The notes under the pieces were generated by a model. The model saw nothing but the letters and a program-made list of their open reading frames with translations. It had not been told where the DNA came from and ran no database searches. Source: an uncultured Clostridia bacterium (GTDB lineage Bacteria > Bacillota > Clostridia > Christensenellales > Aristaeellaceae). Taken from it: 36,985 nt of DNA. Both the position numbers and the translations under genes were made by a program. Numbering within the stretch: the first letter of the stretch is position 1; each line of letters opens with the position of its first letter. Below, one piece after another: positions 1 through 36,985 of the stretch. The stretch is taken from positions 1-36,985 of the forward strand of contig CAMFCQ010000022.1 of NCBI GenBank assembly GCA_945948915.1. Direction: 5' to 3'.

Positions 1-207
1 AGAAACTGAGAATCAAGTGAGACCAAAGGGAAAATTGAAGAATTGGTTTTTCGCAAGGTGAAAGAAATCTGGATGTGCGGTTTTCAGGGTACGCGCAATA
101 GAAGAGACGCGCAGCTTGTGCGGGAGTTCTCCAAGTCGGAAGCTTCGGTTATGAATAGACGAAGCGGAAGCCAAGAAGAACGCGGACTGCACAAACCCTT
201 AACAGAA
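1..207. other. rRNA operon spacer upstream of 5S
   Basis: No protein gene is supported here. The stretch lies directly before the 5S rRNA and is probably the 23S-5S spacer, but I cannot recognise the 3' end of a 23S gene in it. It contains a small hairpin (GCTTCG at about 153 pairing with CGAAGC at about 170). Confidence 0.4.
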
Positions 208-325
208 TTCCGGTGACTATGGCGAAAGGGATCCACCTGTTCCCATACCGAACACAGAAGTTAAGCCTTTCAGCGCCGATGGTACTTGGCTGGAGACGGC
301 CCGGGAGAGTAGGACGTTGCCGGAT
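208..325 (+). rRNA. rrf: 5S ribosomal RNA
   Basis: This is a complete 5S rRNA, about 118 nt. The 5' strand TTCCGGTGACTATGGCG and the 3' strand GTTGCCGGAT form the terminal helix. The hallmark internal stretch CCATACCGAACACAGAAGTT (loop B/helix III) and the conserved GGGAGAGTAGGACG are present. It is followed at once by a rho-independent terminator, so it is the last gene of an rRNA operon whose 16S and 23S genes would lie upstream of the window. The ends are estimated from helix pairing and could be off by a few bases. Confidence 0.93.
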
Positions 326-328
326 TCC

Positions 329-368
329 ATATGAAAAAGCCTCAGCTTTTGCTGGGGCTTTTTCATAT
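329..368 (+). terminator. rRNA operon terminator
   Basis: A long inverted repeat (ATATGAAAAAGCC-CAGC pairing with GCTG-GGCTTTTTCATAT) ends in a T-run. It sits a few bases after the 5S rRNA. The symmetry means it could work in both directions. Confidence 0.85.
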
Positions 369-435
369 CCAATCGAGCACTTTCTATTATCCGACCATCT
401 CAGCCAACGTGCAAATATCGTACTTGGCTAGGTGA

Positions 436-475
436 GGCCATGGCGGCGCCCAGTGGGCGCAATAAAGCCATGGCC
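436..475. repeat. Nested inverted repeat (hairpin)
   Basis: GGCCATGGC at 436-444 pairs with GCCATGGCC at 467-475. Inside, GCGCCC at 446-451 pairs with GGGCGC at 455-460. The resulting hairpin has no T-run and lies between the two 5S-derived copies. It has no recognised function. Confidence 0.5.
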
Positions 476-479
476 GAAC

Positions 480-547
480 GCCCGGGAGAGTAGGACGTTG
501 CCGGATTCCATATGAAAAAGCCTCAGCTTTTGTTGGGGCTTTTTCAT
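480..547 (+). pseudogene. Duplicated 3' end of 5S rRNA plus terminator
   Basis: About 67 bases repeat positions 300-367 almost exactly: the 5S 3' end from CCCGGGAGAGTAGGACG, then the terminator, with one clear difference in the hairpin loop side (GTTGGGG for GCTGGGG). The rest of a 5S gene is not intact upstream, although GTACTTGGCTAGG at about 419 resembles the 5S internal GTACTTGGCTGG. This is a remnant left by 5S duplication or recombination. The terminator half looks functional. Confidence 0.8.
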
Positions 548-659
548 TTGCCCTCGGACAATTGCTTATCTCTCAGGTTGCCTTCGGCCAACGTGCAGTA
601 TTGTACTTGGCTAGGTGAGGCATGGGCGGCGTCCGTGGGACTGGAGCCGGCACCTTACA

Positions 660-699
660 AAAAGAGATCAACCCCATGAACGTGAGGTTGATCTCTTTT
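660..699. terminator. Bidirectional terminator
   Basis: AAAAGAGATCAACC at 660-673 pairs perfectly with GGTTGATCTCTTTT at 686-699. The A-run before and T-run after the stem allow termination on both strands. It separates the rRNA region from the convergent minus-strand YhcH-like gene. Confidence 0.8.
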
Positions 700-795
700 C
701 GGCCCGATAAGAACAGATGCCCTGGAATTGTTTCCAGCCAACATGGAACCTGCACGACGAAGCGCTTCGCAATCCCAACGGTTTATCGCATCGTA

Positions 796-1259
796 TCACA
801 GCAGATCACGGCTGACCTTGACGACCACCTTGCGATAGCGCAGCGGCGTGCCATCCACGCATACACCCGGACGGTGTGTGTCGTTCGGAAAGAGACCGCA
901 TAGCAGCCCTGCGCGGCATGGACGAAGCTCTCGTTGGCGACGCCGTCGTAGAAGTACAGATTCCGTTCGTCAATCTCTTCCATGCAGCGGCCTGCACCGT
1001 TGGACGGCGCAATGCCGAAGAGCTCTTCGCCGCTGATCCAGAACTGTACGTCCAGATACTGCCTGTGCAGCTCCGGTTTGGTCTCCTCAACGGGTTTGGT
1101 GGTGTTGTGGAAGACCTGCGCGAACATGTTCTTGCCGTCAATTTCGTACACGCCGTCTTCAAGCTTGTCAAAATCGGTTTCCGTGAGATAGGTGATCGAT
1201 TTCTGAATGGCTGCCGGGCAGTGGCGGATGTTGTCGTTGGCGTGAATGCTGGAGAAAAT
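796..1259 (-). pseudogene. YhcH/YjgK/YiaL family protein, frameshifted
   Basis: The translation has the family core: an EDGVYEIDGKN stretch, TKPVEE, then ELHRQYLDVQFWISGEE and a FGIAPSNGAG segment. These are small cupin-like proteins tied to sugar or sialic-acid catabolism in bacteria. The end of the family, FPNDTHRPG followed by RYRKVVVKV, is present but in another frame. One base appears to be missing near 887-896, where VSF runs into RTTH instead of F-FPND. Joined across the shift, the protein would be about 154 residues, the normal family length. The expected first codon before IFSS reads AGA rather than ATG, so the start is also damaged or is a rare ATT. Loss of both start and frame favours a real pseudogene, though a sequencing error could explain the shift alone. 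Confidence 0.75.
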
Positions 1260-1307
1260 TCTGCAAATCCCTCGCTTTCGTCGTTTCTCAGCATCACTGA
1301 ACGCGCG

Positions 1308-1323
1308 ATGCAATCGATTGCAT
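1308..1323. promoter_or_regulatory. LacI-family-type operator palindrome
   Basis: ATGCAATCGATTGCAT is a perfect 16-base palindrome with the central CG typical of LacI/PurR-family operators. It lies about 50 bases upstream of the YhcH-like gene. On the minus strand it follows a possible promoter (TTGCAT near 1350, TATTGT near 1330), which is where a repressor would block transcription. No LacI-family gene is in the window. Confidence 0.55.
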
Positions 1324-1572
1324 TTCAACAATATCATGGATTTATCGGAATGCAAGGATGACTTTGGGCATTTCGGCAGAAGCTGTTACTGCCGATAGGC
1401 GAAGGATGGCATGCTTCCGGCCGGCTATTGGCTGAGTGGAACCAATGAGCAAAGAGCGCCGCATGCCGACGGCAGTCCTGCATCGATGCGGCATGGTGAG
1501 CTGGGGAAGCGGGATACTGCCGGATTTCAGGGAAAGAACCGTCCGTTTCACCTGTGCATTTTTACTTCGATG
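1324..1572. other. Intergenic region, no gene recognised
   Basis: Together with the leader that follows, this makes up roughly 500 bases between the YhcH-like remnant and dapF. Open frames here show no family features. I see no riboswitch motif I can name. Confidence 0.4.
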
Positions 1573-1581
1573 TGCTATAAT
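1573..1581 (+). promoter_or_regulatory. Extended -10 promoter for dapF operon
   Basis: TG-C-TATAAT gives an extended -10. The matching -35 (TGTGCA at 1553-1558, 17-base spacer) is poor. The promoter implies a transcribed leader of about 260 bases before dapF. The same TATAATAGG string recurs at the promoters at 6623 and 28755. Confidence 0.6.
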
Positions 1582-1847
1582 AGGCAATCATGCAAGGATC
1601 GGGTGCGTATGAAACGAGGATCATGACGGTTCTCTTTGGCTTGCTGCTGACGAAAGGTGCTTTGGTTGTGAAGCGCTTTTGCAGGGCATTGGCTCGGGCA
1701 GAAGACTGCGTGATGGCAGTGCTTGGGAGCGTATACACCGGTGGAATACCGGCGATGATTCTTTTCCACGGGATGCAGGAAAGCACAGCGCACGTCACGA
1801 ATTTTATATATTCTGACTGCAGAACGCTTGAAGGATGGATGCAGAAC

Positions 1848-2690
1848 ATGAAGTTTACCAAAATGCACGGCCTTGGCAACGACTATGTCTATGTCAATGC
1901 CTTTGAAGAGCAGGTTGACGATCCGCGCGCGCTGGCAATCGCCATCAGCGACAGGCACTTCGGCGTCGGCAGCGACGGACTGGTGCTCATCTGCCCCAGC
2001 GAAGCCGCGGACTTTAAGATGCTCATGTACAATGCGGATGGCTCACAGAGCGAGATGTGCGGCAACGCGAGCCGCTGTGTGGCCAAATACGTCTATGATC
2101 ACGGCATGACGGACAAGACCGTCGTGACGCTGGAAACGCTGGCCGGCATCAAAACCCTGCACATGACGATCAGAGACGGCAGAGTGGACACGGTGCGCGT
2201 GGACATGGGTGAGCCGCAGCTTTCCTGTGAGCAGGTCCCCTGCCTGCTGGGACACGGCGTGGTGACGCGGGCGAAGATCGAGGCGCTTGATCGCACGTTT
2301 GAGATTACACCGGTATCAATCGGCAATCCGCACGGCGTGATTTTCCTTGAGGAGCCGGTCGAGGTATTTGATCTGAACCGCTACGGCCCGGTGCTGGAAA
2401 AGCATCCGGCCTTCCCCAAAAAAGCGAATATTGAATTTGTCAATGTCCTCGCGCGGGATCGCCTGCGCATGCGCGTCTGGGAGCGCGGCAGCGGCATCAC
2501 GCTGGCCTGCGGCACAGGCTCCTGCGCGGTGCTGGTGGCGGCGAACCTCTGCGGACTGGCGGACAGACGGGCGGCCATTGTGCTCGATGGCGGCGAACTG
2601 GCCAATGAGTGGGACGAGGCGACGGGTCATGTGTTCATGACCGGCCCCGCGACGCATATTTTTGACGGCGAATACGACCTGCAGAAGTGA
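1848..2690 (+). CDS. dapF: Diaminopimelate epimerase
   Basis: DapF interconverts LL- and meso-diaminopimelate in the cytoplasm, the penultimate step of lysine synthesis and the source of the peptidoglycan cross-linking residue. The 280-residue protein opens with MKFTKMHGLGNDYV, the family start. It carries both catalytic cysteines: C71 in MCGNASRCVAKY and C221 in LACGTGSCAV. GNPHGV (about 160) and ERGSG (about 212) are further family signatures. The start at 1848 is chosen because upstream in-frame sequence (from 1590) has no family similarity. An ATG at 1839 is in frame but too near the AAGGATGG site at 1831. The next gene follows within about 20 bases, suggesting one transcript. Confidence 0.96.
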   Translation: MKFTKMHGLGNDYVYVNAFEEQVDDPRALAIAISDRHFGVGSDGLVLICPSEAADFKMLMYNADGSQSEMCGNASRCVAKYVYDHGMTDKTVVTLETLAGIKTLHMTIRDGRVDTVRVDMGEPQLSCEQVPCLLGHGVVTRAKIEALDRTFEITPVSIGNPHGVIFLEEPVEVFDLNRYGPVLEKHPAFPKKANIEFVNVLARDRLRMRVWERGSGITLACGTGSCAVLVAANLCGLADRRAAIVLDGGELANEWDEATGHVFMTGPATHIFDGEYDLQK

Positions 2691-2710
2691 CCAGAAAGCG
2701 AGGAATGCCC

Positions 2711-3307
2711 ATGACGCTCGTATCCGATGCGATGATCTTTGCGGCCTGCGCGCATGACGGGATGCTCAGGAAGGGCACAAACGTGCCGTACATCGTGCAT
2801 CCGGCGGAGGTGGCAGCGATTGCTTCCACGCTCACCGACGATCCGGAGATCCTCGCGGCAGCGGTGCTGCACGATGTGGTGGAGGACTGCGGCGTGGGCA
2901 GAGCGGAGCTTGAGCAGCGCTTCGGTGCGCGCGTGGCGGAGCTGGTGCTCAGCGAGACGCAGGAGCGCTGCGGGGATCCGCGCATGACATGGGAGGCGCG
3001 CAAGCGCGGCGCGATTGAGCAGATTGCCAGGGGCGGCCGCGCAACGAAGATCATCGCGCTCAGCGACAAGCTGAGCAATATGCGGGCGATTCACAGGGAT
3101 TTCGAGCGGGACGGTGAGTCCATGTTCGCCAGATTTCATCAGCGTGACAAGCGCAGGCATGCCTGGTACTACCGCAGCTGCGCGGCGCTGCTCAAGGACG
3201 AGTTGGGAGACACGGATGCCTGGCGCGAGCTGAACGGGCATATTGAGGTCGTTTTCTCAGAAGAAGGGATGGAGCTGTGCCCGCCGAAGGCGGCGTACGC
3301 CGGATGA
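2711..3307 (+). CDS. HD-domain hydrolase, RelA/SpoT-like
   Basis: This 198-residue protein is a stand-alone HD phosphohydrolase like the (p)ppGpp hydrolase domain of SpoT and MESH1/SAH enzymes. Metal and catalytic residues are visible: H30 in YIVHP, H54-D55 with E58-D59 in AAVLHDVVED, and D119 in the SDKLSNMRAI motif. There is no synthetase, TGS or ACT domain, so it could only degrade the nucleotide. The ATG at 2711 is chosen for the GAGGA site six bases upstream; an ATG at 2705 and a GTG at 2687 are also in frame. It probably shares the dapF transcript. The true substrate (ppGpp, NADPH or another nucleotide) is not settled by sequence. Confidence 0.88.
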   Translation: MTLVSDAMIFAACAHDGMLRKGTNVPYIVHPAEVAAIASTLTDDPEILAAAVLHDVVEDCGVGRAELEQRFGARVAELVLSETQERCGDPRMTWEARKRGAIEQIARGGRATKIIALSDKLSNMRAIHRDFERDGESMFARFHQRDKRRHAWYYRSCAALLKDELGDTDAWRELNGHIEVVFSEEGMELCPPKAAYAG

Positions 3308-3377
3308 ACTGCATCACAGTCTACTGAAACTCTATGCTGTTGGTGGCGGCTTGAAAAAGCTTCCAGAACGGCAATGT

Positions 3378-3408
3378 GGCTGAAGATCAACGCTTCAGCC
3401 GTTTTTAT
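3378..3408 (+). terminator. Terminator of the dapF-HD operon
   Basis: GGCTGAAG at 3378 pairs with CTTCAGCC at 3393-3400, followed by GTTTTTATTT. Confidence 0.75.
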
Positions 3409-3430
3409 TTGCAAAAATTCAAAAAACCCC

Positions 3431-3458
3431 TTGACAATTCTCGAAACTGTGTTATTGT
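3431..3458 (+). promoter_or_regulatory. Promoter of gntR-ABC operon
   Basis: A perfect -35 TTGACA (3431-3436) and a -10 TATTGT (3453-3458) with a 16-base spacer lie just upstream of the GntR operator and gene. Confidence 0.7.
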
Positions 3459-3463
3459 ATTAC

Positions 3464-3475
3464 TGTACTAGTACA
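3464..3475. promoter_or_regulatory. Putative GntR (YtrA-type) operator
   Basis: TGTACTAGTACA is a perfect 12-base palindrome covering the expected transcription start. GntR regulators of the YtrA type usually repress their own operon from such a site. The assignment to the adjacent regulator is inference. Confidence 0.65.
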
Positions 3476-3499
3476 AACAAGAAACGGAGGCATGAAGAT

Positions 3500-3877
3500 G
3501 TGAGATGGTCTTTTGCAAACGATCTCCCGATCTACACACAGTTGGTCGAGCAGATCAAGGTGGGCGTTGTGACCGGCGCATTCCCGCCGGGGGAGCGATT
3601 GCCGTCCGTGCGCGACCTGGCGACGGAGGCCGGGGTCAACCCCAATACCATGCAGCGCGCGCTCGCACAGCTGGAAAGCGAGGGGCTGGTGTACAGCCAG
3701 CGCACGGCGGGCCGGTTTGTGACCGAGGATGAGGCGCGCATCGGGGAAGCGAAGCGCGATCTGGCGCAGAAGCACGTCGCGCGGTTCATGGAGGCCATGC
3801 GCAGCCTGGCGATCTCCAGGGAGGAGACGCTCTCGCTGCTGGAAGCGGAATATGGAAAGGAGACAGGGGACGAATGA
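3500..3877 (+). CDS. GntR family regulator, YtrA subfamily
   Basis: A 125-residue DNA-binding protein with an N-terminal winged helix-turn-helix: PIYTQLVEQIK, PGERLPSVRDLA, then VNPNTMQRALAQLESEGLV (residues 10-65), which is the classic GntR signature. The C-terminal part is only about 50 residues and helical, as in the short YtrA subfamily, so there is no room for a large ligand domain. The GTG at 3500 is the only fitting start, with GGAGG nine bases upstream. An ATG at 3492 lies in another frame and stops after three codons. The gene overlaps the following ATPase by four bases (ATGA). These regulators often control ABC exporters induced by cell-envelope stress or antibiotics. Confidence 0.92.
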   Translation: MRWSFANDLPIYTQLVEQIKVGVVTGAFPPGERLPSVRDLATEAGVNPNTMQRALAQLESEGLVYSQRTAGRFVTEDEARIGEAKRDLAQKHVARFMEAMRSLAISREETLSLLEAEYGKETGDE

Positions 3878-4569
3878 ATGTCCTGACATGTAATGCGCTG
3901 AGCAAGGCATACGGCAAGACGCCTGCGCTCAGCGGCGTGAGCCTGAATGTGGAATCGGGCCACATCGTGGGCCTGCTGGGCCCCAACGGCAGCGGCAAGA
4001 CGACGCTGATCAAGCTGGCCAACGGCCTGCTGACCCCGGACGACGGCACGATCACCGTCTGCGGCATGCGGCCCGGCAAGGGCTCGCACGCGCTGGTGAG
4101 CTACCTGCCCGAGCGCGCGGTGCTGCCGGAGTGGATGAGCGTCACGCAGATTCTTGATTTCTATGCGGACTTTTACGCGGATTTTAACAGGGATGCGGCG
4201 CAGGAGATGATCCGTCACCTGGGCATCGAGGAGAAGCAGCGCATCCGCCAGATGAGCAAGGGCACGCGCGAGAAGGTGCAGCTCATCATGGTGATGAGCC
4301 GCCAGGCGAAGCTGTATCTGCTCGACGAGCCGATCGGCGGCGTGGATCCGGCGACGCGCGACTATATCCTGAGTACAATTATCAGCAACTACAACCCGGA
4401 GGCGGCGGTGGTGATCTCCACTCACCTGATCGCGGACGTGGAAAAGATCCTCGACGATGTGATCTTTCTCAATCGCGGCTGCGTGGTGCTGGAGAACTCC
4501 GTCGATGAGATCCGGGAGACGCGCGGCGTGAGTGTGGACGCGCTGTTTCGGGAGGTGTTCAAATGCTGA
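3874..4569 (+). CDS. ABC transporter ATP-binding protein, YtrB-like
   Basis: The 231-residue ATPase has a Walker A GPNGSGKTT at 36-44, a Walker B LYLLDEP at about 147-153, and a switch histidine in VVISTHL. Its signature motif is MSKGTREKVQL, the diverged form common in drug and bacitracin-type exporters, rather than LSGGQ. It powers the membrane partner encoded next, which overlaps its 3' end by seven bases. Together with the GntR gene in front it forms a regulator-ATPase-permease operon. The substrate is unknown; a role in envelope stress is the usual one for this arrangement. Confidence 0.92.
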   Translation: MNVLTCNALSKAYGKTPALSGVSLNVESGHIVGLLGPNGSGKTTLIKLANGLLTPDDGTITVCGMRPGKGSHALVSYLPERAVLPEWMSVTQILDFYADFYADFNRDAAQEMIRHLGIEEKQRIRQMSKGTREKVQLIMVMSRQAKLYLLDEPIGGVDPATRDYILSTIISNYNPEAAVVISTHLIADVEKILDDVIFLNRGCVVLENSVDEIRETRGVSVDALFREVFKC

Positions 4570-5378
4570 GGAAACTGATCAAGCACGAGCTGCGCGCGAC
4601 GGGGCGCATGATGGGGCCGATGCTATTGATCGTGCTGGTGGCCGCGGTGGGCGGCAATATCTCCACGTACAGGCTGCTGGAGACAAGCAACGGCGTGCTC
4701 AACACGCTGGGCATTGTGCTGCTGAGCGCTTTTTTCATCGCCATTCTGACATCGGGCGTCATGGCGTTTGCGCTGATGGTGGAGCGCTTCTACAAGAACC
4801 TGCTGCGTGACGAGGGCTATCTGACGATGACGCTGCCGGTCTCCGTGCACGAGCACATCTGGGCGAAGCTGCTGACCTCGCTGATCTGGTGGATTGCCGT
4901 GCTGGCGGTGGCTGCCGTTTCGATGCTCATTCTTGTATTCAGCCGGAACATGATGCAGGAGATTGGCGACATCCTGGCGCAGCTGCACATCGCCGATCTG
5001 AATCTTGCGCAGAATCTGCCGCACCTTGTGCTCTTCTGCGTGGAGCTTGCGCTGCTGCTGGCGGTCGGCGGGGCGTGCGTTTGCCTGCACTTCTACGCGG
5101 CGCTGGCGGTGGGCTGCAGCTTCACGCACCACAAGGATGCGCTGTCGGTGGCGGGTTTCTTCGTGCTCCCGGCCATCTGGCACGTCATCCAGAGAGTTGC
5201 CATGTTCCTGATAAACCTGATGAACCTGGAGGGCGTCGGGCTCTGGCTGCAGGGCCTGCCGCAGGCCACGCAGACGCACCTGACGATGCTGGGCGTCACG
5301 GTGGTCACGGCGATTCCGGCGGCGCTGTACTACGTGCTGACGGCGCATTTCCTCAAAAACAGGCTGAACCTCGGTTGA
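4563..5378 (+). CDS. ABC transporter permease (YtrC/D-type membrane subunit)
   Basis: The 271-residue integral membrane protein has about six hydrophobic segments: near residues 18-38 (MMGPMLLIVLVAAVGG), 50-72, 100-125, 155-180, 190-215 and 245-265. It has no ATPase or permease EAA motif. Its position, overlapping the ATPase gene by seven bases and closing the operon before a terminator, makes it the membrane partner. I recognise no closer family. Confidence 0.8.
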   Translation: MLRKLIKHELRATGRMMGPMLLIVLVAAVGGNISTYRLLETSNGVLNTLGIVLLSAFFIAILTSGVMAFALMVERFYKNLLRDEGYLTMTLPVSVHEHIWAKLLTSLIWWIAVLAVAAVSMLILVFSRNMMQEIGDILAQLHIADLNLAQNLPHLVLFCVELALLLAVGGACVCLHFYAALAVGCSFTHHKDALSVAGFFVLPAIWHVIQRVAMFLINLMNLEGVGLWLQGLPQATQTHLTMLGVTVVTAIPAALYYVLTAHFLKNRLNLG

Positions 5379-5393
5379 TGCAGAGGGGAGAGA

Positions 5394-5417
5394 GTCCGGC
5401 GCCTGCCGGGCTTTTTC
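5394..5417 (+). terminator. Terminator of the gntR-ABC operon
   Basis: GTCCGGC pairs with GCCGGGC (one G-T pair) around a four-base loop, followed by TTTTTC. Confidence 0.75.
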
Positions 5418-5438
5418 TTTGCAGAATTCGCCGACCCG

Positions 5439-5467
5439 TTGTCAGGTTTTATCCGGTATGATACAAT
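5439..5467 (+). promoter_or_regulatory. Promoter of mmcQ-like gene
   Basis: TTGTCA at 5439-5444 and TACAAT at 5462-5467 are separated by 17 bases, about 20 bases before the start codon at 5488. Confidence 0.7.
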
Positions 5468-5487
5468 GCGAAAGGGAGGAGATTTGC

Positions 5488-5853
5488 ATGCGATATACCT
5501 GGATGGACGAATACCTGCTCGCGAAAAAGGGCGTGACGAAGGACCTGCAGGCCGACTGGAACTGGATCCGCTATCAGATCGGCGGGAAGATGTTCGCGGC
5601 GCTGTGCCTGGACGATGGGGGAAATCCGGTCTACATCACCCTCAAGCTCCGGCCGGAGGAGGGCGAATTCTGGCGCGGACAGTACCCGGACGTGATCCCC
5701 GGCTACTACATGAACAAGACGCACTGGAACTCGATTGCGCCGGACGGTCAGGTGCCGGACGACATCCTGCGGGACATGCTGGATAAGTCCTACACGCTGG
5801 TGCTCGGCAGTCTGACCCAAAAGGCGCAGCGCGAGATCCTGGGCCAGGTGTGA
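5488..5853 (+). CDS. MmcQ/YjbR family protein
   Basis: A 121-residue protein of the small MmcQ/YjbR (DUF419) family with a CyaY-like fold. Typical features are the KMFAAL segment, VYITLKLRPEEGEFWR, then VIPGYYMNKTHWNSI and a C-terminal helix with LDKSYTLV. The YMNKxHWNSI stretch is the most diagnostic. The biochemical role is not established; members are predicted DNA-binding or general cytosolic proteins. The start at 5488 is set by GGGAGGA about eight bases upstream. Upstream in-frame ATGs overlap the promoter and are rejected. The DUF5131 gene follows 11 bases later and is probably co-transcribed. Confidence 0.9.
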   Translation: MRYTWMDEYLLAKKGVTKDLQADWNWIRYQIGGKMFAALCLDDGGNPVYITLKLRPEEGEFWRGQYPDVIPGYYMNKTHWNSIAPDGQVPDDILRDMLDKSYTLVLGSLTQKAQREILGQV

Positions 5854-5864
5854 GGTGAGCAGAC

Positions 5865-6572
5865 GTGGCGATGTGGAGCCCGTGGCGGGGATGTCATCGC
5901 TTCAGCGAGGGCTGCAGGCATTGCTATATCCACAAGGGTGACGCCAGGCGCGGCGTGGATACAAGCCGCATCGTGCGCAGCGACAGGTTCGATGCGCCGA
6001 TTGTCCGCAAGAAGAACGGCGAATACCGAATGGCCGGCGGGCAGATCGTGTATCTGTGCTTCCAGTCGGATTTCCTGCTGGAGGAGGCGGACGCCTGGCG
6101 CGGCGCGTGCTGGGACATCATCCGTGAGCGCAGCGACCTCATGTTCCTGTTTCTCACCAAGCGCATCGGGCGGTTCATGGACTGCGTGCCGCCGGACTGG
6201 GGCGAGGGGTACGAGAACGTGATCGTCGGCTGCACGGTGGAGAATCAGAAAAACGCGGACGAGCGGCTCTCGCGCTTTGCAGATCTGCCCATCCGGCACA
6301 AAAACATCATCTGCCAGCCGATGCTGGAGCGGATGGACATCGAGCGGTATCTGCCGGGGGTGGAGCTGGTGGTGGCGGGCGGCGAGTCGGATCGCGAAGC
6401 CCGGCCGCTTGACTATGACTGGGTGCTCGATCTGCGGGAGCAGTGCCGCCGCGCGGGCACGCACTTTGAGTTCCGCCAGTGCGGCACGCATTTCATCAAG
6501 AACGGCAAAATGTACACCCTGCAGGTCAAAGACCTGTGCGCACAGGCGCGCAAGGCCGGCATCAACCTGTGA
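5865..6572 (+). CDS. DUF5131 family protein (phage Gp37/Gp68-like)
   Basis: The 235-residue protein begins with the family signature WSPWRGCHRFSEGCRHCYIH, three cysteines spaced C-x6-C-x2-C. This resembles the cluster-binding cysteines of radical-SAM-like proteins. Other conserved parts are FLFLTKRIGRF, the NVIVGCTVENQKNADERL block and ELVVAGGESDREARPLDYDWV, ending in a FRQCGTHFIKNGK motif. The family is common on phages and chromosomes and its reaction is unknown. The GTG at 5865 is preferred because GAGGTGAG lies six bases upstream; the ATG at 5871 is the alternative. The gene stands with the MmcQ-like gene and shows no phage neighbours. Confidence 0.88.
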   Translation: MAMWSPWRGCHRFSEGCRHCYIHKGDARRGVDTSRIVRSDRFDAPIVRKKNGEYRMAGGQIVYLCFQSDFLLEEADAWRGACWDIIRERSDLMFLFLTKRIGRFMDCVPPDWGEGYENVIVGCTVENQKNADERLSRFADLPIRHKNIICQPMLERMDIERYLPGVELVVAGGESDREARPLDYDWVLDLREQCRRAGTHFEFRQCGTHFIKNGKMYTLQVKDLCAQARKAGINL

Positions 6573-6599
6573 GGCGGAATTGCGGCAGACGCCTGGCCC

Positions 6600-6628
6600 T
6601 TGCGCATCGGCCGGCGTTGCATTATAAT
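6600..6628 (+). promoter_or_regulatory. Promoter of M18 aminopeptidase gene
   Basis: TTGCGC at 6600-6605, a 17-base spacer and a perfect TATAAT at 6623-6628. Confidence 0.65.
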
Positions 6629-6662
6629 AGGAGCATCGTTTACGAAAGGGGTTTGACTGATC

Positions 6663-8054
6663 ATGGAAAGAAAGAACGCCTGGGCTAAGTATGACGCAGC
6701 GGGCATGGAGAAGATTGAGGCATTTGCCAGAAACTACTGCGCGTTTCTTGACAACGGCAAGACGGAGCGCGAGTGCGTCGCGCAGGCCGTGAAGGCGGCG
6801 CAGGACGCGGGCTTTATCGACCTCATGCAGGCGGCAAAGGAAGGCCGGCAGCTGACTGCGGGCGACAAGGTGTACGTCAACTGGATGAACAAGTCGTTCA
6901 TGTGCTTCGTCGTGGGCCGTGAGCCGCTGGAAATGGGCATGAACATCCTGGGCGCGCACATCGATTCCCCGCGCCTGGACGTGAAGCAGAATCCGCTGTA
7001 TGAGGAGAGCGAGCTGGCGTACCTGGATACGCATTACTACGGCGGCATCAAGAAGTATCAGTGGGTCGCGCAGCCGCTGGCGCTGCACGGCGTGTTCTGC
7101 AAGAAGGACGGCAGCACCGTGACCGTCGCCATCGGCGAGGACGCGGCGGATCCGGTGTTCTACATCACCGATCTGCTGATCCACCTGGCGCAGGAGCAGA
7201 TGACCAAGACCGCCGCCAAGGTGATCGAGGGCGAGGAGCTCAACCTGCTCATCGGCGGCAAGCCGGTGCAGGACGAGGACAAGGCCAGCGTGACGGCGGG
7301 CGTGCTCGCGATCCTCAAGGAGAAGTATGGCGTGGAGGAGGAGGACTTCCTCAGCGCGGAGCTGGAGATCGTCCCGGCGGGCAAGGCGCGCGACGTGGGC
7401 TTTGACCGCAGCCTGATCGCCGCGTACGGCCATGACGACCGCGTGTGCGCGTATCCGTCCATGCAGGCTGTGCTCGACTTTGAGGGCGTGCCGGCGTACA
7501 CCGTATGCGCGGTGCTCACCGACAAGGAGGAGATCGGCTCCGTCGGCGCGACGGGCATGGACAGCCGGTTCTTTGAGAACGTCGTCGCGGAGTTTGCCGA
7601 TCTGGCCGGCGCGAAGGGCGATCTGGCGCTGCGCCGTGTGCTGAAAAACAGCCGCATGCTCTCCAGCGATGTCTCCGCGGGCTTCGACCCGAATTTTGCG
7701 GCGGCGTTTGAGAAGAAGAACGCCGCATTCCTGGGCCGCGGCGTGTGCTTCAACAAGTACACCGGCAGCCGCGGCAAGTCCGGCTCCAACGACGCGAACG
7801 CCGAGTACATCGCGCAGCTGCGCAGAATCCTCGACGACGCGGAGGTCGCCTTCCAGACCTGTGAGCTGGGCCGCGTGGATCTGGGCGGCGGCGGCACCAT
7901 CGCCTACATGTGCGCGAAGTACGGCATGAACGTGATCGACGCGGGCGTGGCCGTGCTCTCCATGCACGCGCCCTACGAGATCATCTCCAAGGTGGACCTG
8001 TACGAGGCCTACCTCGGCTACTGCGCGTTCCTCAGGGACGCCAGGCCGCTGTAA
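6663..8054 (+). CDS. M18 family aminopeptidase
   Basis: A 463-residue cytosolic metallo-aminopeptidase of the M18 (aspartyl aminopeptidase-like) family, which trims acidic or neutral N-terminal residues from peptides. Metal and catalytic sites are visible: H99 in GAHIDSPRLD, E289-E290 in TDKEEIGSVGATG, the YGHDDR segment (256-260) and the C-terminal LSMHAPYE histidine. The length matches the family. A GAAAGGGG site lies about 13 bases before the ATG, so initiation may be modest. It is monocistronic between its own promoter and a strong terminator. It could act on peptides brought in by the Opp system at the other end of the window, but no sequence link shows this. Confidence 0.94.
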   Translation: MERKNAWAKYDAAGMEKIEAFARNYCAFLDNGKTERECVAQAVKAAQDAGFIDLMQAAKEGRQLTAGDKVYVNWMNKSFMCFVVGREPLEMGMNILGAHIDSPRLDVKQNPLYEESELAYLDTHYYGGIKKYQWVAQPLALHGVFCKKDGSTVTVAIGEDAADPVFYITDLLIHLAQEQMTKTAAKVIEGEELNLLIGGKPVQDEDKASVTAGVLAILKEKYGVEEEDFLSAELEIVPAGKARDVGFDRSLIAAYGHDDRVCAYPSMQAVLDFEGVPAYTVCAVLTDKEEIGSVGATGMDSRFFENVVAEFADLAGAKGDLALRRVLKNSRMLSSDVSAGFDPNFAAAFEKKNAAFLGRGVCFNKYTGSRGKSGSNDANAEYIAQLRRILDDAEVAFQTCELGRVDLGGGGTIAYMCAKYGMNVIDAGVAVLSMHAPYEIISKVDLYEAYLGYCAFLRDARPL

Positions 8055-8076
8055 ATGTACTGAATTGCTGATCAGG

Positions 8077-8110
8077 GCCGTCCGGGCTTGCGCCCGGGCG
8101 GCTCCTTTTT
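8077..8110 (+). terminator. Terminator of the aminopeptidase gene
   Basis: GCCGTCCGGGC at 8077-8087 pairs with GCCCGGGCGGC at 8092-8102, followed by a T-run at 8106-8110. Confidence 0.85.
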
Positions 8111-8112
8111 GC

Positions 8113-8167
8113 ACGAAGCGGGATCAAGGAACGATTTCCCTTACGAGGTTTGGGCGGCAGTCCAACG
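8113..8167. repeat. Degraded copy of intergenic repeat family
   Basis: CACGAAGCGGGATCAAGG, then TTTCCCTTACGAGGTTTGGGCGGCAGTCCAA, matches in order the copies at 13771, 16274 and 19451. The paired arms are partly lost. Confidence 0.5.
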
Positions 8168-8240
8168 CGATGGCAAGGGAAAAGACTGCCGAAGCCGAAG
8201 ACCGCGCAAATGGGGACTAGTCAGGCGGCAGAAAATCGAC

Positions 8241-8246
8241 TATAAT
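8241..8246 (+). promoter_or_regulatory. -10 box before MBOAT gene
   Basis: A perfect TATAAT lies about 50 bases upstream of the MBOAT start. No good -35 is seen at 16-18 bases. Confidence 0.5.
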
Positions 8247-8298
8247 ATATTCTGTATATCTATGTAAAGAATCCTAACCATGTGCTGCGGGTGAACAT

Positions 8299-9732
8299 AT
8301 GCTGTTTAATTCATTTGAATTTCTGATCTTCTTCCCGATCGTCACGGTGGTCTACTTCCTGCTGCCGGGGAAGATCCAGTGGATCTGGCTGCTGGTGATG
8401 AGCTACTTCTTCTACATGAACTGGCACGCGGAGTATGCGCTGCTGATGGCGGCGTGCACGATCGTGACCTATGCGTGCGGGCGCATCATTACGGCGCTTC
8501 CGGAGAAGAAGCACAAGAAGATTGCGATGTGGGCTGGAATCGTCTTCAACATCGGCCTGCTGGGATACTTCAAGTATACGGGCTTTTTCCTGGATGTGAT
8601 TCAGCGCGCGTGCAATCTGCTTTCCATTCCCATGGCCACGCCCAAGGTGTCGATTCTGCTGCCGGTGGGCATCAGCTTCTACATCTTCCAGGCGCTCTCC
8701 TATGTGATCGACGTGTACAAGGGACGCGTGAAGGCTGAACGGAATTTGTTCAAATACGCACTGTTTGTATCGTTCTTTCCGCAGCTGGTCGCCGGCCCGA
8801 TCGAGCGCAGCAATCGCCTGATCAGGCAGGTGACGGCGGAGCACCGCTTTGACTGGGAGCGCACGCGGCAGGGTCTGCTCATTATGCTGCTGGGCTTCTT
8901 TGAGAAGGTCGTCATCGCAGACCGCGCGTGCATGTACGTCGATGCGATCTATGGCAGTTGGATCGACGCGTCCGGCGCGCAGATCGCGCTGGCGACGTTC
9001 GTGTTCGCCGTGCAGGATCTGTGCGATTTCGCGGGCTACAGCCACATCGCCATCGGCGCGGCGAAGGTGCTGGGCGTGGAGCTGATGACCAACTTCCGCC
9101 AGCCGTACTTCGCGCATTCCGTACAGAATTTCTGGGCGCGCTGGCACATCAGCCTGTCAACCTGGTTTCGCGATTACATCTATTTCCCGCTGGGCGCGGG
9201 ACGCGGCGGCAGGCTCAAGCAGGCCAGAAACCTGATGATCGTCTACACCGTATCGGGCTTGTGGCACGGTGCGGCGCTCAAGTATGTCGCCTGGGGCATG
9301 CTCAACGGCGCGCTGCAGGTCGTCGAGGGCCTGCTGCCCCAGCCGAAAAACAAGCCGCGGTTCCCGAAGCTTGACCTGCTGCTCCATATCCTGCTTACGG
9401 ATTTCCTGATCCTCATCACCATGCTCATCTTCCGCGCGGGCTCGCTGTCCTCGGCGCTGGGCATGCTGCTGCGGATTCCGACGGCGTGGAACGCGCCGGG
9501 CATCGCGAGCGGGTTTTCCTCCATGCAGGCGCTGTGCACGGGCGTGTGCTTCGTGATCCTGTTTGCCATTGAGCTGATTCACGAAAAGCGCAAGACGCTG
9601 ACCGAGCTCACGGACAGGCTGCCGTCGGCAGCGCGCGGCACGCTATATTTGCTGGCTGTGCTGGCGATCATCGTGTTCGGCGTGTGGGGCCCGGGCTATG
9701 CGGCGCAGGCGTTTATCTATTTCCAATTCTGA
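8299..9732 (+). CDS. MBOAT family O-acyltransferase (AlgI/DltB-like)
   Basis: A 477-residue polytopic membrane enzyme that moves acyl groups, usually acetyl, from the cytoplasm to an exported polysaccharide or other envelope acceptor. Family marks are the N-terminal MLFNSFEFLIFFPIV, LPVGISFYIFQALSYVIDVY (121-140), FPQLVAGPIER (160-170), NFWARWHISLSTWFRDYI (277-294) and SGLWHGAALKY with the catalytic histidine H323. It has about ten membrane helices. The following gene encodes the extracytoplasmic SGNH partner that normally works with AlgI-type enzymes. The acceptor is unknown, as no polysaccharide genes are adjacent. Confidence 0.94.
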   Translation: MLFNSFEFLIFFPIVTVVYFLLPGKIQWIWLLVMSYFFYMNWHAEYALLMAACTIVTYACGRIITALPEKKHKKIAMWAGIVFNIGLLGYFKYTGFFLDVIQRACNLLSIPMATPKVSILLPVGISFYIFQALSYVIDVYKGRVKAERNLFKYALFVSFFPQLVAGPIERSNRLIRQVTAEHRFDWERTRQGLLIMLLGFFEKVVIADRACMYVDAIYGSWIDASGAQIALATFVFAVQDLCDFAGYSHIAIGAAKVLGVELMTNFRQPYFAHSVQNFWARWHISLSTWFRDYIYFPLGAGRGGRLKQARNLMIVYTVSGLWHGAALKYVAWGMLNGALQVVEGLLPQPKNKPRFPKLDLLLHILLTDFLILITMLIFRAGSLSSALGMLLRIPTAWNAPGIASGFSSMQALCTGVCFVILFAIELIHEKRKTLTELTDRLPSAARGTLYLLAVLAIIVFGVWGPGYAAQAFIYFQF

Positions 9733-9753
9733 CCGGCATGAAGGGCATTCGAT

Positions 9754-10746
9754 ATGAAGAAAAAAATCACGATGACCGCGCTCTGGCTGGCTGCGCTGGT
9801 ATGCTGCCTGCTGCTGCTGGATCGGGGCATGCGCCGCGATGACAGCGAGCGCAAGTACGGCGCGTTCTTTGCCGAGAAGCAGGGTTTTGATGTGCTGTTC
9901 CTGGGCACGAGCCGCGTGCTGGACGGCATTTCGCCGATGGAGCTGTGGCGGGACTGCGGATTCACCAGCTACAACATGGGCAACAACTCCGAGCCGCTGG
10001 GCGTGACGCGCTGGGTGCTGGAGACGGCCATGGCGTATCACACGCCCAGGGTCGCGGTGATTGACGTGTTCTATGTGGGACATGCGGTGGACGAGGCGTG
10101 GACATATTCCTTCAGGCATCTGTTCTACGACGCGCTGCCGCTGTCGCGGGCAAAGATCAAAGCGGTCTGCGCCACGCAGCCGGAGGGCGAAAGGATCGAG
10201 TTCCTGATGCCGTTCTCGCTGTATCACGGACGCTGGGAGGAAATCCTGTCGGGCCAGGTGGAGCGGCTGGTGGATTGTGAGCCGTACATGATGGGCGGCG
10301 AGATGCGCTTTGACCGGACGGCCCGCGACGATTACGCCTTCACGGACGATATGACGGAGGGCGAGCTGCCGGGCCATCAGGCGCTGCGCGAGATCGCGGC
10401 GCTGTGCCGCGAGCATGGCGTGGAGCCGGTGTTCGTGGCTCTGCCGGGCCATGCGTCCGAGCAGGAGCAGATGAACATGAACAGCGTGCAGCGCGTGGCG
10501 GACGAGCTGGGTGTGCCGTTTGTGAACATGCTGCGCATGGGCATTGTGGATAATCAGACCGACTGCTACGACGAGATGGGCCACCTCAACCCCGACGGCG
10601 CGAGCAAGGCGACCGCCTTCCTGGGCGCCTGGCTGAAGCAGCAGTATGGTCTGCCCGACCGGCGCGGGGAAAGCGCCTATGCCAACTGGGACGCAAACCT
10701 TGCGAAGTATGAGGCGTACCGCGTGGAAAACTGGACGGGGATGTAA
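9754..10746 (+). CDS. SGNH/AlgX-DltD-like protein, partner of MBOAT
   Basis: A 330-residue protein with one N-terminal membrane anchor (residues about 7-22) and an extracytoplasmic SGNH-hydrolase fold. The likely nucleophile is S53 in FLGTSRVLDGISP, and D273 with H277 lie in DEMGHLNPDGA, completing the triad. Proteins of this type (DltD, AlgX, AlgJ) complete acyl transfer after an MBOAT enzyme. The gene starts 21 bases after the MBOAT stop, with AAGGG eight bases before its ATG. No terminator is evident before the acpP promoter. Confidence 0.85.
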   Translation: MKKKITMTALWLAALVCCLLLLDRGMRRDDSERKYGAFFAEKQGFDVLFLGTSRVLDGISPMELWRDCGFTSYNMGNNSEPLGVTRWVLETAMAYHTPRVAVIDVFYVGHAVDEAWTYSFRHLFYDALPLSRAKIKAVCATQPEGERIEFLMPFSLYHGRWEEILSGQVERLVDCEPYMMGGEMRFDRTARDDYAFTDDMTEGELPGHQALREIAALCREHGVEPVFVALPGHASEQEQMNMNSVQRVADELGVPFVNMLRMGIVDNQTDCYDEMGHLNPDGASKATAFLGAWLKQQYGLPDRRGESAYANWDANLAKYEAYRVENWTGM

Positions 10747-10753
10747 GTCCCTC

Positions 10754-10781
10754 TTGACAAATGGAATCGCTCTGATACAAT
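10754..10781 (+). promoter_or_regulatory. Promoter of the fatty-acid operon
   Basis: TTGACA at 10754-10759 and TACAAT at 10776-10781 with a 16-base spacer. Confidence 0.75.
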
Positions 10782-10784
10782 GAA

Positions 10785-10804
10785 GATGCGCGGGTATGCG
10801 CATC
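10785..10804. promoter_or_regulatory. Inverted repeat at the acpP transcription start
   Basis: GATGCGC and GCGCATC form a perfect 7-base inverted repeat around six bases. It lies directly after the -10, so it could be an operator or a 5' mRNA hairpin. It does not match the FapR or FabT sites I know. Confidence 0.4.
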
Positions 10805-10832
10805 AACGATACGATTAAAGGAGATTTGTCCT

Positions 10833-11063
10833 ATGACGTTTGAAAGCCTGAAGGAGGTTATCGTCGCGACCGTCAGCTGCGGCGAGGAGAAGGTGGCGCC
10901 GGACGCACGCCTGGTGCCGGATGTGTGCAAGGACAGCCTGGACACTGTCGAGCTGGCGATGGCGCTGGAGGACAAGACCGGCGTGAACGTGCCGGACGAC
11001 CTGATGGCGACCTTCCGCACCGTGAACGATCTGCACGCGTACCTCAATGAACAGGGCGCCTGA
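10833..11063 (+). CDS. acpP: Acyl carrier protein
   Basis: A 76-residue acidic protein that carries growing acyl chains on phosphopantetheine. The attachment serine is S35 in the DSLDTVEL motif, and the surrounding helical pattern (AMALEDKTGVNVPDD) is typical. It has a strong AAAGGAGA site and leads the operon. A phosphopantetheine attachment motif also occurs in other carrier proteins, but the fabH, fabD, accA and accD neighbours make the fatty-acid role very likely. Confidence 0.95.
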   Translation: MTFESLKEVIVATVSCGEEKVAPDARLVPDVCKDSLDTVELAMALEDKTGVNVPDDLMATFRTVNDLHAYLNEQGA

Positions 11064-11064
11064 G

Positions 11065-11844
11065 ATGACCGTGACCTGCCCGGCCTGCGGACGTGAAACG
11101 GCGCAGGCTGTTTGGCATGCCCATCTGTGTGTCTGTCCGGCCTGCGGCTCGCATCAGCCGATTGCCGCAAGGGCGCGGCTGACGGCGCTTTGCGATGAAG
11201 GCACGCTTGCGGAGATGAACGCGGACCTGGTCGGCGGCGACCCGCTGGACTTCCCCGGCTATGCAAAAAAGCTGGCGGCGCAGCGCGAGAAGACCGGCAT
11301 GCAGGAGGCCGTGATGACGGCGACGGGCCGCATTGACGGGCATCCGGCCGTGCTGGCGGTGCTGGACGCGCAGTTCTTCATGGGCAGCATGGGCACCGGC
11401 GCGGGCGAAAAGATCACGCGGGCCATCGAGTATGCGCGCGATGCGCAGCTTCCGCTCATCATGTTTTCCGCCAGCGGCGGTGCGCGCATGCAGGAGGGCT
11501 TCTTTTCGCTGATGCAGATGGCCAAGACCAGCGCTGCGGTCGCGGATTTTTCGGACAAGGGCGGCCTGTACATCAGCGTGCTCACCCACCCGACGACCGG
11601 CGGCGTGACGGCGAGCTTTGCCTCCCTGGGCGATATCATGCTTGCCGAGCCGAACGCGCTCATCGGCTTTGCCGGCCCGCGCGTGATCGAGCAGACGATC
11701 GGCCAGCGGCTGCCGGAAGGCTTCCAGCGCAGCGAATTTCAGCAGGAGCACGGCTTCATCGACCAGATTGTGCCGCGTGCGCAGATGCGCACGGTACTTT
11801 CCCGGCTGCTCAGGCTCCATGAAGGCGGGGTGAAGCGCACATGA
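11065..11844 (+). CDS. accD: Acetyl-CoA carboxylase, carboxyltransferase beta subunit
   Basis: AccD joins AccA to transfer carboxyl from biotin to acetyl-CoA, giving malonyl-CoA. The N-terminal zinc ribbon is complete: C5, C8, C24 and C27 (CPAC...CPAC, 15 residues between pairs). The carboxyltransferase core has FSASGGARMQEG, THPTTGGVTASFA and the GFAGPRVIEQT block. At 259 residues it is slightly short, because the usual stretch before the zinc ribbon is minimal. The ATG at 11065 directly follows the acpP stop; an ATG at 11047 is in frame but would overlap acpP by 17 bases. It overlaps accA by four bases. Confidence 0.95.
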   Translation: MTVTCPACGRETAQAVWHAHLCVCPACGSHQPIAARARLTALCDEGTLAEMNADLVGGDPLDFPGYAKKLAAQREKTGMQEAVMTATGRIDGHPAVLAVLDAQFFMGSMGTGAGEKITRAIEYARDAQLPLIMFSASGGARMQEGFFSLMQMAKTSAAVADFSDKGGLYISVLTHPTTGGVTASFASLGDIMLAEPNALIGFAGPRVIEQTIGQRLPEGFQRSEFQQEHGFIDQIVPRAQMRTVLSRLLRLHEGGVKRT

Positions 11845-12749
11845 TCAAGGCGATGATCCGCGAGCTGGAGGAGATCGAGAGCGCGCAGCGCACGGCGCAG
11901 GGCGCGGAATTCGCGCAGCTTGCGGCGCGGCGCGACGCGCTGCTTCACCAGCTGTCCGACTTGACCCCGGAGCAGAAGGTGCTCATGGCGCGCTATCCCA
12001 GGCGCCCGAAGATCAGCCAGTATGTCGATGCGCTGTTCACCGATTTCTTTGAGCAGCGCGGTGACAGGCAGTGCCGCGAGGACAGGAGCATCCTGGGCGG
12101 CATCGCGCTCTTCCACGGCCGCCCGGTGACGGTGCTGGGCCACCGTAAGGGCGGCAACATTGAGGAAAACCTGGCCTGCAACTTCGGCATGCCGGGCCCC
12201 GAAGGGTATCGAAAGGCGCTGCGCCTGATGAAACAGGCCGAAAAGTTCGGCCGTCCGGTGATCTCGTTCATCGATACGCCGGGCGCATACCCGGGCATGG
12301 AGGCCGAGGAGCGCGGCCAGGGCGAGGCCATCGCCAGAAATCTGGCGGAGATGAGCAGGCTGCGCGTGCCGGTGATCTCCATCGTGACGGGCGAGGGCAG
12401 CAGCGGCGGCGCGCTGGCACTGGGCCTGGCTGACCGTATCCTGATGCTGGAAAACGCGTATTACTCCGTCGTCACGCCGGAGGGCTGCGCGAGCATCCTG
12501 TGGAAGGATCCCAAGAAGCGCGACGAAGCCTGCATGGCGCTGAAGCTGACCGCGCAGGATCTGTTGGGCTTCGGCGTGATCGACGGCATCGTTCCGGAGG
12601 CTGTCGGCGGCGCGCAGCGGGATACGCAGGCGCTGTTTGCCCGGCTTGATCGGGAGATTGCACAGGCGCTTGATGCGCTCGAAGGAAAGGATGCGGACAC
12701 GCTCGTGCGTGAACGCTATGCAAAGTACAGAAGGATCGGGCTGGCATAA
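11841..12749 (+). CDS. accA: Acetyl-CoA carboxylase, carboxyltransferase alpha subunit
   Basis: A 302-residue partner of AccD. Family marks include the helical N-terminus, YPRRPKISQYVDALF, the GHRKGGNIEENLACNFGMPGP segment, FIDTPGAYPGMEAEERGQGEAIA and GEGSSGGALALGLADRI. The four-base ATGA overlap with accD supports translational coupling in the 1:1 complex. The biotin carrier (accB) and biotin carboxylase (accC) genes are not in the window. Confidence 0.96.
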   Translation: MIKAMIRELEEIESAQRTAQGAEFAQLAARRDALLHQLSDLTPEQKVLMARYPRRPKISQYVDALFTDFFEQRGDRQCREDRSILGGIALFHGRPVTVLGHRKGGNIEENLACNFGMPGPEGYRKALRLMKQAEKFGRPVISFIDTPGAYPGMEAEERGQGEAIARNLAEMSRLRVPVISIVTGEGSSGGALALGLADRILMLENAYYSVVTPEGCASILWKDPKKRDEACMALKLTAQDLLGFGVIDGIVPEAVGGAQRDTQALFARLDREIAQALDALEGKDADTLVRERYAKYRRIGLA

Positions 12750-12805
12750 GGCAGCCTGAACCTTCATGCAATTAGTTAAAAGATTGAACCAAAAGAGAGG
12801 ATCAT

Positions 12806-13741
12806 ATGAACGGACTGAAACTGCTGGGCACGGGCTATGCGCTGCCTGCGCGCGCGCTTGACAACGACGCAATGACGGCCTATGTGGAGACGAGCGACGA
12901 GTGGATCACGACCCGCACGGGCATCCGCCAGCGCTATTTCTGCGGCGAGGGCGAAAGCTGCACCACGCTGGCGATTGAGGCGGCGAAGAAGGCGCTGGCG
13001 GACAGCGGCCTGGATAAATCGGAGATCGGCTGCGTGATCGTAGCGACCTCCTCCGGCGAATACGTGATGCCCAGCACCGCCTGCCTGGTGCACAAAGCGC
13101 TGGAGCTGAATGAGAGCATCCCGGTGTTTGACCTGGGCGCGGCGTGCGCGGGCTTTCTATACGCGGTGGATGCGGCGCGCGCCATGCTGATGGCGCATGG
13201 CGGCAAGGCCGCACTGGTGATCGGCGCGGAGCAGATGAGCCAGGTGCTGGACATGGCGGACCGCAACACCTGCGTGCTCTTTGGCGATGCGGCGGGCGCG
13301 GCGGTGTTTGCGCTTAACGAGGACGCGGAGTACGCTTACGTCTGCGGCACGCGCGGCGACATGGCGATTCAGGTGGGCGGCCCGCACCGCACGCTGCCGA
13401 TGACCATGGAGGGACAGAACGTGTTCCGCTTCGCCGTCTCCACGATTCCGGCGACGGTGGATGAACTGCTCCGCAAGACCGGCAGGACGCTCGATGAGAT
13501 TGACTGGGTGATCTGCCATCAGGCGAATCAGCGCATCATTGACGCGAGTGTGCGCAGGCTGGGCGTGCCGGCGGAGAAGTTCTACAAGAATCTCGACCGC
13601 TACGCCAACACCAGCGCGGCCAGCATTCCGCTGGCGCTGGCGGAGATGAAGGAGAGCGGCAAGCTGACGAGCGGCCAGCGCGTGATTCTGGTGGGCTTCG
13701 GCGGCGGCCTGACCTGGGCGGGCGTGATGCTCAAGGTCTGA
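12806..13741 (+). CDS. fabH: Beta-ketoacyl-ACP synthase III
   Basis: FabH starts fatty-acid chains by condensing acetyl-CoA (or branched acyl-CoA) with malonyl-ACP. The 311-residue protein has the full triad: C114 in DLGAACAGF, H238 in ICHQANQRI and N268 in RYANTSAASIP. TSDEWITTRTGIRQR at 29-43 and the C-terminal GFGGGLTWAG are also typical. An AGAGGAT site lies just upstream of the ATG. The 56-base gap from accA has no clear promoter, so it is probably part of the same transcript. Confidence 0.96.
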   Translation: MNGLKLLGTGYALPARALDNDAMTAYVETSDEWITTRTGIRQRYFCGEGESCTTLAIEAAKKALADSGLDKSEIGCVIVATSSGEYVMPSTACLVHKALELNESIPVFDLGAACAGFLYAVDAARAMLMAHGGKAALVIGAEQMSQVLDMADRNTCVLFGDAAGAAVFALNEDAEYAYVCGTRGDMAIQVGGPHRTLPMTMEGQNVFRFAVSTIPATVDELLRKTGRTLDEIDWVICHQANQRIIDASVRRLGVPAEKFYKNLDRYANTSAASIPLALAEMKESGKLTSGQRVILVGFGGGLTWAGVMLKV

Positions 13742-13770
13742 TCGTGTTTTTGACGAAGATGCTTTTAGCC

Positions 13771-13857
13771 GCGCGAAGCGAAGAAGGGGTCTGGGGATGA
13801 AATCCCCAGGCGGGGTTTGGGACCGGAGCCTGCCGCCGCCAGTGGCGGAAACAGGCA
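13771..13857. repeat. Intergenic repeat family copy in fabH-fabD gap
   Basis: It begins GCGAAGCGAAGAAGGGG. Then CTGGGG at 13791 pairs with CCCCAG at 13804-13809 around ATGAAAT, followed by GCGGGGTTTGGGA and a second inverted repeat with GCCTGCCGCC. It occupies much of the 211-base gap between two genes of one operon. Confidence 0.7.
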
Positions 13858-13952
13858 GGCGGAGTGTCGGAAACGGCAAGGAGCGCTTGCGCGACTATGC
13901 CGGCTTCCCGGATCGGCGGCCCAATGTCTCTTATAAAGGAGTTCACCAAAGC

Positions 13953-14882
13953 ATGAAACTTGCATTTTTGTTTGCGGGCCAGGGCAGCCAGAAGGCCGGC
14001 ATGGGCCGCGATCTGTATGAAAGCTATCCGGCGTTCCGCGCGGCGTTTGACGCGGCAGCGCTTGACTTTGACCTCCGAAGGGTCTGCTTTGAGGATCCGG
14101 ACGGCGTCATCAACCAGACTCAGTACACGCAGCCGTGCATGGTCGCGTTTGCGGCGGGCGTGAACGCCGTGCTGAAGGAAAACGGGATCGTCCCCGCTTA
14201 TGCTGCGGGCTTGAGCCTGGGTGAGTACAGCGCGCTGCACTGCGCGGGCGTATTCACGGCAAGGCAGGCCATTGAGCTGGTCGCGTTCCGCGGCACAGCG
14301 ATGGCCAAGGCAGCGGAAGGCGTCGAGAGCGCGATGACCGCCGTGCTGAATCTTGACCGCGAGGCCCTGCAGCGCTGCTGCGAGGAGGCTTCCTCCGCGG
14401 GCGTGGTGAAGATCTGCAACTACAACTGCCCCGGACAGCTCGTCATCGGCGGCGAGAAGGCGGCGGTGGCGAGGGCCGGCGAGCTGGCCAAGGCGGCGGG
14501 CGCGAGAAGGCTGCTGCCGCTGCGCGTGAGCGGTCCGTTCCACACGCCGCTGATGCAGTCTGCCAGCGAGGCGCTGAAGGCACGCTTTGAGACGGAGACC
14601 TTTGGGCCGATGAACCTCCCGGTGCTCTTCAACTGCCTGGGTGACGTGAAGGGCGAGGACGACGAGATCCCCGCGCTGCTCTGCCGCCAGGTGAAGGAGA
14701 GCGTGTACATGGAGGACACCATCCGCGCGCTGGCTGCGCTGGGCGTGGACACGGTGGTGGAGATCGGCCCGGGCAGGGCGCTCTCCGGCTTTGTGGCCAA
14801 GACCGTGGGCAGCGCCATCACCTGCTATGCCGTGGAGGACGCAGCAAGCCTGAACGCCGCGCTGGACGCGCTGAAGGCGTAA
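13953..14882 (+). CDS. fabD: Malonyl-CoA:ACP transacylase
   Basis: FabD loads malonyl groups onto ACP. The 309-residue protein starts MKLAFLFAGQGSQKAGMG. It has the nucleophile S88 in GLSLGEYSALHCAG, R113 in the AFRGTAM stretch, and H197 in SGPFHTPLMQ. In the nucleophile motif, leucine replaces the histidine of the textbook GHSLGE, as in many Clostridia. The start at 13953 has AAAGGA 12 bases upstream; 52 in-frame codons before it come from the repeat and are not part of the protein. A terminator follows, so fabF, fabG, fabZ and an enoyl reductase are encoded elsewhere. Confidence 0.96.
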   Translation: MKLAFLFAGQGSQKAGMGRDLYESYPAFRAAFDAAALDFDLRRVCFEDPDGVINQTQYTQPCMVAFAAGVNAVLKENGIVPAYAAGLSLGEYSALHCAGVFTARQAIELVAFRGTAMAKAAEGVESAMTAVLNLDREALQRCCEEASSAGVVKICNYNCPGQLVIGGEKAAVARAGELAKAAGARRLLPLRVSGPFHTPLMQSASEALKARFETETFGPMNLPVLFNCLGDVKGEDDEIPALLCRQVKESVYMEDTIRALAALGVDTVVEIGPGRALSGFVAKTVGSAITCYAVEDAASLNAALDALKA

Positions 14883-14899
14883 GCAAACCATGCATCAGG

Positions 14900-14934
14900 A
14901 AGCAAATCCGGTTTCATGCCGGGTTTGCTTTTTT
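14900..14934 (+). terminator. Terminator of the fatty-acid operon
   Basis: AAGCAAATCCGG pairs with CCGGGTTTGCTT (one mismatch), followed by a T-run. Confidence 0.85.
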
Positions 14935-14978
14935 GCGCTGAAGCTGCTGGCCTCTGCGGTTTATTTCACAAAGATGTG

Positions 14979-15007
14979 TTGACAGCGATCCATCAGAATA
15001 TTATAAT
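14979..15007 (+). promoter_or_regulatory. Consensus promoter of Fbp/Afu-type importer
   Basis: A perfect TTGACA (14979-14984), 17-base spacer and perfect TATAAT (15002-15007). Such a promoter would be strong unless repressed. Confidence 0.85.
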
Positions 15008-15035
15008 ATTAGGAAGAAATAGGCAAATCAGCCTG

Positions 15036-15058
15036 CACAAACCGTGCGTTGGTTTGTG
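15036..15058 (+). promoter_or_regulatory. Leader hairpin before binding-protein gene
   Basis: CACAAACC and GGTTTGTG form a perfect 8-base stem with a seven-base loop, about 28 bases before the start codon and 29 bases after the -10. It could be an operator, an mRNA stabiliser or part of a small regulator site. Confidence 0.5.
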
Positions 15059-15085
15059 TAAATTATCAGAAAAGGAGACTTGACT

Positions 15086-16159
15086 ATGAAGAAACTGTTT
15101 GCGCTCCTGATGGCCGCCGTGCTCACGCTGTCCTTTGCGTGCGCTGCCAGCGCCGAAATCGATCCGGCCCTGATCGCCGCCGCACAGGAGGATGGCGAGC
15201 TGATCGTCTACGGTTCCTGCGAGGAGCCGTATGTGGCTGCCGCTGCCAAGCACTTTGAGGAGCTTTACGGCATCAAGACCTACTATCAGCGTCTGTCCAC
15301 CGGCGAGGTGCAGGCGAAGATCACCGAGGAAGCGGGCAACCCGTCTGCCGACGTCTGGTTCGGCGGCACGACCGATCCTTACAACGAGAGCGCCAAGGCC
15401 GGCTTGCTGCTGCCCTATGAGGCGGCCAACGCTGCGGACCTGGCTGCCGACATGTACCGCGATGCGGACGGCGCCTGGTACGGCATCTACAAGGGCATTC
15501 TGGGCTTCATGGTCAACACCGAAGAGCTGCAGCGCCTGGGCCTGGAGGCCCCCAAGGGCTGGGATGACCTGCTCAAGCCGGAATACAAGGGCCTGATCTG
15601 GATGTCCAACCCGAACACCGCCGGCACGGCGAAGCTCATCATCAACACCATGGTGCAGATGAAGGGCCATGACGAGGCCATGAAGTACTTCGTGGAGCTG
15701 GACAAGAACATCGCCCAGTACACCAAGTCCGGCTCCGGCCCGTCCAAGAAGGTCGGCATCGGCGAGTGCGTCATCGGCATCGGCTTCCTGCATGACGGCA
15801 TTGCGCAGATCCTGCAGGGCTATGACAACATCGCGCTGATCATCCCGGAGGAGGGTACCTCCTTTGAAATCGGCGCTACCGCGATCTTCGACGGCTGCGC
15901 GCACGAGAACGCCGCGAAGCTGTGGATCGAGTATGCGCTCTCTCCGGAGTGCGTGGAGCTGGCGGACGATGCCGAGAGCTATCAGTTCCTGGTCATCAAC
16001 AGCGCGAAGCAGCCCGCCGCGATTGAGCCGTTCGGCCTGGATCCCAACAACGTGATCAATTATGACTTTGAGGACGCGAAGAACAACACCAAGCAGTATG
16101 TGGCGGACTTCTTCGACGCGCTGGGCGACGCTGCGGACAGCCGCTTCAAGACCGAGTAA
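15086..16159 (+). CDS. ABC importer substrate-binding protein (Fbp/AfuA-like)
   Basis: A 357-residue extracytoplasmic binding protein of the iron(III)/phosphonate-type family (AfuA/FbpA-like). A signal peptide covers residues 1-23 (MKKLFALLMAAVLTL...ASA, cleaved before EIDP). The mature part has LIVYGSCEEPYV, RLSTGEVQAKI, the DVWFGGTTDPY motif and AGTAKLIINTMVQ, all typical. There is no clear lipobox: SFAC is a poor match. An AAAGGAGA site seven bases before the ATG sets the start. It leads a three-gene importer with a fused permease and an ATPase. Iron, phosphonate and polyamine-like substrates cannot be separated by sequence alone. Confidence 0.88.
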   Translation: MKKLFALLMAAVLTLSFACAASAEIDPALIAAAQEDGELIVYGSCEEPYVAAAAKHFEELYGIKTYYQRLSTGEVQAKITEEAGNPSADVWFGGTTDPYNESAKAGLLLPYEAANAADLAADMYRDADGAWYGIYKGILGFMVNTEELQRLGLEAPKGWDDLLKPEYKGLIWMSNPNTAGTAKLIINTMVQMKGHDEAMKYFVELDKNIAQYTKSGSGPSKKVGIGECVIGIGFLHDGIAQILQGYDNIALIIPEEGTSFEIGATAIFDGCAHENAAKLWIEYALSPECVELADDAESYQFLVINSAKQPAAIEPFGLDPNNVINYDFEDAKNNTKQYVADFFDALGDAADSRFKTE

Positions 16160-16411
16160 CCGGCGTTCCGCCGACTCGGGCAGCTCTTCGGGCCTGCTCC
16201 TCACGGCATCTTCCGCGCAGAGAGCGCTCCTGTGCCCCGCTCTGCGGGGGATAAGCGAAGTTTCGTTTGTGAGCCGCGAAGCGAAGATGGAAGGCTGAGG
16301 GATGAACCCCTCAGGCAGGTTTTAGGGCGGCAGCCCGAACGTACCTATCGACTTTCCACGGGGGATGGGGTAAAGCCCCATCCCTCTTTCTATATCAGCA
16401 AAGAGGGGGGA
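16160..16411. other. Gap between binding protein and permease genes
   Basis: The 252 bases hold no gene. They contain a small CCCCGC-GCGGGG hairpin near 16230-16248 and the repeat copy at 16274. As intergenic structure after a binding-protein gene, they may reduce read-through to the permease. Confidence 0.5.
16274..16345. repeat. Intergenic repeat family copy
   Basis: CGCGAAGCGAAGATGGAAGG, then CTGAGGG at 16295-16301 pairing with CCCTCAG at 16308-16314 around ATGAAC, then GGCAGGTTTTAGGGCGGCAGCCCGAACG. The order of parts matches the copy at 19451. Confidence 0.65.
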
Positions 16412-18352
16412 ATGCCCGTGAAAACACGCCAAGGCGCGGCGCTGGAGCGCAAAAAGTTCTTTGCCGATCCGGTGATGGTGATCACCATCGCGCTGCTCAC
16501 TGTGCTGCTCGCGCTGTTTATTCTCTATCCGCTGGCCATGCTGCTGCTGGACAGCGTGTATGTGCGTGAGACCAAGCTCGTGCTTGTCACCGACGTTCTT
16601 GCAGGAACAGCGGACACAGAGATCAAGGACGGCACGATTCAGGTGCTCAACAAGAAGGGCGAGACAGCGAAGTTCGCCGTCGATGATCTGAATGCCGCGT
16701 GGGGCTATCTGTTTGCCAAGAACGGACGCGTGCTCAAGGAGGGCGATGCGATCGACCCGGCGAACTGCTATGTCAAGGTGCAGAAGAATCAGCTGACCCT
16801 TGACGCGTTCCCGCGCATTTTCGCCGATTACACGTTCAACAACGCATTCTTCAACACGCTCAAGCTGGGCATGATCACCAGTTTCGGCTCGGTCATCATC
16901 GGCCTGCTGTTTGCGTATGTGGACTGCTATGTCAACGTGCGCAGCCGCACGGTGAAGAAGATGTTCGACGTGGTGTCAACCCTGCCGGTCGTCTCCCCGC
17001 CGTTCGTGCTGTCGCTGTCGATGATCCTGCTCTTTGGCCGCGGCGGCCTGATTACCCGCGAGCTGCTGCACATCTACGACAGCAACGTGTATGGCCTGTG
17101 GGGCATCGCCATCGTGCAGACGCTCACGTTCTTCCCGGTGTGCTACATGATGCTCAAGGGCCTGCTCAAGAACATCGATCCTTCGATGGAGGAGGCGGCG
17201 CGCAACATGGGCGCGGGCCGCATGAAGGTGTTCACCACCGTGACCCTGCCGCTGATGCTGCCGGGCCTGGGCAATGCGTTCCTGGTCACGTTCATCGAGT
17301 CCGTCGCAGACTTCGCGAACCCGATGATGATCGGCGGCAGCTATGACACGCTGGCCACGACGATCTACCTGCGCATCACCGGCGGCAGCTACGACACCAA
17401 CGGCGCGGCTGCCATGGCCGTCGTGCTCCTGTGCATCACGCTGCTGCTGTTCCTCATCCAGAAGTATTATCTGGAGGCGAAGACCGCCGCGACGCTGACC
17501 GGCAAGGCCAGCCGCGCCCGCGCGCTGATTGACGACAAGAGCGTGCGCGTGCCGCTGACGACGATCTGCTCCGTGATCTCCGCGTTCGTCATCATGATGT
17601 ACATTGCCATCCCGTTCGGCGCGCTGTTCAAGCTGTGGGGCCGCGATTACAGCCTGAGCCTCAAGTGGTTCAATCAGCTCTTCCGCGACGACGGCTTCAA
17701 GGCGTTCACCGACAGCTTCATGCTCTCCCTGATCGCCAGCCCGATCACGGCGCTGCTGTCCATGATCATCTCCTATCTGGTGGTCAAGAAGAAGTTCCGC
17801 GGCAAGGCGTTCATCGAGTTCGTCTCCATGCTGGCCATGGCCGTGCCGGGCACGGTGCTGGGCGTGGGCTACATCCGCGGCTTTGCGGGCGGCGTCTTCC
17901 GCACGGGCTTCATGCAGGGCATCTATGGCACGGGCATCATCCTGGTGATCGTGTTCGTCGTGCGTTCGCTGCCGGTTGGCACGCGCAGCGGCATCTCCGC
18001 CCTGCGGCAGATCGACAAATCGATCGAGGAATCGGCGTACGATCTGGGCGCGGGCAGCGCAAAGGTGTTTACCACGGTGACGCTGCCGCTGATCAAGGAT
18101 TCGTTCCTCAGCGGTCTGGTGACGACGTTCGTGCGCTCCATCACCGCCATCAGCGCGGTGATCCTGCTGGTGACGCCGCGCTATCTGCTCATCACCTGCC
18201 GCATCAACGAGTTCGCGGAGAAGGGCGCGTACGGCGTGGCCTGTGCGTATGCGACGATTCTGATACTCATCACCTACGCGGCGATCGTGCTGATGAACTG
18301 GGTGATTGCGCATTTCGGAACGAGCAAGGCGGTTCGCCTGAAGGAGGATTAA
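16412..18352 (+). CDS. Fused ABC permease, two BPD domains (FbpB-like)
   Basis: A 646-residue membrane protein with two fused binding-protein-dependent permease domains, as in FbpB/SfuB-type iron importers. Each domain has its EAA loop for the ATPase: EEAARNMGAGRMKVFTTVTLP (259-280, first) and a matching EESAYDLGAGSAKVF block (539-553, second). The first helix is at about 21-47. An unusual hydrophilic stretch of some 80 residues (about 49-130, with KDGTIQVLNKKGE and FAKNGRVLKEGD) sits before the first permease domain and should face outward. GAGG lies five bases before the ATG at 16412; a GTG at 16418 is possible. The ATPase gene starts one base after the stop. Confidence 0.92.
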   Translation: MPVKTRQGAALERKKFFADPVMVITIALLTVLLALFILYPLAMLLLDSVYVRETKLVLVTDVLAGTADTEIKDGTIQVLNKKGETAKFAVDDLNAAWGYLFAKNGRVLKEGDAIDPANCYVKVQKNQLTLDAFPRIFADYTFNNAFFNTLKLGMITSFGSVIIGLLFAYVDCYVNVRSRTVKKMFDVVSTLPVVSPPFVLSLSMILLFGRGGLITRELLHIYDSNVYGLWGIAIVQTLTFFPVCYMMLKGLLKNIDPSMEEAARNMGAGRMKVFTTVTLPLMLPGLGNAFLVTFIESVADFANPMMIGGSYDTLATTIYLRITGGSYDTNGAAAMAVVLLCITLLLFLIQKYYLEAKTAATLTGKASRARALIDDKSVRVPLTTICSVISAFVIMMYIAIPFGALFKLWGRDYSLSLKWFNQLFRDDGFKAFTDSFMLSLIASPITALLSMIISYLVVKKKFRGKAFIEFVSMLAMAVPGTVLGVGYIRGFAGGVFRTGFMQGIYGTGIILVIVFVVRSLPVGTRSGISALRQIDKSIEESAYDLGAGSAKVFTTVTLPLIKDSFLSGLVTTFVRSITAISAVILLVTPRYLLITCRINEFAEKGAYGVACAYATILILITYAAIVLMNWVIAHFGTSKAVRLKED

Positions 18353-18353
18353 C

Positions 18354-19433
18354 ATGGCGCAGAAAGAGAAGAAAGGCGTTCGCCTGGAGCATATTTCCAA
18401 GATCTACAACGATCCCAAGACCGGCAAGGAATTCTATGCGGTCAACGATGTGACCCTGAGCATCGAGCCGGGCAGCTTCGTGACGCTGCTGGGCCCGTCC
18501 GGCTGCGGCAAGACGACGACGCTGCGCATGATCGCGGGCTTCGAAAGCCCGGACGCGGGCGAAATCTACCTGGGTGACGAGGCGATCAACGCGCTCACGC
18601 CCAACAAGCGCGACACGGCGATGGTCTTCCAGAGCTACGCGCTGTTCCCGCACTACAACGTGTACGACAACGTGGCCTATGGTCTGAAGCTGCGCAAGGT
18701 GCCCAAGAAGGAGATGGACGAGCGCATTGCCCGAATTCTCGATCTCGTGGAGCTGACCGGCATGGAGACCCGCATGACCAACCAGCTCTCCGGCGGCCAG
18801 CAGCAGCGCGTGGCGCTGGCCCGCGCGATGGTTGTGGAGCCGAGTGTGCTGCTGTTTGACGAGCCGCTGTCCAACCTCGACGCGAAGCTGCGCGTGTCCA
18901 TGCGCACGGAGATCCGCCGCATCCAGCAGACGCTGGGCATCACGGCGGTGTACGTCACGCATGACCAGGCTGAGGCGATGGCGATTTCTGACAACATTAT
19001 CATCATGAACAAGGGCGTCATCGCGCAGATGGGCTCCCCGGAGGAGATTTATCACCATCCCAAGAGCGAATTTGTTGCGGACTTTATCGGTGAGGTCAAC
19101 TTCCTGACGGGTGAGCTGGTCGGCAGGGACGGCGGGAAGTGCACCGTGCGCATCAGCGGCCACGACGTGACGGTGGACAATCCCGACGGCTTTGACGTGG
19201 GCAAGACCTGCAAGCTCGTGCTGCGGCCTGAGGCGGGCATTCTCGCGGACGAGGGCGCGCTGCCGTGCAGGGTGGTGCTCTCCTGCTTCATGGGCGCGTA
19301 CCAGAACTATCACGTGATGGTCGGCGATACGCTGGTGAAGCTGGCGGACTATTGCCCCGTGGGCCGTAAGGTCTATCGCGTCGGCGATACCGCATACCTG
19401 AGCTTCCGCGAGGGCTGCGTGCATATGCTGTAA
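18354..19433 (+). CDS. ABC importer ATP-binding protein (FbpC/PotA-like)
   Basis: A 359-residue ATPase of the MalK/PotA/FbpC type. Walker A GPSGCGKT is at 47-54, the Q-loop follows in VFQSYALFPHYN, LSGGQQQR is at 145-152, Walker B FDEP has D169-E170, and the H-loop is YVTHDQAEA. The C-terminal third (about 240-359) is the TOBE-type regulatory region. An AAGGAGG site overlaps the end of the permease gene, so translation is coupled. With the two upstream genes it forms a complete importer. Confidence 0.94.
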   Translation: MAQKEKKGVRLEHISKIYNDPKTGKEFYAVNDVTLSIEPGSFVTLLGPSGCGKTTTLRMIAGFESPDAGEIYLGDEAINALTPNKRDTAMVFQSYALFPHYNVYDNVAYGLKLRKVPKKEMDERIARILDLVELTGMETRMTNQLSGGQQQRVALARAMVVEPSVLLFDEPLSNLDAKLRVSMRTEIRRIQQTLGITAVYVTHDQAEAMAISDNIIIMNKGVIAQMGSPEEIYHHPKSEFVADFIGEVNFLTGELVGRDGGKCTVRISGHDVTVDNPDGFDVGKTCKLVLRPEAGILADEGALPCRVVLSCFMGAYQNYHVMVGDTLVKLADYCPVGRKVYRVGDTAYLSFREGCVHML

Positions 19434-19450
19434 AGCTGCTTCATACGGCG

Positions 19451-19545
19451 CGGAGCGAAGAAGGGTCAAGGGATGAAATCCCTTGCGGGGTTTGGGGCGG
19501 TGCCCCAAGCAGGTCTTAGGGCGGCAGCCCTAACGTATTCTATCG
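19451..19545. repeat. Intergenic repeat family, most complete copy
   Basis: This copy has three successive hairpins: CAAGGG/CCCTTG around ATGAAAT (19467-19485), TTGGGGC/GCCCCAA (19492-19508) and TTAGGGC/GCCCTAA (19516-19533), preceded by GCGGAGCGAAGAAGGG. It lies in the 266-base convergent gap after the ATPase gene. Confidence 0.75.
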
Positions 19546-19648
19546 CGAAGCGGCAGAGAAAAGCAGTCAGGGAGCGAAGCGTTACCTGACGGTAAACAGT
19601 GGTATACCTGGCTTTACCTGATCAGCATGAGAATCCTTTATACATGAA

Positions 19649-19684
19649 GAGAGGCTGTCTCCTGGCGGAGGCAGCCTCTCTTTG
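19649..19684. terminator. Bidirectional terminator between convergent operons
   Basis: AGAGAGGCTG-CTCC pairs with GGAG-CAGCCTCTCT around TGGC. It serves the importer operon on the plus strand and the pentose operon on the minus strand. Confidence 0.8.
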
Positions 19685-19699
19685 CGTGCGTCTTGTGTA

Positions 19700-20398
19700 T
19701 TATTTCTTCTGCCCGTAGTAGGCGTTCGGGCCATGCTTGCGCATGTAGTGCTTATTGACCACATGCTGCGGCGCGGGCGCGGCATTCGGGTTCACGATGC
19801 GCGTGAAGGCGGCCATCTTGGCGACCTCCTCGAGCACGACTGCGTGATACACCGCTTGCTTGGCGTTCTTGCCCCAGGCGAACGGGCCGTGGCTGTGGCA
19901 GATCACGCCCGGCACGGCGACCGGATCAAGCTGGCGCTTCGTGAATTCCTCGATGATGACGGTGCCGGTGTTCTTCTCGTAGTCCTCGTCCAGCTCCGCC
20001 GGCGTCAGATGGCGCGCGCAGGGGACGGGGCCGTAGAAGTAGTCGGCATGCGTGGTGCCGTAGCAGGGGATGTCCTCGCCGGCCTGCGCCCAGCCGACGG
20101 CATACGGGCTGTGCGTGTGCACAATGCCGCCAAGCTGCGGGAACGCTTTGTACAGCTCCAGGTGCGTCTTGGTATCCGAGGACGGATTGAGCTTGCCTTC
20201 GATGACCTTGTTGTCCAGGCTGACCACGACCAGATCCTCGGGCTTCAGATCCTCATAGCTCACGCCGGACGGCTTGATGACGACCAGCCCGCTCTCCCGG
20301 TCGATGCCCGAGACGTTGCCCCAGGTGTAGGTGACCAGGCCGCGGCGCGGCAGCTCCATGTTCGCGTCATAGACAACTTGCTTGAGTTGTTCCAGCAT
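19700..20398 (-). CDS. araD: L-ribulose-5-phosphate 4-epimerase
   Basis: AraD converts L-ribulose 5-phosphate to D-xylulose 5-phosphate, feeding the pentose phosphate pathway. The 232-residue protein is a class II aldolase-fold zinc enzyme. It has [21 protein letters not shown] near the N-terminus, zinc histidines in [18 protein letters not shown], the [14 protein letters not shown] stretch and a [17 protein letters not shown] motif. The ATG at 20398 is chosen for the GAGGT site about six bases upstream; extra upstream codons are rejected. It is the last gene of the operon. A substrate other than L-ribulose 5-phosphate is unlikely given araA next door. Confidence 0.96.
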
Positions 20399-20425
20399 AG
20401 TATACCTCAATTGCAAAAGAATGTC

Positions 20426-20447
20426 GCGGGCGGCGCGTGCCGCCCGC
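20426..20447 (-). promoter_or_regulatory. Intercistronic hairpin between araA and araD
   Basis: GCGGGCGGC pairs perfectly with GCCGCCCGC around four bases. No T-run follows on the minus strand, so it is more likely an mRNA stabilising or processing element than a full terminator. Confidence 0.5.
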
Positions 20448-20546
20448 AGTTGCTCCTGGTTTCATGCCTTCAGAAAGCTGTGCCAAAGCCCGCGCAGCGA
20501 AACGGCTTTTTTAGGGACGTTCGCAGGCGGAGCGGGCACAGCCCGC

Positions 20547-22025
20547 TTACTTCAGCTTCCAGGCGAGATCGGCGAGGAACAGATCCTGCTCCAGCTTCTC
20601 CACCGTGGTGTCCTTGGTGATGTGCACGTACTCGATGCCCATCATGTTCGCCCAGTCCTTCATCTGCTCGGCGGTCACGTCGTAGGAGAGCACGGTGTGA
20701 TGCGCGCCGCCTGCGGTGATCCAGCACTCCAGACCGGTGGTCAGATCCGGCATCGCGCGCCACATGACGCGGGCGACCGGCAGGTTCGGCATCTCCATGA
20801 TCGGCTTGACGCACTTGATGTCCTGGCAGATCAGGCGCAAACGGCCGCCCATGTCGATCAGGCTGACGACGATCGCGTCGCCCTCGCGGCCCTCGAACAC
20901 CAGACGCGCCGGATCCTTCTCGTTCATGCCGATGCCCAGGTGATGCGTCTCAATGCGCGGCTTCGCGCTGGCCACGCTCGGGCAAACCTCGAGCATGTGC
21001 GCGCCCAGGCTGTACTCCTGGCCCGGAACGAGGTGATAGGTGTAGTCCTCCATGAAGGTGGTGCCGCCGGTCTGTCCCTCGGAGATCGCCTTGAGGATCG
21101 AGGTCATCGCGGAGACCTTCCAGTCGCCCTCGCCGCCGTAGCCGTAGCCCTCGGCCATCAGGTGCTGAGAAGCCAGGCCTGGCAGCTGCTCCATGCCGTA
21201 GAGATCCTGGAACGTGTTGGCGAACGCCTTGCAGCCCTCCGCGTCGAGCATCTTGCGGATGGCAATCTCCTCGCGCGCCTGATAGCGGATCGCATCGATG
21301 TTATCGGTGGCGATGTCGTACTTCTCGGTGTAGACCGCCATCATCGCGTCGATCTCTTCCTCGGTCACAGCGTTCATGACCTTGACCAGATCGCCGGTGG
21401 CCCAGGTGTTCACCTGCCAGCCCAGCTTGGTCTGCACCTCGACCTTGTCGCCTTCGGTGACGGCAACCTCGCGCATGTTGTCGCCAAAGCGCATGACCTT
21501 CAGGCTCTTGCTGAACGCCACGCCGACGGCGGCGCGCATCCAGCTGCCCAGACGCTTCTGAACGGCCTCGTCCTTCCAGTAGCCGGCGATGATCTTGCGC
21601 GGCATGCGCAGGCGCGCGGCGATGAAGCCGTGCTCGCGGTCGCCGTGCGCGGCCTGGTTCAGGTTCATGAAGTCCATGTCGATCTCTTCATTCGGGATCT
21701 CCAGGTTGTACTGCGTGGCGAAGTGGCAGTACGGCTTCTGCAGGCTGGCAAAGCCGTTGATCCACATCTTGCTGGGGGAGAAGGTGTGGCACCAGGTGAT
21801 GATGCCGGCGCACTTCTCGTCGTAGTTCGCCTCGCGGACGATGTCGGTGATCTCCTTGTTGGTCTTCGCGGTGACCTTGTAGACCAGCTTGCAGGGCAGG
21901 TTGCCGGACGCATTGAGCGCGTCGGCCATCTCCGCAGCGCGGGCGGCGACGGTTTCAAGCACCTGCGGGCCGTAAAGGAACTGGCTGCCGACCACAAACC
22001 AGAATTCATACTGCTTCATGCTCAT
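20547..22025 (-). CDS. araA: L-arabinose isomerase
   Basis: AraA converts L-arabinose to L-ribulose in the cytoplasm. The 492-residue length is normal. It begins MSMKQYEFWFVVGSQFLYG and has TWCHTFSPSKMWINGF, then LNQAAHGDREHG, the GYGYGGEGDWKVSA block, ETHHLGIGMNE and ITAGGAHHTVLSY, which carry the metal and catalytic residues. The ATG at 22025 has AAGGAGA eight bases upstream; a second ATG six bases later is possible. It lies between the FGGY kinase and araD in the order of transcription. Confidence 0.97.
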   Translation of the reverse strand: MSMKQYEFWFVVGSQFLYGPQVLETVAARAAEMADALNASGNLPCKLVYKVTAKTNKEITDIVREANYDEKCAGIITWCHTFSPSKMWINGFASLQKPYCHFATQYNLEIPNEEIDMDFMNLNQAAHGDREHGFIAARLRMPRKIIAGYWKDEAVQKRLGSWMRAAVGVAFSKSLKVMRFGDNMREVAVTEGDKVEVQTKLGWQVNTWATGDLVKVMNAVTEEEIDAMMAVYTEKYDIATDNIDAIRYQAREEIAIRKMLDAEGCKAFANTFQDLYGMEQLPGLASQHLMAEGYGYGGEGDWKVSAMTSILKAISEGQTGGTTFMEDYTYHLVPGQEYSLGAHMLEVCPSVASAKPRIETHHLGIGMNEKDPARLVFEGREGDAIVVSLIDMGGRLRLICQDIKCVKPIMEMPNLPVARVMWRAMPDLTTGLECWITAGGAHHTVLSYDVTAEQMKDWANMMGIEYVHITKDTTVEKLEQDLFLADLAWKLK

Positions 22026-22118
22026 GGTGAATCTCTCCTTGCTGATGTTATTTCTGTGTGAATCCTTTCGCGCAGCTTCGGTCTCAGACACAAAGACGCG
22101 CTATTGGCACCGTACCGG

Positions 22119-23708
22119 TTACAGGTTGGCGATTGCGGCCTTCTGCGCGTCCAGGCAGGCGACGAACCGCTTGGTGTACGCCTCAAGACCCGCCGCATCG
22201 GCCGCGTCCGGGGCGACGGATACGCTCCTGGCATGGGCGAATACCTGATCATTTAAATACGCTTCCAGAGTCTGGTTTTCCTGCTTGTTCGCACGATAAG
22301 CGGCCAGCAGCGCCATACCCCACGGGCCGCCTTCGCCGGCGGTCTCCATGACGGAGATCGGGGTGTTCAGGCTGGCGGCGAGAATCGTCTGACCGGCGAC
22401 CGGCGTCTTGAAATAGCCGCCGTGGCCGAGCAGGGAGTCGATCTTCACGTTCTCCCGGGCGAGGATGTCCATGCCCAGCTTGAGGCTGCTCATCGCGCCC
22501 GCGACGAGGCTGCGGGAGAAGTTCGCGAAGGTCAGCGCGGCGTCCGGCGTGCGCACCATCATCGGGCGGCCTTCGTTCAGGCCGACGACCGGCTCGCCGG
22601 AGAAGAGCGGCAGGTTGACCACGCCGCCGCAGTCCTTGTCACCCGAGAGCGCGGAGGTGAACAGTGCGGTGTAGATCTCGCCCATGGAAACATCCTTGCC
22701 CGCAGCCGCGCAGAAGCCCTTGAGCATGCCCGCCCAGGCGTTGATGTCGCTGGTGCAGTTGTTGCAGTGCACCATCGCGACGGGCTTGCCGGTGGGGGTG
22801 GTCACCATGTCGATTTCCGGATAGACCTTGCTCAGCGGCTTTTCCAGCACGACCATCGCGAACACGCTCGTGCCGGCGGAGACATTGCCCGTGCGCTCGG
22901 CGACGGCGTTGGTGGCGGTCATGCCGGTGCCGGCGTCACCCTCGGGCGGCGCGGCGAGCGCGCCGGATTCCAGCGCGCCGGTCGGGTCGAGCAGCTTCGC
23001 GCCCTCGGCCGTCAGGCAGCCCGCGTCCTCGCCCGCGTTCAGCACGGCGGGCAGGATATCCAGCAGCGTCCAGCCGTAGCCCTTGCCGGCGATGGCCTCG
23101 TCAAACAGGCTCACCATGCGCGCGTCATAGGTGCCGGTCCAGCTGTCGATGGGGAACATGCCGGAGGCCTCGCCTACGCCCATGACGTGCCTGCCGGTGA
23201 GCATGTAGTGCACGTGGCCGGCGAGCGTGGTCAGGCGGAAGAGATCCGGCAGGTGGCTTTCGCCGTTCAGGATGGCCTGATACAGGTGCGCGATGCTCCA
23301 GCGCTGCGGGATGTTGAAGTCAAACAGCTTGGTCAGCTCGTCGGCTGCCTCGGCGGTCATGGTGTTGCGCCAGGTGCGGAATTCGCACAGCTGCCTGCCG
23401 TCCTTGTCAAAGGCGAGGTAGCCGTGCATCATCGCAGAGACGCCCAGAGCAGCGAGCCGGGTCAGTTTCACGCCGTACCTGCTTTCCACATCGGCCTTGA
23501 GCGCAGCGAAGGCATCCTGAATGCCGGCCCAGACGTCGTCCATGTGGTAGGTCCACACGCCGTTTTCCAGACGGTTTTCCCAGGTGTGATCGCCGGAGGC
23601 GATGGGCGCGTGATCTTCGCCGATCAGCACGCACTTGATGCGCGTGGAGCCGAGCTCAAGGCCCAGCACCGCGCGGCCGGACTGAATGGTAGAGGCGATG
23701 TTGTTCAT
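22119..23708 (-). CDS. FGGY-family kinase, probable L-ribulokinase
   Basis: A 529-residue sugar kinase of the FGGY family with the N-terminal phosphate-binding LGLELGSTRIKCVLIG and a C-terminal ATP-binding half. The LLGHGGYFKTPVAGQ and METAGEGGPWGMALLAAY segments are characteristic of one Clostridia-type subgroup. It is not the classical AraB sequence type, but its position between a sugar importer and araA-araD makes L-ribulose the likely substrate. From memory, a distinct ribulokinase (AraK) has been described in clostridia, and this may be that type. An AAGGAG site five bases before the ATG at 23708 sets the start. Xylulose or another ketose is the main alternative. Confidence 0.88.
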   Translation of the reverse strand: MNNIASTIQSGRAVLGLELGSTRIKCVLIGEDHAPIASGDHTWENRLENGVWTYHMDDVWAGIQDAFAALKADVESRYGVKLTRLAALGVSAMMHGYLAFDKDGRQLCEFRTWRNTMTAEAADELTKLFDFNIPQRWSIAHLYQAILNGESHLPDLFRLTTLAGHVHYMLTGRHVMGVGEASGMFPIDSWTGTYDARMVSLFDEAIAGKGYGWTLLDILPAVLNAGEDAGCLTAEGAKLLDPTGALESGALAAPPEGDAGTGMTATNAVAERTGNVSAGTSVFAMVVLEKPLSKVYPEIDMVTTPTGKPVAMVHCNNCTSDINAWAGMLKGFCAAAGKDVSMGEIYTALFTSALSGDKDCGGVVNLPLFSGEPVVGLNEGRPMMVRTPDAALTFANFSRSLVAGAMSSLKLGMDILARENVKIDSLLGHGGYFKTPVAGQTILAASLNTPISVMETAGEGGPWGMALLAAYRANKQENQTLEAYLNDQVFAHARSVSVAPDAADAAGLEAYTKRFVACLDAQKAAIANL

Positions 23709-23800
23709 AATGACTCCTTCTTTTGCCCTAAAAATGACGGAAGGCCGGGCGAGCGCCGAAGCGTGCCGCGTCAGCCTCCCGCCATGAAAGGGATGATGCG

Positions 23801-24871
23801 TTATTCTTTCTTGTGCGGCGTACCCTTCTTCTTGAAGAGCTTGCCGTGCATGACGATCTGCTGCAGCGCCACGAAGAGCAGCACCAGCGCGCCGGTGATG
23901 ATCTTGCCCCACCAGGAGGACAGCGTGCCGTTGAAGGTGATCAGGGACGGGATGACGGCCTTGAGCAGCACGCCGAAGAACGTGCCGATCATGTAGCCGA
24001 CGCCGCCGGAGAGCAGCACGCCGCCGATGACCGCAGCGGAAATGACATCCAGCTCACCGCCCTGCAGCGCCAGGTTCCAGCCGGACTTGACGTACAGCGC
24101 GTAGGCGATGCCCGCCAGCGCAGAGCAGAAGCCGTTGAAGCCGTAGACCATCATCTTTGTCTTGTCCACCGGCAGGCCCATCAGGCGGGCGGACTGCTCG
24201 TTGCCGCCCACGGCGTAGACGTTGCGGCCAAAGCGGGTCTTCTGCAGGATGATGGTGCCGATGATGATCATGACGATGAACAGCACGACGTTCAGGTTGA
24301 TGTAGGCGACGGGCTTGATCTTGACCCACTCGCCGCCGGAGTACTTCATGAAGTACAGCTTCCAGCCGGCCATCTTGTCGATCAGCTCGTTGTTGATGGA
24401 GATGGACTCGCGGCTGATGAGGGAGCACACGCCGCGCGCCAGGAACATGCCCGTCAGCGTCGCGACGAACGGCGGAATCTTGAGGTAGGTGACCAGCGCG
24501 CCCATGCCCAGACCCAGCAGCACGCCCACCAGGATGGCGAATGCCATGCACAGCACCGGATCAAGGCCCAGCACCGTGGTGCCGTAGGCGATGAACATGC
24601 CGGTGAGGGAGGCGACCGCCGCGACCGACAGGTCGATGCCGCCGGTGATGAGCACCATCGTCATGCCCACGGCGGAGATGCCGATGTAGGCATTGTCCAC
24701 GAACAGCATCATGAACGTGCGCAGCTTGGCGAAGCCCTTGTCGCCGTACATGATGATGCCTGCGGCGTAGATGACCAGGAAGATGCCGATGGTGGCGAGC
24801 ACCATGAGGTACTTCGGGTTGGTGACGAAGTTCACCAGCTTGTTGCTTTTCTTCTTATCCACGGAGCTCAC
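23801..24871 (-). CDS. Sugar ABC permease, YjfF-type
   Basis: A 356-residue permease of the ribose/galactofuranose class with eight to ten membrane helices. Recognisable parts are AVGMTMVLITGGIDLSVAAVA, the FGRNVYAVGGNEQSARLMG loop (the ATPase contact) and GGVLLSGGVGYMIGT. It is the second of two different permeases; the first is encoded just upstream and overlaps it. The start is uncertain: GTG at 24871 overlaps the previous gene by 17 bases, while GTG at 24862 would follow GGTGAG at a closer distance. Paired non-identical permeases are typical of the YtfQ-YtfR-YtfT-YjfF group. Confidence 0.92.
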   Translation of the reverse strand: MSSVDKKKSNKLVNFVTNPKYLMVLATIGIFLVIYAAGIIMYGDKGFAKLRTFMMLFVDNAYIGISAVGMTMVLITGGIDLSVAAVASLTGMFIAYGTTVLGLDPVLCMAFAILVGVLLGLGMGALVTYLKIPPFVATLTGMFLARGVCSLISRESISINNELIDKMAGWKLYFMKYSGGEWVKIKPVAYINLNVVLFIVMIIIGTIILQKTRFGRNVYAVGGNEQSARLMGLPVDKTKMMVYGFNGFCSALAGIAYALYVKSGWNLALQGGELDVISAAVIGGVLLSGGVGYMIGTFFGVLLKAVIPSLITFNGTLSSWWGKIITGALVLLFVALQQIVMHGKLFKKKGTPHKKE

Positions 24872-25916
24872 CTACCTTCTGCCTGCGGGCCTGGCGCGTA
24901 GCCAGCCACTTGCCGACCGGCTCGGACTGGATGACGATGACGATCAGGATGATGACGGCCTTGAACGCCATGATGGATTCGGACGTGATGCCGAAGTAGT
25001 ACACCAGCGTCGTGATGGTGCGGATGATGAGGGAGCCGATGATCGTGCCGACGAGCGAGAACTTGCCGCCGGTCATGCTCGTGCCGCCCAGAACGACGGC
25101 GAGAATCGCGTCCATCTCGTAGTTCACGCCCGCGTTATTGGAGTCGCAGGAGGAAATGCGGCTGGAATAGATCAGGCCTGCCACGCCGGAGAGGAAGCCG
25201 GTGAGGGTGTAGACGATCATGATGATCTTGTCGGACTTGAGGCCCGTGACGCGGCTGGCGTTCGGGTTGACGCCGACGGACTCGACGAAGGTGCCGAACG
25301 CGGTCTTGCGCACGAAGATCATGACCGCCGCACAGACGACGATGGTGATGACGATCGGGAACGGAAGGCCGAACATGCTGCCCTGACCGATGAAGCGGAA
25401 CGGGGTATAGCCGGTGGTGAACTGCTTGCCGTTGGTGGCGATCTGCGCGATGCCGCGACCCGCCACCATCAGGATCAGGGTCGCGATGATCGGCTGTAGC
25501 TTGAACTTGCCGATCAGCACGCCGTTGAACAGGCCCATGGCCGTACAGATGAGCAGCGGAACGAGGATGACCAGAATGAACGGCTTGATGGTGTAGTCGC
25601 CCGGGGTGGGGTACAGCGTCACGTCCCAGCGCAGCAGCTTGAGGGCGAACGCGCCCGCCACGGCGACCAGGGCGCCGACGGAAATGTCCGTGCCGCCCAG
25701 CGCGATGACCATCGTCATGCCCATGGCGATGATGGTGATCTCCGCGCTGCGGTTCACGATGTCAATCAGCGAGCCGTAGAACATGCCGGTCGTCGCGTTG
25801 TACTCGATGTGGAAGAAGTTCGGCTCGAGAATGCCGGCGACCAGGAGGATCAGAAGCTCGGCGACGACCGCCCATGCGAGTTTGCTCTTAAAGATGGATT
25901 CCTTGCTCTTCTTCAT
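24855..25916 (-). CDS. Sugar ABC permease, YtfT-type
   Basis: The 353-residue first permease of the importer. It has an N-terminal helix (about 13-31), AMGMTMVIALGGTDISVGALVAVAGAF, the FGTFVESVGVNPNASRVTG loop, and AVVLGGTSMTGGKFS near the C-terminus. The gene starts by overlapping the ATPase gene by four bases, consistent with coupling. It forms a heterodimer with the YjfF-type protein. The substrate should be an arabinose-related sugar, from gene context. Confidence 0.93.
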   Translation of the reverse strand: MKKSKESIFKSKLAWAVVAELLILLVAGILEPNFFHIEYNATTGMFYGSLIDIVNRSAEITIIAMGMTMVIALGGTDISVGALVAVAGAFALKLLRWDVTLYPTPGDYTIKPFILVILVPLLICTAMGLFNGVLIGKFKLQPIIATLILMVAGRGIAQIATNGKQFTTGYTPFRFIGQGSMFGLPFPIVITIVVCAAVMIFVRKTAFGTFVESVGVNPNASRVTGLKSDKIIMIVYTLTGFLSGVAGLIYSSRISSCDSNNAGVNYEMDAILAVVLGGTSMTGGKFSLVGTIIGSLIIRTITTLVYYFGITSESIMAFKAVIILIVIVIQSEPVGKWLATRQARRQKVGELRG

Positions 25917-27427
25917 GCGGTCTCACCGTCCTTTTCGCCTGCAATGATGCGCATGATGTCCGCCTGCGTGCAGTTCTCGCCGGACAGCTCGCCGGCCTTC
26001 TTGCCGTCGCGCATGACGATGATGCGGTTGGAGCAGCGGATGATCTCATCGAGCTCGGAGCTGATGAAGATGATGGACATGCCCTCCTCGCACATCTGCA
26101 GCATCAGGCGCTGGATTTCCGCCTTCGCGCCGACGTCGATGCCTCGGGTCGGCTCGTCGAGGATCAGCAGATCCGGCTCAGTCGCCATCCAGCGGGCGAG
26201 AATGACCTTCTGCTGGTTGCCGCCGGAGAGCTCCTTAATCTTCTTCTCCGCGTCCGGCGTGGCGATGGAGAGCATCTTGATGTACTTGTCCGCCAGCTCG
26301 TCCTGTTCCTTGCGGCTCATGGGCTTCATCATGCCGCGGCGGGCCTGCAGGGCCAGGGCGATGTTCTCGCGGATGGTCAGGTCGCCGATGATGCCGTCGC
26401 GCTTGCGGTCCTCCGGACAGAAGGCGATCTTGTGGTTGATGGCATCCATCGGCTCGCCGATCTTGACCGGGATGCCGGCAACCTTCAGGTCGCCGTTTTG
26501 CATCTTCGTCACGCCGAAGAGCATCTCGGCGGTCTCCGTGCGGCCGGAGCCGAGCAGGCCGGCAAAGCCTAGCAGCTCGCCCTGCTTCTGGTTGAAGGAG
26601 ATGTCCTCCACCTTGCCGGGCACGCCGATGTGATCGGCATCGAGCATCATCTTGGCGTCCGGCTTCTGCGCGGCGCGCTTGAGGTCGAAGATCTCGTCCA
26701 GATCCTTGCCGATCATGCTGGAGACCAGCTCCAGCTTGGTGATCTCGTTTGCGTTGTACACGCCGATGAGGTGGCCGTTGCGCAGCACGGTCAGGCGGTC
26801 GCTCATCTCAAACACCTGATCCAGGAAGTGCGTGATGAAGATGATGCCCATGCCCTGGGCCTTCAGGTCACGCATGACGTCGAACAGACGCTTGACCTCC
26901 TCGTTGTCCAGGGAAGAGGTCGGCTCGTCAAGGATCAGCACCTTCGCGTCCACATCCACGGCGCGGGCGATGGAGACCATCTGCTGAATGGCGGTGGAAT
27001 ACTGGGAGAGGGGACGGGTGACGTCGATGTGAATCTTGAAGCGCTCAAGCAGCTCCTGAGAACGCCGGTTGATTTCCTTCCAATCGATCTGGCCGCGCCG
27101 GATGGGCTGGCGGCCGATGAAGATGTTTTCGGCGACGGACAGGTTGTCGCACAGGTTGATTTCCTGGAAAACGGTAGAAATGCCAAGATCCATGGCATTC
27201 TTGGGATCGGTGGGGCGGATTTCCTTGCCCTCAAGCTCAATTTTTCCCGCGTCCATCTTGTTGACGCCGGTCAGGCACTTGATCAGCGTGGACTTGCCCG
27301 CGCCGTTTTCGCCCAGCAGCGCGTGCACTTCGCCGCGTCTGAGCGAGAAATCCACGCCGTCGAGCGCCTTGACGCCCGGGAACTGGATTTCAATGCCCTT
27401 CATGGTCAGGATCACGTCTCGATCCAA
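25913..27427 (-). CDS. Sugar ABC transporter ATP-binding protein, YtfR-type
   Basis: The 504-residue protein has two fused ABC ATPase domains. Domain one has Walker A GENGAGKST (39-47), VFQEINLC and VLILDEPTSSLD. Domain two has a degenerate P-loop, LLGSGRTETAE, but keeps LSGGNQQKVILARW and DEPTRGID, the usual RbsA/YtfR asymmetry. The start is TTG at 27427, with AAGGG about ten bases upstream. A nearby ATGATG is in another frame, and a GTG four codons later is the alternative. It follows the binding-protein gene after a strong hairpin. Confidence 0.93.
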   Translation of the reverse strand: MDRDVILTMKGIEIQFPGVKALDGVDFSLRRGEVHALLGENGAGKSTLIKCLTGVNKMDAGKIELEGKEIRPTDPKNAMDLGISTVFQEINLCDNLSVAENIFIGRQPIRRGQIDWKEINRRSQELLERFKIHIDVTRPLSQYSTAIQQMVSIARAVDVDAKVLILDEPTSSLDNEEVKRLFDVMRDLKAQGMGIIFITHFLDQVFEMSDRLTVLRNGHLIGVYNANEITKLELVSSMIGKDLDEIFDLKRAAQKPDAKMMLDADHIGVPGKVEDISFNQKQGELLGFAGLLGSGRTETAEMLFGVTKMQNGDLKVAGIPVKIGEPMDAINHKIAFCPEDRKRDGIIGDLTIRENIALALQARRGMMKPMSRKEQDELADKYIKMLSIATPDAEKKIKELSGGNQQKVILARWMATEPDLLILDEPTRGIDVGAKAEIQRLMLQMCEEGMSIIFISSELDEIIRCSNRIIVMRDGKKAGELSGENCTQADIMRIIAGEKDGETA

Positions 27428-27457
27428 TGTTCATCATCCCTTCGAACCACTGAAGAA

Positions 27458-27484
27458 GCGGATGGGAGACAGGCTCCCATCCGC
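27458..27484 (-). promoter_or_regulatory. Intercistronic hairpin after binding-protein gene
   Basis: GCGGATGGGAG and CTCCCATCCGC form a perfect 11-base stem around five bases in the gap between the binding-protein and ATPase genes. No T-run follows, so it probably protects the binding-protein mRNA or partly attenuates. A second small inverted repeat (ATCCGT/ACGGAT) lies at 27503-27523. Confidence 0.65.
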
Positions 27485-27532
27485 TGCAAGGGTTTAGTTA
27501 CTATCCGTCAACGGTCAACGGATGGGGGTTTC

Positions 27533-28516
27533 TTAGTACTTGCGCTCAGCGATGACGTCGGCAGCCTTCACGGACAGCAGCTCGCCGGCCTCGTCATACG
27601 CGATGCCGCCCTCGGCGCAGAACACGCCCTCGGCCGGGTGCAGGAGCTCGCGGGTGCCTTCCTCGCCGGCTTCCAGCTTCTTGATCAGCTCGGCAACGGC
27701 GTCGCCGTACAGCGGGTTGCACTCGATGGTGGCGTTCATGTCGCCCGCAACGATGGCGTCAAACGCAGCCTTGACGGAGTCGCAGCCAACGATGATGATG
27801 TCCTTGCCCGGAACCTTGCCGGCGGCCTTGATGGCGTCGATGGCGCCCAGGGCCATGTCGTCGTTCTCCGCGAGGAGGACGTCGATGTCGTCATGCGCCT
27901 TCAGGAAGCTCTCCATGACGGCCTGGCCTTCAGCACGGGTGAAGTTGCCGGTCTGGGAAGCGATGACCTTGAAGTTCGGATGCGCGGCGAAGATCTCGTT
28001 GATGCCGGCGGTACGGTCGGTCGCAGCAGCGGCGCCGGTGGTGCCTTCCAGGATCACGACGTTGACGTCTTCGGTGGTGTTGAAGTAGTTGACGGTCCAG
28101 CGGGCCATGCGGCGGCCTTCCTCGACGAAGTCACCGCCGAACGCGCCGACGTAATCGATGGACTCCATGCAGTCGGGCATGCGGTCGATCAGCAGCAGCG
28201 GGATCTCCGCCTCGTTGACTTCCTTGAGGACCTCGTCCCAGCCGGTGGTCACAACGCCGGTGAAGAGGATGTAATCGACGCCCTGGGTGATGAAGTTACG
28301 CAGAGCCTTGACCTGATTCTCCTGCTTCTGCTGCGCGTCGTCATACACCATCGTCCAGCCTTCCTTCTCGGCCATGGCCTTCAGGCTGTCGGTGTTGGCG
28401 GTGCGCCAGTCGGACTCCTGGCCCACCTGGGAGAAGCCGATGGTCAGTGCGGAAGCGTTGGCGACGCAGCCGATCACGAGCACAAGGGCCAGAGCGAGGG
28501 TAAGGAACTTCTTCAT
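27533..28516 (-). CDS. Sugar-binding protein, YtfQ-type
   Basis: A 327-residue periplasmic-type binding protein that closely parallels E. coli YtfQ (galactofuranose). LTIGFSQVGQESDWR directly follows the signal peptide, followed by KQENQVKALRNFITQGVD, the VTTGWDEVLKEVNEAEIP block, then GAAAATDRTAG, QTGNFTRAEGQAVMESF and AENDDMALGAI. The signal peptide could be cut after ANASA by signal peptidase I; VIGC at 14-17 also fits a lipobox, so lipoprotein status is open. It is the first gene of the pentose operon, with its own promoter. The genes for arabinose breakdown suggest L-arabinose or arabinofuranose as ligand. Confidence 0.93.
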   Translation of the reverse strand: MKKFLTLALALVLVIGCVANASALTIGFSQVGQESDWRTANTDSLKAMAEKEGWTMVYDDAQQKQENQVKALRNFITQGVDYILFTGVVTTGWDEVLKEVNEAEIPLLLIDRMPDCMESIDYVGAFGGDFVEEGRRMARWTVNYFNTTEDVNVVILEGTTGAAAATDRTAGINEIFAAHPNFKVIASQTGNFTRAEGQAVMESFLKAHDDIDVLLAENDDMALGAIDAIKAAGKVPGKDIIIVGCDSVKAAFDAIVAGDMNATIECNPLYGDAVAELIKKLEAGEEGTRELLHPAEGVFCAEGGIAYDEAGELLSVKAADVIAERKY

Positions 28517-28589
28517 AAGATTTGCCTCCTATTCTGTTTTGAGTTCCGTTCTGCAGCAGACAATACACCCTATCTGCCTTCTGATTGTT

Positions 28590-28618
28590 AGGATACCATA
28601 TATTTGACAAATTGACAA
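28590..28618 (-). promoter_or_regulatory. Promoter of the pentose operon
   Basis: On the minus strand TTGTCA (28618-28613), a 17-base spacer and TATCCT (28595-28590). A second TTGTCA lies nine bases inside. No clear operator or catabolite (cre) site is seen. Confidence 0.6.
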
Positions 28619-28751
28619 GGGGAAAACTCTATTTGTCCGTGAGAAAATAATAGCCGGATGTGAAAAGAATTGTTGAATTGGGACAAGAACTCTTCTGGCA
28701 GACAAATGCGGCTGCGCTGCGCAAAACAGTCTGCCCGGCGTGCGCAAAGTA

Positions 28752-28760
28752 TGCTATAAT
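28752..28760 (+). promoter_or_regulatory. Extended -10 promoter of transglutaminase-like gene
   Basis: TG-C-TATAAT about 40 bases before the start codon. The -35 at 17 bases (TGCCCG) is poor. Confidence 0.6.
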
Positions 28761-28798
28761 AGGAAACATCTTAATGCCATTTTGGAGGCGATAAGGCG

Positions 28799-30175
28799 AT
28801 GAACATTGAACAGTGCGTTTCTTCCCTGAGCATGCCGCTGCCGGAGGATATCATGAAGCGCAAGTGGGCGGGCGACCTCGACGGCGCGGTGAAGGCGATT
28901 GACCTGCGTCTGCAGCAGCCCCTGCCTGAGATGCTGCGCGCGCGCCTGGTGTGCGAAAAGGAGCGCATCCGCCGCCTGCCCACGCAGTACCCGTATGACC
29001 GCGCGCAGGCGCTTGCCAAGCTGAGCGAGCTGATCGGTCAGGACGTGAGCGAGGCGGAGTTTGAGCGGCTGGAGCTTGCTGGCTGGGTGGACTTCATCTA
29101 TATCGGCGGCGAAAAGCGCTACTTCGTGCGCTTCCACCGCAGCATGCTCAAGAACGGCGCGCTTGCGCACCTGACCGGACAGGCGAAGAACCCTGCGCAT
29201 GCCTACCTGGATCCGATGATCGAAGAGATCATGGAGAAGGGCGAGGCCAAACGCCGCATCACGCTGAAGGCGAGTCTGTATGTTGACAAGGAAGCGTTTG
29301 TCCCCGGCGAGTATCTGGCGCACCTGCCGCTTCCGATTGAGGACGCGCAGCAGAGCGACGTGCGGCTGCTTGACGGCGACCCGGACGGCCTGGGCGATGC
29401 GCACGCGCAGGCGCGCACCATGTACTGGCGCAGGACGCTGGACGCGTGGCGCACGTTTGACGCGACGTACAGCTACGTCAGCCATATCCGCTATGCCGAT
29501 CCGCTGGGCAGGCCCGCGCCCGACGCGCCGCTGTATCCTGCCTGCGCGGCGCCCTGCGAGGAGGATCTCGGCGAGCACGGCGCGTATATGCGCTTCACGC
29601 CGTACCTGCGCCAGCTGGCCGCGGAGATCACGGCGGGGGAGACGGGCGACGTGATGAAGGCGTGGCGGATTTACGAGTTCGTGACGACGAAGGTCACCTA
29701 TTCCTTCGTGCGCGACTATTTCCAGCTGGACAATCAGGGCGAGTACTGCGCGGTGAATCTCAAGGGCGACTGCGGATTGCAGGCGCTGCTGTTCATCCTC
29801 CTGTGCCGGATCAGCGGGATTCCTGCGCGCTGGCAGAGCGGCATGTCCATCGACGAGCACTATGCAGGCAGCCACGACTGGGCGCAGTTCTACCTCCCGG
29901 GCTGGGGCTGGCTCTTCGCGGATCCCAGCTACGGCGGCAGCGCGTACCGCGCGGGCAGCGAAAAGCGCCACAGGTTCTACTTCGGCAACCTGGATCCCAT
30001 GCGTATGGCGGCCAACCGCATGTATCAGGCGGAGCTGACGCCGCCCAAGACCCAGCTGCGCGTGGATCCGTTTGACAATCAGTCCGGCGAGATCGAGCGC
30101 ATCGGCGCGCCGCTGCCCTTCACCATGCGCCAGCTGGATTGCGACGTGGCGCTTCTTGCATGCCAGAGGCTGTAA
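28799..30175 (+). CDS. Transglutaminase-like domain protein
   Basis: A 458-residue protein with a C-terminal transglutaminase/protease-like fold. The catalytic triad is visible: C325 in LKGDCGLQALLF, H359 in GSHDWAQFYLPGWGW and D375 in FADPSYGG. The N-terminal 220 residues are charged and helical (RARLVCEKERIRRLP), with no domain I recognise. There is no signal peptide, so it should be cytosolic. GGAGG lies ten bases before the ATG. It is transcribed away from the pentose operon and in the same direction as opp. It may be a peptidase acting on imported peptides, but this is inference; the substrate is unknown. Confidence 0.85.
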   Translation: MNIEQCVSSLSMPLPEDIMKRKWAGDLDGAVKAIDLRLQQPLPEMLRARLVCEKERIRRLPTQYPYDRAQALAKLSELIGQDVSEAEFERLELAGWVDFIYIGGEKRYFVRFHRSMLKNGALAHLTGQAKNPAHAYLDPMIEEIMEKGEAKRRITLKASLYVDKEAFVPGEYLAHLPLPIEDAQQSDVRLLDGDPDGLGDAHAQARTMYWRRTLDAWRTFDATYSYVSHIRYADPLGRPAPDAPLYPACAAPCEEDLGEHGAYMRFTPYLRQLAAEITAGETGDVMKAWRIYEFVTTKVTYSFVRDYFQLDNQGEYCAVNLKGDCGLQALLFILLCRISGIPARWQSGMSIDEHYAGSHDWAQFYLPGWGWLFADPSYGGSAYRAGSEKRHRFYFGNLDPMRMAANRMYQAELTPPKTQLRVDPFDNQSGEIERIGAPLPFTMRQLDCDVALLACQRL

Positions 30176-30197
30176 TCAGTCATCGAGATTTGGCAGT

Positions 30198-30258
30198 GAA
30201 TTGACCGAATGCTTGATAGAATTGACGATTATTCGGCATTGTTAGAAAATAAATTGAC
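30198..30258. promoter_or_regulatory. Phased AATTGAC direct repeats before oppA
   Basis: GAATTGAC at 30198 and 30219 and AAATTGAC at 30251 are spaced 21 and 32 bases apart, close to two and three helical turns. They may be a regulator site or successive -35 boxes. I cannot identify a single convincing -10 for oppA. Confidence 0.4.
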
Positions 30259-30367
30259 AAAAAAGTGAAATTACAACGCTGTACAGATTGCATTTTTGCC
30301 CAAAGTATGGTAATGTAGCACAATACTGGCAAATAAGCTGGGTGAATAACGAAAAGGGGGAACTCAC

Positions 30368-32230
30368 ATGAAGAAACTGATGGCGCTTGCGCTTTGCCTG
30401 GCCGTTGCGCTGAGCATGGCTGTGATGCCTGCCGCTGCGCAGGGCACGGCTTACCGCACGCTGTATTCCGGTGAATTCACTTCGCTCAACTATCTGACCA
30501 CCGCGACGACCAACGAATTCGCGATGGCCGCCAATGTCATCGACACCCTGGTGGAGTACGACAAGTACGGCCAGGTTCAGCCGTCTCTGGCTGAAAGCTG
30601 GGAGTATGACGAGGAGAACCTGACCTACACCTTCAAGCTCCGTGAGGACGCGACCTGGGTGCGCGCCGACGGCACCGAGTATGCCAAGGTGACGGCCAAC
30701 GACTTCGTCACCGCCGCGAAGTACATCCTGGATGCGAACAACGCCTCCTCGACCGCCAACATCTTCTACTCCGTCATCGCCGGCGCCGAGGCGTACTACC
30801 TGGGCACCAGCACCCCGGAGGAGGGCAAGGAGCCTTATCCGGTGATGGACTGGGACACCGTCGGCGTGAAGGCGCTGGATGACTACACCCTGCAGTACAC
30901 GCTGGTCGAGCCGGTTCCCTACTTCCTGTCCATGGTGACCTATGTGTGCTTCATGCCGGTGAACGCGGATTTCCTCGCGGAGAAGGGCGCGGACTTCGGC
31001 GTGGCCACCAGCAACGAGAACATCCTGTACAACGGCGCCTATGTGCTCTCCACCTTCGAGCCGCAGCAGAAGCGCGTGTACACCAAGAACGCCTCCAACT
31101 GGGATGCGGACAACGTCCTGATTGAGACCATCGAGCAGACCTACAACAAGGAAGCGACCACCATCGCGCCGGAGCTGTACAAGCGCGGCGATATCGATCA
31201 GGCGGACATCGATTCGACCATCGCCGCCGAGTGGCTGGCGGACGAGACGACGGCCGATCTGATCCATCCGCTTCGTCAGACCGGCTTCTATACCTATTTC
31301 TACGCATTCAACTTCGACCCGAACTTCGATGCGGCGTACGAGCCGGAGAACTGGAAGCTCGCGGTCAACAACGAGAACTTCCGCCTGTCCATCGCCGCGG
31401 GCCTTGACCGCGTGAAGGCGATGCTCATCACCGATCCGGACAACCCGGAGGCGCTGATCTTCAACACCGTCACCCCGCCGGAGTTCGTCTCCATCGACGG
31501 CGTGGACTACACGGAGATGGGCGCGCTGGCGGAGATCACCGCCAAGGGCGTGGATACCTTCGACGAGGCGCTGGCCCTTGAGTACAAGGCCGCTGCCGTC
31601 AGCGAGCTGACCGCCGCGGGCGCGACCTTCCCGGTCAAGGTGCTCATGTGCTACAACCCGTCCTCCACCGGCTGGGCCGAGGAGTGCGTGGTGGTCGAGC
31701 AGCAGCTTGAGGCTCTGCTGGGCAGCGATTACATCGACGTGATCGTCGAGGCCGGCCCGTCCTCCGGCTTCCTCAAGGAGATCCGCCGCAGCGGCAAGTA
31801 CGCGCTGCTCAAGTGCAACTGGGGCCCGGACTACGCCGATCCGAATACCTATACCGATCCGTTCTACGACGGCTCCTACAACTGGCCGGAGCTGGCGCAG
31901 GGATATAACGACGAGAACGGCCGCAGCCAATATTACAACCTGGTGGACGCCGCCCGTGCGATCACCAACGACCTGTCCGCCCGCTACGAGGCGTTTGCCG
32001 AGGCGGAGGCGTTCCTCATCAACAAGGCGTTCCTGATCCCGTTTGGCTACGGCACCGGCGGCTATGACGCTTCCCGCCTGAATCCGTTCGAGTCCCAGTT
32101 CGCGCCGTTCGGCATTTCCAGAGAGCGCTACAAGGGTCAGAGCGTGATGGAGAAGCCGATGAATACCGACGAGTACTTCGAGGCCTATGATCAGTGGGAA
32201 GAGGATCGCGCCGCGCTGGCGGGCAAGTAA
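30368..32230 (+). CDS. oppA: Oligopeptide ABC transporter substrate-binding protein
   Basis: A 620-residue extracytoplasmic peptide-binding protein of family 5. The signal peptide covers about 1-24 (MKKLMALALCLAVALSM...PAAA). The mature chain has LYSGEFTSLNYLTT, SLAESWEYDEENLTYTFKLR, DFVTAAKYIL and the NWGPDYADPNTYTDPF segment near the C-terminus. It has no lipobox before the predicted cut, which is unusual for a Gram-positive OppA. The GGGGGAA site before the ATG is clear. It leads the operon oppA-B-C-D-F. The strong hairpin after it probably keeps its level above that of the membrane parts. Confidence 0.94.
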   Translation: MKKLMALALCLAVALSMAVMPAAAQGTAYRTLYSGEFTSLNYLTTATTNEFAMAANVIDTLVEYDKYGQVQPSLAESWEYDEENLTYTFKLREDATWVRADGTEYAKVTANDFVTAAKYILDANNASSTANIFYSVIAGAEAYYLGTSTPEEGKEPYPVMDWDTVGVKALDDYTLQYTLVEPVPYFLSMVTYVCFMPVNADFLAEKGADFGVATSNENILYNGAYVLSTFEPQQKRVYTKNASNWDADNVLIETIEQTYNKEATTIAPELYKRGDIDQADIDSTIAAEWLADETTADLIHPLRQTGFYTYFYAFNFDPNFDAAYEPENWKLAVNNENFRLSIAAGLDRVKAMLITDPDNPEALIFNTVTPPEFVSIDGVDYTEMGALAEITAKGVDTFDEALALEYKAAAVSELTAAGATFPVKVLMCYNPSSTGWAEECVVVEQQLEALLGSDYIDVIVEAGPSSGFLKEIRRSGKYALLKCNWGPDYADPNTYTDPFYDGSYNWPELAQGYNDENGRSQYYNLVDAARAITNDLSARYEAFAEAEAFLINKAFLIPFGYGTGGYDASRLNPFESQFAPFGISRERYKGQSVMEKPMNTDEYFEAYDQWEEDRAALAGK

Positions 32231-32272
32231 TCCGCTGATCCCATTTCCCTGTCTTTCGGTCGATTGCAATTC

Positions 32273-32303
32273 GCCCGGGCGGCGCCGTTGGCGCCGTCCG
32301 GGC
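32273..32303 (+). promoter_or_regulatory. Intercistronic hairpin after oppA
   Basis: GCCCGGGCGGCGCC pairs with GGCGCCGTCCGGGC over 14 positions (one G-U) around GTT. There is no T-run, so stabilisation of the oppA message or partial termination is likely. Confidence 0.7.
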
Positions 32304-32322
32304 TGTCGTTGCACATTGGCGG

Positions 32323-32379
32323 AATGGGTTTTTCTCCAGAATTCACTTTGGCGGCAGTCAAAATGAAGAAAAACCCATT
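32323..32379. repeat. 13-base inverted repeat before oppB
   Basis: AATGGGTTTTTCT at 32323-32335 and AGAAAAACCCATT at 32367-32379 are exact reverse complements 31 bases apart. They could form a large stem-loop in the mRNA. Confidence 0.6.
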
Positions 32380-32438
32380 GCGCGCGGTGCCGAAGAAGGC
32401 CGTGCTCATGCGAAAATGAAAAAGGTTGTGAAAAGAGC

Positions 32439-33380
32439 ATGCTGAAATACTCCCTGAAGAGGCTGTCCTCCTCGTTTCTGACGCTGCTGATCATCATTTC
32501 GGTGGTCTTTGTTCTGCTGCGCCAGATGCCGATCGAGGGCTATTTTGATAATTTTGAGAAGGCGGACGAGGCGATGATCCAGGCCAAGCTCAACCAGCTG
32601 GGCCTCAACGATCCGATCCCCGTGCAGCTGCTCAACTTCTTCAAGGATTTGCTGCACGGCGACCTGGGCACCTCCGCGCGCTACAGCGTGGGCGCGCCGA
32701 TTGCCGGCATCATCGCCAAGAAGGCGCCGCTGTCCATCAAGATGGGCGTGCTCTCCATGGCGCTGTCGCTGGTGCTGGGCATCCCGCTGGGTGCGGCGAT
32801 GGCCAAGGGCAAGGGCAAATTCTGGGACAAGTTCGGCACGGTGTACATCGTGTTCATCAACGCGGTGCCTGCGGCGGTGTACTATATCTTTATCCAGCTC
32901 TACGGCACCAGCTTCCTGGGCATACCCATGCTCTTTGACGAGGCCAATCCGGTCACCTGGATCCTGCCGGTGTTCTCCATGTCGTTGGGCAATGTCGCCT
33001 ACTACGCGATGTGGCTGCGCCGCTACATGGTGGACGAGCTGAACAAGGATTACGTCCGTCTGGCGCGCGCCAAGGGCGTATCCGGCAAGAACATCATGAT
33101 GAAGCACGTGCTGCGCAACGCGTTTGTGCCGATGATCCAGTACATCCCGACCTCGCTGCTCTACACCGTCTGCGGCTCCATCTACATCGAATCGCTCTAT
33201 TCCATCCCGGGCATGGGCGGCCTGCTGGTGGACGTCATCGGCCGTCAGGACAATCCGATGGTTCAGGCCATCGTCATGATTTACAGCTGTATCGGCATCG
33301 TCGGCCTGCTGCTGGGCGACCTGCTCATGGGCCTGATTGATCCGCGCATCAGCTTTGTGAAGAAGGAAGGTGCGCGCTGA
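32439..33380 (+). CDS. oppB: Oligopeptide ABC transporter permease OppB
   Basis: A 313-residue permease with six membrane helices. The N-terminus MLKYSLKRLSSSFLTLLIIISVVF is typical. ARAKGVSGKNIMMKHVLRNAFVPM is the EAA loop, and the C-terminal part has IPGMGGLLVDVIGRQDNPMVQ. The long extracytoplasmic section after helix one is normal for OppB. No strong ribosome site precedes the ATG (AAAGAG). It overlaps or abuts oppC. Confidence 0.94.
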   Translation: MLKYSLKRLSSSFLTLLIIISVVFVLLRQMPIEGYFDNFEKADEAMIQAKLNQLGLNDPIPVQLLNFFKDLLHGDLGTSARYSVGAPIAGIIAKKAPLSIKMGVLSMALSLVLGIPLGAAMAKGKGKFWDKFGTVYIVFINAVPAAVYYIFIQLYGTSFLGIPMLFDEANPVTWILPVFSMSLGNVAYYAMWLRRYMVDELNKDYVRLARAKGVSGKNIMMKHVLRNAFVPMIQYIPTSLLYTVCGSIYIESLYSIPGMGGLLVDVIGRQDNPMVQAIVMIYSCIGIVGLLLGDLLMGLIDPRISFVKKEGAR

Positions 33381-33381
33381 T

Positions 33382-34395
33382 ATGCTGAGCATCAAGGAAA
33401 ACAAGAGCAAAAAGCTGGAGGCTGCCCTCAGCGCGCAGCTTGAGCAGGAGCTTGACGCGGCGTGCGCGCTTGACGAGGACGCCCTGTTTGAGGTAGCGGA
33501 GTACGACGAGACGGCGGGCGAGAAGACCGGCTATTCCAATTACTCCTACTGGCGCTCCACGCTGCAGGTGTTTCTCAAAAACAAGGTGGCGGTCGTCCTG
33601 CTGTTCGTGCTGGCGGGCCTGCTGCTGTTCACGTTCATTCAGCCCTATCTGCCGGGCCAGTACCCGGCCAACCAGATCAACAACAACCCGCAGACCGGCA
33701 AGCAGCTCTCCAATCTCTCGCCGAGCCTGACGACCGTGCTGATCACCGCGCCGGAAGGGACGGTGCTCAGCGCTGCGCCTGTCAAGGGCAGCGAGGGCTG
33801 GTACGCGGTGAACAACGTGCTGGAAACCCTGCAGGCCCGCACGAAGTTCACCCTCATCGAGTACGGCGAAACGTGGTGCAAGATCGAATACAAGGGGAAG
33901 ACCGGCTACGTCAAGAACAACTTCCAGACCAAGCTGAAGCTGCCGGACGATCCGACGGCCACGCCGTACGAGAGCCGCTCCAACTTCAAATTGGAGATGT
34001 ACATGGAGCCGCAGGACTACACCAACAACGGCACCGCGCTGTATGTGGAGGAAAGCCAGCTGGCCCTTCATGAGGACGGCACAGCGACCACCGCCAGAGA
34101 GGCGGAGCTGCGCGTGCTGCCCAGTGAGCACGCCTTCTGGTTCGGCACCAACAACATCGGTCAGGACCTCTGGGCCCGCGTCTGGAGCGGCACCCGCACG
34201 AGCCTGCTGATCGGCTTCATCGTCGCGCTGGTGGAGGCGCTCGTCGGCATTACCGTTGGCGTGCTGTGGGGCTATGTGCGCAGCCTTGACCGCATCCTCA
34301 CCGAGATCTACAACGTGGTGGACAACATTCCCCAGACGATCATCCTGATCCTGATTTCCTACATCATGCGTCCGGGCTTCGGCACGCTGGTCTGA
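33382..34395 (+). CDS. oppC: OppC permease, N-terminal part, frameshifted
   Basis: This frame encodes the first 337 residues of OppC. It has a cytosolic acidic N-terminus (1-67), helix one (about 68-86), then NQINNNPQTGKQLSNLSP and the FWFGTNNIGQDLWARVWSGTRTS block that starts the permease core at 252. Between about 114 and 250 lies an insertion absent from ordinary OppC. Its middle (142-182, ending CKIEYKGKTGYVKNNF) resembles a bacterial SH3 domain. The frame stops at 34393 just after RPGFGTLV. The ATG at 33382 is preferred over the GTG at 33370, as AAGGAAGG precedes it. The rest of OppC is in another frame at 34395-34829. Confidence 0.88.
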   Translation: MLSIKENKSKKLEAALSAQLEQELDAACALDEDALFEVAEYDETAGEKTGYSNYSYWRSTLQVFLKNKVAVVLLFVLAGLLLFTFIQPYLPGQYPANQINNNPQTGKQLSNLSPSLTTVLITAPEGTVLSAAPVKGSEGWYAVNNVLETLQARTKFTLIEYGETWCKIEYKGKTGYVKNNFQTKLKLPDDPTATPYESRSNFKLEMYMEPQDYTNNGTALYVEESQLALHEDGTATTAREAELRVLPSEHAFWFGTNNIGQDLWARVWSGTRTSLLIGFIVALVEALVGITVGVLWGYVRSLDRILTEIYNVVDNIPQTIILILISYIMRPGFGTLV

Positions 34396-34829
34396 GGACG
34401 CTGATTTTCGCCATGTGTCTGACCGGCTGGCTGGGCATGGCGCGCTTCATCCGCAACCAGATCGTCATCATCCGCGACCGCGACTACAACCTTGCCTCCC
34501 GCTGCCTGGGCACGGGCACGACGCGCATCATCATGAAGAACCTGCTGCCGTATCTGGTCTCGGTCATCATGCTGCGCCTGGCGCTGTCCATCCCCGGCGC
34601 GATCGGCAACGAGGTGTTCATCACCTATATCGGCCTGGGCCTGCCGGTGGACATGCCGTCCCTGGGCAACCTGATCAACGAGGGCCGCAAGCTCGTCACC
34701 TCCGAGACGCTGCGCTACCAGCTCATCTTCCCGGCGATTGTGCTGTCCGTCGTGACCATTTCCTTCTACATCATCGGCAATGCCTTTGCGGACGCCGCCG
34801 ATCCCAAGAACCACATGTACAAGTCCTGA
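34395..34829 (+). CDS. oppC: OppC permease, C-terminal part, shifted frame
   Basis: This frame continues OppC, from about TLIFAMCLTGWLGMARFIRN through ASRCLGTGTTRIIMKNLLPYL (the EAA loop) to NEVFITYIGLGLPVD and a final membrane helix. It lacks a start and ribosome site of its own; the first ATG is at 34413. Between the two frames the hexamer ACGCTG occurs at 34384 and 34398. Removing the 14 bases from the first to just before the second restores GFGTLIFAMCLTGW, the expected family sequence. So the frame break is best explained by a 14-base insertion, whether genuine or an assembly error. Confidence 0.88.
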   Translation, partial: RTLIFAMCLTGWLGMARFIRNQIVIIRDRDYNLASRCLGTGTTRIIMKNLLPYLVSVIMLRLALSIPGAIGNEVFITYIGLGLPVDMPSLGNLINEGRKLVTSETLRYQLIFPAIVLSVVTISFYIIGNAFADAADPKNHMYKS

Positions 34830-34844
34830 GGAGGCTGAAGCGAT

Positions 34845-35883
34845 ATGGAAGAAAGAGAGACCGTCCTTTCGGTCCGCGATCTCAACATCAAATTCAGCCT
34901 GCGCGGCCGCACGCTGCACGCCATCCGCGACGTGTCGCTGGACCTGTACAAGGGCGAAAGCCTGGCGATCGTCGGCGAGTCCGGCTCCGGCAAGTCCGTC
35001 TTCGTCAAGAGCTTCATGGGCCTGCTGGACGCGAACGGCTGGGTGGACAGCGGCGAGATTCTCTATGGCGGCGAGGATCTGACGAAGTACAGCACAGAAA
35101 AGCAGTGGCTGAAGGTGCGCGGCAAGGAGATCGCCATGGTCCTGCAGGACCCGATGACGAGCCTCAACCCGCTCAAGACCATCGGCGCGCAGATCATGGA
35201 GGCCGTCGAGCTGCACCAGAACCTGCGCGGCGAGGCTGCGCGCAGGGAGATGCTCTCCGTGCTCACCGACGTGGGCATCAGCGAGCCGGAGCGCCGCGCC
35301 AAACAGTATCCGCATGAGTTCTCCGGCGGCATGCGCCAGCGCGTGGTCATCGCCATCGCCGTGGCCTGCCGCCCCAAGATCCTCATCTGCGACGAGCCGA
35401 CGACCGCGCTGGATGTGACCATTCAGGCGCAGATCCTCAGCCTGATCCGCAGCCTGAAGAGCAAGTACGACCTGACCACCGTCTACATCACGCACGACCT
35501 GGGCGTCGTCGCCAACGTGGCGGACCGCATTGCGGTCATGTACGCGGGCGACATCGTGGAGATCGGCCTGTGCGAGGAGGTCTTCTATCAGCCCAAGCAT
35601 CCGTATACCTGGGCGCTGCTCAGCTCCCTGCCGCAGCTGGGCGTGAAGGGCGAGCCGCTGTATTCCATTCACGGCACGCCGCCCAATCTCTTTGGCGAGG
35701 TGAAGGGCGACGCGTTTGCCCCGCGCAATCCGCGGGCGCTGAAGATCGACTTCGTGAAGCGTCCGCCGTATTTCGAGGTTTCTCCGACGCACAAAGCGCG
35801 CACCTGGCTGCTGGACCCGCGCGCCCCGAAGATCGAGCCGCCGGAGGCTGTCCGCAAGCTGGCAACGGAAGGAGTGAAGGGCT

Positions 35884-35891
<8 letters not shown>
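34845..35891 (+). CDS. oppD: Oligopeptide ABC transporter ATPase OppD
   Basis: A 348-residue ATPase with Walker A GESGSGKS (44-51), [14 protein letters not shown], the signature FSGGMRQRV and Walker [12 protein letters not shown], then a [11 protein letters not shown]-loop. The C-terminal oligopeptide/dipeptide region includes [20 protein letters not shown] and [20 protein letters not shown] lies ten bases before the ATG. It is intact despite the frame break in oppC just upstream. Confidence 0.95.
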
Positions 35892-36819
<928 letters not shown>

Positions 36820-36826
36820 TGTCAGG

Positions 36827-36857
36827 GAGCTGCCGTTTTGACAGCGGCAGCTCTTTT
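36827..36857 (+). terminator. Terminator of the opp operon
   Basis: GAGCTGCCG pairs with CGGCAGCTC, followed by TTTT. Confidence 0.8.
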
Positions 36858-36985
36858 GGTTGAGTTTGCCTGAGGGAGCTAAAGCTGATTATAGGGATCC
36901 AGTGTTTGAAGACGCATTGAATAAATTCGATGCTTCAGGGGAGACGCGCTCCGCTGGGGCCAGAAGGGTCGGGGAGGGTTTCGAT
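36858..36985. other. Right edge, no gene; possible repeat start
   Basis: No gene is supported. The last 30 bases (CCAGAAGGGTCGGGGAGGGTTTC) resemble the start of the intergenic repeat family, but the window ends before its hairpins. Confidence 0.3.

Follow-up and report, generated by a model that had tools for sequence, protein, structure and literature searches.

Among ABC transporters, the nearest counterparts of the element described here are as follows. DppB possesses a "scoop", an element of about 30 residues forming two short helices, which follows the first transmembrane helix (TM1) and reaches the binding protein (available text of PMC12136057). In TagGH of B. subtilis, which is an exporter, an extracellular SH3b-like domain forms the C-terminal end of the ATPase subunit, behind a long linker (PMC11466899, in the part available). 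Among the Opp importers with solved structures, i.e., OppBCDF of E. coli (8z21) and OppABCD of M. tuberculosis (8j5q-t), the aligned OppC chains comprise 273–288 residues; therefore, their TM1–TM2 loop has no room for a comparable domain. MalF of the MalFGK2 transporter contains the P2 domain, which is folded, extracytoplasmic, and placed just before the type I permease core on the side where the substrate-binding protein (SBP) docks. This domain reportedly interacts with MalE.

The OppC protein studied here carries a folded extracytoplasmic domain in the same position relative to the permease core as P2. However, among the matches listed in the structure comparison (VIA), MalF was aligned in its core only, and homology of the insert to P2 was not seen there. 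Like the scoop, the domain follows TM1, but it has 135 residues and beta structure and belongs to the C subunit instead of the B subunit. It shares its extracellular position and SH3b likeness with the domain of TagGH. In the literature searched, subscription papers aside, there was no earlier report of an OppC or ABC permease with an extracellular SH3 domain. PMC9019972, found for OppC and SH3 domain, is unrelated as far as its available text goes.

The window, i.e., the whole stretch of 36,985 nucleotides that was analysed, ends with an oppABCDF operon, recognized from the list of open reading frames (ORFs) and from Pfam and NCBIfam profiles. Its features are as follows:

30368–32230, + strand: oppA; SBP_bac_5; the signal peptide ends in PAAAQ, and there is no lipobox
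32439–33380, + strand: oppB; ORF and profile matches
33370–34395, + strand: N-terminal part (341 aa) of the broken oppC; OppC_N transmembrane domain (PF12911) at E=2.3e-9 and 37.4 bits, above the cut-off of 23.9; SH3_3 at E=4.6e-5 and 23.9 bits, below the cut-off of 27
33727–34131, + strand: lineage-specific extracytoplasmic insert, residues ~120–254; alignment against insertless relatives and structure model
33817–33918, + strand: SH3b-like part of the insert, residues 150–183; Pfam SH3_3 match, and hmmsearch match to the PDB SH3b domain 2kt8 at E=1.1e-4
33946–34119, + strand: second beta part of the insert, residues ~193–250; six short strands by DSSP of the model
34391–34404, + strand: 14 surplus bases interrupting the oppC frame; DNA alignment, in none of the 14 aligned relatives
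34413–34829, + strand: C-terminal half of oppC in another frame; BPD_transp_1 core at E=2e-19 and 70.5 bits, cut-off 26.4
34845–35891, + strand: oppD, ATPase; ORF and profile
35884–36819, + strand: oppF, ATPase; ORF and profile

The first oppC ORF encodes, in this order, a cytoplasmic tail, the OppC_N helix (TM1), a surplus stretch, FWFGTNNIGQDLW, and the beginning of the permease core. Because the gene is broken, its halves were scored apart with NF043080, the NCBIfam equivalog profile for OppC, and gave 152.2 and 162.8 bits against a cut-off of 370. The fold of the whole chain and the operon with oppA, oppB, oppD, and oppF mark the protein as an OppC permease. Directly upstream of oppA lies a gene (28799–30175) that is transglutaminase-like and shows no obvious signal peptide, and an ORF similar to it by its start occupies the same place in 11 of the 18 insert-bearing loci of the scan described next.

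Alignment with insertless relatives places a surplus of about 135 residues between TM1 and FWFGTN, nearly coinciding with the 33723–34133 given in an earlier note on this DNA, and the ORF translates as that note described. Its gap of some 140 residues ahead of FWFGTN was likewise borne out. In a scan of a genome collection, which located relatives at 22 loci, the distance from an NNxP-type motif to FWFGT was 149–153 residues in the 18 loci with the insert and 17–18 in the four without. AlphaFold (AF2) modelled the LSNLSPS..SEHA stretch (residues 113–255, placed by script at 33706–34134) as a confident beta-rich domain, with pLDDT 90.3 and pTM 0.81. No Pfam family matched its second beta part above cut-off. 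The TM1–TM2 loop of this OppC is thus shown to hold a folded domain of beta structure, roughly 135 residues long, in which an SH3b-like part is followed by a further beta part. According to the topology in the available text of PMC12136057, this loop is extracytoplasmic and precedes the permease core on the side of the binding protein.

The SH3b likeness, which had been suspected around residues 142–182, is supported by the Pfam match. With the insert alone as query, SH3_3 gave E=2.2e-6 and 28.2 bits, above the Pfam gathering cut-off, and the match spans profile positions 15–50 of 54; 16 of 19 inserts matched this profile at E<=1. The insert is therefore related by profile to SH3b/SH3_3 domains such as 2kt8, 2kyb, and 2kq8. 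It differs from them in being nested in a permease loop, in the extra beta part that follows, and in having no LNxR-like element. This element was found by script ahead of the matched part in none of the 19 inserts, compared with 16 of 22 SH3b domains of other proteins. These 22, drawn from 11 of 16 given loci, had been selected through a motif at the opposite end of the domain; of the six without the element, five show a near variant by eye. In SH3b6 of a C. perfringens autolysin, the proposed main ligand pocket is formed partly by beta2 and the beta2–beta3 loop (PMC8470621, available text), and the SH3b domain of lysostaphin holds its ligand between beta1/beta2 and the RT loop (PMC6461655, available text). 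From these, we infer that the LNxR element is part of the SH3b ligand region. As the insert does not have this element, its sequence would place it among SH3b-like domains rather than canonical wall-binding ones. The earlier note had proposed that the domain either captures muropeptides at the cell wall or positions OppA. The first idea, in which a wall-facing SH3b would bind peptidoglycan or teichoic polymers and thereby fix the importer near the wall or feed muropeptides to OppA, is weakened by the missing element, and we consider it doubtful. The second, positioning of OppA, is somewhat favoured and is taken up below.

The record titles of many relatives in the scan point to the hindgut of deer, sheep, goat, or buffalo, and two of the records belong to Candidatus Avichristensenella and Alectryocaccomicrobium. 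Matches that extend across the insert were obtained in 9 of 41 genomes (25 of the genus, including the window's own, and 16 from other families of the order), all nine in the window's genus. The full insert was present in 5 of 297 genomes sampled from the order, the window's own included, all in its family, and in 1 of 391 sampled from the class, namely the window's own; only two family genomes were in this class sample. Twelve orthologues in the class sample match the OppC of locus L035 only from residue 245–256 on, with cores 69–78% identical and ORFs of 281–378 aa; their short loop was measured directly in nine and judged by ORF length in three. Within the samples taken, the insert is found in one lineage of Clostridia only, and the possibility that it is a common feature of OppC proteins, which the earlier note had named as a point to check, was rejected in both the order and the class. 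In a tree of 36 OppC cores (22 with the insert, including L170, which repeats L048, and 14 without), one change suffices for the trait (SH-aLRT 92); judged from these sequences, this agrees with a single origin. The window was omitted from the tree because its core is broken.

Could the insert be only a structural spacer or a neutral decoration, i.e., a chance acquisition that has persisted because its fold is good and it is harmless? The twelve close orthologues that manage without it speak for this, as does its faster divergence, with a mean pairwise identity of 0.59 as opposed to 0.87 for the OppC core and 0.76 for OppA (17 loci; 19 were given, and L168 and L169 were dropped by the script). 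However, although the 18 insert-bearing scanned loci are 54–87% identical to the window, their motif distance stays at 149–153 residues, with L171 as an exception by another measure (13 residues longer than the window, 178 versus 165). Furthermore, 19 columns are invariant across 19 aligned stretches, and 17 of these columns fall within the insert proper. On balance, neutral decoration appears rather unlikely.

The oppC frame of the window is interrupted by the 14 extra bases, a point absent from the earlier note. The sequence 5´ of them is a GFGTLV variant (as in L035–L039), while that 3´ of them resembles an LRTLI...TGW variant (L040, L049). Because the flanks match two different strain variants, the simplest cause is probably a joining of these variants in the assembly, although a genuine mutation may be the alternative. 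The genome is fragmented (158 contigs), but an artefactual origin of the insert itself is practically dismissed, since the break, which the 14 aligned relatives do not share, is situated some 260 bases downstream of the insert, and the insert stands in open frame in 18 other records (18 of the 22 scanned loci); an artefact is likely for the frame break only.

Among 21 OppA proteins with a readable start from distinct insert-bearing loci, 20 have no lipobox: 19 have signal-peptide-like starts and that of L171 has a hydrophobic start. L041 has both the insert and a lipobox. Two others were dropped, L046 (start missing) and L170 (same record as L048). In L171 (2479–4542, − strand), the signal-like start of OppA is followed by a long coiled-coil-like spacer and is perhaps an uncleaved membrane anchor. 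At insertless loci, OppA has a lipobox in 12 of 16 cases (L161 by eye), L053, L157, and L165 having no readable start; L054, L164, L166, and L167 have neither insert nor lipobox. The last three belong to the window's genus, and the OppA proteins of L166 and L167 are only 31–32% identical to that of the window. The pattern of insert and lipobox among the loci follows kinship.

In Gram-positive bacteria, substrate-binding proteins make up a large share of the lipoproteins (PMC7530257, available text). LspA is present in the window's genome, which can thus process lipoproteins, yet most of its binding proteins are without a lipobox. Of its 32 SBP loci, four were unassignable; among the other 28 starts, 25 have no lipobox and three are lipobox-like, two of these ambiguously (recount by eye). 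For four further family genomes, the script pattern found no lipobox in 43 of 50 assignable starts (51 taken of 95 matches at E<=1e-15). Inspection by eye showed that L189, overlooked by the pattern, has a lipobox and that some of the seven flagged starts, several in number, are ambiguous. In contrast, four genomes outside the family have a lipobox on 25 of 28 starts (29 taken of 39). G018 and G179 were also searched for SBPs, and their starts were left out of these counts. SBPs mostly without a lipobox are encoded at 15080–16159 and 27533–28516 of the window and at the SBP loci of G000, G059, G214, G225, and G266. The family seems to be monoderm by one marker, as Omp85 was found in none of 40 sampled family genomes, compared with 7 of 14 control genomes in the same search. 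No publication on a lipoprotein or substrate-binding protein of Christensenellales was met in the literature searched, subscription papers aside.

Our best explanation, to which we would give slightly less than an even chance, is that the insert may serve as a platform for docking or retaining OppA. Docking is somewhat favoured because the insert lies on the binding-protein side and 20 of the 21 partner OppA proteins have no lipobox; it is more likely that the insert helps the importer to hold a free-floating binding protein than that it sticks to the cell wall. The insert would project from the permease beside the entrance of the translocation path and touch OppA so as to hold or orient it, and this contact could raise the local concentration of OppA on a cell that secretes it without a lipid anchor. 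Such a role would be comparable to that of the MalF P2 domain or the DppB scoop, performed by an SH3b-type fold without its usual LNxR. Across 17 loci, the divergence of the insert correlates with that of OppA at r = 0.87 (partial r 0.43), of OppB at 0.87 (0.53), and of its own core at 0.71 (−0.45); the negative partial value with the core shows the roughness of these correlations. The insert thus follows OppA and OppB in divergence better than it follows the core of its own chain, giving docking weak support, as the pairs are non-independent and the rates differ. The link between the insert and the missing lipobox is only suggestive because lipoboxes are scarce family-wide, and the association may reflect a single event in a family whose SBPs mostly have none. 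L041, L054, L164, L166, and L167 also speak against docking, as they depart from the pairing of the insert with an OppA free of a lipobox.

A broader form of the docking reading, which we regard as improbable, is that a monoderm family has largely abandoned lipid anchors on its ABC SBPs and that a captured SH3b-type domain of OppC now keeps OppA at the membrane. If true, a permease domain would replace the lipid anchor in this task. The scarcity of SBP lipoboxes in the sampled family genomes, together with the OppC insert, raises the question of how an apparently monoderm cell keeps unanchored SBPs. The OppC orthologues with and without one extra domain, their cores being 69–78% identical, form a clean before-and-after pair, with which the contribution of an extracytoplasmic permease domain could be tested directly.

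An outward permease domain does not seem to be generally needed for unanchored SBPs, as 53 of the 62 ABC permease matches listed for the window's genome (75 in total) are in ORFs of less than 450 aa, counted by eye. A general rule that permeases gain outward domains as their SBPs become unanchored is unsupported by these lengths, but it is not dismissed altogether, as the genome encodes three more permeases in which a long stretch separates the first two TM helices. The window itself encodes a two-part ABC permease of 706 aa (16232–18352), whose first two predicted TM helices are centred at residues 90 and 221. In a second permease of the OppB-like type from this genome (L254, 2144–3796, − strand, G000:C11), about 280 residues separate predicted TM helices 1 and 2, and an ABC permease of 844 aa (L253, 403–2934, + strand, G000:C10) has about 220 between the first two.
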